Below, piece by piece: positions 1 through 64,000 of a stretch of 64,000 bases of DNA (position 1 is the stretch's first letter; every line of letters begins with the position of its first letter). Source of the DNA: Crocinitomicaceae bacterium (GTDB lineage: Bacteria > Bacteroidota > Bacteroidia > Flavobacteriales_D > Crocinitomicaceae); the NCBI GenBank assembly GCA_024643725.1, contig JAHEMJ010000014.1:186001-250000 (forward strand), read 5' to 3'. The notes under the pieces were generated by a model. That model was not told the DNA's origin, searched no databases, and was given only the letters and a program-made list of their open reading frames with translations. Both the position numbers and the translations under genes were made by a program.

Positions 1-2
1 AA

Positions 3-869
3 AAAGATTTCATAAAAGAATTGTTTCAAGAGAAACTAGGCGTCCATGAGGTTCCGGTTAATCCAGAACTTTGGACCTCGGTTTCTTCTTCGCTTTCTAC
101 TAGTTCGGCGATAACTAGTAGTGGCTTATCTTTTATTGCTAAATCCATTATCGGTGGACTAAGTGCCGCAGCCGTTATCGGTAGTGTTTGGTTTATCAGT
201 CGCCCTTCCGTTACTCCAGCAAATAAACATGTTACGACATCTAAAAGTGCACATCATTCCGTTCAAACTTCGAATGAAAGCAAAAGAAGTCATTTCCGAA
301 CTGATGGTACACCTCACGACGTTCAAAATAGTTTAGCTCATGAGTCGATCCAAGCAGAAGAATTAACAGACAATGGCCCAGCATTTGGTCCAGGGATCCT
401 ACACAGCGGTTATGGTAGTGCTTCATGCGGCCCTGACATTTCTTTGAAGAATCGGGAGAATGAGGTCATGCCAATTCTTCCATTACAAACGATGGTTTCT
501 GATCAAAGCATTCATGCGATTTCTGAAAATACCCAGGCTTTACAGGCAGATAAAGTTGACAACGAACCAAGTTCCATAGAACAGGAAGAAACCATCATTT
601 TACCAAACATTTTTACTCCGAATGCGGATGGTAAAAACGATGTGTTCAGCATTGATTTAAGTGCTTTTGAATTCACAGACTATAGTTTAGTCGTTCTTGA
701 CATGAACAATCACGTTGTATTTAAAAGCAATAATCCACTTGAAAGTTGGAATGGTAAAACCGTTGATGGAGAACTATGTTTACCTGGAAATTACGTGTAT
801 TATTTAACAGGAAAAACCAGCGAAGGAAAAACCATTACTAATTATTCGAACTTGCGAATTCAATATTGA
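3..869 (+). CDS. Single-pass membrane protein with C-terminal gliding-motility-type domain (5' partial)
   Basis: The frame is open to the left edge, so the true start lies outside the window; a TTG at 21 is in frame but the residues before it (KDFIKEL) fit the protein. The visible part has a short cytoplasmic-looking N-terminus, one hydrophobic segment at about residues 39-66, a low-complexity Ser/His/Glu-rich linker, and from about residue 198 a domain beginning with PNIFTPNADGKND. That is the hallmark of the gliding-motility-associated (CHU_C, T9SS type B) C-terminal domain. There is no cleavable signal peptide. The layout resembles anti-sigma-like membrane proteins encoded beside ECF sigma factors in Bacteroidota, but no sigma gene is visible, so this role is inference. 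Its 3' end overlaps the convergent gene by 32 bases. Confidence 0.7.
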   Translation, partial: KDFIKELFQEKLGVHEVPVNPELWTSVSSSLSTSSAITSSGLSFIAKSIIGGLSAAAVIGSVWFISRPSVTPANKHVTTSKSAHHSVQTSNESKRSHFRTDGTPHDVQNSLAHESIQAEELTDNGPAFGPGILHSGYGSASCGPDISLKNRENEVMPILPLQTMVSDQSIHAISENTQALQADKVDNEPSSIEQEETIILPNIFTPNADGKNDVFSIDLSAFEFTDYSLVVLDMNNHVVFKSNNPLESWNGKTVDGELCLPGNYVYYLTGKTSEGKTITNYSNLRIQY

Positions 870-1548
870 ATTTGTTGTCCAATTCAGTTGCTACTTTAGA
901 TATTCCTAGGTAAAACAAAACATTCCCTATGGATAGTAATAAATGCGTTACATCATTTTTATCAAACCATGGATGTAAGTTGATTTTCATCAAGAAAAAG
1001 AAAGCTGCAGGCAGCATTGCCAAGACTCCTAGTGTAAAATAATGAAATGGCGCTTGGTGTTTTCTGTAAAATACCATTCCTAAAATCCCTGCGCTCAAAA
1101 TCGTTCCGACAATCGTATTTATTGCGACAGGTAAAAATCCAATATCTGGTTTATGCATCACATTTTTTGTTAAACACAACCAAGTCACTAAGACATAAAT
1201 CAAGATCATTTTACTCAATGAAATGAATCGATAAGCTTTCATTCTTTTTTGATCATGGACAAACGAAATCATTGCTCGTTCAATAAAATAAACCGATAAT
1301 ATTCCTGTATACCATCCAAATAGTTTCCCGGGTGTTCCCCAGTAATGGTAAAACGCGTGTCCTAGTCCACCAGTAAAGGTGCTTATGCCTAACATGATAA
1401 AAAAGGCTAAGAACCAATTGACAAAAGGATTTTTAGCTTGACTTTTCCAAACTTTTATGGCTAGGTAAAAACAGATCAATGCCATCATCGTATCTGTCAA
1501 GAACGTATTTGGTTCGAGGATAATGAGATCTCCCCATTTTACGCTCAT
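838..1548 (-). CDS. Multi-pass membrane protein of unknown function (DUF6962-like)
   Basis: A 236-residue protein with about seven hydrophobic segments and few charged loops, with no catalytic motif I recognise. The overall pattern recalls Bacteroidota proteins grouped as DUF6962, but I am not certain of the family. The reading frame stays open to 1635, yet I place the start at the ATG of MSVKWGD because a TAnnTTTG promoter element lies at 1580-1587 on this strand, which leaves a leader of roughly 25 bases. Longer starts would fall on or upstream of the predicted transcription start. The gene is divergent from the lipid kinase and converges on the partial gene at the left edge. Confidence 0.6.
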   Translation of the reverse strand: MSVKWGDLIILEPNTFLTDTMMALICFYLAIKVWKSQAKNPFVNWFLAFFIMLGISTFTGGLGHAFYHYWGTPGKLFGWYTGILSVYFIERAMISFVHDQKRMKAYRFISLSKMILIYVLVTWLCLTKNVMHKPDIGFLPVAINTIVGTILSAGILGMVFYRKHQAPFHYFTLGVLAMLPAAFFFLMKINLHPWFDKNDVTHLLLSIGNVLFYLGISKVATELDNKFNIEFASSNN

Positions 1549-1579
1549 TTTTTCAAAATCAGACCCGATAATCATACAG

Positions 1580-1587
1580 CAAAGATA
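1580..1587 (-). promoter_or_regulatory. -7 promoter element TATCTTTG
   Basis: Perfect match to the Bacteroidota TAnnTTTG element, 31 bases before the chosen ATG of the membrane protein at 838-1548. No clear -33 TTG is visible. Confidence 0.55.
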
Positions 1588-1661
1588 GTGATTTGCTTTT
1601 TCATGTACGAAAAGGAGTTCATCACCTTTTTGCATTTATGAAAAATCAACGTCTATTTCAT

Positions 1662-1669
1662 TACCTTTG
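1662..1669 (+). promoter_or_regulatory. -7 promoter element TACCTTTG, probable leaderless start
   Basis: Perfect TAnnTTTG match that ends four bases before the ATG at 1674. Transcription would be expected to begin at or next to the start codon. A -33 TTG at normal spacing is not evident. Confidence 0.55.
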
Positions 1670-1673
1670 GTAG

Positions 1674-2570
1674 ATGTCAAAACTACTCTGTTTACTGAAT
1701 GGCAGCAAGAAAAAAAGTGCTGTCATCTTGGAACTAATTGAACTTTGTCAGTCCACATGGCAGCGTGATTTCACCATTCTTGAATCAACCGTTGAAAAAG
1801 AACTGATTTTAATAGCCAAAGAACATGCTTCCAAAGTGGATATTGTCATCGCCATAGGAGGAGATGGAACCTTAAACGAAATCATCAATGGACTGATGGA
1901 TTCCGGCGTAGAAAAACTCCCAACGGTGGCGATTATCCCAAATGGGACGGGGAATGATTTTTATCAAAGTGCTGGATTCAATTCCTTTAACATCAACAGA
2001 TTCATGACCGCCATTTCACAGAATAAAACCATTTCCTGTGATGTTGGAAGGATTCAAGCAGATGAAGAAATTCGCTATTTCATGAATGTGGCAGATATCG
2101 GTTTTGGTGGAGCGGTGGTGCTTTCATTGAATCAATTTCGAAAACAATTCGGACCCGGATTTTCCTATGGATTAGCTATTTTAAAAACTTTTTTTAGCTA
2201 TGAGCGTCCAAAGGTTCAGATAAGCTCAGACTCCTTTGAATATCGTGGCGAGTTATTACTTGCCGCAGGATGTAACGGAGCCATTTTTGGAAACGGACTT
2301 CACATCCATCCAGGTGCAACGATTCACGATGGTAAATTAAACATGACCATTCTCGGAAAAGTATCCTTATTCGATTACCTGCGCAATGTCCTAAAAGTTA
2401 AGAGGGGGAAACGAATCAAACATCCCGAAGCACATTATTTCGAGAGTAATCATTTGCGCTTGAAAACAGATGGAACTATTTTACACGCCGAAACAGATGG
2501 TGAATACTTGAGTGGCTCATGTTTCGAAATTTCCATACTCCCAAAAAGAATTAACATTCTTCCATATTAA
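1674..2570 (+). CDS. Diacylglycerol/lipid kinase family protein (YegS/DgkB type)
   Basis: A 298-residue DAGK-catalytic-domain protein. The nucleotide-binding signature GGDGTLNE is at about residues 62-69, and PNGTGNDF about 25 residues later is the second conserved motif of this family. The C-terminal beta-rich half ends with a typical TDGE segment. The family phosphorylates diacylglycerol or related lipids with ATP at the inner membrane; the exact lipid cannot be read from sequence. It is followed 30 bases later by ispD, which has its own promoter-like element. The ATG lies four bases after a TAnnTTTG element, so the mRNA may lack a leader. Confidence 0.88.
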   Translation: MSKLLCLLNGSKKKSAVILELIELCQSTWQRDFTILESTVEKELILIAKEHASKVDIVIAIGGDGTLNEIINGLMDSGVEKLPTVAIIPNGTGNDFYQSAGFNSFNINRFMTAISQNKTISCDVGRIQADEEIRYFMNVADIGFGGAVVLSLNQFRKQFGPGFSYGLAILKTFFSYERPKVQISSDSFEYRGELLLAAGCNGAIFGNGLHIHPGATIHDGKLNMTILGKVSLFDYLRNVLKVKRGKRIKHPEAHYFESNHLRLKTDGTILHAETDGEYLSGSCFEISILPKRINILPY

Positions 2571-2585
2571 ATCCAGTGTAATGTT

Positions 2586-2593
2586 TATTTTTG
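2586..2593 (+). promoter_or_regulatory. -7 promoter element TATTTTTG before ispD
   Basis: Perfect TAnnTTTG match, with seven bases between it and the ispD ATG. This predicts an extremely short leader. Confidence 0.45.
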
Positions 2594-2600
2594 AGTCCAT

Positions 2601-3275
2601 ATGTTAGGCACTGTAATCATTACTGCTGGTGGAATTGGGAAACGCATGGGGGGAAATTTACCCAAACAATTTCTATCCCTTCATGGCAAACCTATTTTAC
2701 TCCATAGTTTGGAGAAATTTCACCACTACGATCCAAAACTACAACTCATTGTGACCTTGCCAAGTGATTGGTTGGGTTATTGGCAAGAGCTGTTGCAGAC
2801 CCACCAATGTGATATTCCGCATGAAGTGGTTGTCGGTGGAGAAGAACGATTTCATTCCATTCAATTGGCGCTTGACTCCTGCAAAGGATCCTTCATTGCT
2901 GTTCACGACGGCGTGCGTCCATTAGTCAGTGAGCAAACTATTGAACGCTGTTTTACTGCGTTACTTCATGCTAAAAGTGTGGTTCCCGTATTGGCGTTAA
3001 AAGACTCCTTGCGAGCGGTACATTCCGACGGATCAAAAATGGTCAATCGAAGTGAATTCAAATTAGTCCATACTCCACAATGTTTTGATGCAGAAACGTT
3101 AAAAAAAGCCTATCAAACAAGCTATCATTCAGGAATGACCGATGACGCCAGTGTCGTGGAGGCCTTGGGTATCCAAGCATTTCTTGTGGATAGTAATGAA
3201 GAGAATATTAAAATTACCACAAACAGCGACCTATTGATCGCGGACGCATACATGCAACAAATGAACTCAAAATGA
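2601..3275 (+). CDS. ispD: 2-C-methyl-D-erythritol 4-phosphate cytidylyltransferase
   Basis: A 224-residue protein that transfers CMP from CTP to methylerythritol phosphate in the non-mevalonate isoprenoid pathway. The N-terminal nucleotide-binding signature TAGGIGKRMGGNLPKQF is near residues 8-24, followed by the conserved HDGVRPLV block (about residue 105) and a C-terminal TDDASVVEALG segment. Length is normal for the family. It overlaps the downstream LD-carboxypeptidase by four bases (ATGA), so the two are probably translationally coupled. Isoprenoid precursors from this pathway would also feed the carotenoid genes at 13.9-16.8 kb. Confidence 0.93.
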   Translation: MLGTVIITAGGIGKRMGGNLPKQFLSLHGKPILLHSLEKFHHYDPKLQLIVTLPSDWLGYWQELLQTHQCDIPHEVVVGGEERFHSIQLALDSCKGSFIAVHDGVRPLVSEQTIERCFTALLHAKSVVPVLALKDSLRAVHSDGSKMVNRSEFKLVHTPQCFDAETLKKAYQTSYHSGMTDDASVVEALGIQAFLVDSNEENIKITTNSDLLIADAYMQQMNSK

Positions 3276-4177
3276 TTATTCCGCCAAACGTATCCAAAGG
3301 TGATTTAATTTACATAACTGCACCAGCAAAAGCCACGGATGTCGCTTCCGTTTCCTATACGAAGTCCTTTCTAGAATCGCACGGATTTCGGGTTTTATTA
3401 AGTGAACATTGCTTAGGCTCGTACCGATATTTTTCCGGAACAGATGAAGAACGTACTGCTGACATGCAGTTTGGGATCGACCATCCAGAAGTGAAAGCCA
3501 TTTTGTGCGCACGTGGTGGTTATGGCTGTGTGCGAATTGTAGATCAAATCAATTGGGCAAACATGTTACGTGAACCACGTTGGTTGATTGGTTTTAGTGA
3601 CATCACCGTATTTCATCACCGGTTAATGAAGCTCGGAGTGCAAAGTATTCACGGTTCGATGCCTTTGAACTTTGAGAAGAATACGCCCGAAGCTTTAGAA
3701 ACCATGCTCGCGCTTCTTCAAGGAGAAAAACCTGTCATCCAGTGCGAAGCAAATCCAGCGAATCAGCTTGGTTCGGCCGAGGGGATATTAATGGGTGGAA
3801 ATTTAAGTATTGTATTTAGTCTGTTAGGCACAGATGACGCCTTACAATTTGATGGCGGAATTTTATTTCTGGAGGATTTGGCCGAACAATTGTATCACCT
3901 TGACCGTATGTTTTTCGCCTTAAAAAAAGCGGGAGCCCTTTCGAAAATTAAGGGATTAATGATTGGCGGAATGACTGATTTAGAGGACACCGATAATCCA
4001 ACTGGATTAACGATTGATGAAATTGTTTCCTATCATTTCAAGTATTCCAAGATTCCGATTTGCTATGATTTTCCGATTGGGCATTTTGAAGATAATCGAT
4101 CCGTCATCGTAGGGGCGGAAGTAAAATTAAACGTTCACGAAACAGGGGCTTCTCTATCTTATCTAAATTCATTCTAA
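3272..4177 (+). CDS. LD-carboxypeptidase (peptidase S66 family)
   Basis: A 301-residue protein resembling LdcA/MccF serine peptidases. The family cleaves the terminal D-Ala from the L,D bond of murein tetrapeptides during peptidoglycan recycling. Visible landmarks are RGGYG (about residue 80), the nucleophile elbow IGFSD carrying the catalytic Ser (about residue 111), the LEDL segment with the conserved Glu, and GHFEDN near the C-terminus supplying His. No signal peptide is seen, in line with a cytoplasmic recycling enzyme. The start codon overlaps the ispD stop. A function in immunity to a microcin-like compound is known for some relatives but nothing here supports it. Confidence 0.88.
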   Translation: MIIPPNVSKGDLIYITAPAKATDVASVSYTKSFLESHGFRVLLSEHCLGSYRYFSGTDEERTADMQFGIDHPEVKAILCARGGYGCVRIVDQINWANMLREPRWLIGFSDITVFHHRLMKLGVQSIHGSMPLNFEKNTPEALETMLALLQGEKPVIQCEANPANQLGSAEGILMGGNLSIVFSLLGTDDALQFDGGILFLEDLAEQLYHLDRMFFALKKAGALSKIKGLMIGGMTDLEDTDNPTGLTIDEIVSYHFKYSKIPICYDFPIGHFEDNRSVIVGAEVKLNVHETGASLSYLNSF

Positions 4178-4214
4178 ATAAAAACAAAATTCCCATTTTC
4201 TTGTTAGTTAGAAG

Positions 4215-4222
4215 TAAATTTG
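4215..4222 (+). promoter_or_regulatory. -7 promoter element TAAATTTG before sdhC
   Basis: Perfect TAnnTTTG match 23 bases before the sdhC ATG. It is likely the promoter of the sdhCAB operon; the -33 box is not clear. Confidence 0.5.
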
Positions 4223-4245
4223 CAGCACATTAATGGTTAACAATT

Positions 4246-5151
4246 ATGAGTAACTCAGTATTATTTAAATCATCCATCGCCAAGAAATACTTCATGGCTT
4301 TGACGGGACTGTTCTTATGTACATTCCTCATCGGTCACCTTCTCGGAAACCTTCAACTTATATTTAAGACAGGAGAAGAAGGGCGACGTGCATTCAATGA
4401 ATATGCTTACTTCATGGGGCATAATTTATTCATCAAAGTGCTATCGTATACCACGTATATCGCGATCATCATCCACGCAGTGGATGGCATCATGTTGACG
4501 ATTCAAAATAAAAAAGCGCGTCCGGTGAATTACGCTTACAATAATCCAAAAGCAAATTCAAGTACTGCCTCCAGAAACATGGCGATTTTAGGAACCTTGA
4601 TTTTGGTTTTCTTGGCAACGCACATGGCGAATTTCTGGTGGAAAGCAAAAATCACGGAAGAAATTCCAATGCATTCATTGGTAAAAACGGTTGACTATCC
4701 AGTTGGACAAAACCCAGCTACTGGTGAAATGATTACCAAACCAATTGAGGTGACTCATTACTTGAATACAAATGGAACATACCAACAATTCAAAGTAAAG
4801 GATCCAAGCACTGGTCAAGAACAAAAATTGTTTGAGATTAAAAACAAACATGAATTTTACGACATTACTTCCGGTGTGAAAATTGGAGAAGGATACAAAG
4901 ATTTGCACACGGTTGTTATGACATTCTTTAGCAAAGAAAATTCAAGTGCACTGTTCGGAGTTATTTTTTATGTGATTTCGATGTTGGTTTTAGGTTACCA
5001 CTTGTGGCATGGATTTGCTTCTGCATTTCAATCACTCGGATTAAACCACCCATTGTATACGCCGATTATTAAGAAAATTGGGATGGCCTTCAGTATTGTC
5101 GTGCCTTTCTTGTTCGCAATTATTCCCGTTATTATTTACATGAACCATTAG
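4246..5151 (+). CDS. sdhC: Succinate dehydrogenase cytochrome b subunit (b558 type)
   Basis: This 301-residue membrane anchor holds heme and quinone for succinate:quinone oxidoreductase. Five hydrophobic segments lie at about residues 12-35, 62-85, 110-132, 228-250 and 272-298. Candidate heme-ligand His residues occur in GHLLGNL, IIHAVDG, ATHMANF and GYHLWHG. A soluble stretch of roughly 90 residues between the third and fourth segments, rich in Lys/Glu/Thr, makes the protein longer than the usual 220-240 residues of Bacteroidota SdhC. It leads the operon; sdhA follows after 13 bases and sdhB 14 bases after that. Confidence 0.92.
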
Positions 5152-5164
5152 GAAAAACAGGATT

Positions 5165-7177
5165 ATGTCAAAATTAAACTCAAGAATTCCAGAAGGACCA
5201 ATTGCTGATAAGTGGACTAACCACAAAAATCACATGAAATTGGTTGCTCCAAACAACCGTCCAAAAATTGACGTCATTGTCGTTGGAACAGGATTAGCCG
5301 GAGCGTCGGCTGCAGCATCTCTAGGTGAGATGGGATATAACGTTAAAGCATTCTGTTTTCAAGATTCTCCTCGTCGTGCGCACTCCATTGCGGCACAGGG
5401 AGGTATAAATGCGGCGAAAAATTATCAAAACGATGGTGACTCCGTTTACCGTTTGTTTTACGATACCATTAAAGGAGGAGACTATCGTGCGCGTGAAGCA
5501 AATGTGCATCGTTTAGCGGAAGTTTCCGGAAACATCATCGACCAATGTGTCGCGCAAGGTGTTCCTTTTGCACGTGAATATGGTGGCTTGTTAGATAACC
5601 GCTCTTTTGGTGGAACACAAGTTCAACGTACATTTTACGCTGCTGGACAAACAGGACAACAATTGTTATTAGGTGCATATTCAGCATTATCTCGTCAAAT
5701 TGGATTAGGTCGTGTGAAAATGTACCACCGTCACGAAATGATGGATTTGGTTAAAATTGACGGTAAAGCACGTGGAATCATTGCCCGTAACTTAGTAACA
5801 GGAGAAATCGAGCGTCATTCTGCTCATGCTGTGATTATTGCATCAGGTGGATATGGAAATGTGTATTTCTTGTCAACCAACGCTATGGGAAGTAACGTTT
5901 CAGCCGCATGGAAAGTGCACAAAAGAGGCGCGTTGTTCGCGAACCCTTGTTACGTTCAAATTCACCCTACCTGCGTACCTGTCCATGGAACAAATCAATC
6001 CAAATTAACGTTAATGTCGGAGTCCTTAAGAAACTCCGGACGTATTTGGGTTCCGAAGAAAAAAGAAGATGCAGAAGCCATTCGTGCTGGTAAATTAAAA
6101 CCTACACAAATCGCAGAAGAAGATAGAGATTACTACTTGGAAAGAAGGTATCCTGCTTTTGGGAACTTAGTTCCACGTGACGTGGCATCACGTGCGGCGA
6201 AAGAGCGTTGTGATGCTGGATACGGAATTGAAGCAAATGATACCAATGAAGGTGTTTATTTGGATTTCGCTTCTGAAATTAAAAGCAAAGGAAAACAAGC
6301 CGCTTATGCTTTGGGGGATCATAATCCAACCGAAGAGCGCATGATTGAGCTTGGTAAAAAATGGATCGAAGAGAAATACGGGAATTTATTCCAGATGTAT
6401 CAAAAGATTACGGATGATAATCCGTATGAAACACCGATGAAAATTTATCCAGCTGTTCACTACACAATGGGTGGTGTGTGGGTAGATTACAACCTACAAA
6501 GTACAATTGAGGGATGTTTTGTGACTGGAGAGGCAAACTTCTCTGACCACGGAGCGAATCGTCTTGGAGCTTCTGCCTTAATGCAAGGATTAGCGGACGG
6601 ATACTTCGTAGTTCCTTATACTGTTTCCGATTACTTAGCAAATGAGATTCGCACAGGTAAAATTTCTACAGATGCCCCAGAATTTGAGGCTGCCGAAAAC
6701 GAAGTGAAAGAATCCATTCAGAAATTCTTAAACAACAACGGAAGCAAATCTGTTGACTTCTTCCACAAACGATTGGGTTTAATCATGTGGAACAAAGTTG
6801 GAATGGCTAGAAATGAGCAAGGCTTAAAAGAAGCCATCGAAGAAATTGCTGAATTGCGCGAAGAATTCTATAAAGATGTTTACGTGCCAGGAAACGCTGA
6901 TGAAATGAATCCAGAATTGGAGAAAGTAATGCGTGTGGCCGATCTTCTTGAATTAGGTCAATTGATGGCAGTTGATGCGTTACATCGTAAAGAATCGTGT
7001 GGTGGACATTTCCGTGAAGAATACCAAGATGCTGAAGGGGAAACCTTACGTGATGATGAAAACTTCAAATATGTAGGCGCTTGGGAATACAACGGAGGTG
7101 ATGCAAAAAATGCAACCCTTCATAAAGAAGACTTGAATTACGAGTTTATTAAAATTGCAGCAAGAAATTACAAATAA
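5165..7177 (+). CDS. sdhA: Succinate dehydrogenase/fumarate reductase flavoprotein subunit
   Basis: A 670-residue catalytic subunit that oxidises succinate to fumarate with covalently bound FAD. An N-terminal dinucleotide-binding motif [15 protein letters not shown] is at about residue 38. The segment [15 protein letters not shown] contains the His that normally carries FAD, and QIHPTCVP and GGVWVDYN are family active-site regions. The C-terminal helical domain ends with the GGHFREEYQ block. Length matches the b558-linked Bacteroidota and epsilonproteobacterial subfamily. It is the second gene of sdhCAB. Confidence 0.96.
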
Positions 7178-7191
7178 TTAAGAAAGAGATT

Positions 7192-7956
7192 ATGGCTTCT
7201 AAGTTCATTAATATCACATTGAAAATCTGGAGACAGAGAAATACCAATGCCAAAGGTGCATTAGAAACGTACGCATTAAACAACGTTTCTACGGATAGCT
7301 CTTTCTTAGAGATGTTGGATCAATTGAATGAGCAATTGATTAACGAGAAAAAAGATCCAATTGCGTTTGATCACGATTGTCGTGAGGGAATTTGTGGAAT
7401 GTGTTCATTGTACATCAATGGACGTGCTCACGGTCCAGATACGGGTACGACTACATGTCAATTGCATATGCGTATGTTTAAGGATGGCGATACCATTTAC
7501 GTAGAGCCATGGAGATCGCGTGCTTTTCCAATCATCAAAGATTTAATGGTTGATCGAAGTGCATTCGACCGTATTCAACAAGCGGGTGGATTTGTTTCGG
7601 TAAATACCTCTGGTCGCACGATGGATGCAAATGCGATTCCTATTCCAAAAGCTGACGCCGACAAAGCATTCGAAGCTGCTGCTTGTATTGGTTGTGGAGC
7701 ATGTGTTGCTACATGTAAAAATGGTTCAGCTATGTTATTTGTTGGAGCGAAAGTTTCTCAATATGCTTTGTTACCGCAAGGAAAAGTAGAGGCAACTGAC
7801 CGAGTTTTGAATATGGTTCGTCAAATGGATGAAGAAGGATTCGGAAATTGTACAAATACTGGGGCTTGTGAAGTGGAATGTCCAAAAGGAATTTCTATTG
7901 AAAACATTGCTCGTATGAATCGAGAATTCCTAAAAGGAGCATTAACGAAATCTTAG
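7192..7956 (+). CDS. sdhB: Succinate dehydrogenase/fumarate reductase iron-sulfur subunit
   Basis: A 254-residue electron-transfer subunit. The [2Fe-2S] ligands are in CREGICGMC plus a Cys about 18 residues later (TTTCQLHM). The C-terminal ferredoxin-like part has [11 protein letters not shown] and [14 protein letters not shown] for the [4Fe-4S] and [3Fe-4S] centres. It is the last gene of sdhCAB and is followed 24 bases later by a strong intrinsic terminator. With fumC and icd elsewhere in the window it contributes to the TCA cycle and, through menaquinone, to respiration. Confidence 0.96.
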
Positions 7957-7980
7957 AAGTAAGATTTTCCTAAAAATAGA

Positions 7981-8008
7981 AACAGGCTTTTGAAGCCTGT
8001 TTTTTTTT
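7981..8008 (+). terminator. Intrinsic terminator of sdhCAB
   Basis: A 9-bp perfect stem (AACAGGCTT / AAGCCTGTT) with a three-base loop, followed by a run of T. Confidence 0.9.
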
Positions 8009-8024
8009 GCTTATAATTTGAATC

Positions 8025-8053
8025 AAAAAAATGTCCACCTTTTGAGTGGACAT
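8025..8053 (-). terminator. Intrinsic terminator of the small membrane protein gene
   Basis: On the minus strand, an 8-bp stem (ATGTCCAC / GTGGACAT at 8031-8038 and 8046-8053) is followed by six T. It faces the sdhB terminator from the other side. Confidence 0.8.
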
Positions 8054-8073
8054 TCAAATCATAAAATGATTTA

Positions 8074-8301
8074 TTATTTTAATTGTTGATTTTCTTTTTT
8101 GTACCAACCTACATTTTCGCTTACATTCACTGGTACATTCGCTTTCGCGCTTAACTTGCGTTGCGTATTCATCCAGTATCCGAATCCGAAGAATCCTAAA
8201 AGGATCAACATCGTATTAAAGTAATTTCCTACCAATTCGAAGAAACCAAAAGACCATTGAAAAAGGTCACCAATTGCGTAAATAATTTCTGTTGTCGTCA
8301 T
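8074..8301 (-). CDS. Small membrane protein, DUF6341-like
   Basis: A 75-residue protein with an amphipathic N-terminus (MTTTEIIYAIGDLFQW), one hydrophobic segment at about residues 28-44 ending in GFGYWMNTQ, and a charged C-terminal tail. The layout resembles the small Bacteroidota proteins grouped as DUF6341, whose function is unknown; the assignment is tentative. It forms its own transcription unit, with a TAnnTTTG element 19 bases upstream and an intrinsic terminator downstream, which supports it as a real gene. Confidence 0.75.
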   Translation of the reverse strand: MTTTEIIYAIGDLFQWSFGFFELVGNYFNTMLILLGFFGFGYWMNTQRKLSAKANVPVNVSENVGWYKKENQQLK

Positions 8302-8320
8302 GTTATTGAACTTTGATGAA

Positions 8321-8328
8321 CAAATGTA
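8321..8328 (-). promoter_or_regulatory. -7 promoter element TACATTTG
   Basis: Perfect TAnnTTTG match on the minus strand, 19 bases before the ATG of the small membrane protein. A TTG lies about 15 bases further upstream, slightly close for a -33 box. Confidence 0.5.
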
Positions 8329-8359
8329 TAATAAAAATCAACGCAATACTAGCATCTGT

Positions 8360-9064
8360 CTAAATTTCTCCCATTAATTGCAGGGTTTCACGGGCTGCAG
8401 CTTGTTCAGCTTCCTTCTTTGAAAAACCTTTTCCTCGTCCGTATTCTGTTCGATTGACAAAAACGGCCATCTCATAATTCCACTGTCCGTTGACGTGCGT
8501 CTCACTCACTAAATCAAAATCTAAAGGTAATTTTTTCTTTTGGCACCAAATAAACAACTTTGACTTAAAATCGAGTTCCTCCGACAATAACTGACTAAAG
8601 TTTAAATGATTACGAAAAACGTGTTTGATTAATGTCGCTTTAGTTTTCTCAAATCCGCCATCCAAATAAATGGCTCCAATGATGGCTTCGAAGGCGTTTC
8701 CTTCCAGCGTAGCAAGATTTATACTGCGTGCTTGATTATAAATCAACATGCTGCGAATGTTCATTTTTTCACCGATTGCAGCCAAGGACTTTCGGTTTAC
8801 AATGCGCGATTTTAATTTGGTTAAATATCCTTCGTCATCATCTGGATATTTCGTATATAAATACTCAGCAACGACGGCATCTAAAATGGAATCACCAAGG
8901 AATTCCAATCGTTCATTTGCGAAATCGTGTTTATCCTCCGGTAAAAAAGATTTATGGGTTAAGGCTCTCGTGAAATAAGCAACATTGATAGGCTTATACC
9001 CAAATTGTTTGAGTATGAACCGAATGATTTTTAATTCATCCTCTGTTCTTTTCGTGGAAAACAA
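8360..9064 (-). CDS. rnc: Ribonuclease III
   Basis: A 234-residue double-strand-specific RNase that processes rRNA precursors and structured mRNAs. The catalytic signature ERLEFLGDSILD is at about residue 48, with the second acidic site in NAFEAIIGAIYLDGGF (about residue 125). The C-terminal 70 residues form a dsRNA-binding domain ending in KKEAEQAAA. No ATG is available: the most plausible start is TTG at 9062-9064, 17 bases after the fabF stop. Longer in-frame extension into the fabF-rnc gap would need CTG. It is the third gene of acpP-fabF-rnc, a common Bacteroidota arrangement. Confidence 0.92.
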   Translation of the reverse strand: MFSTKRTEDELKIIRFILKQFGYKPINVAYFTRALTHKSFLPEDKHDFANERLEFLGDSILDAVVAEYLYTKYPDDDEGYLTKLKSRIVNRKSLAAIGEKMNIRSMLIYNQARSINLATLEGNAFEAIIGAIYLDGGFEKTKATLIKHVFRNHLNFSQLLSEELDFKSKLFIWCQKKKLPLDFDLVSETHVNGQWNYEMAVFVNRTEYGRGKGFSKKEAEQAAARETLQLMGEI

Positions 9065-9081
9065 AGGAAGTTTCAGAGCGC

Positions 9082-10335
9082 TTATGAATTAAATTTTTTG
9101 ACAATGATACTCGTGTTATGTCCACCAAAGCCAAACGTATTGGACAAGGCGATATTCACGGTACGTTTTTGAGGAGTATTGAATGTGAAATTCAACTTTG
9201 GATCTAACTCCGGATCGTCTGTAAAATGGTTAATCGTTGGCGGAACGATATCGTGTTTCACCGACATCACACAAGCCACTGCTTCAATGGCGCCAGCAGC
9301 ACCTAAAAGGTGGCCAGTCATCGATTTTGTGGAACTAATGTTCAACTTGTAGGCGTGTTCACCGAAAACAGCTTGAATCGCTTTAACCTCAGCGATATCC
9401 CCCAATGGAGTCGATGTTCCGTGTACATTTACGTAATCGATTTGGTCTGGGGTAATTTCCGCGTCCTCCAATGCAGCAAGCATTGTATTGCGAGCACCAA
9501 GACCATCTGGATGTGGGGCTGTCATGTGATATGCATCACCAGACATTCCACCGCCAATTACCTCGGCGTAAATTTTAGCGCCGCGTTTAATTGCGTGCTC
9601 GTATTCTTCGAGAATCAATGCCCCTGATCCTTCTCCCAATACAAACCCATCGCGATCTAAATCGAATGGTCGGGAAGCCGTTTCTGGCGAATCGTTTCTC
9701 GTGGACAACGCTTTTAATGCATTAAATCCACCCATTCCCATTTCGTTTACACCTGCTTCTGATCCACCTGTTACGATAGCATCCGCTTTACCTAAACGAA
9801 TCAAGTTAAAGGCATCAATAATGGCATTTGTTGCCGAAGCACAAGCAGAAACGCACACATAATTCGGGCCACGCAATCCATACTTGATGGAAATGTGTCC
9901 AGCGGCGATATCTGCAATCATTTTCGGAATAAAGAAGGGATTGAAACGAGGCGTTCCATCTCCAGCGAAGAATTCGCGTGCTTCCTCTTGAAATGTTTTA
10001 AGTCCACCGACTCCCGATCCCCAAATCACACCAATACGGTCACAATTTGGATTAGACTCCATCAATGCAGAGTCTGCCATAGCTTCCGTTGCGGTAACTA
10101 TGGCATACTGCGAAAATTGATCGAGTTTTCGGGCTTCTTTTTTGTCAATGTGATCTTCTACATTGAACCCTTTCAACTCACAGGCAAATTGAGTTTTGAA
10201 CAAGGACGCATCAAATTGCTGAATGGGAGCAGCACCGCTTTTCCCTGCAAGTAATCCGTCCCAATACTCTTGCAAATTATTACCGATTGGTGTCAATGCA
10301 CCAAGGCCAGTTACGACTACTCGTTTTAATTGCAT
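9082..10335 (-). CDS. fabF: 3-oxoacyl-[acyl-carrier-protein] synthase II
   Basis: A 417-residue elongating condensing enzyme of fatty acid synthesis that joins malonyl-ACP to acyl-ACP. The Cys-His-His triad is visible: the nucleophile in CVSACASATN (Cys165), His in NVHGTSTPLGD (about residue 306), and His in KSMTGHLLGAAGA (about residue 342). The glycine-rich C-terminal NTFGFGGHN segment is typical. It sits 27 bases after acpP in the same direction, so carrier and synthase are made together. Confidence 0.96.
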   Translation of the reverse strand: MQLKRVVVTGLGALTPIGNNLQEYWDGLLAGKSGAAPIQQFDASLFKTQFACELKGFNVEDHIDKKEARKLDQFSQYAIVTATEAMADSALMESNPNCDRIGVIWGSGVGGLKTFQEEAREFFAGDGTPRFNPFFIPKMIADIAAGHISIKYGLRGPNYVCVSACASATNAIIDAFNLIRLGKADAIVTGGSEAGVNEMGMGGFNALKALSTRNDSPETASRPFDLDRDGFVLGEGSGALILEEYEHAIKRGAKIYAEVIGGGMSGDAYHMTAPHPDGLGARNTMLAALEDAEITPDQIDYVNVHGTSTPLGDIAEVKAIQAVFGEHAYKLNISSTKSMTGHLLGAAGAIEAVACVMSVKHDIVPPTINHFTDDPELDPKLNFTFNTPQKRTVNIALSNTFGFGGHNTSIIVKKFNS

Positions 10336-10362
10336 GCCTATTTAAATTGGATTCAGTAAAAA

Positions 10363-10599
10363 TTAATTCACATTGCTTTCGATATAAGCAACAGCGTCTC
10401 CAACAGTTTGGATACCTTCTGCTTTATCGTCTGGAATGGAAATATTGAATTGCTTCTCGAATTCCATGATTAACTCTACGGTATCCAATGAATCGGCACC
10501 TAAGTCATTTGTGAAGCTCGCTTCGTTTGTAACTTCACTTTCTTCAACATTCAGTTTATCAACGATGATCGCGATAACTTTAGCTTTGATTTCAGACAT
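10363..10599 (-). CDS. acpP: Acyl carrier protein
   Basis: A 78-residue acidic helical protein that carries acyl chains on a 4'-phosphopantetheine arm. The attachment Ser is Ser37 in [11 protein letters not shown], the invariant ACP motif. It is the first gene of acpP-fabF-rnc. A weak promoter-like TTTCTTTG (second position not A) lies about 28 bases upstream, so the promoter is uncertain. Confidence 0.96.
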
Positions 10600-10720
10600 C
10601 TTTTCTTAATTTAAAGGTTTCAGCCTGCAAAGAAAAAAACAAACATCCAATTAACAAAACTTAATTGGTAATATTTATCAACTTAACATTCTTGAATACA
10701 CGTGAATCCCAACAGATGTG

Positions 10721-10728
10721 TAACTTTG
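10721..10728 (+). promoter_or_regulatory. -7 promoter element TAACTTTG before purN
   Basis: Perfect TAnnTTTG match with eight bases to the purN ATG at 10737. It rules out the longer reading-frame starts upstream of it. Confidence 0.55.
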
Positions 10729-10736
10729 CGCTTAGA

Positions 10737-11312
10737 ATGAAATTTCAACGAATCGCCCTATTTATTTCCGGAAAAGGCAGTAATGCCCGAAATATCATGC
10801 GTTATTTCCAAAATCACCCTGATATTTCCGTGTCTCTTGTGCTATCGACAGTGGAAAACACAGAGATGCATCAACTTTGTCTAGAACGTGGTATCGCATT
10901 TGAACAATCTGGAACTTTCGATTCGGAAACGTATTTAAGCATTTGTCGCACGCATCAGATTGACTGGGTAATTCTCGCTGGCTTTCTGAAGAAGATTCCT
11001 GCTGCATTTGTCGGAGCTTATCCCAATCGGGTGATTAATATTCATCCCGCTCTTCTTCCAAACTTTGGTGGAAAAGGAATGTATGGTGCTCATGTGCACA
11101 AAGCCGTTGCTGAAGCAAGGATGCCTTTCTCAGGAATTAGCATTCATTTCGTGAATGAGGAATTTGACAAAGGAAAATTATTGGCCCAGTTTGCTGTGGC
11201 TTTGCCTCATCTTGCGTCCGCTGAACGAATTGAGCAAGAAGTTCGCTACTTGGAAATCAAGCATTTTCCAACCGTTATAGAACAGGTTATTCGAACTACC
11301 GTTACTGAATAG
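10737..11312 (+). CDS. purN: Phosphoribosylglycinamide formyltransferase
   Basis: A 191-residue folate-dependent GAR transformylase of purine synthesis. The N-terminal ISGKGSNARNI segment binds the phosphoribosyl substrate. NIHPALLP (about residue 102) carries catalytic Asn and His, and the Asp is in NEEFDKGKL near residue 140. The frame extends upstream to 10665, but I choose the ATG of MKFQRIALF because the TAnnTTTG element at 10721-10728 lies just before it and this start gives normal length. It is divergent from acpP and overlaps the convergent kynU by 11 bases. Confidence 0.92.
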   Translation: MKFQRIALFISGKGSNARNIMRYFQNHPDISVSLVLSTVENTEMHQLCLERGIAFEQSGTFDSETYLSICRTHQIDWVILAGFLKKIPAAFVGAYPNRVINIHPALLPNFGGKGMYGAHVHKAVAEARMPFSGISIHFVNEEFDKGKLLAQFAVALPHLASAERIEQEVRYLEIKHFPTVIEQVIRTTVTE

Positions 11313-12582
11313 CATTTTCCAAATGCACTCCGAATAAGTAACAGTCCTCAAATGAATTGTACAACGGTGCTGGTGCAATGCGAATAACATTGGGCTCTCT
11401 CCAATCGGCAATAACTCCTAAATCAGATAAGGCATCAAATAATTTTCGTCCTTGCCCTTTTGCCATGATTGAAAGTTGTGCGCCTCGACGGTTTTTATCG
11501 GCTGGAGTAATGACCTCAAACGTGCACTTTTCCGCATTTCGCTTGGAAATTTCAGCAATGACAAATTCCAAATAAGCGGTCATTAGGTCTCTTTTTGCGC
11601 CAATTCGGTCCATTCCTGCTTGTTCAAACAATTCCAATGAAGCCAAATGAACAGCCATCCCTAAAACTGGCGCATTGCTTAATTGCCATCCTTCGGCTCC
11701 CGGAAGTGGATCAAATCCTGGTTTCATTAAAAACCGCTCTTCCTTGTTATGACCCCACCAACCGGCAAATCTTGGAAGGTTCTTGTTGTGTGCGTGTTTT
11801 TCATGGACAAACATTCCAGAAACTCCTCCTGGGGAAGAGTTTAAATACTTATAACCGCACCAAGCGGCAAAGTCTACCTGCCAATCGTGTAATTTTAAAT
11901 TGATGTTTCCAGCAGCATGTGCCAAATCAAATCCAACATATGCGCCAACCTTATGTCCTTCTTCGGTAATTCTTGGCAAATCAAAATATTGTCCAGTGTA
12001 ATAATTCACCCCGCCAATCATCACCAATGCCAATTCATCACCCACTTCTTGTATTTTCGCACAGATGTCGTCTTCATGAATTAATTGTTCGCCTTCTCTT
12101 GGTGAAATTTCCACCAAATGATCCATGCTCAATCCATGCATTTTCAATTGAGATTCCAAGGCGTATTGATCACTCGGGAAAGCTTTGGCTTCACATAAAA
12201 TCTTTGTTCGTTTTCCTTCCGGACGATAGAAGGATGCCATCAACAAATGTAAATTCGTTGTTAAGGAGTGTGTCACTACCACTTCAATTGGCAAAGCTCC
12301 GACCACGTTGGCTGCCATATTTGTCAACTGCTCATGGTAGGAAAACCAAGGTCTTCTCGATAGGAAATGTCCTTCCACTCCGAATTTCGCCCAATCAGCT
12401 AATTCCTCCTGTAAATAAACAGTTGCCTTTTTTGGTTGTAATCCAAGGGAGTTCCCAGTAAAGTAAATTGGGTTCTCACTATGAAAAGTTGGGAACAAAA
12501 ATTCATCGCGGAATGCGCGAAGAGGATCTTGTTGATCCATTTTTCGTGCAAATTCCAAGCTATTCTCAAAAACCATATCCAT
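11302..12582 (-). CDS. kynU: Kynureninase
   Basis: A 426-residue PLP enzyme that cleaves L-kynurenine to anthranilate and alanine, or 3-hydroxykynurenine to 3-hydroxyanthranilate. Landmarks are YFTGNSLGLQP near the N-terminus, DLAHAAGN with the PLP-contacting Asp, and WCGYKYLNSSPGG with the Schiff-base Lys. Length is normal. The gene for the first step, tryptophan 2,3-dioxygenase, is in this window at 33.1-34.1 kb but not adjacent; formamidase and kynurenine monooxygenase are not seen. It is divergent from hemL with only a 42-base gap. Confidence 0.94.
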   Translation of the reverse strand: MDMVFENSLEFARKMDQQDPLRAFRDEFLFPTFHSENPIYFTGNSLGLQPKKATVYLQEELADWAKFGVEGHFLSRRPWFSYHEQLTNMAANVVGALPIEVVVTHSLTTNLHLLMASFYRPEGKRTKILCEAKAFPSDQYALESQLKMHGLSMDHLVEISPREGEQLIHEDDICAKIQEVGDELALVMIGGVNYYTGQYFDLPRITEEGHKVGAYVGFDLAHAAGNINLKLHDWQVDFAAWCGYKYLNSSPGGVSGMFVHEKHAHNKNLPRFAGWWGHNKEERFLMKPGFDPLPGAEGWQLSNAPVLGMAVHLASLELFEQAGMDRIGAKRDLMTAYLEFVIAEISKRNAEKCTFEVITPADKNRRGAQLSIMAKGQGRKLFDALSDLGVIADWREPNVIRIAPAPLYNSFEDCYLFGVHLENAIQ

Positions 12583-12592
12583 CCTTTATTGT

Positions 12593-12600
12593 TACTTTTG
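12593..12600 (+). promoter_or_regulatory. -7 promoter element TACTTTTG before hemL
   Basis: Perfect TAnnTTTG match 24 bases before the hemL ATG, in the short divergent gap shared with kynU. Confidence 0.55.
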
Positions 12601-12608
12601 TAGCACGA

Positions 12609-12616
12609 CAAATATA
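12609..12616 (-). promoter_or_regulatory. -7 promoter element TATATTTG before kynU
   Basis: Perfect TAnnTTTG match on the minus strand, 26 bases before the kynU ATG. It is only eight bases from the hemL element, so the two polymerase sites must overlap. Confidence 0.55.
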
Positions 12617-12624
12617 CGCAAGAA

Positions 12625-13932
12625 ATGAAGATCGAACATTCCATCAATCGAAGCACATCTGAAAAACTCTTTCAAGAATCTCAAACTTATTTTCCCGGCG
12701 GAGTCAATTCTCCAGTTCGAGCATTTAAATCAGTTGGAGGCACTCCCCTATTTATCGCTAAAGGAAATGGTGCGGAAATTTGGGACGAAGATGGAAATCA
12801 ATTCTTGGATTTTTGTGGGAGTTGGGGTCCGTTAATCAATGGACACAATCACCCATATGTTTTTCAGTCAATCGTTGAAACTTTACAAAACGGTGCTAGT
12901 TTTGGCGCGCCGACCAAAAAGGAAAGTGAATTGGCAAAATTCATTTTAGCGCGCATTCCGTTCATTGATAAATTGCGTTTTTTAAGTTCTGGGACAGAGG
13001 CGGTCATGTCAGCTATTCGATTGGCAAGAGGCTATACGAATAAAACGAAAATCGTCAAATTTGATGGTTGTTACCACGGTCATGTCGACGCGCTATTAGT
13101 AAAAGCAGGAAGTGGCTTGGTAACCTTTGGCACCTCATCTAGCGCAGGTGTTCCGGAAGCATTTGCCAATGAAACCATTGTCCTTCCCTTAAATGACCTG
13201 GAAGCACTGAGTGCTTGTTTCGAAAAACTATCCCACGAAATAGCGTGTGTGATTATCGAACCTATTCCAGCAAATAACGGATTGTTATTACAAGATAAAA
13301 GTTTCCTTACGTCGCTACGTGCGATGTGCACTGAATATGGCATTTTGTTGATTTTCGACGAAGTCATTTCCGGATTCCGTGTGGCGTTTGGTGGCGCTGC
13401 CGAACATTACAACATTACACCGGATATCGTAACTTATGGAAAAATCATGGGTGGTGGCTTGCCTGTTGGAGCTTATGGAGCGAAGCGTGAAATTATGTCC
13501 TTCGTTTCTCCGGATGGACCCGTTTATCAAGCAGGAACGCTCTCTGGAAATCCAGTAGCAATGGCAGCGGGACTCGCACAATTATCACTTTGTGCGCAAG
13601 AGAACTTCTATGAAGACTTGGAAAAGAAGACGACTAACTTTGTGAACGACATTAATGACTTTGCAAACGCGCACGCATTACCGGTGGAATTAGTAAGTAT
13701 TGGTTCCATCTTTTGGTTTTCTTTCAACGGAAAAAAACGCATTGCCGCGGCGGATCAAATCGATGCTGATATGACCTCGTTTAACAAATTGCATCACTTC
13801 TTGTTAAATCGAGGAGTGTATTTCGGTCCAAGTGGCTATGAAGTTGGATTCGTTTCAAGTGCACATAGTCCCGAACAGTTATCCTTTGCGGCGTCACAAA
13901 TCAAAGAGGGATTGAGCGCCATTTACCAATAA
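12625..13932 (+). CDS. hemL: Glutamate-1-semialdehyde 2,1-aminomutase
   Basis: A 435-residue PLP enzyme of the C5 pathway that converts glutamate-1-semialdehyde to 5-aminolevulinate for heme. Typical blocks are PGGVNSPVRAFKSVGG at the N-terminus, the SSGTEAVMSAIRLARG cofactor segment near residue 120, FDEVISGFR near residue 240, and the Schiff-base Lys in TYGKIMGGGLPVGAYG near residue 270. Length is normal. The frame begins cleanly after a TAnnTTTG promoter element. The carotenoid genes follow 26 bases after the stop. Confidence 0.96.
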   Translation: MKIEHSINRSTSEKLFQESQTYFPGGVNSPVRAFKSVGGTPLFIAKGNGAEIWDEDGNQFLDFCGSWGPLINGHNHPYVFQSIVETLQNGASFGAPTKKESELAKFILARIPFIDKLRFLSSGTEAVMSAIRLARGYTNKTKIVKFDGCYHGHVDALLVKAGSGLVTFGTSSSAGVPEAFANETIVLPLNDLEALSACFEKLSHEIACVIIEPIPANNGLLLQDKSFLTSLRAMCTEYGILLIFDEVISGFRVAFGGAAEHYNITPDIVTYGKIMGGGLPVGAYGAKREIMSFVSPDGPVYQAGTLSGNPVAMAAGLAQLSLCAQENFYEDLEKKTTNFVNDINDFANAHALPVELVSIGSIFWFSFNGKKRIAAADQIDADMTSFNKLHHFLLNRGVYFGPSGYEVGFVSSAHSPEQLSFAASQIKEGLSAIYQ

Positions 13933-13958
13933 TGGAGTTTAATACCTAGCTTTACCAT

Positions 13959-14981
13959 ATGATTTTAATTACCGGTGCAACAGGTTTAGTGGGTAGTCAT
14001 TTGTTGATTCAATTGACGCAACAAGGACATCCCTGTAAAGCTTTATACCGAAATCACGATAAAATCAAGGATGTCAAAGCACTTTATCACTATTATTACC
14101 CAGAGGAATCAAGTGAAAAATGGGATGGTATTCAATGGGTATACTGCGACCTATTGAATCTAATGGAGCTAGACGAGGCAATGACTGGTGTCGACTATGT
14201 ATATCACTGTGCGGCATTGGTTTCGTTTTTCAAAGCGGATTTTGAATCATGCATTAAAAACAACCGAATAGCCACAGCAAACATTGTCAATTATTCGCTG
14301 AAACATCAAATAAAAAAACTCTGCTACGTGAGTTCAACAGCGGCAATTGGAGTGAATGTAAAAGGTGCAACCAATGAAATGAATAAATGGGAGCCTGGAA
14401 ATGAAGTTAGCGGATATTCCGTTTCAAAGTTTCTCGCTGAAAAAGAAGTTTGGCGCGGTATCGAAGAGGGATTAAATGCCGTCATGATTAATCCATGTGT
14501 CATTTTTGGACCGGGTGATTGGAATAATAGTTCGCTTGCGATTTTTAAAGCAGCAAAAAAAGGCATGCCTTTTTATCCTCCAGGCGCAAATGCAATTGTG
14601 GATGTAAGAAATGTGGTAACGGCCATGATTCAATTAACAGAATCAACTATTTCAAAGGAACGGTATTTATGTGTTGGTCCAAATCTTCGTTTCCATGATT
14701 TGTTTCAATCTCTTTGCAAAGCACTTGGAAAAAATTCGCCAAAATTCACGGCGCCAAAATTCGTTGCCTTATTTTATGCCTTGATGAATGAATTACTAGG
14801 ACACATAACAGGTAAGAGAACAGGGGTGAGCATTGAATCTGTTCATTCCGGTTATAAAACCATCACGTATAACCGAGAAAAATTGGATAAAATCGTTTCA
14901 CAATCCTATTATTCGTTAGATGAAACCATCCACAATGTGATCCAAGGAAGTAAATGCCTAACCGAAAACCGCATACCATGA
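13959..14981 (+). CDS. NAD(P)-dependent epimerase/dehydratase, extended SDR family
   Basis: A 340-residue Rossmann-fold protein. The nucleotide-binding motif TGATGLVGSHL is at the N-terminus, the Ser of the catalytic triad is in YVSSTAAIG, and the YxxxK pair is in YSVSKFLAEK. It resembles dihydroflavonol-4-reductase-like members of the extended SDR group, and the substrate is not predictable. Its stop overlaps the start of the CruF-like gene (ATGA), so it belongs to the carotenoid operon by position; whether it acts on a carotenoid, a sugar or a lipid is open. A near-promoter TAGCTTTA ends four bases before the ATG. Confidence 0.82.
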   Translation: MILITGATGLVGSHLLIQLTQQGHPCKALYRNHDKIKDVKALYHYYYPEESSEKWDGIQWVYCDLLNLMELDEAMTGVDYVYHCAALVSFFKADFESCIKNNRIATANIVNYSLKHQIKKLCYVSSTAAIGVNVKGATNEMNKWEPGNEVSGYSVSKFLAEKEVWRGIEEGLNAVMINPCVIFGPGDWNNSSLAIFKAAKKGMPFYPPGANAIVDVRNVVTAMIQLTESTISKERYLCVGPNLRFHDLFQSLCKALGKNSPKFTAPKFVALFYALMNELLGHITGKRTGVSIESVHSGYKTITYNREKLDKIVSQSYYSLDETIHNVIQGSKCLTENRIP

Positions 14982-15595
14982 GTGAGCGATGGATCCGTGT
15001 TATTCTGTTGATTTTATACCTGGTCGGAGCCGTAGGAATGTTGCTGCCTTCAACCAGAGGGTGGTTTGTAAAATTATCTGCTTTAAACCTTTTCATTTCG
15101 TTTCTAGGACTCATTTTCAGTAGAAAATCCAAACAACTTAGTTTCATCGCTTTCTTGGGAATTGCGTTCGTTATTGGTGTGGCAGTAGAATTAATTGGCG
15201 TGCACACATCTTATTTATTCGGTTCGTATTTTTATGGCAATAACCTTGGAATAAAATGGTACGGAATTCCATTAATCATTGGGGCTAATTGGGGAATTAT
15301 GGTGGTTACTTCAGCTGCTGTTGTTCATCGCTTTGAACTCAATAAGCATGTCGAAGCAATCGTTGCTGCCTTGCTGATGGTACTCTTTGATTATATCTTG
15401 GAACCCGTGGCCATGAAATTGGATTATTGGCACTGGAGCAATGGTGTGATTCCTGTTTATAATTTTGTGTGTTGGCTCGTTGTATCTTACGTGTTGCAGC
15501 ACATTTATCAGCGGATGAAATTACCAGAAGTGAACAAAGTAGCGGAATCCTTGTTTTTAATGATGTTCATCTTTTTTACACTCTTAATGTTGTAG
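14978..15595 (+). CDS. Carotenoid biosynthesis protein, CruF-like (DUF422)
   Basis: A 205-residue membrane protein with about six hydrophobic segments. The block FDYILEPVAMKLDYWHW near residue 130 is characteristic of the DUF422/CruF family, known for carotenoid 1',2'-hydratases. An ATG at 14954 is in frame, but I prefer the ATG at 14978 because it gives the four-base overlap with the upstream stop. CrtZ follows after two bases. In marine flavobacteria CruF with CrtZ and a lycopene cyclase makes myxol- or saproxanthin-type carotenoids; that product is inferred from family knowledge. Confidence 0.82.
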   Translation: MSERWIRVILLILYLVGAVGMLLPSTRGWFVKLSALNLFISFLGLIFSRKSKQLSFIAFLGIAFVIGVAVELIGVHTSYLFGSYFYGNNLGIKWYGIPLIIGANWGIMVVTSAAVVHRFELNKHVEAIVAALLMVLFDYILEPVAMKLDYWHWSNGVIPVYNFVCWLVVSYVLQHIYQRMKLPEVNKVAESLFLMMFIFFTLLML

Positions 15596-15597
15596 TC

Positions 15598-16074
15598 ATG
15601 TATTGGTGGGGACCTTTTGTATTATTAGCCAGTTTTTTAGGTATGGAGTTCATGGCGTGGGCAACGCATAAATTTGTCATGCATGGATTCATGTGGTATT
15701 TTCACAAGGATCACCACCAAGAAGAACCCGGATTTTTTGAAAGAAATGATGTGTTCTTTTTGATATATGCCATTCCATCTTGGTTGTGCATCATGTTGGG
15801 TATGATGAATCAATTGTACGTTCCCGTTTGGATTGGATTTGGTATTGCGGCTTATGGCTTTACTTATTTTTTAATTCATGATGTGTACATTCACCGACGC
15901 TTTAAATGGTTACGAGACATCGATCATCCATATTTCTATGCGATTCGCAAAGCACACAAAATTCACCACAAGCACCTAGGTAAAGAACACAGCGAGAGCT
16001 TTGGTATGTTGTTTGTCTCTCCTAAATTTTACCAGGATGCCCGCACTGCCTTCTACCGTAAAAAAGGAAACTGA
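15598..16074 (+). CDS. crtZ: Beta-carotene hydroxylase (CrtZ type)
   Basis: A 158-residue membrane di-iron hydroxylase that adds 3-hydroxyl groups to beta-ionone rings. The His clusters of the fatty-acid-hydroxylase superfamily are all present: HKFVMH and HKDHH near residues 22-40, HDVYIHRR near residue 98, and HKIHHKH near residue 120. The frame is open upstream inside the previous gene, but the ATG at 15598 is right for family length and lies two bases after the CruF-like stop. Its stop overlaps the next start by one base (TGATG). Confidence 0.9.
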   Translation: MYWWGPFVLLASFLGMEFMAWATHKFVMHGFMWYFHKDHHQEEPGFFERNDVFFLIYAIPSWLCIMLGMMNQLYVPVWIGFGIAAYGFTYFLIHDVYIHRRFKWLRDIDHPYFYAIRKAHKIHHKHLGKEHSESFGMLFVSPKFYQDARTAFYRKKGN

Positions 16075-16781
16075 TGAGTGCATACGGATGGGTTATTCTA
16101 TGTTCGTTTATTGGTCCACTTGCCCTAAGTTTTGATCAAAAGGTTGCTTTTTATAAGTCTTGGCGCTTCCTGTTTCCCAGTATTTTTATTGTCGGCTTAG
16201 GATTTATTCTTTGGGATGAAGCCTTTACACAACTTGGTGTTTGGGGCTTTAATCCACGGTATTTGGCTAAGTTGTATATCGGACATCTTCCCATTGAAGA
16301 GGTGCTTTTCTTTTTAGTCGTTCCTTATAATTTCATCTTTATCCTGCGTGTAATTCAGGCTTATTTTCCGAAACGGAAAAGTGATGTGACAAAAAAACTG
16401 TTCACTTGGATAGTTGGAATCAGCTCCTTGATAATGGTGCTTGTGTATGGCGGGGGGGCATTGTTTTTCTCCAAGATAGACATGGATCATTATTATACGA
16501 TTTCAGCAGCATTCATGTCATTAATCCTTACATTTTTTACGTTCAAAAAGGCATGGTTTGGGGATTTTGTAATCGCTTATTTAGTCTGTTTAGTGCCTTT
16601 TTTTATAGTAAATGGGATTCTAACCGGATCAATTACCGAGGAACCAATCGTCTGGTATTCAGAGCAACACATTATTGGCTGGCGGATGGGGACTATTCCT
16701 TTTGAAGATTTGTTCTATAATTACGACCTCTTACTGCCCCTGACTTGGTTGTTTTATTGCTTTGCTAGAAAGGAAGGATAA
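16074..16781 (+). CDS. Lycopene cyclase, fused CrtYc/CrtYd type
   Basis: A 235-residue membrane protein with about seven hydrophobic segments and two tandem lycopene-cyclase half-domains. Each half carries the acidic signature: GHLPIEEVLFF in the first (about residue 75) and GTIPFEDLFYN in the second (about residue 210). These enzymes cyclise the ends of lycopene to beta rings. It closes the operon with the CruF-like and CrtZ genes. Phytoene synthase, phytoene desaturase and GGPP synthase genes are not in the window. Confidence 0.88.
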   Translation: MSAYGWVILCSFIGPLALSFDQKVAFYKSWRFLFPSIFIVGLGFILWDEAFTQLGVWGFNPRYLAKLYIGHLPIEEVLFFLVVPYNFIFILRVIQAYFPKRKSDVTKKLFTWIVGISSLIMVLVYGGGALFFSKIDMDHYYTISAAFMSLILTFFTFKKAWFGDFVIAYLVCLVPFFIVNGILTGSITEEPIVWYSEQHIIGWRMGTIPFEDLFYNYDLLLPLTWLFYCFARKEG

Positions 16782-16803
16782 GCGCTTTTTTTCGCGAAGT
16801 GTT

Positions 16804-16832
16804 TTGTAAGACGAAAAAAAACTTTAAATTTG
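16804..16832 (+). promoter_or_regulatory. Promoter of the tRNA-Gly/tRNA-Leu unit (TTG-N18-TAAATTTG)
   Basis: Both boxes of the Bacteroidota vegetative promoter are present: TTG at 16804-16806 and TAAATTTG at 16825-16832, 18 bases apart. The predicted leader before tRNA-Gly is about 68 bases and contains a small inverted repeat GTTTTC-TT-GAAAAC at 16885-16898. Confidence 0.75.
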
Positions 16833-16905
16833 CCACCCCAAGCAAGGAAAGGAAACTGAAATTGTGAGGAGCAAGAGGACAGCGGTTTTCTTGAAAACAA
16901 AATAA

Positions 16906-16978
<73 letters not shown>

Positions 16979-16985
16979 CGTCTAT

Positions 16986-17069
16986 GCTCGAGTGGTGGAA
17001 TCGGTAGACACGCCGGACTTAAAATCCTGTGCTCATCTGGGCGTGCGGGTTCAAGTCCCGCCTCGAGTA
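16986..17069 (+). tRNA. tRNA-Leu (anticodon TAA)
   Basis: An 84-base class II tRNA with a long variable arm. The acceptor is GCTCGAG / CTCGAGT, the anticodon loop CTTAAAA reads TAA, and the T arm is GCGGG-TTCAAGT-CCCGC. Discriminator A, CCA not encoded. The anticodon stem CCGGA / TCCTG contains one C-T mismatch. It lies seven bases after tRNA-Gly in the same transcript. Confidence 0.96.
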
Positions 17070-17072
17070 CAA

Positions 17073-17100
17073 AACCCTGACTTTACCGTCAGGGTTTTTT
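17073..17100 (+). terminator. Intrinsic terminator of the tRNA unit
   Basis: A 9-bp stem AACCCTGAC / GTCAGGGTT, loop TTTACC, then six T, starting four bases after tRNA-Leu. Confidence 0.9.
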
Positions 17101-17147
17101 GTTTTTGAAAAACTTGTGAATGGGCTTCCACCTTTCACGAGAAAGTT

Positions 17148-17181
17148 AAATCCTAAATGGCTTCGGTTATTTAGGATTTTT
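17148..17181. terminator. Hairpin at the alkB stop codon, possible convergent terminator
   Basis: An 11-bp perfect inverted repeat AAATCCTAAAT / ATTTAGGATTT with a 10-base GC-containing loop. On the plus strand it is followed by T residues. It contains the TAA stop of alkB on the minus strand, where the downstream bases are less T-rich. Confidence 0.55.
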
Positions 17182-17812
17182 CGTTTAAAGGGAATACCTC
17201 TCGGAATGTTAAATTAATGCGTGAACGACTGACCTTTTTTTGCTGTGGGACTTGGTGCAACCAATTTTCTTGTAAGTCTCCACACATAACGAAGAGCGAG
17301 CCGGAAGGGAGTTCAAATCGTCTTTTCAGTGTTTTTATTTTCTTGTGTTTTAAATCGAAATAACGCGCCGCACCGAGACTTAAGGAAGCGATGATTGGTT
17401 TTTCACCTAGTTCCTTTTCGTTGTCCGAATGCCATCCCATTTTATCATTTCCATCTCGGTATAAATTCAGTAATACACTGTTGAAACGAACACCTTGTAT
17501 TACCTCCTGTATTTTGTTTTTTAATTGAATTAATGGTCCTGTCCATGGTTCCGGACGATTCAATTTTCCGGCATATGCATACACACACGTTGCATCTCCA
17601 TGCCAAGCCGTTTTTCTTGGTTCTAAATATTTTTTACCGAACACGACCACTTCATCTTGCCTCCATGCGATAGCATTCAGTAAGTACGTTTCCATTTTTA
17701 CCGCTTCTTGCGGAGTTAAAAAATCGCGCATGAACCAACACTCCCCATCTTCGAAGATAAATTTTTCAAATCCTGACGAATCCTGACGATGTTCGCTAAA
17801 CAAGTCTAACAT
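17171..17812 (-). CDS. AlkB-like 2-oxoglutarate/Fe(II)-dependent dioxygenase
   Basis: A 213-residue DNA/RNA alkyl-damage reversal enzyme of the AlkB superfamily. The Fe ligands are the HxD pair in GWHSDNE (about residue 130) and the distal His in NWLHQVP (about residue 192). The 2-oxoglutarate-binding Arg pair is in SRINLTFREV at the C-terminus. Upstream, RKTAWHGD and YAYAGK match substrate-side loops of AlkB homologues. Length is usual for ALKBH2/3-like bacterial forms. It stands alone between the tRNA unit and the RND exporter; its stop lies in a hairpin. Confidence 0.88.
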   Translation of the reverse strand: MLDLFSEHRQDSSGFEKFIFEDGECWFMRDFLTPQEAVKMETYLLNAIAWRQDEVVVFGKKYLEPRKTAWHGDATCVYAYAGKLNRPEPWTGPLIQLKNKIQEVIQGVRFNSVLLNLYRDGNDKMGWHSDNEKELGEKPIIASLSLGAARYFDLKHKKIKTLKRRFELPSGSLFVMCGDLQENWLHQVPQQKKVSRSRINLTFREVFPLNEKS

Positions 17813-17989
17813 TGCGCTTACAAATTGGGTGAATTCCTAAAAAATAAACACTTTAAAGTCAGATAAGTTCACTAAAACCAGCCTGAAATGGTTCAAACGA
17901 GCGCCAATTGAGCTGCCGTGTTTGACGGTTTTCTTCGTTTCTCCTAAATATTTCTTAACTTCACCCCTTGATTTTTAGAGAAACAATCT

Positions 17990-20638
17990 ATGTGGGGTAA
18001 ATTTGCAAGTATCATTTTAAGAAATCGATTATACATCATGGCAATTATTGCCTTGCTGACCGTTTTCTTTGGTTACTTTGCCTTCACCGCTTTGAAGGTG
18101 GATAATCGGTTGGGAAATACACTTCCAAAAGACAGTCCTGTTCAAATGGACTTCGAAAAATTCAAGCTTGAATTTGGTGAAGATGGCTCAACAATTGTGG
18201 TGGCGATTCAAACAGATTCCCTTTATACGAAACGAAATTTCACCAAGTGGAGAGAGTTATCGTATAAAATTTTAAAATATGACGGGGTTGAAAACGTCAT
18301 TTCTGAAGCCACCTTGTGGGGCTTGAAAAACAACATCAAGGAGCAAAAATTCGAACCGTATCAAATATTTGGAGATCCAAAAACGGCCTTTCAAGAAAAA
18401 TCCATTGATTCTTTAAAAAAGGAAATTCGCCACAATCCGATTTACCGAGGAATGCTCTATAACGACTCAACGAATGTTTCGTTGTTGTTGATTAGCATGA
18501 ATGAGAAATGTCTTTCGAATCCCAAAAAATCAAAAGTCGTTTTCGAAATTGAGAAGTTAGCAGCTTCCTATTCTCCTTATTTTGGTAAAGCATATTTCGC
18601 AGGACTTCCACACATTCGTGTGGTCATGGGAAAACGCATTGTTAATGAAATGTACATTTTCTTGGCCTTGTCTATCATCGCTTCTTCCCTTTTACTATAC
18701 CTGTTCTTCCGATCATTCCGTGTGATGATTCAGTGTAACATTGTGGTATTTGTATCGGTGATTTGGGCACTTGGAAGCATTGCGTTAATTGGCTACAAAC
18801 TCTCCATTATGATGGCTTTAATTCCGCCATTATTGATTGTGATTGGTGTTCCTAACTGTGTATTCTTAATTACGCGCTATCACCAAGAATATGTTCGAAC
18901 GAACATGAAGACCAAGGCGCTTTACATCATGATTCGTCGCATTGGTTCGGTTACATTCTTAACAAACTTAACCACAGCTGTTGGATTCGTAACGTTTACA
19001 AGTTCTGATAAATTAGCGCAATTTGGAATCATTTCGAGCTTGAATATCATGGTGGTGTTCGTGTTGTCACTCTGCATTATTCCGATCATGGCGTCTTATT
19101 CGAAACCGCCTAAACCACGTCATTTGAAACACCTTTATCGTGTTTATTCGAAAGGATTCTTGGAATATGTTGTCATCATCGTGACGAAATACCGGACATG
19201 GGTATACGTTGCTTCTGTCGCTCTCGTTGGAATCGGTATTTACGGAATGACGAAGATCATCGCGACTGGAAATATTACCGGAGACATTCCAGATGAAGAT
19301 CAAATTTTAATTGACTTGAAGTTTATCGAAAAGAACTTTGGTGGATCTATTCCGTTTGAAGTAACGGTAAACTACAAGCAAAAGGCACGTTTGTTTTCCC
19401 AAAAAACGTTAGAAAAAGTGGAGGAAATTCAACAAACCTTTGCGAAAGACACATTGTTCTCGAAGAGTTTATCTTATGTTGACTTCTTGAAATCCATCAA
19501 CATGAGTTACCATGGAAATAACCCGGAATTTTACCGAATGATTTCCAATAGAGACAAGCTTCGACTAAAACGTTACTTTGATAAATTTGATGTCAGCAGT
19601 TTAAATGGTGGTAATATTTCACTGAAAAACCTCATCGATACCACAAATACCACCTTGCGTATCCGTATGCAGATGAGAGAGCTAGGCTCGTACAAAGTTT
19701 CTGATAAAGTGGATGTTCTTCGTGCTAAAGTCGATAGCATTCTCAATCCGGAGAAAAAAGACTTCGAACGTTTGTATACGAAATACATCAAAGGAGATAA
19801 ATCAGCAGCAGACTCCTTGGTATTTAATTATTCCAGTATTTATAACAACGTCACCTCACTCCTTTCCAAAGGCAATAATCAATTGCAAATGTCCTTTGAT
19901 TTAGACCCAGAAAACCTTCGTCCTTATTTGACAAAAGCGAAATTTAAAGATGTGTTGCGCACCGCTATTGACCAAGAGTATTATGTTTCTACCTTCACCG
20001 GTACTGCAGTTGTTGTCTCGGAAGGAACAAAATATTTGTTCATCAACTTATTGCAAAGTTTGGTGTTTGCCATTATTTCCATTGCCATTCTGATGGCCTT
20101 TTTGTTTAGATCGTTTAAAATCATCGTCGTTTCCATGATTCCGAATATCATTCCTTTATTGGTTACTGCTGGAATTATGGGTTATTTTAAAATTCCATTG
20201 AAACCTTCAACGATTTTAGTGTTCGGTATCGCATTAGGAATTACGGTAGACAATGCCATCCTATTCTTAGCGAAGTACCGTCAGGAATTACGTGCACATT
20301 CATGGGATGTGAAGCATGCTATCTTACACTCGTTAAGAGAAACAGGTTTGGGTATTTTTTATACTTCCGTGATTTTATTCTTTGGGTTTATTATGTTCGT
20401 GTTCTCTCAATTTGGTGGAACAAAAGGACTGGGTCTATTGGTTTCTATTACTATTTTAGTTGGAATGGTGACAAATCTAATCATCCTTCCATCGCTCTTG
20501 TTAACTTTCGAGCGTAAATCATTTGTGAAGTCATTTGAAGAGCCTTATTTCGACATTTACGACGAAGAAACGGATTATGACACCGACAAACTTGAGGTTG
20601 AAATTGAAGGTATCCGCAAAGAAATTGAAGGGGAATAA
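17990..20638 (+). CDS. RND superfamily exporter, MMPL type
   Basis: An 882-residue proton-coupled exporter of the inner membrane. Layout is the RND duplication: one membrane helix (about residues 17-36), a large periplasmic domain, a five-helix bundle from about residue 218 to 370, a helix at about 403, a second periplasmic domain, and a final bundle from about 680 to 850. The motif GIALGITVDNAILFLAKYRQ lies in the second bundle and GVPNCVFLITRYHQ in the first; these transmembrane regions normally carry the proton-relay acids. The C-terminus is strongly acidic. Hopanoid/lipid exporters and MmpL proteins share the fold; the substrate is unknown. The 177-base gap upstream holds no clear element. 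Confidence 0.85.
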   Translation: MWGKFASIILRNRLYIMAIIALLTVFFGYFAFTALKVDNRLGNTLPKDSPVQMDFEKFKLEFGEDGSTIVVAIQTDSLYTKRNFTKWRELSYKILKYDGVENVISEATLWGLKNNIKEQKFEPYQIFGDPKTAFQEKSIDSLKKEIRHNPIYRGMLYNDSTNVSLLLISMNEKCLSNPKKSKVVFEIEKLAASYSPYFGKAYFAGLPHIRVVMGKRIVNEMYIFLALSIIASSLLLYLFFRSFRVMIQCNIVVFVSVIWALGSIALIGYKLSIMMALIPPLLIVIGVPNCVFLITRYHQEYVRTNMKTKALYIMIRRIGSVTFLTNLTTAVGFVTFTSSDKLAQFGIISSLNIMVVFVLSLCIIPIMASYSKPPKPRHLKHLYRVYSKGFLEYVVIIVTKYRTWVYVASVALVGIGIYGMTKIIATGNITGDIPDEDQILIDLKFIEKNFGGSIPFEVTVNYKQKARLFSQKTLEKVEEIQQTFAKDTLFSKSLSYVDFLKSINMSYHGNNPEFYRMISNRDKLRLKRYFDKFDVSSLNGGNISLKNLIDTTNTTLRIRMQMRELGSYKVSDKVDVLRAKVDSILNPEKKDFERLYTKYIKGDKSAADSLVFNYSSIYNNVTSLLSKGNNQLQMSFDLDPENLRPYLTKAKFKDVLRTAIDQEYYVSTFTGTAVVVSEGTKYLFINLLQSLVFAIISIAILMAFLFRSFKIIVVSMIPNIIPLLVTAGIMGYFKIPLKPSTILVFGIALGITVDNAILFLAKYRQELRAHSWDVKHAILHSLRETGLGIFYTSVILFFGFIMFVFSQFGGTKGLGLLVSITILVGMVTNLIILPSLLLTFERKSFVKSFEEPYFDIYDEETDYDTDKLEVEIEGIRKEIEGE

Positions 20639-20653
20639 AAATCCTGACATCAT

Positions 20654-20682
20654 AAAAAAGGCAGCTAAACGCTGCCTTTTTT
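20654..20682. terminator. Bidirectional intrinsic terminator
   Basis: Stem GGCAGC / GCTGCC with flanking A and T runs and a five-base loop. T tracts follow the stem on both strands, so it can end both the exporter gene and the convergent PaaZ-like gene. Confidence 0.88.
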
Positions 20683-20701
20683 CTTTTATCTGGAATCTGA
20701 A

Positions 20702-22747
20702 TTAATCATTTAATTTCTTCACCATCGTTAAAATAGTTGCTAACGCAACCGTTTCTCCTGTTTCATCATAAACATCCACTAGGAATTTAACGATGCCTTT
20801 TGGAATGTCGTCTTCAGATCTTTTCTCTTGATCGATTTTCTCTTTCACTGTAAAACGAACTCCGATCGTTGCGCCTGGATATACCGGTTTGGTGAAACGT
20901 GCTTCGTCAATACCATAATTAAGTAAAACAGGTCCTTTTTTAGGATCCACGAATAACCCTGCCGCTTTCGAAAGAATGAAGTAACCATGAGCAACTCTGC
21001 GCTCAAAAATGGTTCCTTCCAATGAGGTCGCATCCATGTGTGCATAGAAATTGTCTCCGGATACATTCGCAAAGTTTACGATGTCCGCATCGCTTACCGT
21101 GTGCTTGTGTGTAAATACTGTTTCACCTACAATTAATTCCTCGAAGTGTTTTCTAAAGACATGAGGATTCGCTTCTGGCATTTCTGCGCCTACTTGAAAT
21201 TGTTCAGTAATGGCTGTAATCGTTGTAGGATGTCCCTGAATGGCTGTACGTTGCAAATAATGCAATACTCCGCGTTTTCCACCCATTTCTTCACCGCCAC
21301 CAGCTCTACCTGGTCCACCATGTGTTAACAATGGCATTGGCGATCCATGTCCAGTGCTTTCTTTCGCACATTGTTCATTCAACACTAAAATGCGTCCGTG
21401 CATGCTTGCCGCACCAACAACGTAATCACGTGCCTCTTGATTGTCCGGTGTTACGATCGAAGAAACCAAGGAACCTTTACCCATTTTAGCTAATTCAATC
21501 GCATCATCTATTTCCTTGTACGGCATAATTGTCGCAACAGGCCCAAATGCCTCGATATCGTGGACTGCAGTTTGTTGGAATGGCTGATTGTTTCTAAACA
21601 AAACAGGAGGGAAAAAGGCCTCTCGTTTTGCGGTAGATCCTTTTAGTTCAAAATGATCCAAATCACCAAAAACAATTTGTTGCGATTTTGCTAACTCATC
21701 TACAGATGCGCGAACACGTTCCGCTTGCAAACGAGTTGCCAATGGTCCCATGCGCACTCCTTCCTCCGAAGGATTCCCCATAATGGTCGTGGCTAATCTA
21801 GATGAAATCGCCACTTGTACCTCATCGATTAATTCATCAGGCACAAGAATGCGTCGAACAGCTGTACATTTTTGTCCGGCTTTTATGGTCATTTCCTTAA
21901 CCGTTTCTTTTATAAACAAGTCGAATTCCGCCGTTCCGGGAACTGCTTTTTTACCTAATATTGTCGCATTCAGTGAATCTGCTTCTAGGTTGAACGAAAC
22001 ACTTTGTTCAGAAATACGAGGCAAACCTTTCAATAATTTTCCTGTTGCTGCACTTCCTGTAAATGTGACCATGTCACGTGTGTCCACATGATCCAAAATT
22101 CCTCTTCCCAATCCACAAATCAATTGTAAAGATCCTTCTGGTAAAATGTTGGAAGCAATGATGTCGCGCACCACCACCTCTGTTAAGAAACAGGTATATT
22201 CAGATGGTTTCACTAATGCCGGGACTCCAGCCATTAGATTCACAGCGATTTTCTCCAGCATTCCCCAAACAGGAAAGTTAAAGGCGTTGATATGAACGGC
22301 TACCCCTTCTTTCGGCACCATGATATGGTGTCCGATAAATGTTCCGTTTTTGGATAATGGAGCCGCTGTTCCGTCCACATAATAAGGTAAATCGGGGAAC
22401 TGTCTTCTAAGTGACGCGTTTGCGAATAAATTTCCGATGCCTCCTTCGATATCGATCCAAGAATCCACTTTTGTTGCCCCGGTCCATGCACTAACTTCAT
22501 AGTAACGGGCTTTGCGTTCCATTAAATAAAGCGCCAATGCTTTCAACATTCTTCCGCGTTCTTGAAAAGTCATTTTACGAAGTGCGCGTCCACCTACTCG
22601 GCGTCCGTAGTCCAGCACTTGTTCGTAATCAATTCCCGCGCTTGAAACAGTTCCTATTTCGGAATGATCGATGGCATTAAACAATTGTGTTTCTACACCA
22701 TCTCCATTCATCCACTTGCCAAGGACATAATTTTGAAAAGTCACCAT
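20702..22747 (-). CDS. paaZ: PaaZ-like bifunctional aldehyde dehydrogenase/enoyl-CoA hydratase
   Basis: A 681-residue fusion. Residues about 1-520 are an aldehyde dehydrogenase with catalytic Cys in AGQKCTAVRR and general-base Glu in FNLEADSLN. Residues about 540-681 are a MaoC-type hotdog hydratase with the Asp/His pair in SGDNFYAHMD. PaaZ opens the oxepin-CoA ring and oxidises the resulting semialdehyde in aerobic phenylacetate breakdown. The other paa genes are not in the window, so pathway use is inferred from the fusion. The gene follows rseP by 10 bases in the same direction, and it ends at a bidirectional terminator. Confidence 0.9.
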   Translation of the reverse strand: MVTFQNYVLGKWMNGDGVETQLFNAIDHSEIGTVSSAGIDYEQVLDYGRRVGGRALRKMTFQERGRMLKALALYLMERKARYYEVSAWTGATKVDSWIDIEGGIGNLFANASLRRQFPDLPYYVDGTAAPLSKNGTFIGHHIMVPKEGVAVHINAFNFPVWGMLEKIAVNLMAGVPALVKPSEYTCFLTEVVVRDIIASNILPEGSLQLICGLGRGILDHVDTRDMVTFTGSAATGKLLKGLPRISEQSVSFNLEADSLNATILGKKAVPGTAEFDLFIKETVKEMTIKAGQKCTAVRRILVPDELIDEVQVAISSRLATTIMGNPSEEGVRMGPLATRLQAERVRASVDELAKSQQIVFGDLDHFELKGSTAKREAFFPPVLFRNNQPFQQTAVHDIEAFGPVATIMPYKEIDDAIELAKMGKGSLVSSIVTPDNQEARDYVVGAASMHGRILVLNEQCAKESTGHGSPMPLLTHGGPGRAGGGEEMGGKRGVLHYLQRTAIQGHPTTITAITEQFQVGAEMPEANPHVFRKHFEELIVGETVFTHKHTVSDADIVNFANVSGDNFYAHMDATSLEGTIFERRVAHGYFILSKAAGLFVDPKKGPVLLNYGIDEARFTKPVYPGATIGVRFTVKEKIDQEKRSEDDIPKGIVKFLVDVYDETGETVALATILTMVKKLND

Positions 22748-22757
22748 ACAGAAATTT

Positions 22758-24167
22758 TTAAAAAGAAGATATCCAACGAATTAAGTCGTTTCCGTTGGCA
22801 TATACCATTAGGGTTAATAATAATACGATTCCCACCATTTGCGCGTATTCCAATACTTTTTGTGGAGCTTCCTTACCTGTAATCATTTCGTACAACAAGA
22901 AAACAACGTGACCACCATCTAATGCTGGAATTGGCAGGATGTTCATGAAGGCTAAAATAATGGACAAAAGCGCTGTTGAAAGCCAAAACGACTCCCAGTC
23001 CCAAACTGGAGGGAACATGTTTCCAATTGCCGCAAATCCACCAATGGATGTCGCTCCTTTTTTTGTAAAAACGAATTTAAATTGAGCGATATAATCCGAA
23101 AGCGTATTTTTTCCATATGTCATTCCGATGGAAATGCTTTTACCTAGTCCATAGTGTCTGGTTTGAATGGCAGAAGAATCGATCAGGATTTTGCCACTTG
23201 TTTGAAATCCAATGGTTCCATCTTGTTTCACTTTTGCCGTTAATTCCAAGGTGTCTTTTCCGCGTAAAACAGTCAAGTCGGTTCTTTTTCCTTTTGACTC
23301 ATATAATCCTTTCGATAATTCATCAAAATAATGAACCGGTTCATTTCCTACGGCTAAAATCACATCGTTCTTTTTCAATCCAGCTTTTTTTGCTGGTGAA
23401 TTTTTAACGACCTCGCCCACACTATGCGCAGATGACCTTAGTCCAAAAGCCGGAAGGGCGCCAACTTGAAATAAGGTTTTGTCAATGTCTTTTGGTAATC
23501 GAATGCTTTCTTTTGTTCCGTCTGGATGCAGAACGGTCAAATTTCGCGCATCACGGAACATGATTCCTTTATTGAGTTCGTCTAAATTCAAGACTTCCTT
23601 TCCTTCCAACGTGAGTACTTTGTCCCCTGAACTCAAGTGGTGTTTTTCTAAATAGGGATGAACACTTAATCCATGTGCTAAATTCACAGGTTTCAACTCC
23701 ATTTGGCCCCAAGTGAAGACAACTCCAATGTATATTACAAATCCCAACACGAGATTCACAACAACTCCACCAATCATAATAATGAGTCGTTGCCATGCTT
23801 TTTTAGAACGAAATTCCCACGCTTGAGCAGGTTGTTTCAGCTGCTCCGTATCCATGGATTCATCAATCATCCCGGCAATTTTTACGTATCCACCAAGTGG
23901 CAACCAACCAAAGCCCCATTCAGTGCTGTCGGCATCTTCTTTCCATTCTTTCGGGGAATCCTTGGTAAACCAAGCTGTTTTTGTCACCCCATTCACTTTC
24001 TTTCTGCGAAAAACCGAGAAGAAAGGATTAAAGAACAGGTAAAACTTTTCAATGCGCGTTTTAAATAATCGTGCAGGAATAAAATGTCCAAATTCATGAA
24101 GTGTGACTAAAATAGCCAAGGATAAAAATAGCTGTGCCGCTTTGATTAAAATTGTGAAAAAATCCAT
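22758..24167 (-). CDS. rseP: RIP metalloprotease (site-2 protease)
   Basis: A 469-residue intramembrane zinc protease. The HExxH motif is HEFGH in the first membrane segment (about residue 24) and the third ligand Asp is in PIPALDGGH (about residue 415). One or two PDZ-like regions lie between, including AGLKKNDVILAVG near residue 275. The insert between the catalytic site and the second helix is longer than in E. coli, as is usual in Bacteroidota. It cleaves membrane-anchored regulators or signal-peptide remnants; the partner here is unknown. Confidence 0.92.
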   Translation of the reverse strand: MDFFTILIKAAQLFLSLAILVTLHEFGHFIPARLFKTRIEKFYLFFNPFFSVFRRKKVNGVTKTAWFTKDSPKEWKEDADSTEWGFGWLPLGGYVKIAGMIDESMDTEQLKQPAQAWEFRSKKAWQRLIIMIGGVVVNLVLGFVIYIGVVFTWGQMELKPVNLAHGLSVHPYLEKHHLSSGDKVLTLEGKEVLNLDELNKGIMFRDARNLTVLHPDGTKESIRLPKDIDKTLFQVGALPAFGLRSSAHSVGEVVKNSPAKKAGLKKNDVILAVGNEPVHYFDELSKGLYESKGKRTDLTVLRGKDTLELTAKVKQDGTIGFQTSGKILIDSSAIQTRHYGLGKSISIGMTYGKNTLSDYIAQFKFVFTKKGATSIGGFAAIGNMFPPVWDWESFWLSTALLSIILAFMNILPIPALDGGHVVFLLYEMITGKEAPQKVLEYAQMVGIVLLLTLMVYANGNDLIRWISSF

Positions 24168-24186
24168 GTTCTTTTTTTATGAATAA

Positions 24187-24194
24187 CAAATATA
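24187..24194 (-). promoter_or_regulatory. -7 promoter element TATATTTG before rseP
   Basis: Perfect TAnnTTTG match on the minus strand, 19 bases before the rseP ATG. It would separate rseP-paaZ from the polA unit. Confidence 0.55.
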
Positions 24195-24220
24195 CGCTTA
24201 ATAGGCTTGAGGATTGAGAA

Positions 24221-27043
24221 CTAATGTGCTTCCAACCAATTTGGCGCCAACTTTAATTCTACTTCCATTGGAACGACGAGTTGAACAGCGCTTTCCATTG
24301 CTTCTTTGACCAACTGTTGCATGCGGGCTTCTTCAGAAACATGGACATCGAACACAAGTTCATCATGCACTTGCAAAATCATTTTCGACTGAACATTTTC
24401 TTTATGCATTGCTTTATGAACGGAGATCATGGCCAATTTAATAATGTCTGCAGCGGATCCCTGAATGGGGGCATTTACTGCATTTCGCTCAGCAAATCCT
24501 CGCACGACTGCATTGGCAGAATTAATGTCGGGCAAATACCTTCTTCGCTTCATAATGGTTTCCACATAGCCCGTTTCTCGCGCTTGAGCAATGACGTTTT
24601 CCATGTATTTTTTTATCGTGCTATACTGTTCAAAATAAGCATCGATGATTCCCTTTGCTTCTGTGCGTGAAATTGATAAATTTTGTGATAACCCAAATGC
24701 GGATTGACCATAGATGATTCCGAAATTTACTGCCTTAGCCGCACTTCGTTGATCTCGTGTGACCTCGTTAATTGGCGTATGAAATACGTTTGCTGCCGTT
24801 GCTGCGTGAATATCGTGTCCTTGTTGAAAGGCTTCAATCATATTTGGGTCCTCACTTAATGCCGCAATGATACGTAACTCAATCTGAGAGTAATCTACGG
24901 CCATTAATTGAAAATCTTTCCCCCGCGCCACAAATGCCCGGCGAATTTCTCGTCCCTTCGCGGAGCGAATCGGAATGTTTTGAAGATTCGGGTTATTTGA
25001 ACTCAAGCGCCCTGTTGCTGTAACAGTTTGCATAAAGTTGGTGTGAATGCGTCCATCGATGCGATCACACATGGTTGGAAGTGGATCGACATAAGTACTT
25101 TTTAACTTTCTCAACTGACGGTATTCCAAAATCATCGGAATAATTGGGTGGTCATGTTCGTGTTTTTGAAGAATGTCTTCTGAGGTCGCGTATTGACCTG
25201 TTTTTGTTTTCTTTGCCTTACTAGATATTTTTAATTTTTCGAATAATATTTCTCCCAATTGTTTTGGTGAATCGATATTGAAATCTTCTCCAGCTGCGGC
25301 TTTAATTTCTGAATCCAAACGAATCAAGGTCTGGTCTAATTCTTTCGAATAGTCAATAAGCGCTGGAACATCAATGGAAATCCCCTCGTATTCCATGTCT
25401 TTTAGGACTTTTACCAATGGCATTTCCATCTTGTAAAACAACTCGGATAGATGGGGTTTTTGAATTTCGGGTTCAAACAATTGTTTTAGTTGGAACGTGA
25501 TATCCGCATCTTCACAAGCATAGTCACAGATTTCCTCTGGTTTCAAATCACGCATATTTCCTTGTCCCTTTCCTTTTTTTCCGATTAAAGTTTCAATTGA
25601 AACTGGTTGATAATTCAGATAAAAAGTGGAAAGGAAGTCCATGCTTTGTTTCGCCTCAGGATTGATCAAATAGTGCGCGATCATCGTATCAAACAAAGGT
25701 TCTGCCACTTCAATTCCGTAGCGTTGCAACACTTTTAAATCATATTTAATGTTGTGTGCGATTTTCTCAATGGAAGGGTCTTGAAATAAAGGATTAAATT
25801 CTTCCACGATTTTCTTTGCTTCTTGAAAATCTGCAGGGACAGGCACATAGAACGCTTCACGAGCTTTGTAAGAAAAAGAGAATCCCACTAAGTCTGCGTG
25901 CAATGCATCGATGTCCGTTGTTTCCGTATCAAAACAAACTTGTGAATGCTTCAATAAAATTTCAAGGAGTTCCTTACGTTCTTCTGCCGTTGAAATCAAA
26001 TGGTAACTTGGGCGCTCAGTCGCGATCGTTTTGTAATTAGCTGTCGGTGTCGCTTCTTGTGGTTCAATCATACTCTGCATTCCGAACAAATCAAGTTGCG
26101 AAGAATCAGGTGACGCTTTCGTTGTAGTTGCGGCCGGTGCCGACACAACAATTTCTTCACCAATAACTCGTTTCGCTAATGTGCGAAATTCGAGCTCTGT
26201 AAAAATGTCTAACACTTTTTCCGGATTGACATCACACATAATCAATTCCTCTTCCTTGAACTCGACGTCAACGTCACAAATTATCGTAGCCAGCATTTTT
26301 GAAATGCGTCCTTGTTCCGCAAAATTGATCACGTTTTCTTGTTGTTTTCCTTTCAATTCATGTGCATGATCGATGAGGTTTTCTACAGAACCGTATTTAG
26401 CGATGAGCGTTTTGGCTGTTTTTTCCCCTATTCCAGGAATTCCAGGAATATTATCTGAAGCATCTCCCCAAAGTCCTAGAATATCAATGACTTGTTCTGG
26501 GCGTTCCACTTCAAATTTTTCGCGGACTTCTTTTACTCCCATGATTTCAGGCGGATTTCCTCCTCTACCCGGTTTGAACATAAAAATGTTCTCACTCACC
26601 AATTGTGCATAATCCTTGTCCGGCGTCATCATATAAGTCAGAAAGCCTCTTTTTTCAGCCATTTTTGCCACGGTTCCAACCACGTCATCTGCCTCAAAAC
26701 CAGGCACCTCCAAAATGGGAACATTGAAGGCTTCCACGATTTGTTTGATCGGATGAATCATCGATCGGATATCCTCCGGCATTTCCTCTCGTTGAGCCTT
26801 ATATGCGGCAAACTCCTCTTGACGATGTGCCGATCCACCGGGTGGGTCAAATACGACCGCCAGATGTGTGGGTTTTTCATTTTTGATCACATCGATGAGC
26901 ACATTGGTAAATCCAAAGGCAGCAGAGGTGTTTTGACCTTTTGAATTCACACGTGGGTTTTTCGAAAATGCAAAATACGCACGGTAGATCAACGCATATG
27001 CGTCTAGTAAAAATAATTTTTTTGGGTGTTCGGCTGAGAGCAT
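24221..27043 (-). CDS. polA: DNA polymerase I
   Basis: A 940-residue three-domain repair polymerase. Residues about 1-300 are the 5'-3' nuclease (start LLDAYALIYRAYFAF, GIPGIGEKTA). About 350-540 is the 3'-5' exonuclease, with intact FDTETTDID, NIKYDLKVL and YACEDAD motifs, so proofreading should work. About 560-940 is the polymerase, with VDYSQIELR and VHDELVFDV holding the metal-binding Asp residues. The start overlaps the stop of the upstream lipoprotein gene by one base, suggesting coupled translation. Confidence 0.97.
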   Translation of the reverse strand: MLSAEHPKKLFLLDAYALIYRAYFAFSKNPRVNSKGQNTSAAFGFTNVLIDVIKNEKPTHLAVVFDPPGGSAHRQEEFAAYKAQREEMPEDIRSMIHPIKQIVEAFNVPILEVPGFEADDVVGTVAKMAEKRGFLTYMMTPDKDYAQLVSENIFMFKPGRGGNPPEIMGVKEVREKFEVERPEQVIDILGLWGDASDNIPGIPGIGEKTAKTLIAKYGSVENLIDHAHELKGKQQENVINFAEQGRISKMLATIICDVDVEFKEEELIMCDVNPEKVLDIFTELEFRTLAKRVIGEEIVVSAPAATTTKASPDSSQLDLFGMQSMIEPQEATPTANYKTIATERPSYHLISTAEERKELLEILLKHSQVCFDTETTDIDALHADLVGFSFSYKAREAFYVPVPADFQEAKKIVEEFNPLFQDPSIEKIAHNIKYDLKVLQRYGIEVAEPLFDTMIAHYLINPEAKQSMDFLSTFYLNYQPVSIETLIGKKGKGQGNMRDLKPEEICDYACEDADITFQLKQLFEPEIQKPHLSELFYKMEMPLVKVLKDMEYEGISIDVPALIDYSKELDQTLIRLDSEIKAAAGEDFNIDSPKQLGEILFEKLKISSKAKKTKTGQYATSEDILQKHEHDHPIIPMILEYRQLRKLKSTYVDPLPTMCDRIDGRIHTNFMQTVTATGRLSSNNPNLQNIPIRSAKGREIRRAFVARGKDFQLMAVDYSQIELRIIAALSEDPNMIEAFQQGHDIHAATAANVFHTPINEVTRDQRSAAKAVNFGIIYGQSAFGLSQNLSISRTEAKGIIDAYFEQYSTIKKYMENVIAQARETGYVETIMKRRRYLPDINSANAVVRGFAERNAVNAPIQGSAADIIKLAMISVHKAMHKENVQSKMILQVHDELVFDVHVSEEARMQQLVKEAMESAVQLVVPMEVELKLAPNWLEAH

Positions 27044-27513
27044 TACGGTTGGTCTAAGTTAAAATTCAAATTTTTCGGTGAAATCGTCTTTGTGTAATTC
27101 ACCGGTATTTTAATGGGGATAAATAACAGTCCAGTCTTTACTTTTCCCCGCAATTGTAATTGTGCGGAATCTTTAAAACGATAGACCATTAACTTGGCCA
27201 TGATTTCGTCTTCAAAAGTCACGTGAGATAGGCTATTCAACTGATTATCCTTATTCGCCTTTAAACGGATTTTCTCATCCAAATAAAGGTCTCCCCATTT
27301 TTTTCCGTCCACATAAACTTCCAATGTAGATGGTTTTATTTTAATGGGAAGCCATGTATTATTGTGGACCGTACTTTGAATGCGAAAGGCCGCTTCATCC
27401 ATGTTTAGCTTTTCCAATTTTGAACCATCATAACTAACAAATTCAACAGGTTCTTCAAAGGAAGCACAAGATGCCACACAGAAAAGGAGAAATAGAAAAC
27501 TAAGCGTTTTCAT
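27043..27513 (-). CDS. Small lipoprotein, LEA14-like
   Basis: A 156-residue protein with a lipoprotein signal (hydrophobic residues 3-14, CASC region with likely lipidated Cys16). The rest is a single beta-rich domain with NNTWLPIKIKPSTLEVYVDGK, a pattern typical of LEA type 2/WHy-domain proteins of Bacteroidota. The role is unknown; such domains are often seen in envelope or desiccation contexts. It overlaps the M20 peptidase by 14 bases upstream and polA by one base downstream, so the three form one transcription unit. Confidence 0.75.
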   Translation of the reverse strand: MKTLSFLFLLFCVASCASFEEPVEFVSYDGSKLEKLNMDEAAFRIQSTVHNNTWLPIKIKPSTLEVYVDGKKWGDLYLDEKIRLKANKDNQLNSLSHVTFEDEIMAKLMVYRFKDSAQLQLRGKVKTGLLFIPIKIPVNYTKTISPKNLNFNLDQP

Positions 27514-28900
27514 TGGCCATTAATTGAGTGTAATTTGCAAAGAAGTAAGGAATCGTTTCTATTCCACGGTAGTAATTAAACAACCCAAAATGTTCATTCG
27601 GAGAGTGAATAGCATCGCTATCCAGACCAAAGCCCATCATCATGGTTTTTAATCCGAGTTCCTGTTCAAACATAGCAATGATCGGAATACTTCCGCCGCT
27701 TCTCACAGGAATTGGTTTTTTACCAAAGGTGGTTTCATACGAGAGGCTCGCTGCTTTATAGGCGATGGAATCTGTTGGGGTAACAACAGGCTCTCCCCCA
27801 TGATGTGGTGTCACTTTCACGCGCACACTTTTCGGCGCAATGGATTCAAAATGTTTGACAAATAATTCCGTGATTTCCTCCGACGTTTGATGTGGAACCA
27901 AACGCATGGAAATTTTCGCGTTCGCCTTGGAAGCAATAACTGTTTTAGCGCCTTCCCCAATGTAGCCTCCCCAAATTCCGTTAACGTCTAAGGTTGGGCG
28001 AATTGATCCACGCTCCATCGTTGAATAACTAGCCTCGCCATGCGTTGATTTAATGTTCAAAGCTTCGCAATAAGCTGTTTCTGAAAATGGTGCTTTCGCC
28101 ATATCGCTTCGTTCCTCAATAGAAAGCTCTTCTACTGTATCGTAAAATCCTGGTATGGTGATTTTACCATTTTCGTCGTGCAACGACGCAATCATTTCTG
28201 TTAGAATGTTGATTGGATTTGCCACACATCCACCATATAGTCCAGAGTGAAGATCTCGATTCGGCCCAACAACTTCGACTTCCACATAGCTCAATCCTCT
28301 CAGTCCAGTTGTAATGGACGGTGTATCATTTGCTAACATTCCCGTATCAGAAACGAGGATAATATCAGCGGCAAGTTTTTCTTTGTTTTCCTTCACATAG
28401 ATGGCCAAGTTTGGACTACCCACTTCTTCCTCGCCTTCAATCATGAATTTCACATTACAAGGAAGTTCGTTCGCTGACATCATTGCTTCGAACGCTTTCA
28501 CATGCATGAACATTTGTCCTTTATCGTCGCACGCACCACGCGCAAAAATCGCTCCCATTGGATGAATCGGTGTTTCTTTGATGACCGGTTCAAAGGGTGG
28601 AGAGGTCCATAATTCAATGGGATCAGCTGGTTGGACATCGTAATGTCCATATACTAAAATGGTAGGCAGGTTGGAATCGAAGATTTTCTCCGCATAAACA
28701 ATGGGATGACCAGCTGTGGGACAAATTTCCACATTATCCAAGCCAATGGACGTCATGTGTTCGGCCAATTTTTCCGCACAAGTCGCGACGTCTTTTGTGT
28801 AAGCTGGGTCTGCAGAAATCGATGGAATGCGCAATATATCCAGTAATTCTTGAAGGAATTTCTCTTTGTTTTCTTGAATGTAATTCTGTGTGTTTTTCAT
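27500..28900 (-). CDS. M20-family metallodipeptidase
   Basis: A 466-residue di-zinc peptidase of the carnosinase/Cys-Gly dipeptidase group. The metal ligands fall in YGHYDVQP (about residue 88), RGACDDKGQ (about residue 121), IEGEEEVGSPN (about residue 154) and SDTGML (about residue 184), with the final His in HSPNEHFGLFN near the C-terminus. A dimerisation domain lies between about 210 and 330. No signal peptide, so it is cytoplasmic. It begins the peptidase-lipoprotein-polA unit. A near-match CAACTTTG lies 17 bases upstream. Confidence 0.92.
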   Translation of the reverse strand: MKNTQNYIQENKEKFLQELLDILRIPSISADPAYTKDVATCAEKLAEHMTSIGLDNVEICPTAGHPIVYAEKIFDSNLPTILVYGHYDVQPADPIELWTSPPFEPVIKETPIHPMGAIFARGACDDKGQMFMHVKAFEAMMSANELPCNVKFMIEGEEEVGSPNLAIYVKENKEKLAADIILVSDTGMLANDTPSITTGLRGLSYVEVEVVGPNRDLHSGLYGGCVANPINILTEMIASLHDENGKITIPGFYDTVEELSIEERSDMAKAPFSETAYCEALNIKSTHGEASYSTMERGSIRPTLDVNGIWGGYIGEGAKTVIASKANAKISMRLVPHQTSEEITELFVKHFESIAPKSVRVKVTPHHGGEPVVTPTDSIAYKAASLSYETTFGKKPIPVRSGGSIPIIAMFEQELGLKTMMMGFGLDSDAIHSPNEHFGLFNYYRGIETIPYFFANYTQLMANENA

Positions 28901-28942
28901 GCGATTAAATTAAGACTCAAAGTTGCGAAATTTCATTGGTTT

Positions 28943-28971
28943 TTGGTAATTCAAACATTATATTAATTTTG
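28943..28971 (+). promoter_or_regulatory. Promoter TTG-N18-TAATTTTG
   Basis: Both boxes are visible: TTG at 28943-28945 and TAATTTTG at 28964-28971 with 18 bases between. It predicts a leader of about 45 bases for the T9SS cargo protein gene. Confidence 0.75.
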
Positions 28972-29022
28972 TAATGCAACCATTGTGTATATCAATGTGT
29001 CTTAGTGTCAATTCGATAGATT

Positions 29023-31374
29023 ATGATGAAATCATTACGCGTATATTTAGTTGTGGCTTTTGCCTTATTCAACACCCTTAGTTTTGCTCAGCCAATTACA
29101 GTTTCCACTGTTCAAACGCCGCAACAATTAGTAGATAATGTACTACTTGGATTTGGGGTAACAGCCTTGAATGTCACCATAAACGGGAACCCACTTTTAG
29201 CCAATACACCGCAAGGAAACGTTGGTTTTTTCACGAATAGTAATCCAGCTTTCCCCATCGATAGTGGATTAATTCTAACAACAGGAAATGCGATTGGTGC
29301 GATTGGTCCAAACAGCTCCACTTCCTTCACCAACAATAATCCTCCCACAGCCTCTGTTTCAACTGATCCGCATTTGAACGACATTGCAGCAGGATCCGTT
29401 ACAAATGGTGTTGTGTTGGAATTCGACTTTATTCCACAAGGAGACTCGGTGATTTTTAATTACATGTTTGGTTCTGACGAATATCCTGAATTCTCACCAT
29501 CATCTTTCAACGATGCATTTGGATTATTCCTTTGGGGGCCTGGTATTGCTGGTCCATATGTACAAGCTGGTTATCCAAATGGCGGAATAAACATTGCGAC
29601 CATCCCAGGAGGAACACCCGTTACCATTAATAATGTTGGTGATGCATCGAATACCAATTATTATGTTTTCAATGAAGCGGCCTCCACATTAACTTATGGA
29701 GATGCCATTCAATACGACGGAACAACAGTGAAATTGACAGCTGCTTCAGCTGTTCAATGTAATCAATTGTACCACATTAAATTAGCTATTTCAAATGTGG
29801 GTGATCAATCTTATGACTCTGGCGTATTCTTAGAAGCAGGAAGTTTTAGTTCAGCTGCCGTAGACGTGGCTGTAGCAACAGTATCTGGTGACACAACCAT
29901 TGTGGAGGGGTGTACGTTTGCTGACTTTATTTTTACGCGTCCAGCAGGACAAACAAATGACACGTTAATCATTAACTATACTATTGGTGGAGTAGCACAA
30001 CAAGGTGTAGACTACAACAACTTGGTGAATCCAATCACATTTTTACCTGGTGAAGATTCCGTTGTCATCAACTTAACGCCAATTCAAGATAACATTACAG
30101 AAGGATTCGAATCCGTGGTTATTTCTGTTGAAATCATTAATCCATGTGGTGATACCATTATTTCTTCTGGAACCATTTATATAGGAGAAGGTCCTATTAT
30201 TAATATCACCGAAACAGACCCAACGATTTATTGTGCAAATGATAGTGTTGTTCTTAGTGCTTCTGCATTTGGAGGATATGCTCCATATCAATACGAATGG
30301 ACAACCATGAGCGGCGCGCCTCTCGGCACCAATGACACGATTATTCAAGGAATCAGTCAAAACGGATCGATTAACTTCTTGGTAACAGCAACAGACAACT
30401 GTAACTTCTCTCAAATCGACACGGTTACACTTACTTTAAATCAAACCATCGCAATTGATACGATTTTCACCGGACCTGCGACGTGTCAACCAACCGGATT
30501 TGTTTCGGTCATGGCAAGCGGGTTAACGGGTGTTCCTACGTATACATGGACTGGACCAGGACCAAATGGCTTTATTGATGCGTCCGTTTGGCAAAACATT
30601 CCATCCGGATGGTATTATATTACCGTGGAAGATAATGTTTGTTCCATTTCAGACAGTGCCTTCGTGGGAATTCAAAATGCGCCGGACGCTCAGTTTTCAG
30701 GAACACCAATTCAAGGCTGTGCGCCATTTGACGTGGTTTTCCAAAACACCAGTGTTAACGCAAACAACTATTCTTGGGATTTTGGAGATTCACAAACTAC
30801 AACAAGCGGAAACTTAAACAACGTAACGCATACTTACAATGGTCCGTTTGGCATGTACACCGTTAGACTAATTGCTTTCCAAAGTGCACAGTGCTCGGAT
30901 ACAGCATTCTACTTAATTCAAGTGGATGTGTGTGGATGTATGGATCCAGTTGCATTAAACTACAATGCTGGAGCAAATGTCGATAATGGTTCTTGTATTT
31001 ACCAAACCGGTTGTACCGATCCAAACGCCTTGAATTATGATCCAAATGCGATTGTTAATGATGGTTCATGTACCTATCCAATTCCAGTTGTGGAGGCGCC
31101 AAATGTCTTTACTCCTTCTGGGGATGGTGTTAATGACACGTATTTCTTAAGTACGAAAAACGTCGTGAAATTAGACTTAGTCATCATGAATCGATGGGGA
31201 AATGTCTTGTTTGAAAAGAGCAGTGATAATTTAGTAACTGACAATCCAACATGGGATGGAAAAGTAAATGGCGTACTCGCAAATGAAGGTGTTTACTTCT
31301 ACAAATATGTGGGATACAATATTTCAGGTCAAGAGGTTACTGGTCATGGATTCTTCCATTTAGTGCGGAAATAG
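29023..31374 (+). CDS. Secreted multidomain adhesin-like protein with T9SS type B sorting domain
   Basis: A 783-residue secreted protein. Domains in order: cleavable signal peptide (about 1-22), a choice-of-anchor L-like domain (about 36-265, with FGSDEYPEF), a Calx-beta-like region (about 284-380), an Ig/SprB-like stretch, a PKD domain (about 557-625, YSWDFGDS), two Cys-rich repeats (about 635-685, GCMDPVALNYN and GCTDPNALNYD followed by DNGSC/NDGSC), and a gliding-type C-terminal domain (about 690-783, APNVFTPSGDGVND). It is probably exported across the outer membrane by the type IX system and kept at the surface or released. No T9SS machinery gene is in the window. The second Met is also a possible start. 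Confidence 0.88.
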   Translation: MMKSLRVYLVVAFALFNTLSFAQPITVSTVQTPQQLVDNVLLGFGVTALNVTINGNPLLANTPQGNVGFFTNSNPAFPIDSGLILTTGNAIGAIGPNSSTSFTNNNPPTASVSTDPHLNDIAAGSVTNGVVLEFDFIPQGDSVIFNYMFGSDEYPEFSPSSFNDAFGLFLWGPGIAGPYVQAGYPNGGINIATIPGGTPVTINNVGDASNTNYYVFNEAASTLTYGDAIQYDGTTVKLTAASAVQCNQLYHIKLAISNVGDQSYDSGVFLEAGSFSSAAVDVAVATVSGDTTIVEGCTFADFIFTRPAGQTNDTLIINYTIGGVAQQGVDYNNLVNPITFLPGEDSVVINLTPIQDNITEGFESVVISVEIINPCGDTIISSGTIYIGEGPIINITETDPTIYCANDSVVLSASAFGGYAPYQYEWTTMSGAPLGTNDTIIQGISQNGSINFLVTATDNCNFSQIDTVTLTLNQTIAIDTIFTGPATCQPTGFVSVMASGLTGVPTYTWTGPGPNGFIDASVWQNIPSGWYYITVEDNVCSISDSAFVGIQNAPDAQFSGTPIQGCAPFDVVFQNTSVNANNYSWDFGDSQTTTSGNLNNVTHTYNGPFGMYTVRLIAFQSAQCSDTAFYLIQVDVCGCMDPVALNYNAGANVDNGSCIYQTGCTDPNALNYDPNAIVNDGSCTYPIPVVEAPNVFTPSGDGVNDTYFLSTKNVVKLDLVIMNRWGNVLFEKSSDNLVTDNPTWDGKVNGVLANEGVYFYKYVGYNISGQEVTGHGFFHLVRK

Positions 31375-31407
31375 CATGTTGTCTTATGGCAATATGAGCG
31401 AATACGA

Positions 31408-33132
31408 ATGGCTATGAAGAATCCGTTCAAGTCGTCTAAATTTGTTTTTTTCTTTCTCGCGTTAGGGCTTTTTGTTGTTCTTTTTTTCTATCTGTGGAAT
31501 TCGCAATCAACGCGTGTTGCCAAAGGAGACAAAATGTATGGTGGGATTTTTTCCTATGCCCTATCCGAACCTCTAACTAGCCTGTTTCCACTGGAAACAA
31601 ACTCCTTGTCAGACCTTCGTGTCATTAGTCAACTTTTTGATCCACTGGTCAAACAATCCGATTCAAAGGGGACCATTCAAAATTGTTTGGCGGAAAAAAT
31701 CGAGCTGAAAGACAATGGGAAATGTGTTTATATTCGCCTTAGGAAGGGTGTTCTGTTCCATAAAGACGATTGTTTTGCGGGAGAGTCCCGTGAATTAACC
31801 GCGTATGACGTAGCATTTACGCTAAGTTTTGCTTGCTCAAAAAATAAGCAGAATCAGTCTTCAAATTTGTTAGTTGGAAAAATCGTTGGATCCGAGCAAT
31901 TTTATAAAAACAATGAAAATCCATTGGAAAAGTTGGTTATTGGAGTGCAAGTCATCCATCCGTCTTTGGTAAAAATTGTGTTGACTAAGCCGTATAACAA
32001 TATTATTCAATTACTTTCCCACCCCAGCCTAGGAATCATTTCTAAAACGGCCTGTGCCTATTACAAAGATGCATTCCAAAAACACCCGGTTGGATCTGGG
32101 CCGTTTTATTTGGGTTCAATAAGTGAAAAGGGGGTGAAACTTTATCGGAATAACGATTACTGGTCTTTTGATGAGCTTGGCAATCAACTTCCTTTTTTAG
32201 ATGAAATAAACATCAATACACAAACAGCATTGTCCGATGAATACGTATTGTTTTCTCAAAAAAAAGTGGATCTGTTGTTTGATTTACCCGCCAATCAACT
32301 TGACCTTGCATTTGGAACCTTGTCCGAAGCTAAAAAAGGGAAAAACCTCTTGCACCGTGTACACATCCAAAAAGCATCTAAAATCAATTACATTGGTTGG
32401 GATGTGAGTAAGCCGCCATTTAACAACTTATATGTTCGTCAAGCGTTTGAATTGGCAATCGATAGAAATAGGATTTGTAATGAGGTGTTGAGTGGCGACG
32501 GTCAAGCAATCACACACGGATTTATTCCAACAAGCAACTTCTATTCCAATCCTTTTTTGTCTGATGTTCAAGTTGACCTAAAAACGGCTAAAAACTTGAT
32601 GCAAAAAGCAGGATATTTTCCTTCCCGTTCGTTTCCAAAAATTCCCTTTTATGTGAACGCGCAACTAGGAAGCACTTCGGATTTATGGTGTCGAGATGTT
32701 TGTCGCCAACTCGCTAAAATTGGCATTCAAGCTTTTGTGGTAAACGTCAGCACAAAAGAACGCGATCAAAAAATAATAAACGGAGGCGCTCTACTCTGGA
32801 AAGCAGGTTGGGTTGGAGATTATCCCGATGCAGAATCCTACTTGCGACTGTTTTATCATGGACCGAACAACAAGGAGAACTTAGTAAAGTTCGAAAACCA
32901 ACATTTTGATCAGTTGTATTTGAAATCCACTTTAACTAAAAACGCTCAAGAGAAAAAAGCCCTTCAAAGAATGTGTGAATCAATCGTAGCAAATGACTGC
33001 GCAATTATCCCCGTTTATTCCGAGGATTTCTTTGTAATGATCAATTTACGCGTGCGTGGATTCGAGATGAACTCTTCCGGAATCATTGATTTTGCGAAAA
33101 TTTTCTTGAAAGAACTGAAGAATAAAAACTAA
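31408..33132 (+). CDS. Peptide/nickel-type ABC transporter substrate-binding protein (family 5), membrane-anchored
   Basis: A 574-residue SBP_bac_5 protein. An uncleaved-looking hydrophobic anchor is at residues 10-29 (no lipobox Cys), followed by the binding fold with VISQLFDPLV, AYDVAFTL, VGSGPFYLG and VRQAFELAIDR, which are typical of OppA/DppA-like proteins. This places it outside the inner membrane, tethered by its N-terminus. No permease or ATPase gene is nearby: the upstream neighbour is the T9SS cargo protein and the downstream neighbour is the convergent tryptophan dioxygenase (four-base overlap). The ligand is unknown. Confidence 0.85.
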   Translation: MAMKNPFKSSKFVFFFLALGLFVVLFFYLWNSQSTRVAKGDKMYGGIFSYALSEPLTSLFPLETNSLSDLRVISQLFDPLVKQSDSKGTIQNCLAEKIELKDNGKCVYIRLRKGVLFHKDDCFAGESRELTAYDVAFTLSFACSKNKQNQSSNLLVGKIVGSEQFYKNNENPLEKLVIGVQVIHPSLVKIVLTKPYNNIIQLLSHPSLGIISKTACAYYKDAFQKHPVGSGPFYLGSISEKGVKLYRNNDYWSFDELGNQLPFLDEININTQTALSDEYVLFSQKKVDLLFDLPANQLDLAFGTLSEAKKGKNLLHRVHIQKASKINYIGWDVSKPPFNNLYVRQAFELAIDRNRICNEVLSGDGQAITHGFIPTSNFYSNPFLSDVQVDLKTAKNLMQKAGYFPSRSFPKIPFYVNAQLGSTSDLWCRDVCRQLAKIGIQAFVVNVSTKERDQKIINGGALLWKAGWVGDYPDAESYLRLFYHGPNNKENLVKFENQHFDQLYLKSTLTKNAQEKKALQRMCESIVANDCAIIPVYSEDFFVMINLRVRGFEMNSSGIIDFAKIFLKELKNKN

Positions 33133-34085
33133 TTTGTTTTTAAGGTGGATTCTACCCAGGCTTTTCCCCAATTTTCATGTTCCTCAGTGGTCCACAAACT
33201 AGGATAAAAAATGCGTTTTTGAAAACGAGGAGGTAAATATTTTTGCCAATTTGTTCCACCAGTTGCTGCGACATCTTCATGATCTCGCGCTAAATAGCGT
33301 ACCGCAGATTTATAATGTGCCAATGGCCAATTCACATTCACATTGGTGTCGTTCTCACGAAGTGCTTGCTTCACGGTTTCATCCGCTTGATCTTCTGGAC
33401 TTAAACGAAGGTATGTTTGCCAAAGGTTTTTTGATCGGCATTTCTCCCCCAACGCAATAAATGAATCGCGGTATTTTTCTTCAAACTGAGTTAAGGTGAG
33501 TGTTTTTTTACCGGTTGTCACTTCAGTTGCTCCTTCTTTCCAATAAATGTGTTCAAACATATCTTTAATGTCGGATGTCAAGGAGAAGCTTTCGCGACGG
33601 TCCTTCGCAACAAGTTGAAGGAAATCAGTGCTAAATATTTCAATTTGACGGTATTGTGCCGATTGAAATCCGCTTGCTGGTAAAAGCGACATGCGGAATT
33701 TTAAAAATTCAGCTCTATCCATTCCCTCAATCATGATTTCAAAACTCTTAATCAATGCATCGAAGTAACGGTTAATGCGTGTAACGCGAGAAATAAAAAA
33801 TGCCTTTGTCAAATCCGCTTTTGCACCTAGTTGTTCAAATTCGCGCAGGGCTAATTTAAAATATAGCTCGGTGATTTGATGGTACATAATAAAAACCGTT
33901 TCGTCGGGAAAATTGGTTTTTGGTTTTTGAAGCGTTAATAAGGTGTCAAGTTGGATATAATCCCAATAAGTGGTGACATCTGCATAAAGCAAACCCTCCA
34001 AATAGGATTGTAAATTTTCTCCTAATGACGCATACTTTAGGTTGAGTTGTTCTAATTTTTCGTGTAATTCAGGTGTGATTTCCAT
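33129..34085 (-). CDS. kynA: Tryptophan 2,3-dioxygenase
   Basis: A 318-residue heme dioxygenase that opens the indole ring to give N-formylkynurenine, the first step of the kynurenine route. Diagnostic segments are TYWDYIQLDTLLTLQ near residue 40 and MYHQITELYFKL near residue 67 (substrate-side His). The likely heme-ligand His is in WPLAHYKSAVRYL near residue 254. Length is normal for bacterial forms. Kynureninase is 21 kb away in the same window; the intermediate enzymes are not seen here. Confidence 0.92.
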   Translation of the reverse strand: MEITPELHEKLEQLNLKYASLGENLQSYLEGLLYADVTTYWDYIQLDTLLTLQKPKTNFPDETVFIMYHQITELYFKLALREFEQLGAKADLTKAFFISRVTRINRYFDALIKSFEIMIEGMDRAEFLKFRMSLLPASGFQSAQYRQIEIFSTDFLQLVAKDRRESFSLTSDIKDMFEHIYWKEGATEVTTGKKTLTLTQFEEKYRDSFIALGEKCRSKNLWQTYLRLSPEDQADETVKQALRENDTNVNVNWPLAHYKSAVRYLARDHEDVAATGGTNWQKYLPPRFQKRIFYPSLWTTEEHENWGKAWVESTLKTN

Positions 34086-34170
34086 ATGCGCTGTTTTGAT
34101 TGATATTCGAAATTACATATTTTTTGCGTTATCCTCTTTTTTCTTGAGTACAGCACCGAACTTTTAGACA

Positions 34171-34197
34171 AAAAAAAAGCGTCCAATGGACGCTTTT
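34171..34197 (-). terminator. Intrinsic terminator of the 52-residue protein gene
   Basis: A 10-bp stem AAAAGCGTCC / GGACGCTTTT with a three-base loop. On the minus strand it continues into a run of T, separating the small gene from the tryptophan dioxygenase gene. Confidence 0.85.
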
Positions 34198-34214
34198 CAT
34201 ATATCAATCTTGCA

Positions 34215-34373
34215 TTATTTTTCTTCTTTGTCTTCAAAAATCCTTTTCGGACGTAACTGCTCGAATAATCCAAGTGTTAACCAATAAGGAAGGATGAATC
34301 CTAAAAGGAATAAAAGCATCCAAAATGCCATCCCGAAAATTAAAAGAAACAATACAATGCCGAAAGTGCTCAT
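34215..34373 (-). CDS. 52-residue membrane protein of unknown function
   Basis: A short frame, ATG at 34371-34373 to TAA at 34215-34217. The protein starts MSTFGIVLFLLIFGMAF, is hydrophobic over about residues 5-37 (probably one long or two short membrane helices with Pro29), and ends with a charged tail containing RPKRIFEDKEEK. I do not recognise a family. The case for a real gene is that it has its own TAnnTTTG element 30 bases upstream and its own strong terminator 18 bases after the stop. It is divergent from fumC. Confidence 0.7.
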   Translation of the reverse strand: MSTFGIVLFLLIFGMAFWMLLFLLGFILPYWLTLGLFEQLRPKRIFEDKEEK

Positions 34374-34380
34374 CTTCTAT

Positions 34381-34388
34381 TATTTTTG
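34381..34388 (+). promoter_or_regulatory. -7 promoter element TATTTTTG before fumC
   Basis: Perfect TAnnTTTG match 51 bases before the fumC ATG, in the divergent gap with the 52-residue gene. Confidence 0.4.
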
Positions 34389-34403
34389 TGTTTGAAAACA
34401 GTT

Positions 34404-34411
34404 CAAAATTA
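34404..34411 (-). promoter_or_regulatory. -7 promoter element TAATTTTG before the 52-residue gene
   Basis: Perfect TAnnTTTG match on the minus strand, 30 bases before the ATG at 34373. A TTG lies 14 bases further upstream, shorter than usual spacing. Confidence 0.5.
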
Positions 34412-34439
34412 AACAATTTAATTTACAATACACTAAAAA

Positions 34440-35837
34440 ATGGAATTTAGGATTGAAAAAGACACGATGGGCGAGGTTAAAGTACCAGCAAATCGTTATT
34501 GGGGAGCACAAACAGAACGTTCGAGAAACAACTTCAAAATTGGACCTGAAGGTTCGATGCCTATTGAAGTTATTCATGCTTTTGCCTATCTAAAAAAGGC
34601 TGCTGCTCACGCCAATCACGATCTTGGTGTACTAACTTTAGAAAAAAGAGATTTAATCTCCCGTGTTTGTGACGAAATTCTTACAGGTCAACACGACGGT
34701 GAATTTCCTTTAGTAATTTGGCAAACAGGTTCAGGAACACAGTCCAATATGAATTGCAATGAAGTCATTGCAAACCGTGGACACGTACTACAAGGTGGAA
34801 ACCTCATGGACGAACAAAAAGTGTTAAATCCAAATGACGATGTAAATAAGTCCCAATCATCAAATGACACATATCCAACTGCTATGCACATTGCTGCCTA
34901 TAAAATGACAGTTGAAACAACACTTCCGGGATTATTGCACCTTCGCAATGCCCTACAACAAAAAGTGGAAGCGTTTAAAGACATCGTGAAAACAGGAAGA
35001 ACACACTTCATGGACGCAACACCACTTACTCTTGGACAAGAGTTCAGTGGATATGTAGCACAAATTGACTACTCTATTCGTGCGATTAACAATGCGCTAG
35101 TTGTTGTAAGTGAACTTGCCCTTGGGGGAACAGCTGTAGGAACAGGTCTTAATACACCGAAAGGATACGATGTGTTGGTAGCGAAAAAAATTGCTGAATT
35201 TACCGGACTTCCATTTGTCACAGCCGCCAATAAATTCGAAGCGCTCGCGGCTCATGATGCCATGGTTGAATTATCTGGTGCCTTGAAAAGATCGGCTGTG
35301 TCCTTAATGAAAATTGCAAATGATATTCGCATGTTGTCCTCAGGTCCACGTTGTGGAATTGGTGAAATCATTATTCCAGACAATGAGCCCGGATCTTCTA
35401 TCATGCCTGGAAAAGTAAATCCAACGCAACCAGAAGCACTAACAATGGTTTGTGCTCAGGTGATGGGGAATGATGTCACCGTTTCTGTGGCGGGTTCAAA
35501 CGGACATTTTGAATTAAATGTTTTCAAACCTGTTATTGCCTATAACGTGCTACAATCAGCACGATTAATTGGTGATGCATGTGTGTCATTTACGGATAAC
35601 TGTGCTGCTGGTATTGAAGCAAACTTACCTGTTGTGAAAAAACACTTGGACAATTCTTTGATGTTGGTAACAGCGCTAAACACAAAAATTGGATATTACA
35701 AGGCGGCAGAAATTGCAAAGTATGCACATAAAAATGGCACAACATTGAAAGAGGCAGCTGTTGGACTCGGACATGTGACATCAGAAGAATATGATGAATA
35801 CGTAGATCCATCTAAAATGATTGGTTCATTAGACTAA
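34440..35837 (+). CDS. fumC: Fumarate hydratase, class II
   Basis: A 465-residue TCA-cycle enzyme interconverting fumarate and malate. The superfamily signature [16 protein letters not shown] is at about residue 318, [10 protein letters not shown] near residue 98 and [11 protein letters not shown] near residue 140 form the other substrate-binding regions. Length and order are standard. It is a single-gene unit with a terminator 20 bases after its stop, and would feed from SdhCAB encoded at 4.2-8 kb. Confidence 0.97.
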
Positions 35838-35858
35838 TCAAGATCATTAAAAAAGTTA

Positions 35859-35888
35859 AAAGCGGTGGGACTCTCACCGCTTTTTTTT
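35859..35888 (+). terminator. Intrinsic terminator of fumC
   Basis: Stem AAAGCGGTG / CACCGCTTT with a seven-base loop, followed by eight T. Confidence 0.88.
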
Positions 35889-35928
35889 GTGATAAAATAG
35901 TACTTTTACCTTTCTAATTATTTCGGTG

Positions 35929-36180
35929 ATGCATAGAACAAAGAACGATTGGATAGCACTCATTTCTTTACTTTTAGCTGTTTGGTTTTCCTTGGCTGGT
36001 AGTGTTTGGGTATATGGGGCAGCATTAGTGATCGCCTATCCGTTTGGAATCATCAGCTTTGTCTTATGGCGGTTTTTTCTTGAAGGGGAACACAAAGAAA
36101 GTAAGCTCATCCCAACCATTTTATCCTTAGGTTTCATCTTGTCTATTTTGGTGCTTTTAGCAACTTGGTTCTTTGACTAA
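35929..36180 (+). CDS. Small membrane protein of unknown function
   Basis: An 83-residue protein with three hydrophobic segments (about 10-27, 29-47 and 62-80) separated by short polar turns, one of them EGEHKESK. No family is recognised. A GTG at 35926 directly precedes the ATG in frame; I use the ATG. Near-promoter sequences TACTTTTA and TACCTTTC lie within 30 bases upstream, each one base off consensus. It sits alone between fumC and icd. Confidence 0.6.
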   Translation: MHRTKNDWIALISLLLAVWFSLAGSVWVYGAALVIAYPFGIISFVLWRFFLEGEHKESKLIPTILSLGFILSILVLLATWFFD

Positions 36181-36286
36181 GAAAATCATCGTTTCAAACA
36201 ATCCTTCCTTTCTAAGTATATTTACCACCTGTTTTACCCAAGCTTTTATACGAATAATTCACTCCAATAATTCATAAAAAATTGCG

Positions 36287-36294
36287 TAATTTTG
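36287..36294 (+). promoter_or_regulatory. -7 promoter element TAATTTTG before icd
   Basis: Perfect TAnnTTTG match 18 bases before the icd ATG. Confidence 0.55.
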
Positions 36295-36312
36295 TAGGGT
36301 AAAAATGTACCT

Positions 36313-37545
36313 ATGTCAAAAATTAAAGTTGCCAATCCAGTAGTAGAGTTAGATGGGGATGAAATGACCCGCATCATTTGGAAATTCATTAAGGATAAAT
36401 TGATTCTTCCTTATTTGGATCTTGATATTAAATATTACGATTTGGGCATCGAAAAACGCGATGAAACCAACGACCAAATTACCATCGATGCTGCAGAGGC
36501 AATCAAGCAATATAAAGTGGGTATCAAGTGTGCAACCATCACGCCAGATGAAGCGCGTGTGAAAGAGTTCAACTTGAAATCCATGTGGAAATCCCCGAAT
36601 GGAACGATTCGTAACATCTTAGATGGAACCGTTTTCCGTGAGCCGATTGTGATGCAAAACGTTCCTCGTTTGGTGACAAACTGGACCGCTCCAATCATTG
36701 TTGGTCGACATGCTTTTGGTGATCAGTACCGCGCAACAGATGCTGTGTTCAAAGGAAAAGGGAAATTAACCATGACTTTTACACCGGAAGATGGTGGTGA
36801 GGTTCAAAATTTTGAAGTGTACAATTTTAAAGGTGATGGTGTTGGAATGGCTATGTACAACACAGATGAATCTATTCGTGGATTTGCTCAATCTTGTTTT
36901 AATATGGCGCTTTCTAAAAAATGGCCGCTCTACCTTTCTACGAAAAATACCATCTTAAAAAAATACGACGGTCGTTTTAAAGATATCTTCGAAGAAATTT
37001 ACCAAAACGAATTCAAAGCTAAATTTGAAGCTGCTGGGATTGTTTATGAGCACCGTTTAATTGATGATATGGTGGCATCTGCTCTAAAATGGAATGGTAA
37101 TTTCGTTTGGGCTTGTAAAAACTATGATGGGGATGTTCAATCCGATACAGTGGCACAAGGTTTTGGGTCTTTGGGATTAATGACTTCTGTGTTAATTACT
37201 CCAGATGGAGAAATCATGGAGGCTGAAGCAGCACACGGAACCGTGACGCGCCACTACAGAGATTATCAAGCAGGTAAACAAACGTCAACAAATCCAATCG
37301 CTTCCATCTTTGCTTGGACTAGAGGATTAGCATTCCGAGGTAAACTTGACAACAATCAAGCATTGATTGATTTCTGTTTGTCCCTCGAGCGCGTTTGTAT
37401 CGAAACGGTTGAATCGGGTATTATGACCAAAGATTTAGCTGTGTGTATTCATGGAAATAAAGTGAACCACGGTGAACACTATGTATACACTGAAGAATTT
37501 TTAGATGCCCTAGACAAAGGCTTAATTGCTAAAATGAACGCATAA
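36313..37545 (+). CDS. icd: NADP-dependent isocitrate dehydrogenase, eukaryote-like (type II)
   Basis: A 410-residue enzyme that converts isocitrate to 2-oxoglutarate with NADP. It follows the animal/plant IDH1 pattern throughout: [14 protein letters not shown] at the start, [18 protein letters not shown] near residue 95, [13 protein letters not shown] near residue 131 (with the substrate Arg) and [13 protein letters not shown] near residue 305. This differs from the E. coli Icd class. It is known from other Bacteroidota, so it need not mean recent transfer. A UUCG-capped terminator follows directly. Confidence 0.95.
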
Positions 37546-37548
37546 GAC

Positions 37549-37572
37549 AAGGGGGCTTCGGCCCCCTTTTTT
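37549..37572 (+). terminator. Intrinsic terminator of icd with TTCG tetraloop
   Basis: Stem AAGGGGGC / GCCCCCTT closed by TTCG and followed by T residues; very stable. Confidence 0.92.
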
Positions 37573-37615
37573 GTGCTGTTGTTTTTCCACAACGAAAAAT
37601 CACCTATCTTTCAAC

Positions 37616-39010
37616 ATGCGAATTAAGATTTTTCTAATAGCTTCTTTGTTATGGGCCTTGTGCTCCTGCAAAACGATCGACATAGCTCAACCTACAATTT
37701 CAACCGTTGACTCAACCTTTTTTAACCGACCCCCTTCTCACATTCATATTCCCGTTGAAATTGATTTGACAAGTCAACTGAAGGACGTGGAAAAATCACT
37801 TCCAAAACAATTCGAGGGAAAACAAGAACAATGCGAGGGTGTGAGTTTTTCTTATAAATTTCTTCGTGAGCCTATTGACTTTCAGTTTAAACCAAACATG
37901 CTATATTACGAAGTGGATGGTAAATTTGAACTCAAACTCAACTATTGTCCAAAATGTCATGAGTTATGGGATGAAAAAGGATCATGTACGGTTCCTCGTC
38001 TTTATGCAAGTTGTGGATATGGAGAGCCCATGCGAAAAGTGAAGGTTGCATATGCTACAACCGTCAGTATTACCGATGGATATCGATTTAATACCTCCAC
38101 TAAGCTGAAAAAATTTGATGTGTTAGATCCCTGCGAAATTACGGTGTTTAAATATGATGCAACGAGCCAGGTAGAAAAACAAGTTCGGGTTCAACTTGAA
38201 GCACTAGAAAAAGACATCGATCAACAAATCGAGGACGTGGATATTCGTTCATCACTTCAAGATGTGTGGAAACAACTAGAAGAACCTATGGATTTAAGTG
38301 GATACGGCTTGCTTTATTTAAACCCGAAAAGCATGGCGCTTAGTCCAGTGAGTTTTGAAAATAATGGAAAAAAAGCAAGTTTAAATGCACTATTAACCGT
38401 TCAACCGCTTATTTCAACGAACAACATTCAACAAAAACACACCCCTTTGCCGAATCAATCTACCTACAAAAGTGAAGATGGATTTGAATTGTCCATTTCG
38501 GTGAAAGCTTCCTATGATTCCATTAACACACTCATGAATAAAACGATAAAGGGAATGGACATCCCCTTTCATAATAAACACATCGTCATCGACTCTCTTC
38601 ATGTGCTTGGACAACAAAATCAAAAATTATTGGTGGAGGTTCATTTCTCTGGATCGAAGAAAGGCGTTTTTTACCTTGAAGGAAAACCGGCTATTACACC
38701 TAATCAACATTTCGTTATGTCTGATGTTGCCTACGATTTGAATTCTAAAAGCGTCTTGCTAAAGACCGCCAAATGGATGTTCGATAAGCGTATTTTAGAA
38801 GAATTGAGTAAGGCTGCAGATTATGACCTCGCCCCGTTATTAGAAGAAACGAAAATAAGTATCAACCAACAACTCAACACAACCTTGACGGATGGTGTTT
38901 TTTTATCGGGAAAAGTCGATGAATTATCTGTTTCTAACATTGTTTTAGGGGCTGGTGAGTTTTACATGATGACGATTGTTTCGGGTAACGTGAAACTAAA
39001 GATGAAATAA
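37616..39010 (+). CDS. DUF4403-like lipoprotein
   Basis: A 464-residue exported protein. I start at MRIKIFLIASLL because it gives a clean lipoprotein signal (hydrophobic residues 4-15, Cys at about 16-18); the frame extends upstream only into the icd terminator. The body is a two-part beta-rich fold with repeated HIHIPVEIDL- and KVDELSVSNI-like strands and seems to match DUF4403, a Bacteroidota family of unknown function that may be related to lipid-binding tubular domains. A near-promoter TATCTTTC ends three bases before the ATG. An OmpA-family gene follows after 15 bases, so the two are likely co-transcribed. Confidence 0.72.
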   Translation: MRIKIFLIASLLWALCSCKTIDIAQPTISTVDSTFFNRPPSHIHIPVEIDLTSQLKDVEKSLPKQFEGKQEQCEGVSFSYKFLREPIDFQFKPNMLYYEVDGKFELKLNYCPKCHELWDEKGSCTVPRLYASCGYGEPMRKVKVAYATTVSITDGYRFNTSTKLKKFDVLDPCEITVFKYDATSQVEKQVRVQLEALEKDIDQQIEDVDIRSSLQDVWKQLEEPMDLSGYGLLYLNPKSMALSPVSFENNGKKASLNALLTVQPLISTNNIQQKHTPLPNQSTYKSEDGFELSISVKASYDSINTLMNKTIKGMDIPFHNKHIVIDSLHVLGQQNQKLLVEVHFSGSKKGVFYLEGKPAITPNQHFVMSDVAYDLNSKSVLLKTAKWMFDKRILEELSKAADYDLAPLLEETKISINQQLNTTLTDGVFLSGKVDELSVSNIVLGAGEFYMMTIVSGNVKLKMK

Positions 39011-39025
39011 TTCGTTAAACGCCTC

Positions 39026-40153
39026 GTGCGAACTTTCATCTTATTATTAATTCTACCGACACTTGCTTTTGCACAACAGCGAGATTTTTCGAGTTGTGAA
39101 CATGCATTAACCATTGTTCCAACAGGAAATTATACCGTTTCATTTCTAGGAAAAAAAGGCTTGATTCCGAGCGAAGGGGTCTTCCAACATGCTAAAAATC
39201 CAGGAAAGAATCAACTTTGGATGGACTTTACCACAAGTCAAAAAGGAAGCTTGACCATTTCTTTTTTACATCATAATCAACCCATTCAGTTGTTGATTTT
39301 AAAAGAAAAAGAAGAAGATTTATGCTCCGCGCTGAAAGAACAGAATTTACAGGTGATTGTCGAGCGTTCGATTGATTCCCTCGTCAAGTTAGAAACCGAA
39401 CTAAAAGTAAACGAAAATGACCATTATTTTATCGTGCTTTTAGGTGTAGAGAAATCTAAACAATCCATTGATTGTCAATTTCATTTTCTGATGGATGAAG
39501 AAATGAAAAATAAGTCCTGGCCATTGAACCTTGTTTACAACGAATCCATCCCTGTCTACCACCTGTTCATTCGAGATAAGCTTTCTAAAAATCCAATTGA
39601 AGCACGCATTGTGCTTCAGGGATCAAATGAAATCAACGGCATCTACCGAGCGAGTGATTTGGAAATGAATATGGCCAAAAAAGTGAAAGGTGGTTTATTA
39701 AGAGTGGATGCGGAAGGATATTTGTCCGCTGACTTTGAAAATGCAACGATTCCAATGAGTACGACATTTCACGATACCATTTGGTTAAATCCCATTCAAG
39801 AAGGAATGTTAGCGGAGTTGGATGATGTTTATTTTGCCGCTGGCTTAGCAACGGTTTTAGAAGAATCATATCCAAAATTAAAGCGTTTACGGGATTTTTT
39901 GATTTTAAATCCTACCGTTTCTATTGAAATTCATGGACATGTTAACGAGGATAACGACAAGGACATCGTGTCTATGAAATTATCAAAAAAACGTGCTCAG
40001 AAAGTAGTGGATTATCTTGTCGAAGGAGGTATTGATCCTAAAAGATTAACAGCTATTGGATTTGGAAACACAAAACCTATTTACAAAAATCCGCAAAACG
40101 AGGAAGAAAAAGAAGCTAATCGACGCGTAGAAATTCTAATACGTAAAAACTAA
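39026..40153 (+). CDS. OmpA-family outer-membrane/peptidoglycan-associated protein
   Basis: A 375-residue exported protein. A signal peptide covers residues 1-16 (cut near AFA-Q). The middle has no known domain. The C-terminal 100 residues are an OmpA-like peptidoglycan-binding domain with IEIHGHVNEDND, LSKKRAQKVVDYL and NRRVEILI. The start is GTG at 39026. It follows the DUF4403-like lipoprotein closely, suggesting an envelope pair, and converges on rpiB with a four-base overlap. A beta-barrel is not evident, so it is more likely a periplasmic or lipid-linked cell-wall tether than a porin. Confidence 0.85.
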   Translation: MRTFILLLILPTLAFAQQRDFSSCEHALTIVPTGNYTVSFLGKKGLIPSEGVFQHAKNPGKNQLWMDFTTSQKGSLTISFLHHNQPIQLLILKEKEEDLCSALKEQNLQVIVERSIDSLVKLETELKVNENDHYFIVLLGVEKSKQSIDCQFHFLMDEEMKNKSWPLNLVYNESIPVYHLFIRDKLSKNPIEARIVLQGSNEINGIYRASDLEMNMAKKVKGGLLRVDAEGYLSADFENATIPMSTTFHDTIWLNPIQEGMLAELDDVYFAAGLATVLEESYPKLKRLRDFLILNPTVSIEIHGHVNEDNDKDIVSMKLSKKRAQKVVDYLVEGGIDPKRLTAIGFGNTKPIYKNPQNEEEKEANRRVEILIRKN

Positions 40154-40578
40154 CAAGGGATTTTATTCACCCTGTTTTGATGTCTTCCGCCTTCAAATGG
40201 AGTAGATAAAAATGTATCGACCATTTCTAACGCCAACTCTTCTGATACAAATCGCGCAGGAATAGCCATGATGTTTGCGTCATTATGACTGCGCGCTAAA
40301 GCAGCTATTTCCGTTGTCCAACACAAAGCACTGCGAACACCTTGGTGTTTATTTGCTGTCATGTTAATTCCGTTTCCTGATCCACATAACAAAATACCAA
40401 GCATTCCGTTGTTTTCTTCCACCATGGTTGCAACCGGATGAGCATAATCTGGATAATCTATGCTTTCTTCAGAATAACATCCGTAGTCCTTTACTTCCAT
40501 TCCCTTATCTGTTAAGTATTTCACAATAAGTTCTTTGGTTTTAAATCCAGCGTGGTCACATGCGATTGGAATCATCAT
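40150..40578 (-). CDS. rpiB: Ribose-5-phosphate isomerase B
   Basis: A 142-residue LacA/RpiB-family isomerase that interconverts ribose 5-phosphate and ribulose 5-phosphate. The N-terminal IACDHAGF, the active-site Cys in LCGSGNGINM (about residue 66) and the ARSHNDANIM segment are all typical. Either of two adjacent Met codons can start it. It is divergent from the gene at 41150 and its upstream side opens onto the AT-rich origin-like region; the promoter element at 40600-40607 shares a base with a DnaA-box match. Confidence 0.94.
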   Translation of the reverse strand: MMIPIACDHAGFKTKELIVKYLTDKGMEVKDYGCYSEESIDYPDYAHPVATMVEENNGMLGILLCGSGNGINMTANKHQGVRSALCWTTEIAALARSHNDANIMAIPARFVSEELALEMVDTFLSTPFEGGRHQNRVNKIPC

Positions 40579-40592
40579 AGCGTATTTTCAAT

Positions 40593-41100
40593 TTATTCAC
40601 AAAGGTAATCACTATTCACAAATAGGGAGAGTTATTCACTTTGATGATTTTGTTAAAGAGCTAAACCCTTTGTTTTATTGAAAATGTTTTGGTTAGTTGT
40701 CCACCGATTTTCCTCTTGAATTGTTAATACCTGTGTATAAGCTATCATAACTTTTACTTGCATAAGTCATTCGAAATTCGAATTGCACATTTATTTAATA
40801 TAAGCACGATAAGTTTCGTGTTGTTATATATAGATATCCATGTGGTTATACACTTTTTCTTCTTGTCTTTCTTCGTTTAATTTTCAACAAGTCTCCTTTT
40901 TTGTGGATTGTTTATAAGGTTATATTCATCTTATATTCAATAAGTTAAATAATTATTACTTGTTCATTAACTTGGAGTTTTTGTTTATATCGTCTTCTGC
41001 AAATTTTAACGGATAACTTTTACACAAATGAACAGTCTTAATAAGAGTAATAAAGATTTTAAATAATTTAAAAAAAGAAATATATTATATTAAATAAGGA
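40593..41100. other. Putative chromosomal replication origin (oriC)
   Basis: The only long gap in the window, lying between divergent rpiB and the DUF4175-like gene. Perfect TTWTNCACA DnaA-box matches are at 40593-40601 (TTATTCACA), 40732-40740 (minus, TTATACACA) and 41018-41026 (TTTTACACA). One-mismatch copies are at 40612-40620, 40632-40640 and 40846-40854; two-mismatch copies at 40697-40705 and 40902-40910 (minus). Two stretches are extremely AT-rich: 40911-40975 and 41040-41097, the latter a candidate unwinding element. A TTCGAA-A-TTCGAA pair lies near 40771-40783. Two parS sites lie 4.3-4.8 kb away. No coding sequence or RNA is visible in the gap. Origin function is inference; a multi-site regulatory region is the alternative. 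Confidence 0.6.
40600..40607 (-). promoter_or_regulatory. -7 promoter element TACCTTTG before rpiB
   Basis: Perfect TAnnTTTG match on the minus strand, 21 bases before the rpiB ATG. It overlaps the end of the DnaA-box match at 40593-40601. Confidence 0.55.
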
Positions 41101-41109
41101 GATCCAGAT

Positions 41110-41117
41110 TAAATTTG
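41110..41117 (+). promoter_or_regulatory. -7 promoter element TAAATTTG
   Basis: Perfect TAnnTTTG match 32 bases before the ATG at 41150; it supports that start over the in-frame TTG at 41120. Confidence 0.55.
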
Positions 41118-41149
41118 CCTTGTATCAAAATCTTGAATACTTTTATCTC

Positions 41150-44100
41150 ATGGAAAATAGCTTTGACGTACTGATTCTTCAAATTGATGCTTTTATACGA
41201 AAGTACTACAAGAATCAAATGATTCGAGGAATTTTGCTGTTTTTTGTCATCTTCTTGTTAACGTTCTTGTTAGCGACGAGTTTGGAATATGTGGGTCGAT
41301 TCAACTCCTTGGTAAGAGCTGTTTTCTTTTTTGGTTTTATTGGATTGAATGGATACGTTCTCGTTCGATTCTTTGTAATCCCCTTGAGTAAACTTAGTTC
41401 GTTTGGAAAACAAATCAGTCGCCTTCAAGCTGCTGAAATTATCGGGACATTTTTCCCGAATGTTTCAGATCGACTTAAAAACACACTCCAGTTACAACAA
41501 AGTTTAGTTCACCAGGAAGGAAATATGGAATTATTAAGGGCTAGTGTAAATCAACGCTCAAATGCACTAAGTATCATTCCTTTTAAAAATGCCATCGAAA
41601 TAGGAGAGAATAAAAAATACTTAAGGTATTTAATTCCTTTGTTTTTATGTTTTATTCTGATTGCGATATTTATTCCATCAGTCATAACGCAAGGAACAGA
41701 ACATGTGGTATATTATAATCAGGAATTCAAAGATCCCGCGCCGTTTGATTTTAAGTTGATAACAGATGACTTGGTGTTAGAGGAAGGTAAAGATTTTCTT
41801 GTCAATCTAGAAATTAGTCCAAATAAACAAGGTGAAAAGGTACTTCCTAATCAAGTTTACATTGTTTCAGAACAAGGGAAGTTTTTATTATTACGCAAAA
41901 CCAAAAACACCTTTATAGGTTCGATTAAAAAACCACGTAAAAACACTTCTTTTTATTTTACAACGAATGAATTTGATAGTAAGCGCTTTCACTTAAATGT
42001 GATTGGAAAGTCATTGATTGGAAAAATTCAAGCAGTTTGTACTTATCCAGCTTACTTAGGTAAAACAAATGAAACAATTGATAATGTAGGTGATTTAACA
42101 CTTCCGGAAGGCACTGTTGTAGAATATCGCGTTCGAACAAAAAACGCGAAACGAACAGAGGTTCGTAGTTTGAAGTGGTCTTCCTATTTTACGGAGGAAT
42201 CGTTTAAGTTTAAACAAAATTGTAAGGAGGATAAGCTGTTGACTTTTATTCTTGAAAATAAATTTCAAAAACAAAAAGATACAGTGAACTACAAAATCAA
42301 TGTGTTAAAAGATGCATTTCCTTCTATAGAGGTGGCGGAACAATCAGATTCTATTTCAGCAGGATTAAAATTCTTTAATGGAGTGATTTCTGATGATTAT
42401 GGGTTGAAAAACCTTCAATTCGTATATAAAATTACCCAGGAAAACGGGAAAAGTAAAGAGGTAAGGATGCCTGTTCAACAGGTAGCTGGTTCTCAAATGA
42501 ATTTCAATTTTGCGGTGGATTTTAATCGGGAAAATGTGAAATTGAACGATAAAATAAACTACTATTTTGTGGTATATGATAATGATGGAGTTAATGGAAG
42601 TAAGGCAAGTAAAAGTCAATTATTTACTTATGAACTTCCTTCTTTAGAGGAATTAAATGATACTAGAAATAAAGAACAAGAGCAAACTAAAGAAGAACTA
42701 GATCAATTATTAAAGAAAACCAAAGAATTTCAAAAGAACATTTCTGAATTAAAAAAGGAGGCGTTGAATGCTAAATCATCGGACTGGAATAAATTAAATA
42801 AAGTTCAGCAATTGAAAGAGGAGCAATCGACACTTATGGAGTCACTTCAGAAAGTTCAAAATGAAATGGAGAAGAGTTTGGAAGAAAAAAACCAATTATC
42901 TCCTATGGATAAGGAACTCCTTGAAAAACAGGAAATGATTGAAAAATTACTGGATGAGTTAATGGATGATGAACTGAAAAAGTTATTAGATGAATTAGAA
43001 AAACTTTTACAACAAAATAATAAGGAACAGTTAAAGGAAAAAATGGAAGAATTGAATCAATCCAGTGAGGATATGAAAAAGCAATTGGACCGTAGCCTTG
43101 AAATGTTGAAGAAAATGCAGTTGAATGAACGAATAGATGATGTTGAGAAGGAATTAAAGGAATTAGCGAAAGAACAAGAAGAATTAAGAGAAGAAACAAA
43201 GGAAAATGCTTCAAAAGAGGAATTACTTAAAAAGCAAGAGGAACTAAATAAGAAGTTTGAAGAATTAAAAAAAGACCTTGAAAATTTAGATAAATTGAAT
43301 AAAGAATTGGAAAAACCAATGGACTTAGGAAATTTAGAAGAGTTAAAAGAAGGGGTAACTGAGGATTTAAAAGAAGCCAAAGAAGGCATTGAACAGGGTA
43401 AAGAAAAGAAGGCGGGAGAAAGTCAAAAATCAGCAGCGGAAGGAATGAATTCGATGGCTAATCAACTAAATGCGAAGCAACAACAGTCGAATAAAAAGGA
43501 GCAGGAAGAAGATATGAAATCACTGCGCAATATTTTAGAAAGCTTGATGACACTCAGTTTTGATCAAGAAGCTTTAATGAATAAGTTTACAAAAATTACC
43601 ACTCAAGATCCAATGTATCGTCGTTTGGGTAGAAGACAACAGCGTATTATTGATGAAACGAAAATAGTAAAGGACAGTTTATTAGCGCTTGCAAAACGCC
43701 AACCTAAGATAGCATCGTTTATTGATAAGGAATTGAATTCCATTGAAAATAATCAACGGATGTCGGTAGAAGATATTGATGATCACCGAAAAAAGGATTT
43801 GAATAAACACCAGCAATTAGTCATGACTTCCTATAATAATTTAGCTTTATTATTAAACGAGGCATTGCAAAGCATGCAAAATCAAATGCAATCAGAAATG
43901 GCTGGAAGTGGCAGTTGTAATAATCCTGGTAAGGGAAGGCCAAAACCTGGACAATCAATGTCAACAGGTGACATGAAAGAAATGTTAAAAAAACAATTGG
44001 AACAAATGCAAAAAGGCCCGAATCCAGGCGGTAGTAAACCAGGTGACAAACCGGGAGATAAACCAGGTGATAAGCCGGGAGGAAAACCGGGCGGATCGGG

Positions 44101-44539
44101 ACAAAGCATGTTGGGATTAGGTAATAAAGAAATGGCTAAAATGGCGGCTGAACAAACAGCTATTCGTCAACGATTAGAACAACTTAGAAACGAAATGAAT
44201 AAGGATGGAAAGGGATTGGGTAATCAATTGAATCCATTGATAAAAGAATTGGAAGAACAAGAGAAGAACATCATCAATCAGAACTTTAATAAGGAGATGG
44301 TCAATCGTCAAAAGGAAATCTTAACTCGTCTGTTGGAAAGTGAAAAAGCATTGATGGAAAGAGGATATGAAGAAAAAAGAGAATCTAAATCAGGAAAAGA
44401 TGAAGATTATGGTAACAAAATCCGTTTTGATGAGTATAACAAATCAAAATTGAAGGAATTGGAACTATTGAAGTCTGCTGACCCTTCACTACGTCAGTAT
44501 TACAAAGAAAAGGCGAATCAATATTTCAATTTAAATTAA
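41150..44539 (+). CDS. DUF4175-like membrane protein with long coiled coil
   Basis: A 1129-residue protein. Two hydrophobic segments at about residues 30-50 and 55-78, and a third near 165-185, anchor the N-terminus. A beta-rich region spans about 200-500. From about 500 to 790 it is an almost continuous Lys/Glu/Gln coiled coil with the composition of SMC-like rods, then a helical domain, four PGDK-type repeats at about 964-979, and a charged C-terminus. It appears to match DUF4175, a Bacteroidota protein of unknown role. It lies directly beside the putative oriC and upstream of the RsbW-like gene (24 bases), ybeY and mnmG. ATG at 41150 is chosen from the promoter element. Confidence 0.78.
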   Translation: MENSFDVLILQIDAFIRKYYKNQMIRGILLFFVIFLLTFLLATSLEYVGRFNSLVRAVFFFGFIGLNGYVLVRFFVIPLSKLSSFGKQISRLQAAEIIGTFFPNVSDRLKNTLQLQQSLVHQEGNMELLRASVNQRSNALSIIPFKNAIEIGENKKYLRYLIPLFLCFILIAIFIPSVITQGTEHVVYYNQEFKDPAPFDFKLITDDLVLEEGKDFLVNLEISPNKQGEKVLPNQVYIVSEQGKFLLLRKTKNTFIGSIKKPRKNTSFYFTTNEFDSKRFHLNVIGKSLIGKIQAVCTYPAYLGKTNETIDNVGDLTLPEGTVVEYRVRTKNAKRTEVRSLKWSSYFTEESFKFKQNCKEDKLLTFILENKFQKQKDTVNYKINVLKDAFPSIEVAEQSDSISAGLKFFNGVISDDYGLKNLQFVYKITQENGKSKEVRMPVQQVAGSQMNFNFAVDFNRENVKLNDKINYYFVVYDNDGVNGSKASKSQLFTYELPSLEELNDTRNKEQEQTKEELDQLLKKTKEFQKNISELKKEALNAKSSDWNKLNKVQQLKEEQSTLMESLQKVQNEMEKSLEEKNQLSPMDKELLEKQEMIEKLLDELMDDELKKLLDELEKLLQQNNKEQLKEKMEELNQSSEDMKKQLDRSLEMLKKMQLNERIDDVEKELKELAKEQEELREETKENASKEELLKKQEELNKKFEELKKDLENLDKLNKELEKPMDLGNLEELKEGVTEDLKEAKEGIEQGKEKKAGESQKSAAEGMNSMANQLNAKQQQSNKKEQEEDMKSLRNILESLMTLSFDQEALMNKFTKITTQDPMYRRLGRRQQRIIDETKIVKDSLLALAKRQPKIASFIDKELNSIENNQRMSVEDIDDHRKKDLNKHQQLVMTSYNNLALLLNEALQSMQNQMQSEMAGSGSCNNPGKGRPKPGQSMSTGDMKEMLKKQLEQMQKGPNPGGSKPGDKPGDKPGDKPGGKPGGSGQSMLGLGNKEMAKMAAEQTAIRQRLEQLRNEMNKDGKGLGNQLNPLIKELEEQEKNIINQNFNKEMVNRQKEILTRLLESEKALMERGYEEKRESKSGKDEDYGNKIRFDEYNKSKLKELELLKSADPSLRQYYKEKANQYFNLN
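44039..44086 (+). repeat. Tandem 12-bp repeat encoding PGDK units
   Basis: Four consecutive 12-base units coding for Pro-Gly-Asp-Lys (three) and Pro-Gly-Gly-Lys (one) inside the DUF4175-like gene, flanked by more Pro/Gly. The third positions vary between units, so it is not a recent slippage array. Confidence 0.85.
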
Positions 44540-44563
44540 GTAGCATTTCCTGTAAAAGGTCAT

Positions 44564-44977
44564 ATGAAAGAAGGATTTAATATTATAGAGAAAACAACGT
44601 TACCATCTGATTATCAATCTCTTGTGGATGTTGAGAATCTGGTTGAGCGCGTTTGCCAAACGTTGCATATCCAGGAGGATGCATTCGGAAATATTCTCAT
44701 TTCGGTCACAGAGGCTGTGAATAATGCCATTTGCCACGGTAACGGAAATGATCAATCATTGTACATCGAGGTGGCAGTGGCAGAGAACTCTGAGTCTTTT
44801 TGTTTTCATGTGAAGGATGATGGAAATGGATTTGATTACAATAATCTTCCGGATCCAACAGCTCCCGAAAATATCCTAAAAGAAAATGGAAGAGGAATCT
44901 TTTTAATGAAGAGTTTGGCTGATGAAGTTGAATTCAATGAAAAAGGGAATGAAGTGACGATTTATTTTAGTAAATGA
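44564..44977 (+). CDS. Serine-kinase/anti-sigma-like ATP-binding protein (RsbW type)
   Basis: A 137-residue single GHKL ATPase domain. The N-box is SVTEAVNNAICHGNG (about residue 45) and the G1/G2 boxes are DDGNGFD and ENGRGIFLMKSLADEV. There is no sensor or phospho-acceptor domain, as in SpoIIAB/RsbW. These proteins bind a sigma factor or phosphorylate an STAS-domain partner; neither partner is encoded nearby. The order RsbW-like, ybeY, mnmG is, to my knowledge, common in Bacteroidota. The stop overlaps the ybeY start by four bases (ATGA). Confidence 0.87.
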   Translation: MKEGFNIIEKTTLPSDYQSLVDVENLVERVCQTLHIQEDAFGNILISVTEAVNNAICHGNGNDQSLYIEVAVAENSESFCFHVKDDGNGFDYNNLPDPTAPENILKENGRGIFLMKSLADEVEFNEKGNEVTIYFSK

Positions 44978-45411
44978 TTTCTTTCCAATTTATCGATTTA
45001 AAAAAACCTCGTTTTTTAAGAATGAATCAACTCAAGTCCTTTTTAAAGGTTCTTGTGAGGGATGAGGGTAAACATCTTGGTGATTTGTCTGTTGTTATTT
45101 GTACGGATGAGTATTTGCTAAAGGTGAATCAAGATTTTTTACAGCACGATTACTACACGGATATCATTACGTTTGATTATTGTGATGACGATGTTGTTTC
45201 TGGGGATTTGTTAATCTCATATGAACGGGTTTTAGAAAATAGCATACTGGAGAATACAGGTGAAGAAAATGAGTTTTATCGCGTTGTTTTCCATGGACTT
45301 TTACATTTGTGTGGATATAAGGATAAATCTGAAAAGGATATATTGTTAATGCGCTCAAAGGAAAATGAATATTTAACCAAGTTTGTTTCACGTGAAACAA
45401 ATAAAGATTAA
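44974..45411 (+). CDS. ybeY: Endoribonuclease YbeY (16S rRNA maturation)
   Basis: A 145-residue single-strand endoribonuclease acting in 16S 3'-end maturation and ribosome quality control. The metal motif is [11 protein letters not shown]: His107 and His111 are present, but the third position, His in E. coli, is Asp117. Bacteroidota homologues seem to share this change. The [11 protein letters not shown] block near residue 58 is family-typical. The last codons run through the first parS site, which spells FVSRETNK in this frame. mnmG follows 28 bases after the stop. Confidence 0.93.
45382..45401. other. parS site 1 (ParB-binding centromere-like palindrome)
   Basis: The 16-bp core TGTTTCACGTGAAACA at 45384-45399 is identical to the perfect bacterial parS consensus, and the palindrome extends to 20 bp here. 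It lies within the last codons of ybeY. ParB spreading from parS near the origin drives chromosome segregation and SMC loading in many bacteria. Confidence 0.9.
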
Positions 45412-45416
45412 AAAAG

Positions 45417-45432
45417 TGTTTCACGTGAAACA
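45417..45432. other. parS site 2
   Basis: A second perfect TGTTTCACGTGAAACA, in the ybeY-mnmG gap and ending seven bases before the mnmG ATG. Its centre is 33 bp (about three helical turns) from that of site 1, so ParB dimers would sit on the same DNA face. Confidence 0.9.
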
Positions 45433-45439
45433 AATCCCT

Positions 45440-47311
45440 ATGTTAGAAAATTACGATGTTATTGTTGTGGGTGCGGGTCACGCTGGTTGTGAGGCCGCGA
45501 ATGCCGCTGCTAAAATGGGTAGTAAAGTGTTATTGGTCACAATGAACATGAATACGATTGCACAAATGAGTTGTAATCCAGCAATGGGAGGGGTGGCGAA
45601 AGGACAAATCGTAAGAGAAATTGACGCTTTAGGTGGTGGATCTGGAATTGTAAGTGATAAAAGCGCGATTCAGTTTCGTATGCTAAATATGTCAAAAGGA
45701 CCTGCAATGTGGTCTCCTAGGACACAGAATGACCGTATGATGTTTTCATGGGAATGGCGTATGTTGTTAGAGCGAAATCCAAATGTGGATTTTTGGCAGG
45801 ACATGTGTACTGGAATTCTTGTGGAAGAAAACAAGGTTGTTGGCATCCAAACATCCATGGATTTGGATATATGCGGTAAGGCGGTTGTTTTAACGAATGG
45901 TACTTTTTTGAACGGATTAATTCATTTGGGTGAAAAGCAATTTGGCGGAGGAAGAGCGGCAGAAAAAGCGGCGACAGGAATTACAGAGAATTTAATATCT
46001 CTTGGATTTGAAGCGGGAAGAATGAAAACAGGAACACCTCCACGTGTCGATGGACGCTCTTTGGATTATTCAAAAATGGAAATCCAACCAGGAGATGAGA
46101 ACCCATCTAAATTTAGTTATGCCGACACAACAGCATTAAGCAAACAAATACCTTGTTACATTACGTATACAAATGAGCGCACGCATGAATTATTGAGAAC
46201 TGGATTCGATCGTTCACCAATGTTTAATGGAGCAATTAAAAGTACAGGGCCAAGGTATTGTCCAAGCATTGAAGATAAAATAAATCGATTTGCTGATCGG
46301 GATAGACACCAAATTTTCGTGGAGCCTGAAGGGTGGGAAACGGTTGAGATTTATGTGAATGGATTTAGTACTTCGCTTCCGGAGGATGTTCAATTAGCTG
46401 CATTGAAAACAATACCAGGATTTGAAAACGTGAAAATGTTTAGACCAGGTTATGCGATTGAATACGATTATTTCCCCCCTACTCAATTAAAACACACCCT
46501 GGAAACAAAGCTGGTGGAAGGCCTTTATTTCGCTGGACAAATAAATGGAACAACGGGATATGAAGAAGCGGCTTGCCAGGGATTAATGGCGGGTATCAAC
46601 GCACACTTGAAAATTCAAGAAAAAGACCCGTTCATTTTGTCACGCAGTGATGCGTATATTGGTGTATTAATCGACGATTTAATAACAAAGGGTACTAATG
46701 AACCATATCGCATGTTTACCAGTCGAGCGGAATTCAGAATACTGTTGCGACAAGACAATGCAGATGAACGCTTAACTCCACTCGGATTTGAGATAGGGTT
46801 AGCCGAACAAGAACGATTCGAGAAAGTGCAGCATAAAATACAACAAACAAATTGGCTGAAAAAAGAACTTCGAACAATAGGGATTACTCCTGATCAAGCA
46901 AACCCTTTATTAGCAGAAAAGGAATCAACACCAATCAACCAACAAGTAAAAATAACCAGCTTGTTAACTCGTCCACATATCAATTTAACGGATTTGTTGA
47001 TGGTTTCAAGCGAGGCAAAAATGGCAGCAGAAAAGGCCGCGGAGTTTGATACGGATGTGCTTATTCAAACAGAGGTTCAATTAAAGTATGAAGGGTACAT
47101 TGATCGTGAACAAGAACAAGCTCAAAAATTGGCGCGATTGGAAGATTTAATCATTCCGGAACACATCGATTATTCCTTGATAAAAAGTATTTCACTAGAA
47201 GCGAAGGAAAAACTCCGTAAAATAAAACCGCGTACCATTGGACAAGCTTCTAGGGTTTCTGGTGTCTCTCCGAGCGATGTTTCTGTCCTTTTGATCCATT
47301 TAGGGCGTTAA
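45440..47311 (+). CDS. mnmG: tRNA uridine-5-carboxymethylaminomethyl modification enzyme
   Basis: A 623-residue FAD enzyme (GidA) that with MnmE installs the cmnm5 group on wobble U34 of several tRNAs. The FAD motif [12 protein letters not shown] starts at about residue 9. [21 protein letters not shown] near residue 47 and [10 protein letters not shown] near residue 194 are the two family signatures. The frame is open upstream to 45383, but that extension (containing FHVKQ twice) is just parS sequence read in frame; the ATG at 45440 gives normal length and a standard N-terminus. mnmG is origin-proximal in many bacteria. Confidence 0.96.
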
Positions 47312-47315
47312 AAAT

Positions 47316-47343
47316 GCATTTTAAGCGCTTTTAATGCGTTTTT
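47316..47343 (+). terminator. Possible imperfect terminator of mnmG
   Basis: Inverted repeat GCATT ... AATGC around an AAGCGCTT centre, with mismatches, followed by GTTTTT. It starts five bases after the mnmG stop. Confidence 0.4.
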
Positions 47344-47478
47344 AACCCTGCAAATAAGCGAACACCAACATGTGTGAGCGTTTGTTTCTTAAACCCCCAT
47401 TTCTGAGAGCCGTTTTTTGTCCGTTTTTCGATTTTCGATCAGTTTTTCGCTTGCGATTACATGATGGTGATATTTCGT

Positions 47479-47486
47479 TACATTTG
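47479..47486 (+). promoter_or_regulatory. -7 promoter element TACATTTG
   Basis: Perfect TAnnTTTG match 14 bases before the ATG of the D-2-hydroxyacid dehydrogenase gene. Confidence 0.55.
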
Positions 47487-47500
47487 ACAAAACATCTCCG

Positions 47501-48448
47501 ATGCTTCGAAAAGTTTATTTTATTGACACAGTACATGAGGTACTAGCTGAAAGATTATCAAAATTCGGTTTTCAGTGCATTGATGCAACCAATGTTCCGT
47601 TAGACGAAATGATCTCTTATGTTAAGGATGCTTTTGGCTTGGTCATTCGATCAAAATTCACACTAAACGAAGAAAATATCACCCAACTAACTGATTTACA
47701 GTTTGTTGCAAGGTCTGGTTCTGGTTTGGAAAACATCGACGTGAATTATTGTGCGTCAAAGGGGATTCAATTATTTAATTCCCCTGAAGGAAACAGAAAT
47801 GCTGTTGCGGAGCAAGCGCTAGGTATGTTGTTATCCTTATTAAACAAGATTCCTAAAGCAAATGCAGAAATAAGAAATGGTGTATGGGACCGTGAAGGAA
47901 ACAGAGGCGAGGAATTAGATGGAAAAACAATCGGCATCATTGGTTTTGGTCATAATGGTGGGGCATTTGCACGTAAACTTCGCGGATTTGAAGTAAAAGT
48001 TATGGCCTATGATCGATACAAACAGGGATTTGGAGATCATTTTGTTCAAGAATGTACCCTAGAAGCCATACAAGAACAAGCTGATATCATCAGTTTTCAT
48101 ATTCCACAAAATGAAGAAACCATTCACTTTTTGAATGAATCTTTCATTCAAAATTGTAGCAAACCGTTTTATTTGTTGAATTTATCCAGAGGAAGAATTG
48201 TCCAAACATCAGCCCTTGTAAAAGCCTTGAAGGAAGGAAAAATTAAAGGTGCGTGCTTGGATGTTTTGGAATACGAAAAGACGAGTTTTGAATCCTTTTT
48301 TGACGGTGAACTCCCCGAGGATTTTAGTTATTTAATGCGGGCAACGAATGTGCTGTTATCACCACATGTTGGCGGGTGGACAAAGGAAAGTTACTTCAAA
48401 TTAAGCAATGTTTTGGCGGATAAAATCATCGACTTTTATTCGGTTTAA
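47501..48448 (+). CDS. D-isomer-specific 2-hydroxyacid dehydrogenase (SerA-like)
   Basis: A 315-residue NAD-dependent dehydrogenase. The Rossmann motif IGIIGFGHNGGAFARKL is at about residue 146, catalytic Arg is in LLNLSRGRI (about residue 230), Glu in VLEYEK, and the catalytic His in LSPHVGGWT (about residue 287). There is no ACT regulatory domain, so it is a short phosphoglycerate-dehydrogenase-like form. 3-Phosphoglycerate oxidation for serine synthesis is the most common role, but related enzymes use other 2-hydroxyacids. No serine-pathway gene is adjacent. Confidence 0.85.
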   Translation: MLRKVYFIDTVHEVLAERLSKFGFQCIDATNVPLDEMISYVKDAFGLVIRSKFTLNEENITQLTDLQFVARSGSGLENIDVNYCASKGIQLFNSPEGNRNAVAEQALGMLLSLLNKIPKANAEIRNGVWDREGNRGEELDGKTIGIIGFGHNGGAFARKLRGFEVKVMAYDRYKQGFGDHFVQECTLEAIQEQADIISFHIPQNEETIHFLNESFIQNCSKPFYLLNLSRGRIVQTSALVKALKEGKIKGACLDVLEYEKTSFESFFDGELPEDFSYLMRATNVLLSPHVGGWTKESYFKLSNVLADKIIDFYSV

Positions 48449-48454
48449 ACAACG

Positions 48455-48832
48455 TTAGTCAGACCATTCATCTAAAAATTTATCTAATTCCCTCCTGTCT
48501 TTTTTTGTGGGTTTTCCGTCTGTTTCTCGATATCCTTTTTGAGCAAGCTGGTATTCTTTTAACTTCTCCATTTCTTCCGGTTTTGTAATGTCCTCTAGAA
48601 ATTGAGAGACGAGAGGCGCTCCAACCCTTTTGTCTAAAAAGCCAAGTATTTTATATTCGAAAACAGCACTGTGTTTTTGTATTCCGATGATATCGTTTAG
48701 GCGGATTTCACGGGATGGTTTAATCTCTATTCCATTCAATTTTACCTTTCCCTTAGAAATTAACTCGCTTGCTTGAGAACGGGTTTTAGCCAGTCTGACG
48801 CACCACAAATATTTATCAACGCGGATTTTCAT
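48455..48832 (-). CDS. S4-domain RNA-binding protein (Hsp15/HslR-like)
   Basis: A 125-residue basic protein with an N-terminal S4 fold: RVDKYLWCVRLAKTRSQASELI and KGKVKLNGIEIKPS are the diagnostic strands and turn. The C-terminal tail is rich in Lys, Asp and Glu. Hsp15 in E. coli rescues stalled 50S subunits carrying nascent chains; whether this protein does the same is not known. It overlaps the MmcQ/YjbR gene by 17 bases, so the two are translated from one message. Confidence 0.85.
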   Translation of the reverse strand: MKIRVDKYLWCVRLAKTRSQASELISKGKVKLNGIEIKPSREIRLNDIIGIQKHSAVFEYKILGFLDKRVGAPLVSQFLEDITKPEEMEKLKEYQLAQKGYRETDGKPTKKDRRELDKFLDEWSD

Positions 48833-49166
48833 CTCGAACTTTTTTCGGAAGACTATTGTAAACTAAATCATAGGAATGATCTACAAGTTCTAGTAATAAT
48901 GAATCATCGACATCTTCAAACAACCGAACGGTGTTCCAGTGTTTTTTATTCATATGATATCCGGCTTGTACGGCGTGATAACGTTCTCGTAATTCAATGG
49001 CTCTTTCTGGATCACATTTCAAATTTACACCATCAAAAGACTCAACATCCATTAAGGCAAATAGTTTACCAAAAACCTTGAAAACGAGTGTGTTTTGATC
49101 AAAAGGGAACCCTTCGCTTACCCCCTTTTTTTGAAGACAATAGCTTCTTAATTCCTCCAAAAACAT
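48816..49166 (-). CDS. MmcQ/YjbR family protein
   Basis: A 116-residue protein of the CyaY-like MmcQ/YjbR fold, possibly a double-wing DNA-binding protein. Family blocks are GVSEGFPFDQNTLVFKVFGK near the N-terminus, GVNLKCDPERA in the middle and GYHMNKKHWNTV near residue 70. Function is not established. It is the first gene of a two-gene unit with the S4 protein and begins nine bases after the desaturase stop, so read-through from the desaturase is possible. Confidence 0.85.
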   Translation of the reverse strand: MFLEELRSYCLQKKGVSEGFPFDQNTLVFKVFGKLFALMDVESFDGVNLKCDPERAIELRERYHAVQAGYHMNKKHWNTVRLFEDVDDSLLLELVDHSYDLVYNSLPKKVRDENPR

Positions 49167-49175
49167 GGGGTGTTC

Positions 49176-50285
49176 TTAGTGAATAGCTGGCGCTTGATCG
49201 TAATGACCAAGGTTGTAAAGCATTTTTGTATGATCAGCCAATGCCCCAACAAATGTTTTATATGAATAGTAGGGCAAGTTAAACTCCTCTGCTGTAGATT
49301 TTACAATTTCCGCAAGTTTACTGTAGTGGATGTGGCAAATATTCGGAAACAAATGGTGCTCCACCTGGAAATTTAATCCTCCAACATACCAGGAAAACCA
49401 TTTTGATTTTGGTGCAAAATCAGCTGTGTTGTAAAGTTGATTAACAGCCCAGTCCGCCTCAATGTTTCCTGATGCATCTGGCATAGGGAAGTTCGATGTT
49501 GGCACAACGTGTGCTGGTTGGAAAATAATAGAAAGAATAAATCCAGCGATGAAATGCATGGTCACGAACCCCGATAACGTAAGCACCCAACTAGCAGGGC
49601 TTAACATGAAAGGACAAACGATAAATAACCCAACGTAGATGATTTTGAAAAGAATGATAAAACTCATGTGGCGGGCGTATGTTGTGCCTTGGGTTTTAAT
49701 TAAGTCTTTCTCTTTGTAGCGTTTAGCTTGTTTGAAATCCTTGGTTGAAAACCACATCATGGTCATCATGCCATAGAAAAACCAAGCATATAAGTGCTGG
49801 AATTTATGCGCTGCATAACGTTTTTTGTGTGGAGTAAAACGAAGTAAAAATGCTGGTGGATCGATGTCTTCGTCCAAATGTGTAACGTTCGTGAAGGTGT
49901 GATGTAAAACGTTGTGTTGAATCTTCCAATTCACAGCGCTTCCTCCTAGTAATATCAAAACGTTTCCAATCGCTTTGTTAATCGTTTCGTTTCGTGAATA
50001 AGCACTATGGTTGGCGTCATGCATAATAGACAATCCACACCCAGCCATTCCAACACCCATGAGCACCCAACAAAGGAAATAAACCCAAGAATCCAATCCA
50101 TCAACAAACAGAAAACCAAAAGGAACTAAATAAATTCCAAGCATGGCAATAGTTTTAATCACCATAGCGGCATTCGCATGGCGAGAGATGTTGTTTTCCT
50201 TAAAGTAATTGTTTACCCTTGACCTCAGTGTTTTGTAAAACTCTGTATTGGTGTCCTTTGAAAAAGAAACAGTTTGATGGTTCAT
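49176..50285 (-). CDS. Membrane fatty acid desaturase
   Basis: A 369-residue di-iron membrane desaturase of the acyl-CoA/acyl-lipid type. Three His boxes are clear: HDANH (about residue 85), HNVLHH (about residue 122) and QVEHH (about residue 308), separated by four or more membrane segments. It introduces a cis double bond into membrane fatty acids; the position is not predictable, although the third box QxxHH is found in front-end (delta-6-like) desaturases as well as others. No cytochrome b5 domain is fused. Confidence 0.9.
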   Translation of the reverse strand: MNHQTVSFSKDTNTEFYKTLRSRVNNYFKENNISRHANAAMVIKTIAMLGIYLVPFGFLFVDGLDSWVYFLCWVLMGVGMAGCGLSIMHDANHSAYSRNETINKAIGNVLILLGGSAVNWKIQHNVLHHTFTNVTHLDEDIDPPAFLLRFTPHKKRYAAHKFQHLYAWFFYGMMTMMWFSTKDFKQAKRYKEKDLIKTQGTTYARHMSFIILFKIIYVGLFIVCPFMLSPASWVLTLSGFVTMHFIAGFILSIIFQPAHVVPTSNFPMPDASGNIEADWAVNQLYNTADFAPKSKWFSWYVGGLNFQVEHHLFPNICHIHYSKLAEIVKSTAEEFNLPYYSYKTFVGALADHTKMLYNLGHYDQAPAIH

Positions 50286-50302
50286 GCTTTTGGTTTAATG
50301 TA

Positions 50303-50310
50303 CAAATTTA
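50303..50310 (-). promoter_or_regulatory. -7 promoter element TAAATTTG before the desaturase gene
   Basis: Perfect TAnnTTTG match on the minus strand, 17 bases before the ATG. Confidence 0.55.
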
Positions 50311-50349
50311 GTGATAAAGTGTCTACGGAACACTTATTTCATCGGAGAA

Positions 50350-52194
50350 TTAAATTAGTCCCTGTAAAGAACAGAATTTATAGTAATGGGATTTCGCGGC
50401 AATAAGGTCGTCGTGATTGCCTTTTTCAACGATTTCTCCTTTTGATAAAACCACAATTTCATCAGCGTTTTTAATCGTGCTTAATCGGTGGGCAATCACA
50501 AATGACGTTCTGCCTTCCATCAATGTTTCAAGTGCGTCTTGTACCAGTTTTTCTGATTCCGTATCGAGCGCAGAAGTCGCTTCATCCAGAATCAAAATCG
50601 CTGGATCTTTATATACTGCTCGGGCTATGTTTAATCGTTGCTTTTGTCCTCCAGATAATTTATTTCCTCGTTCACCAATAATGGTGTCATATCCTTGTTC
50701 TAATTCCGTGATGAATCCATGTGCATTCGCTACTTTCGCCGCATACAGTACTTTTTCCATGTTTGGGTTTTCGTCCCCGAACGCGATGTTTTCGGTAACC
50801 GTCACATTGAACAAAATTGATTCTTGGGAAACAATCCCGGTTAAACCCCTTAAGTCATGAATTTTCAAATCTCTAATGTCGTGTCCATCAATTTGAATGC
50901 TTCCGCTTTCCACGTCATAAAAACGAGACAGCAGGTCCATTAAGGTCGATTTTCCACTTCCTGATTCACCCACAATGGCAACCGCAGAGCCTTTTTTTAC
51001 CTCCCAACTCAAGTCTTTGATAATTGGCTCATTTTGGTACTTGAAACCAACACGATCAAATACAATTGCATGCTGGAAAGTTGTGATGGATTCTGCGTTT
51101 TCTTTTTCTAAAATTTTCTCATCGCTGTGTAAAATTTCATTGATGCGATCTAGAGAAACCTTGCCCTTGTTGATGACCGCAACACCACTTGAAACCGCTT
51201 GAATGGGACGAAGTAACTGCGAAAAAACCACGATGAACGTGATGAATAATTCTCCTGTCAATGCGTGTCCACCTTGGTCACCATCGAGTATTTGTTTTCC
51301 CCCGAACCAAACCAAACACATCATTACACCCGCACCAATGGTTTCATTCAACAAGGAGGAGACATCTTTTTTTCGGATGGTTTTTGTTGTTAATTTTTGG
51401 TGTCTTAAATTAAGTCCTTGAAATACGCCGGACATAAAATGTAATGCATTGAAGGATTTTATAATACGAACACCACTTAAACTTTCGTCAAAGGACGAAG
51501 TTAATAAGCCCAACTGTTCTTGCCCTTGTTTGGCTGTTCGTTTTAAACTCTTTCCAACTGTGGAGATAACAAAAGCGGAAATAGGCAAAAGAAAAAAGGA
51601 GACAACGGTAAGCTCTGCACTAATGAATAAGAGGGTTCCAACGTGTATCATAATGGAGATTGGGTCGCGAAAGACCAATTCTAATGTACAAACCACGGCG
51701 TTTTCTACTTCCCCAACATCATGTCCCATTCGGGTTAATAAATCCCCTTTTCTTTCGTTGGCATGAAATCCAAGCGGTAATTTAATGGCTTTATCGTACA
51801 GTTGATTCCGAATGTCCCTCACCACTCTTGCGCGCAATTCTGATTGAAACCAAACAGCGAAATAACGGGAGAGATTCTTGAAGAAGAAAGCGCCAAAAAC
51901 CATGAAACAGACCGTGATTAATGCGCGTTTTGGATCTGAAACAACCATGTGGTGCATTTCGTAATTGTAAAGGTCTACCCAATGAGACGCTAGGTCTTTC
52001 AAATGACCAGAGTAATGTGGTGCCTTCACCACTGTTTTTAATTCTTTTGAGCTGAAAATCAATTGTAGAAAAGGAATAAACAACACCAAAGAAAGCAAGT
52101 TGAAAACCGTAAACAAGAGGTTTCCGATGATTGTTAGTAGCGCTAATAAGCGGTATTTAAAGGCAAAGCCAAAAATTTCCCAAAAGGTTTTCAT
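50350..52194 (-). CDS. ABC transporter, fused permease/ATPase (MsbA-like)
   Basis: A 614-residue half-transporter that would work as a homodimer. The N-terminal 350 residues form a six-helix ABC exporter domain with a long first periplasmic loop (GHLKDLASHWVD region). The ATPase domain has Walker A GESGSGKSTL (about residue 406), signature LSGGQKQR, Walker B ILILDEATSALD and switch His in VIAHRLST. Lipid A flippase MsbA is the closest familiar relative, but drug and peptide exporters share the design. The promoter is unusually well defined and predicts a leaderless message. Confidence 0.88.
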   Translation of the reverse strand: MKTFWEIFGFAFKYRLLALLTIIGNLLFTVFNLLSLVLFIPFLQLIFSSKELKTVVKAPHYSGHLKDLASHWVDLYNYEMHHMVVSDPKRALITVCFMVFGAFFFKNLSRYFAVWFQSELRARVVRDIRNQLYDKAIKLPLGFHANERKGDLLTRMGHDVGEVENAVVCTLELVFRDPISIMIHVGTLLFISAELTVVSFFLLPISAFVISTVGKSLKRTAKQGQEQLGLLTSSFDESLSGVRIIKSFNALHFMSGVFQGLNLRHQKLTTKTIRKKDVSSLLNETIGAGVMMCLVWFGGKQILDGDQGGHALTGELFITFIVVFSQLLRPIQAVSSGVAVINKGKVSLDRINEILHSDEKILEKENAESITTFQHAIVFDRVGFKYQNEPIIKDLSWEVKKGSAVAIVGESGSGKSTLMDLLSRFYDVESGSIQIDGHDIRDLKIHDLRGLTGIVSQESILFNVTVTENIAFGDENPNMEKVLYAAKVANAHGFITELEQGYDTIIGERGNKLSGGQKQRLNIARAVYKDPAILILDEATSALDTESEKLVQDALETLMEGRTSFVIAHRLSTIKNADEIVVLSKGEIVEKGNHDDLIAAKSHYYKFCSLQGLI

Positions 52195-52198
52195 GGAA

Positions 52199-52227
52199 CA
52201 AAGATACGGATTCCTTCGCTATGCCAA
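52199..52227 (-). promoter_or_regulatory. Promoter TTG-N18-TATCTTTG, probable leaderless start
   Basis: On the minus strand, TTG at 52225-52227 and TATCTTTG at 52199-52206 are 18 bases apart, and the -7 box ends four bases before the ATG of the MsbA-like gene. Confidence 0.75.
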
Positions 52228-52257
52228 CCCGGGGCATTTCTTCCTTGATTATTTGAT

Positions 52258-52265
52258 TAATTTTG
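52258..52265 (+). promoter_or_regulatory. -7 promoter element TAATTTTG
   Basis: Perfect TAnnTTTG match 18 bases before the glycosyltransferase ATG at 52284; it supports that start over the upstream TTG at 52263. Confidence 0.5.
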
Positions 52266-52283
52266 TCGTCTCACACGTGTTAC

Positions 52284-53258
52284 ATGAACGCAACAACCCC
52301 AAGTATTTCGATTGTTATTCCGAATTATAACGGAGTTGAATTGCTTCCAAAAACAATTGAAAGCGCACTTAAAGCACTTACAACAAGTGGCATCACAGAC
52401 TATGAAATCATTGTTTCGGACGATGCCTCAACGGATGGTTCACTTGTTTTGCTTGAACAAGAATTCCCAGAGGTGGTATTAGTCAAAAGTGAACGCAACA
52501 CGGGATTTTCTGGAAACGCGAATCGGGGAATTCAACGAAGTTCAAAGGAATTAATTTGTCTTCTTAATTCAGATGTTCATTTAGGTACAGCTTACTTTAC
52601 TGCCCAAACACCCTTGTTTGATTCTGAAGAAACCTTTGGAGTAATGGGACTCATTCAAGAACAAGGAACGTTTGCTTTACAAGACGGAGCGAAACTCCCA
52701 AGTATCAGCAGGTGGAAAATTGAAAGCAACAAAAATGAATTTTCGAATGCTCGGATTCCAACCTTGTTTCTTTCTGGAGCAAATGCCTTGATTCGCTCTT
52801 CCTATTTGAAAGAAATAGGTGGATTCAATGAGCTGTTCAATCCATATTATGCCGAAGATGTGGATCTTGGAATCCGTGCCTGGCGACGGGGGTGGGTTTT
52901 GTGGTACCAACCAGAATCACATTGTTATCACGCGCAGTCGACCACCATCAACAAACTACCACCGCTTCATGTGCGAACAATCGCGAAGCGAAACAAACAT
53001 TTTTTACATTTTTTACATTTACCAAATGGATTTCATTGGGCCTATGTGTTGCAGGTATCGATCAAAGCCATTTTTCAATCCTTGTTTGGACAGCGTATTC
53101 ACCGAAAAGCTGTCAAACAATTTTATCAGGCCCTACCGGATTTAATCCATGAGCGCAGGAAATTTAATCGCGGTGAACAAAAATTCAACTTGATGGATCT
53201 TCAAAAACGGATGCACAAGATGGAGGAAAAGAGGCAAACTGCTGCAAATCCTTCTTAA
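52284..53258 (+). CDS. Glycosyltransferase family 2
   Basis: A 324-residue GT-A enzyme that moves a sugar from a nucleotide donor. SIVIPNYNG is at the N-terminus, the metal-binding acidic motifs are VSDDASTDGS and LLNSDVHLG, and YAEDVDLGIRAWRRGW near residue 195 is the acceptor-side ED motif. This pattern is typical of rhamnosyl- and galactofuranosyl-transferase-like GT2 enzymes. The C-terminus carries basic helices that may lie on the membrane. With the divergent MsbA-like exporter it may serve polysaccharide or lipid decoration, but the link is positional only. Confidence 0.87.
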   Translation: MNATTPSISIVIPNYNGVELLPKTIESALKALTTSGITDYEIIVSDDASTDGSLVLLEQEFPEVVLVKSERNTGFSGNANRGIQRSSKELICLLNSDVHLGTAYFTAQTPLFDSEETFGVMGLIQEQGTFALQDGAKLPSISRWKIESNKNEFSNARIPTLFLSGANALIRSSYLKEIGGFNELFNPYYAEDVDLGIRAWRRGWVLWYQPESHCYHAQSTTINKLPPLHVRTIAKRNKHFLHFLHLPNGFHWAYVLQVSIKAIFQSLFGQRIHRKAVKQFYQALPDLIHERRKFNRGEQKFNLMDLQKRMHKMEEKRQTAANPS

Positions 53259-53263
53259 ATTCC

Positions 53264-53271
53264 TAACTTTG
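53264..53271 (+). promoter_or_regulatory. -7 promoter element TAACTTTG, probable leaderless start
   Basis: Perfect TAnnTTTG match that ends four bases before the rbfA ATG at 53276. The -33 region is not clear and lies in the end of the glycosyltransferase gene. Confidence 0.55.
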
Positions 53272-53275
53272 AAGC

Positions 53276-53614
53276 ATGAGTTCAATTAGACAAAACAAAA
53301 TAGAAGCGGTCATTCAAGCTGAATTATCCACTTTTTTTCAACGAAATGCAAGTGAAATTTGCCTTGGCGCGATGGTCACAGTTACAGTCGTTCGGGTAAC
53401 TTCGGATTTATCCTTAGCTCGTTGTTTTTTGAGTGTTTTTGCTGGCCCAGAGAAAACTGTTGTGTTGGAAAACATCCGCGCAAATCAAGGTAAAATCAGG
53501 TATGAAGTGGGTAATCGTTTAAAAAACCTTCGTAAAATTCCAGACCTTGTTTTTCAAATTGACGACTCTCTTGATTACGCAATGAAAATCGATGAGTTAC
53601 TGAAAAAGAAGTGA
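53276..53614 (+). CDS. rbfA: 30S ribosome-binding factor A
   Basis: A 112-residue cold-shock-related assembly factor that binds immature 30S subunits. The KH-like fold segments TVTVVRVTSDLSLARCFLSVF and VGNRLKNLRKIPDLVFQIDDSLDY match the family, as does the length. It overlaps the permease gene by four bases (GTGA), and this rbfA-permease order recurs, as far as I recall, in Bacteroidota. A TAnnTTTG element lies four bases before its ATG. Confidence 0.92.
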   Translation: MSSIRQNKIEAVIQAELSTFFQRNASEICLGAMVTVTVVRVTSDLSLARCFLSVFAGPEKTVVLENIRANQGKIRYEVGNRLKNLRKIPDLVFQIDDSLDYAMKIDELLKKK

Positions 53615-54816
53615 TTAACACCCCGTTTTACATAGCAAAAAGGTATTTGTGGTCTAAGGGAAAGCGGAATATCGTCACCCTGATCAGCCGAATTTCTCTT
53701 TTTGGCGTCATGATTATTACTGCAGCGCTCGTTGTGCTGCTTTCAGCATTCAATGGTATTGAAAAAATGATTGAACAACTCTATAGTGAGTTTGACCCTC
53801 AAATCACGATTCAACACGCTCAACGCAAAACCTTTTTTGAAAACGAAATCAATTTTTCTGACTTAAGATCGACGCCGGGAATTCAACATGTTTCAAAACA
53901 AGTGGAAGAAATAGTTGTGTTGCGACATGAACAAAAATGGATTAACGCGACACTTTATGGGGTGGAGAAAAATTACTTGAAAGATTGTCACTTATCCAAA
54001 CACCTCATAAATGGATATGGCGCATCTGATTTTCAGGATGGTCATTTTGCGTATTTAGGAGCTGATTTAATGCAAAACCTCAAAATGGCTTTGGGTCCTA
54101 CTGAAAAAGAACAAGTTGTACTTTATGCCCCAAAACGCAACGTAAAAATCCGTTTAGGAAAAGCGCCGTTTCATTCAGCCCGCATTCCGATTGATGGCGC
54201 AATGAACTTCAATCAAGAGGTGAATGCAGGAGCGCTGATTTGGGATCTTTCTTCCGCAGAAAACCTGTTGGGATACGATCATGAAATAAGTAAAATATAC
54301 CTTTCATTAAAACCGGGATTCAACGCACAAGAAGTCAAGGAAATCCTTCAAAACAAACTTGGGAAAAATCAATTTTCCGTGAAAACAAATGTGGAAAAAA
54401 ATGAATTAATCTTTCGAACGAGCAAGTCAGAACGATTAGTCGTTTTCATTATTCTCTTATTTGTTTTTGTCTTGGCCGCTTTTAACTTGGTGGCCTCACT
54501 GACCATGTTGTATGTGGAAAAGAAAGAGAGTGTCGATTTGTTGAGCGCAATCGGGATGAGCAAAAAAGACGTATTTAACATCTTCTTTTACGAAGGATTA
54601 TTAATTTCCGGATGGGGAATTTTACTCGGTTTAATATTGGGTTACGGGGTTGGACTGCTTCAGTTAAACGTTGGTTTATTGCGTATTCCTGGTGCAAATA
54701 TCCCCTTCCCAATTGTTTTCACTTGGTTCGATTTATTTTCCATCACACTTACGGTTTCCGCCCTAAGTTTTTTGTTTTCTTATTTTCCAGTGCGAATTTT
54801 AATGAAAAGCAGATAA
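53611..54816 (+). CDS. ABC transporter permease, LolC/FtsX-like
   Basis: A 401-residue MacB/FtsX-type permease. One membrane helix lies at about residues 22-44, then a large periplasmic domain, then three helices at about 272-295, 325-350 and 368-392, the classic four-helix pattern. The GTG start overlaps the rbfA stop. LolC/LolE homologues release lipoproteins from the inner membrane to LolA; no ATPase partner is adjacent, so the lipoprotein role is inference from fold and from the usual Bacteroidota neighbourhood. Confidence 0.85.
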   Translation: MINTPFYIAKRYLWSKGKRNIVTLISRISLFGVMIITAALVVLLSAFNGIEKMIEQLYSEFDPQITIQHAQRKTFFENEINFSDLRSTPGIQHVSKQVEEIVVLRHEQKWINATLYGVEKNYLKDCHLSKHLINGYGASDFQDGHFAYLGADLMQNLKMALGPTEKEQVVLYAPKRNVKIRLGKAPFHSARIPIDGAMNFNQEVNAGALIWDLSSAENLLGYDHEISKIYLSLKPGFNAQEVKEILQNKLGKNQFSVKTNVEKNELIFRTSKSERLVVFIILLFVFVLAAFNLVASLTMLYVEKKESVDLLSAIGMSKKDVFNIFFYEGLLISGWGILLGLILGYGVGLLQLNVGLLRIPGANIPFPIVFTWFDLFSITLTVSALSFLFSYFPVRILMKSR

Positions 54817-54852
54817 AACAATTATAAGAAGTATACTCGGAATTTCAAATAA

Positions 54853-56394
<1,542 letters not shown>

Positions 56395-56405
56395 TTTATT
56401 GACAC

Positions 56406-56684
56406 ATGAAATTAGAAATCATCACACCAGAAGCAAGTCTTTTCAAAGGAGAGGCAACAAGTGTAACTCTTCCAGGGTTAGATGGCGTTTTTCAAGTGTT
56501 GAATAACCACGCACCAATCATTTCCTCCTTGAAAGGCGGCGAAGTCATCTTTGACTTGGATGGAAATGCTGCAGAAGCTGAAATGAGCGATAAATTAGTT
56601 CAATCAGGATCAAAAGTGAGCGTTACGATCAAAGGTGGTGTGGCAGAATTAAACAATAATCGCCTTATTATTCTTGCTGAATAA
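56406..56684 (+). CDS. atpC: ATP synthase F1 epsilon subunit
   Basis: A 92-residue protein equal to the N-terminal beta-sandwich of epsilon (MKLEIITPEASLFKGEA, LPGLDGVFQVLNNHAPI). The C-terminal two-helix inhibitory arm of the E. coli protein is missing, as is usual in Bacteroidota. It begins 11 bases after atpD and is followed by a terminator. Confidence 0.93.
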   Translation: MKLEIITPEASLFKGEATSVTLPGLDGVFQVLNNHAPIISSLKGGEVIFDLDGNAAEAEMSDKLVQSGSKVSVTIKGGVAELNNNRLIILAE

Positions 56685-56702
56685 CAAGGTGTAAACGAAT
56701 GT

Positions 56703-56738
56703 AAAAAGGGATTTGGTTAACCAGTCCCTTTTTTTTTG
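56703..56738 (+). terminator. Intrinsic terminator of atpDC
   Basis: Stem AAGGGA-TTTGG / CCAG-TCCCTT with one bulge around TTAA, then nine T. Confidence 0.82.
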
Positions 56739-56784
56739 ATAAAACGTTTGTGCAAATTTGTATGGACAAGACAAGATTCTTTGA

Positions 56785-56794
56785 TTAACTTCGT
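56785..56794 (+). promoter_or_regulatory. Variant promoter-like 10-mer TTAACTTCGT before uppS
   Basis: Contains TAACTTCG, one base off TAnnTTTG, eight bases before the uppS ATG. The identical 10-mer precedes the first OmpH/Skp gene. Confidence 0.35.
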
Positions 56795-56802
56795 TAAGGA
56801 AG

Positions 56803-57561
56803 ATGGAAATGACAAGTGAATTAACCCAATTAGAACAAAACAACATCCCAAAGCATGTCGCTTTTATTATGGATGGGAATGGACGATGGGCCAAAAAACA
56901 AGGACAACATCGATTGTTCGGTCATGCCGCTGGAGTAGAGTCTGTAAAAGAAATCATAAAGACGGCACGAGAAATAGGAATAGAATACCTAACAATGTAT
57001 GCCTTTTCCACGGAAAACTGGAATAGACCACCAGAGGAAGTTATGGGATTGATGGATTTGCTCGTACAAGCCATAACGAATGAAACGGATGAAATGCACA
57101 AAAACGGCGTGCGCCTTCTTACCATTGGAGATATTTCCGCTTTGCCAGAGTCTTGCATTATTTCCCTGAATAATGCCATTGCTAAAACAGCGAACAATAC
57201 CGATTTAACATTGGTTCTAGCGTTAAACTATAGTGCTAGATGGGAAATAACAAATGCTTGTCAAATGTTGGCAGAAAAGGTAAAATCTGGACAACTTTTA
57301 TCCCAAGAAATCACCGAGTCATCGATTAGTGATGTGCTCAACACGGCGGGTATTCCAGACCCTGAATTGCTCATCAGAACAAGTGGTGAATGCCGCATTA
57401 GTAACTTTTTGCTTTGGCAATTGTCTTATACAGAGTTATACTTTACGCCGGTGCATTGGCCAGATTTCAGAAGAGAAGAGTTTTTGAAGGCCTTAACCTC
57501 GTACCAGCAACGTGAAAGACGGTTTGGAATGACCTCTGAACAATTAAACGAAACTAAATGA
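56803..57561 (+). CDS. uppS: Undecaprenyl diphosphate synthase
   Basis: A 252-residue cis-prenyltransferase that makes the C55 carrier for peptidoglycan and surface polysaccharides. The catalytic loop FIMDGNGRWAKKQG is at about residue 22, with TMYAFSTENW near residue 66 and RTSGECRISNFLLWQ near residue 193. The canonical third segment is RTSGExRLSNFLLWQ, so it is intact. Its stop overlaps the bamA start (ATGA). A second in-frame Met (MTSEL) two codons downstream could also start it. Confidence 0.95.
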   Translation: MEMTSELTQLEQNNIPKHVAFIMDGNGRWAKKQGQHRLFGHAAGVESVKEIIKTAREIGIEYLTMYAFSTENWNRPPEEVMGLMDLLVQAITNETDEMHKNGVRLLTIGDISALPESCIISLNNAIAKTANNTDLTLVLALNYSARWEITNACQMLAEKVKSGQLLSQEITESSISDVLNTAGIPDPELLIRTSGECRISNFLLWQLSYTELYFTPVHWPDFRREEFLKALTSYQQRERRFGMTSEQLNETK

Positions 57562-60113
57562 AATACTTAGTTATTTTCTTACTACTCTCTTTTGCTTCAT
57601 TTAGCCAGAATGGACCAACAACGCTGGGTGGCTTGGACTTTGATTATTCTGCTCCAAAAGAGTATGAGATTGGTCCAGTTCGTGTCATTGGTGCTGATAA
57701 TTATGATCACCAGGGAATTAAAATGATTGCAGGATTACGCCAAGGTCAAATGATCACCTTGCCAAGTCAGCAAATCAATAAAGCCATTCAAAATTTATGG
57801 AGCGAAGGATTGTTTTCGAATATTTCCATTTACGCTGAAAAAGAAATAGCTGGGGTTGTTTATTTGGTCATCGAGTTAGTTCCACGCCCAAAGTTATCGA
57901 AGTTCAAATTTGAAGGCATTACGAAACGAGAAGCGGATAAAGTACGAGAGGAAATCTCACTCTACGCAGGAAAAACGATCACAGAAAACCTGTTATTCCA
58001 AACAAAAAGTAAAATCCGTGGGTATTTTCGCGAGAAAGGATTTTACCATGCCAACGTGAACATTCGTCGCATGAAAGACACCTTGATCAACGACTCTGAA
58101 ATCTTTTTAATTAACATCGACAAAGGTCCAAAAATTGGAATCAAGGAGATAGAAATCGTTGGGAGCACAGAAGTGCCTTTATGGAAATTGAAAATGGCCA
58201 TGAAGGACACAAAAGAAAAAGGAATTGTTCGTGTCTTTAAGCGCTCTAAATTTACCGAATCAAGTTATCAAACCGATAAGACAGCGTTGCTAGCGAAATT
58301 CAATAAAGTAGGTTTACGAGACGCGCAAATTATCCACGACACCGTTTATTTGTTGGATGAAAAAAACTTGAAAATCGAGATTCGAATCAATGAAGGGGAA
58401 AAATATTATTTCGGAGACATTGAATGGATAGGCAACACCAAATACCGCTCGAGTTTTCTGGACACCGTTTTAGGAATTCACAAAGGAGACCTTTATAACA
58501 AAGAATTATTCACTCAGCGCTTGTTTGGAGGTCCGGACGGAAGAGACATTTCCGCACTGTATATGAATAAAGGATACCTGTTCTTTCAGGTAATTCCTGT
58601 TGAAACGAATGTGACTAATAATTACATTAATCACCAAATTCGTATCATCGAAGGAAAAATTGCAACGAATGGAAACATTACGATTCGCGGTAATACTAAG
58701 ACAAATGATTATGTGATTCTTCGGGAGGTGCGCACCAAACCAGGGGATGTCTTTAATAAAGAAGACATCATGAGAACCCAACGTGAGCTGTCACAATTAG
58801 GCTTCTTCAATGACCAAGGTTTTCAGGTGAATCCAATGCCAAATCCAGCCAAAGGAACAGTAGACATTGAATATGTCGTCGAAGAAAAATCAAGTGATCA
58901 AATTGAATTGTCTGGTGGATACGGTGGCGCTGGACCATCAACACCTGGTAGAATTATTGGTACAGTAGGTCTTTCGTTTAATAATTTCTCGACAAAGAAC
59001 TTCTTCAAAAAAGAGGCGTGGTCGCCACTTCCTGGGGGAGACGGACAACGTTTGTCCATTCGCGCACAATCAAACGGAAGGTATTATCAAGGTTATAACT
59101 TCTCTTTTACGGAGCCATGGCTTGGGGGGAAAAAACCAAATTCCTTGTCTTTCTGGGTGAATAGAACAGCGCTTTCTACAACCGGATTCTTGCGTTCAGA
59201 CCCAAATTATACAGGGCTTTCAATCACAGGTACGGGTGTTGGTTTGGGAAGACGTAAAAGATGGCCAGATGATTACTTCACAGCGTATTACGAATTAAGT
59301 TATCAGTATTACGATGTGATGAAGGACTCTCGATTTCCTCTGTTTAATGAAGGATACGCAAATGACATTGCTTTTAAATATGTCTTGCAACGTAGTTCTG
59401 TAAGTGCCCCAATCTATCCACAAAGCGGTTCTAATTTTACGTTAACAACTAAAGCGACGCTTCCATATTCGTATTTCACGAAAGACGTAGACTATGCCTC
59501 CATGACGGATCGCGAGCGTTTTTTATTCTTGGAATATTACTCATTCAAATTCACAGGCGAATGGTTCTTGCCATTAACCGCGGATAAAAAATTAGTGTTA
59601 ATGCCTCGTTTTGGATTTGGATACATTGGTATGTACAATAAATCAAAAGGATTAACGCCATTCGATCGTTACTCGATGGGTGGAAGTGGACTTTCTGGGG
59701 TAAATCAATTGGGTGGACGTCAAATTATTGCGTTAAGAGGTTACGATGACCAAAGTATATCTGCGAATGGTGGAGATCCAATCATTGCGAAATATACCCT
59801 TGAGTTGCGCTATCCAATCTCATTGAACCCTCAAGCAACATTTTATGCGTTGAGCTTTTTAGAAGCTGGAAACACCTATCCTACGTTCGATAAATTCAAT
59901 CCATTCAATGTGAAGCGCGCGGCGGGTGTAGGAATTCGTGTGTTTTTACCAATGTTTGGAATGTTAGGACTCGATTATGGTTTTGGATTTGATAAACTAG
60001 ATAGTTGGTCAAGCGCATCCGGTTCATCCTCGGGTTCTGATGCATCCATCGCGAAAAAAGGGTTCTATCCTAAATTAAGTTTCACCATCGGTATGAACTT
60101 GGGAGAATTATAG
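57558..60113 (+). CDS. bamA: Outer membrane protein assembly factor BamA
   Basis: An 851-residue Omp85 protein that inserts beta-barrels into the outer membrane. A signal peptide covers residues 1-16, POTRA repeats run to about residue 440 (for example PVRVIGADNYD, KIGIKEIEIVGSTEV, NGNITIRGNTKTNDYVI), and a 16-stranded barrel follows with GGYGGAGPSTPGRIIGTVGL and the conserved GGxxxLRGY-like segment GGRQIIALRGYDD near residue 715. It ends in a barrel-type C-terminus. Coupled to uppS and followed by two chaperone genes. Confidence 0.95.
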   Translation: MKYLVIFLLLSFASFSQNGPTTLGGLDFDYSAPKEYEIGPVRVIGADNYDHQGIKMIAGLRQGQMITLPSQQINKAIQNLWSEGLFSNISIYAEKEIAGVVYLVIELVPRPKLSKFKFEGITKREADKVREEISLYAGKTITENLLFQTKSKIRGYFREKGFYHANVNIRRMKDTLINDSEIFLINIDKGPKIGIKEIEIVGSTEVPLWKLKMAMKDTKEKGIVRVFKRSKFTESSYQTDKTALLAKFNKVGLRDAQIIHDTVYLLDEKNLKIEIRINEGEKYYFGDIEWIGNTKYRSSFLDTVLGIHKGDLYNKELFTQRLFGGPDGRDISALYMNKGYLFFQVIPVETNVTNNYINHQIRIIEGKIATNGNITIRGNTKTNDYVILREVRTKPGDVFNKEDIMRTQRELSQLGFFNDQGFQVNPMPNPAKGTVDIEYVVEEKSSDQIELSGGYGGAGPSTPGRIIGTVGLSFNNFSTKNFFKKEAWSPLPGGDGQRLSIRAQSNGRYYQGYNFSFTEPWLGGKKPNSLSFWVNRTALSTTGFLRSDPNYTGLSITGTGVGLGRRKRWPDDYFTAYYELSYQYYDVMKDSRFPLFNEGYANDIAFKYVLQRSSVSAPIYPQSGSNFTLTTKATLPYSYFTKDVDYASMTDRERFLFLEYYSFKFTGEWFLPLTADKKLVLMPRFGFGYIGMYNKSKGLTPFDRYSMGGSGLSGVNQLGGRQIIALRGYDDQSISANGGDPIIAKYTLELRYPISLNPQATFYALSFLEAGNTYPTFDKFNPFNVKRAAGVGIRVFLPMFGMLGLDYGFGFDKLDSWSSASGSSSGSDASIAKKGFYPKLSFTIGMNLGEL

Positions 60114-60130
60114 ATTATTATAATAAATGT

Positions 60131-60140
60131 TTAACTTCGT
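60131..60140 (+). promoter_or_regulatory. Variant promoter-like 10-mer TTAACTTCGT before the first skp gene
   Basis: Identical to the 10-mer upstream of uppS, here 24 bases before the ATG in the 51-base gap after bamA. Confidence 0.35.
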
Positions 60141-60164
60141 CGTTCTTTAGAAACAATTTTTTTT

Positions 60165-60677
60165 ATGGCAAAGTATTGTTTTCTTTTCATCTTGTTTTTT
60201 GGCATGCGATTTGCCAATGCACAGACCTATGCATTTATTGATTCAGATTACATTTTAAAAAATGTTCCTGAGTACGTAGAAGCAAAAGAACGCTTAGATA
60301 AAATGGCGGAGCGTTGGACGAAGGAAATTGAAGATCGATACGAAGTGATTAAAACAAAAAAATCAAACTTCGAACGAGAAGAAGTGCTTCTTCCAAAAGA
60401 GGAAAGAGAAAAACGCAAACTGGAAATAGAAAAATTGGAAAAAGATGCCATTGATCTTCAAACACAACATTTTGGATCTGAAGGTGATTATTTTCAAAAG
60501 CGTCAGGAGCTTGTGAAACCGATTCAAGATAGGGTCTTCACAGCCATGAAAAAAGTAGCAAAACGAGAGGGGTATTCTTTCGTTTTTGATAAGGCAAACC
60601 AAAGCAATTTGGTATATGCAGAGAAGGAATTCGACATGAGTGATTCTGTTCTCGAAGAAATGGGTATAACAAAGTAA
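60165..60677 (+). CDS. OmpH/Skp-family periplasmic chaperone (first copy)
   Basis: A 170-residue exported protein. A signal peptide covers residues 1-19, followed by the OmpH core starting AFIDSDYILKNVPEY, a long charged coiled-coil hairpin (about residues 40-110), and a return strand with YSFVFDKANQ. Skp trimers hold unfolded outer-membrane proteins on the way to BamA. It lies between bamA and a second copy of the same family 12 bases downstream. Confidence 0.9.
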   Translation: MAKYCFLFILFFGMRFANAQTYAFIDSDYILKNVPEYVEAKERLDKMAERWTKEIEDRYEVIKTKKSNFEREEVLLPKEEREKRKLEIEKLEKDAIDLQTQHFGSEGDYFQKRQELVKPIQDRVFTAMKKVAKREGYSFVFDKANQSNLVYAEKEFDMSDSVLEEMGITK

Positions 60678-60689
60678 CATAAACAAAGA

Positions 60690-61211
60690 ATGAAAAAGTT
60701 ATTATTAGGATTGGTTTTATTTATCGGATTTGGAGCTGCGGCTCAATCAAAAGTAGCACACGTAGATTCTCAAAAATTATTGGACACGATGCCTTCTCGT
60801 AAAGCGGCAATGGCGCAATTGGAGGAAATTCAAAAATCAGGCTTTGCTGAATTAGAAGAGATGCAAAAGTCTTTTGAATCAGCGTATAAAATTTTTATTG
60901 AAAAAGACAAGGCTGGAGAAATGCCACCGATGATAAAAGAGAATGAGCAAAATAAATTGATGCGTATGCAACAGAATTTGGAAACGCGTCAAACAGAACT
61001 GGAGCAGGAATTGAAATCATACAGCGAACAATTGAACCAACCTATTTTAGATCGAGTTCAAAAAGCCATCGAATTGGTTGCTGAACGTAAAAAATTGAGT
61101 TACGTATTAGACCAATCATCCATGACTATGTATTACAAAGGTGGAATGGACATTACAAATGAAGTGATTACGGAACTATTAATTTTGGACGCTGCGGCAT
61201 CTAAAAAATAA
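60690..61211 (+). CDS. OmpH/Skp-family periplasmic chaperone (second copy)
   Basis: A 173-residue relative of the preceding protein. Signal peptide residues 1-18, core start AHVDSQKLLDTMPSRKAAM, coiled-coil arms to about residue 120, and return strand LSYVLDQSSMTMYYKGG. The two copies share the fold and layout but are clearly diverged. Bacteroidota commonly carry tandem OmpH genes after bamA; whether they form mixed trimers is unknown. A terminator follows 20 bases after the stop. Confidence 0.9.
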   Translation: MKKLLLGLVLFIGFGAAAQSKVAHVDSQKLLDTMPSRKAAMAQLEEIQKSGFAELEEMQKSFESAYKIFIEKDKAGEMPPMIKENEQNKLMRMQQNLETRQTELEQELKSYSEQLNQPILDRVQKAIELVAERKKLSYVLDQSSMTMYYKGGMDITNEVITELLILDAAASKK

Positions 61212-61231
61212 GACCATCATCAAAATACAAG

Positions 61232-61258
61232 AAGGCAATCCTAGTGATTGCCTTTTTT
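61232..61258 (+). terminator. Intrinsic terminator after the second skp gene
   Basis: Stem AAGGCAATC / GATTGCCTT, loop CTAGT, then T residues. It ends just upstream of the murI promoter element. Confidence 0.88.
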
Positions 61259-61261
61259 GTT

Positions 61262-61269
61262 TAGTTTTG
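61262..61269 (+). promoter_or_regulatory. -7 promoter element TAGTTTTG, probable leaderless start of murI
   Basis: Perfect TAnnTTTG match that ends four bases before the murI ATG. The upstream box would fall inside the preceding terminator hairpin. Confidence 0.55.
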
Positions 61270-61273
61270 AACC

Positions 61274-62098
61274 ATGAATAAATATGCGCCCATAGGTATT
61301 TTTGATTCCGGCTACGGTGGACTTACCGTCTTTCAGGAAGTTCAAAAGGCGCTTCCGGAATACGATTACATTTATTTAGGAGACAATGCCCGCGCTCCTT
61401 ATGGAAACCGATCCTTTGATGTCGTTTATGAATTTACTTTGGAAGCAGTCAAATTTTTGTTTGATCAAGGCTGCCCGTTAGTAATTCTTGCCTGCAACAC
61501 AGCCTCTGCTAAAGCATTGCGAACAATTCAGCAACAGGATCTTCCAAACATTGATCCTAATAAAAGGGTCCTCGGCGTAATCCGACCAAGCACCGAAGAA
61601 ATCGGTGCGCTCAGTCAAACGCGACATGTGGGTGTGTTGGGTACAACGGGCACGATTCAAAGCGAATCTTACCTCATAGAATTAAAAAAGTTTGCGCCTG
61701 ATGTACAGGTATCCCAGCATGCATGCCCAATGTGGGTGCCGTTGATTGAGAATGAGAAATATGATCATTCAGCGGGAATTCAGTTTATCGAAGAAGATGT
61801 TCGCGCGCTGTTGGAAAAAGATGCGCTTATAGACACGATAATCTTAGCTTGTACACATTACCCAGTAATTAAGGATAAAATTCAGGAAATCGCAGGAAAA
61901 CACATTCAAGTAGTGTCTCAGGGTCCAATAGTTGCTGATAAATTAGGTCAATACCTTGTAGCGCATCCAGAAATGGAAGGGAAACTAACTAAAAATGCCT
62001 CCCAAGTGTTTTACAGTTCAGAGTCTGAAATTGTATTCAATGAGAAAGCAGCGCGTTTTCTTGGTTATCCAGTGGCAGCAAAGCATCACAGTTTTTAA
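61274..62098 (+). CDS. murI: Glutamate racemase
   Basis: A 274-residue enzyme providing D-glutamate for peptidoglycan. The two catalytic Cys motifs are LACNTASAKA (about residue 75) and LACTHYPVI (about residue 193), and the N-terminus IGIFDSGYGGLTV is diagnostic. Length is normal. It follows the bamA-skp genes but has its own promoter after a terminator. It overlaps the convergent DUF4296 gene by four bases. Confidence 0.96.
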   Translation: MNKYAPIGIFDSGYGGLTVFQEVQKALPEYDYIYLGDNARAPYGNRSFDVVYEFTLEAVKFLFDQGCPLVILACNTASAKALRTIQQQDLPNIDPNKRVLGVIRPSTEEIGALSQTRHVGVLGTTGTIQSESYLIELKKFAPDVQVSQHACPMWVPLIENEKYDHSAGIQFIEEDVRALLEKDALIDTIILACTHYPVIKDKIQEIAGKHIQVVSQGPIVADKLGQYLVAHPEMEGKLTKNASQVFYSSESEIVFNEKAARFLGYPVAAKHHSF

Positions 62099-62424
62099 GG
62101 GATTTCTCGACTTAATCGGTCCATTATACGCGTATTAAGCGCTTTGAATTCCTCCGGATGACTTGCAAAATAACGATAGCTTGTTTGAAATTGCTTTGTT
62201 GAAACACCATGCTTTTTCAACACTTTGTTGACGGATTCGTCCAATGCATCCTTATAAACACCAGGCACACCATATTTACTTTGGTAATGACTTTCTAATA
62301 ACAAGACATCCTCCAAAATCACGCTCATTTTATCTGCATCGATGAGTCCAGCAGGTTTTTCTGACGAAATGTTTCCACAAGCGGCAGCGAAAAGCGTAAG
62401 TAAAAACGGTAGAATGAATTTCAT
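62095..62424 (-). CDS. DUF4296-type lipoprotein
   Basis: A 109-residue protein with a lipoprotein signal (hydrophobic residues 2-14, lipobox AAAC with Cys16). The remainder is helical with MSVILEDVLLLESHYQSKYG and FQTSYRYFASHPEEF, the pattern of DUF4296, a Bacteroidota family of unknown function. Its start overlaps the pyrC stop by one base, and the order glycosyltransferase, pyrC, DUF4296 is, to my recollection, conserved in the phylum. Confidence 0.82.
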   Translation of the reverse strand: MKFILPFLLTLFAAACGNISSEKPAGLIDADKMSVILEDVLLLESHYQSKYGVPGVYKDALDESVNKVLKKHGVSTKQFQTSYRYFASHPEEFKALNTRIMDRLSREIP

Positions 62425-63764
62425 TAAGCTAAGTTGAATAGGAGTCGATCACCATTTTTTCCTTCTAAGATTTCTCCTTGATGATAAGCTAATCGTCCAT
62501 TGATAAACGTGCTATCTATCGCATGTTCAAATGTGTGTCCCTCAAAAGGTGACCAAGCGCATTTGGATAAACAATTTTCTTTGTAAACGCTCGTGTGACG
62601 ATTTGGGTCAACAATCACAATATCCGCATGATATCCTTCGCGCAGGAATCCACGCTCTTGGACACGGAATAGTACGGCTGGAGCATGTGCCATTTTTTCA
62701 ACCACACGTTCAATGCTAATCTTACCCTCTTTCACTTTTTCGAGCATGGCAATTAAAGCATGCTGTACTAGTGGGCCTCCGGAAGGGGCATTTAAATACG
62801 TGTTGGATTTTTCTTCAAGCGTATGAGGAGCGTGATCGGTGGCGATGACATCAATGCGATTATCTAATAATGCTTCCCATATTCCTGCCCGATCTTCGGC
62901 TGTTTTCACGGCAGGATTCCATTTGATAAAGTTTCCTTTTTCAGCATAATCTTGGTCCGAAAACCAAAGATGGTGAATGCAAGCTTCAGCAGTAATGTGC
63001 TTTTCTTCTAACGGTAATGTGTTGTCGAATAAATGCGTTTCCTTCTCTGTGGAAATATGCAAAATATGTAATCGAGAGCGGTTTTTATTCGCCAATGATA
63101 CAGCGAGAGAAGAGGATAAATAACACGCTTCTCCACTACGAATGAGCGGATGTGCTTCTACAGGAATCTTCTCTCCGTACTTTTCCTTGAATAGCGCTAA
63201 ATTCGTTCGAACAGTATGTTCGTCCTCGCAATGGGTTGCAATGAGCATAGAAACACGTGAAAACAAACTTTCTAGCACTTCTGCTTTATCAACCAACATG
63301 TTTCCGGTTGATGATCCCATGAAGATTTTTATCCCACAGACATTTTGATGATTTGTTTGAAGCACCTCTTCTAAGTTATCATTGGATGCACCCATGAAAA
63401 AGGAGTAATTGGCAAGAGAACTGTTGGATGCAATGAGGTATTTATCCTCCAATAACGCCTGTGTTAATGCATTTGGAACGGTATTCGGCATTTCCATGAA
63501 CGAGGTGATTCCACCAGCGACAGCTGCTCGAGACTCTGTGTAAATTGTTCCTTTGTGTGTGAGACCTGGTTCCCTGAAATGAACTTGATCGTCAATGCAA
63601 CCAGGCAGGACAAATTTTCCCTCTGCGCTTATTTCCTTCACGCCACTTGGTAAATCAATGGAAGAAGCGATTTTATGGATCCGTCCGTTTAACACCAACA
63701 CATCACCCACCCATTGCTTCCCTTCGTTAACAATCGTCCCTGCTTTAATTAAGTAGTTATTCAT
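62424..63764 (-). CDS. pyrC: Dihydroorotase, class I type
   Basis: A 446-residue amidohydrolase that closes carbamoyl-aspartate to dihydroorotate in pyrimidine synthesis. Active-site parts visible are VHFREPG (His62), the likely carboxylated Lys in IKIFMGSSTGNM (about residue 147), ATHCED, LHILHIST and ATDHAPHT with the catalytic Asp. The first metal ligand differs: the usual HxH reads Gln60-Val-His62. Bacteroidota homologues appear to share this. The start overlaps the upstream glycosyltransferase stop (ATGA). Confidence 0.92.
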   Translation of the reverse strand: MNNYLIKAGTIVNEGKQWVGDVLVLNGRIHKIASSIDLPSGVKEISAEGKFVLPGCIDDQVHFREPGLTHKGTIYTESRAAVAGGITSFMEMPNTVPNALTQALLEDKYLIASNSSLANYSFFMGASNDNLEEVLQTNHQNVCGIKIFMGSSTGNMLVDKAEVLESLFSRVSMLIATHCEDEHTVRTNLALFKEKYGEKIPVEAHPLIRSGEACYLSSSLAVSLANKNRSRLHILHISTEKETHLFDNTLPLEEKHITAEACIHHLWFSDQDYAEKGNFIKWNPAVKTAEDRAGIWEALLDNRIDVIATDHAPHTLEEKSNTYLNAPSGGPLVQHALIAMLEKVKEGKISIERVVEKMAHAPAVLFRVQERGFLREGYHADIVIVDPNRHTSVYKENCLSKCAWSPFEGHTFEHAIDSTFINGRLAYHQGEILEGKNGDRLLFNLA

Positions 63765-64000
63765 AAATCCATTTTTCGCATTTTCCAGACACCAAAAAAG
63801 GCTTCTTTGAAAATACCGGTAGACATTTTTGATTCGCCCACGACACGATCGATAAATGTAATGGGTATTTCTTTTACCTTAAATCCATGTTTTAAAGCTG
63901 CGTACTTCATGCAAATCTGAAAAGCATATCCTTTAAAGGTAATATGATCTAGTTGAATGTTTCTCAACACTTCGGAACGGTAACATTTGAATCCGGCTGT
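63761..64000 (-). CDS. Polyprenol monophosphomannose synthase-like glycosyltransferase (N-terminus off the right edge)
   Basis: Only the C-terminal 79 residues are in the window, reading in from the right edge with TAGFKCYRSE. Segments such as ITFKGYAFQICMKY, GFKVKEIPITFIDR and GESKMS match the C-terminal part of dolichol/polyprenol-phosphate mannosyltransferases (GT2). These enzymes transfer a sugar from a nucleotide donor to a polyprenyl phosphate. The frame runs off the edge, so the start is not visible. It overlaps pyrC by four bases. Confidence 0.88.
   Translation of the reverse strand, partial: TAGFKCYRSEVLRNIQLDHITFKGYAFQICMKYAALKHGFKVKEIPITFIDRVVGESKMSTGIFKEAFFGVWKMRKMDL

Follow-up and report, generated by a model that had tools for sequence, protein, structure and literature searches.

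Two palindromes at the junction of ybeY and mnmG

The stretch of Crocinitomicaceae DNA analyzed here (64,000 nucleotides, referred to as the window) carries on its forward strand ybeY (positions 44974 to 45411), encoding an rRNA maturation RNase, and mnmG, also known as gidA (45440 to 47311). Both score over the cutoffs of their families (TIGR00043, E value of 5.4e-24, and TIGR00136, E value of 3.2e-257, respectively). The 16-bp palindrome TGTTTCACGTGAAACA is found twice at their junction with 0 mismatches, each copy listed without a strand. Site 1 (45384 to 45399) lies within the final codons of ybeY, overlapping the 3' end of the gene, and contributes VSRET to the C-terminal tail of YbeY (...FVSRETNKD). 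Site 2 (45417 to 45432) occupies the interval between the ybeY stop codon and the mnmG start and ends 7 bp ahead of the ATG at 45440. The centers of the two sites are 33 bp apart. The tag by which most bacteria pull their copied chromosomes apart is the DNA site parS, and the first-pass annotation of the window had described two perfect parS palindromes here, with the same placement relative to the two genes and the same spacing; of its coordinates (45382 to 45432), only the start was off, by two bases, the true position being 45384. The 16-mer is a published parS consensus (PMC10197239).

Within the window, the next-best match to the 16-mer (22 to 37) has 3 mismatches and is the only other one at up to 3, in agreement with the earlier remark that no further copy was seen. 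The genome-wide search for the 16-mer and its variants that had been proposed at the same time returns these two copies only, at up to 2 mismatches, from the whole assembly (2,712,947 bases in 17 contigs). Base composition predicts about 0.001 perfect copies, and the reversed pattern, used as a control at up to 2 mismatches, matches the assembly in one place.

The spacing had also been taken to put both sites on the same helical face, which is not supported: with 10.5 bp per turn, 33 bp makes 3.14 turns and leaves the sites about 51 degrees out of register. Nor do relatives favor such an arrangement, as neighboring upstream sites (up to 1 mismatch, less than 200 bp apart; n = 35) are separated by 24 to 195 bp, and their mean phase is 134 degrees, not 0 (Rayleigh P = 0.004 for a 10.5-bp period, on related sequences).

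An open reading frame for an RsbW-like anti-sigma ATPase (44564 to 44977; below the family cutoffs) precedes ybeY and has a relative in 25 of the 29 other loci from the order, those with ybeY upstream of mnmG. On the other side, an AT-rich hairpin (47307 to 47346; -14.1 kcal/mol, z score of -4.4) comes right after the mnmG stop codon and is perhaps a terminator. By eye, similar-looking sequence follows mnmG in the close relatives L034, L038, and L042.

Partition proteins encoded elsewhere in the genome

The parS reading had been made to depend on a parB gene in the genome, and a single ParB scores over the family cutoff (G000:C10:283936-284469; TIGR00180, E value of 2.6e-55). It is directly preceded by a ParA-like open reading frame (L003:513-1406), whose family matches reach E values down to 2.9e-30, all under the curated cutoffs. 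A check for these genes close to the site had been proposed; they lie on another contig than the window, and dnaA is found on a third one, apart from both the parS and the parAB contigs.

Among solved structures, this ParB matches Spo0J with the lowest E value (6sdk, 3.2e-51). The combination of R173 and G201 is characteristic of parS-type proteins and that of Q173 and R201 of Noc-type proteins (PMC7383237). In an alignment to Spo0J and Noc chains, the ParB has R and G at these positions, where the Noc chains show Q and R. It matches the NCBIfam Noc model (E value of 2.8e-69) better than parB_part, but the score of 233 bits is below that model's cutoff of 315. The cognate Noc, with Q and R, that a Noc-binding site (NBS) would require was not found; the only ParB/Noc-family protein found in this genome has R and G.

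No Smc over the cutoff was found in the 95%-complete assembly (the 3 matches to SMC_prok_B are all below it), and there is no SMC_ScpA match for ScpA either. Because neither protein reaches its cutoff here, the two sites probably serve partition rather than the loading of Smc-ScpAB.

The separation of parAB, dnaA, and parS recurs in the phylum, where the three are scattered in the genomes examined. G109, a relative with a single contig of 4.551 Mb that is treated here as a circle, has parB about 2.13 Mb from parS (at 1.922 Mb) and dnaA about 1.88 Mb from parS (at 2.465 Mb). Ten genomes have parS and parB together on a contig that makes up the whole genome or almost all of it (G109, G156, G199, G204, G242, G253, G317, G357, G416, and G428); in these, the distance between the two, computed by hand for assumed circles, is 16.5 to 46.7% of the contig span, with 50% as the maximum; the set leaves out G285, G300, and G316, which have 20 to 30 contigs each. 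In G109 and G357, parB is almost opposite parS, 46 to 47% of the chromosome length away.

Position relative to the predicted origin

A 541-bp spacer of 26% GC (40579 to 41119, no strand) between rpiB, whose product scores over the curated cutoff, and an open reading frame of 1139 amino acids is a likely oriC. It contains 7 DnaA boxes at up to 1 mismatch, 2 of them exact, counted against TTATNCACA, which we take to be the DnaA-box consensus. Shuffled versions of the spacer hold 1.04 boxes on average and 6 at most, and 0 of 1000 shuffles reach 7. This cluster lies 4.3 to 4.8 kb from parS, the distance given in the first-pass annotation. Cumulative GC skew over the whole contig (544,591 bases) has a broad minimum at 27 to 42 kb of the window, with its lowest point at about 31 kb, some 14 kb from the parS pair, and climbs steeply past 42 kb. 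The skew changes from -0.012 left of the spacer to +0.036 right of it (10-kb bins, Mann-Whitney P = 6e-6). The box cluster and the nearby skew change are consistent with an origin-proximal centromere as first proposed, the origin being itself a prediction.

In G109, skew turns in the region around the start of the record (40 sampled stretches of 20 kb). When scanned contiguously from 4.26 Mb through the end of the record and on to 0.12 Mb, local skew has its lowest point at about 4.55 Mb and a secondary dip at 4.34 to 4.35 Mb, where parS sits (4.347 Mb), about 0.2 Mb from that local low.

In aggregate DnaA-box profiles, built from near-full-length loci only, 34 Crocinitomicaceae-like loci show a weak peak (1.65 per 500 bp) about 5 kb ahead of mnmG, and 24 other loci show one of up to 4.42 per 500 bp at 4 to 5 kb past the start of the gene. 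Dense clusters are found in L087, L089, L094, L098, L104, L106, L108, and L112 (Algoriphagus, Roseivirga, Fulvivirga, and Belliella), with 9 to 13 boxes in 600-bp windows that begin 4.25 to 4.55 kb past the start of mnmG; the cluster described here is on the other side of the gene. Across these loci, the likely origin thus appears to stay near mnmG while switching sides.

A constant position beside mnmG

Surveys that counted perfect copies only found parS in 46 of 150 genomes of the order and none in the other 104; in the genus of the window, two such copies are present in 7 of 15 genomes, one in 3, and none in 5. Leaving aside the genome of the window, all 45 genomes of the order that have a perfect copy carry one or more no farther than 0.9 kb from mnmG (29 of 29 judged from fetched loci and 16 of 16 from the position of mnmG). 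In a sample of the phylum (296 genomes, at least 90% complete), perfect copies, again the only ones counted, are present in 164 genomes and absent from 132; the reversed control pattern is found in 1 of the 296. In 28 of 28 further phylum loci, mnmG is within 0.8 kb of parS; these loci are the first listed, a non-random set with 17 from the class of the window and 11 from one other family. Several listed phylum genomes have two copies about 1.9 kb apart, a distance that matches the span of mnmG, as though one copy stood at either end of the gene (one side was fetched).

Among 80 named mnmG loci, a site with no more than 1 mismatch adjoins mnmG in 58 and is lacking there in 22. At this threshold, the 25.7 kb of mnmG flank, whose bounds were chosen after an earlier site scan of the same loci, holds 103 sites versus 4 in the remaining 1.27 Mb. 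No site at up to 2 mismatches is found anywhere in the locus in 11 of the 80, some of which are short; 7 of these 11 are Saprospiraceae-titled records. Many loci carry a single copy or copies on both sides of mnmG. As the relatives carry parS at the same gene, the pair is best seen as an ordinary centromere with an unusually constant address.

In L046, L054, L064, L070, L075, and L080, an additional parS-like site begins within the mnmG stop codon, to which its first two bases belong, and 11 of the 19 downstream sites (up to 2 mismatches) in the 80 named loci are at this offset. In L273 (G045:C5:74926-76793), the mnmG match comes in two overlapping pieces, with TAG and TGA reported, either a frameshift or an assembly error.

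Overlap with ybeY and with promoter-like sequence

Where parS reaches into ybeY, the same DNA is read in different phases. A site with up to 2 mismatches starts within the YbeY frame in 48 of 102 distinct YbeY-like tails, which were found by a short motif, so that a few may not be YbeY. In 35 of the 48, the peptide is V(S/P)RET-like, in 8 it is FHVK-like, and in 5 the palindrome contains the stop codon and the tail ends in GFT or SFT. Because the peptide varies across three phases while the DNA is constant, selection in this overlap is, judging from the sequences, on the DNA and not on the peptide.

Ahead of mnmG, the sites of relatives often adjoin a promoter-like element. The motif TANNTT directly precedes parS at 33 of 108 mnmG-proximal sites, compared with 0 to 4 at ten shifted registers, 4 of 55 distal upstream sites, and 0 of 30 downstream sites; at the distal sites, the count rose to 8 in one of the shifted registers. 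In 32 of the 33, TANNTT and the TG of parS together make TAnnTTTG, the exception being L259, where the site begins with AG. The 33 cases are related: 13 come from sampled genomes (10 from the family of the window and 3 from one other) and 20 from named loci. Leader sites of this kind, just upstream of mnmG, are seen in L008, L037, L046, L052, L066, L070, L075, and others; site 2 of the window itself has no TANNTT before it. In Flavobacterium psychrophilum, TAnnTTTG is the -7 box of sigma-A promoters, at positions -12 to -5 (PMC9723704). If that position applies, mnmG transcription would start at base 7 of parS wherever the box is fused to it.

Alternative explanations

This geometry is an argument for the view that the palindromes are chiefly an operator, through which ParB or another regulator would control mnmG transcription from its leader, with partition a secondary or shared role. 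Besides the TANNTT excess and the projected start at base 7, this view can draw on the 41 upstream sites of the 80 named loci (up to 1 mismatch) whose first base is at -22 to -25 relative to the start of mnmG, and on Pseudomonas aeruginosa, where ParB can repress genes adjoining parS (PMC7022226). However, many sites are inside ybeY or downstream of mnmG, site 2 lacks the motif, the TANNTT cases come from related genomes, and one shifted register at distal sites reached 8 of 55; in Bacillus subtilis, moreover, genes adjoining parS are unchanged on loss of Spo0J (PMC7022226). A primarily regulatory role is unlikely.

The pair could also act as RNA, its tandem palindromes forming a long hairpin in the ybeY-mnmG transcript that would tune mnmG translation. 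A 63-nt transcript does fold at -24.6 kcal/mol with a z score of -8.25, but this fold is automatic, since the copies of any duplicated palindrome will base-pair; the many loci with a single copy or with copies flanking mnmG, and the variable distances between neighboring upstream sites, make this role very improbable. Still harder to credit is that the palindromes are DnaA boxes or a part of oriC instead of parS. The authors of Ori-Finder took the same palindrome, located in the predicted oriC region next to gidA in Bradyrhizobiaceae, members of another phylum, for two DnaA boxes (PMC2275245). Here, though, DnaA-box-like 9-mers cluster separately from the palindromes, the genome encodes a ParB with parS-type residues, and the 16-mer matches a published parS consensus.

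A probable chromosomal centromere and its possible link to mnmG expression

The two palindromes are very probably the chromosomal parS centromere of this member of the Flavobacteriales (Bacteroidota), with ParB as the predicted ligand. This reading is supported by the two sites and their uniqueness in the assembly, the parS-type residues of a single chromosomal ParB with a ParA-like open reading frame adjacent to its gene, the DnaA boxes and skew change that put the sites near a predicted origin, and the conservation beside mnmG; the first-pass identification of the 16-mer as a ParB-binding site is thus supported. By analogy with established ParABS biology, ParB, encoded elsewhere together with the ParA-like ATPase, would load on each 16-mer as a CTP-dependent clamp and slide into the neighboring DNA, after which nucleoid-bound ParA-ATP would draw the newly copied origin regions apart.

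The locus resembles the parS sites of B. subtilis Spo0J and Caulobacter ParB in its 16-bp consensus, its location near the likely origin, and the presence of one chromosomal-type ParB with parS-type residues. It differs from them in that parAB is not beside the site, there are only two sites, 33 bp apart, and no Smc or ScpA is over the cutoff. A study of 12 mouse gut bacteria predicted parS in Bacteroidetes as well, namely in Bacteroides caecimuris and Muribaculum intestinale (PMC10197239). There, too, parS clusters mark the origin, dnaA is an unreliable origin marker, and no known condensin was found in the two Bacteroidetes; that study differs in using a 2-mismatch search, and its searchable text has 0 matches to “gidA.” The type of centromere is thus already known, and the parts worth following are the constancy of the mnmG address and the promoter overlap. 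Neither a link between mnmG and parS nor a promoter overlap in Bacteroidota is stated among the literature matches listed, which mostly leave subscription journals uncovered and do not establish priority.

A further proposal, tentative and rather doubtful, joins these two parts: the Bacteroidota centromere would be fixed to mnmG, not to parAB or dnaA, and in part of the family of the window the leader parS would supply the last two bases of the mnmG -7 box, coupling ParB occupancy to mnmG expression. This would place the partition complex right where transcription of a tRNA modification gene begins, and either mnmG would be repressed while ParB is bound or transcription would clear the clamps. 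From sequence considerations, then, the overlap might reflect regulation of mnmG by ParB.

The parS pair represents a minimal origin-proximal centromere identified in a little-studied part of its phylum. For draft genomes of Bacteroidota, it suggests a practical rule, that parS and the origin region be sought beside mnmG and not beside dnaA or parAB. Because parS in relatives overlaps a promoter-like box ahead of mnmG, a role of ParB in local regulation can be tested directly.
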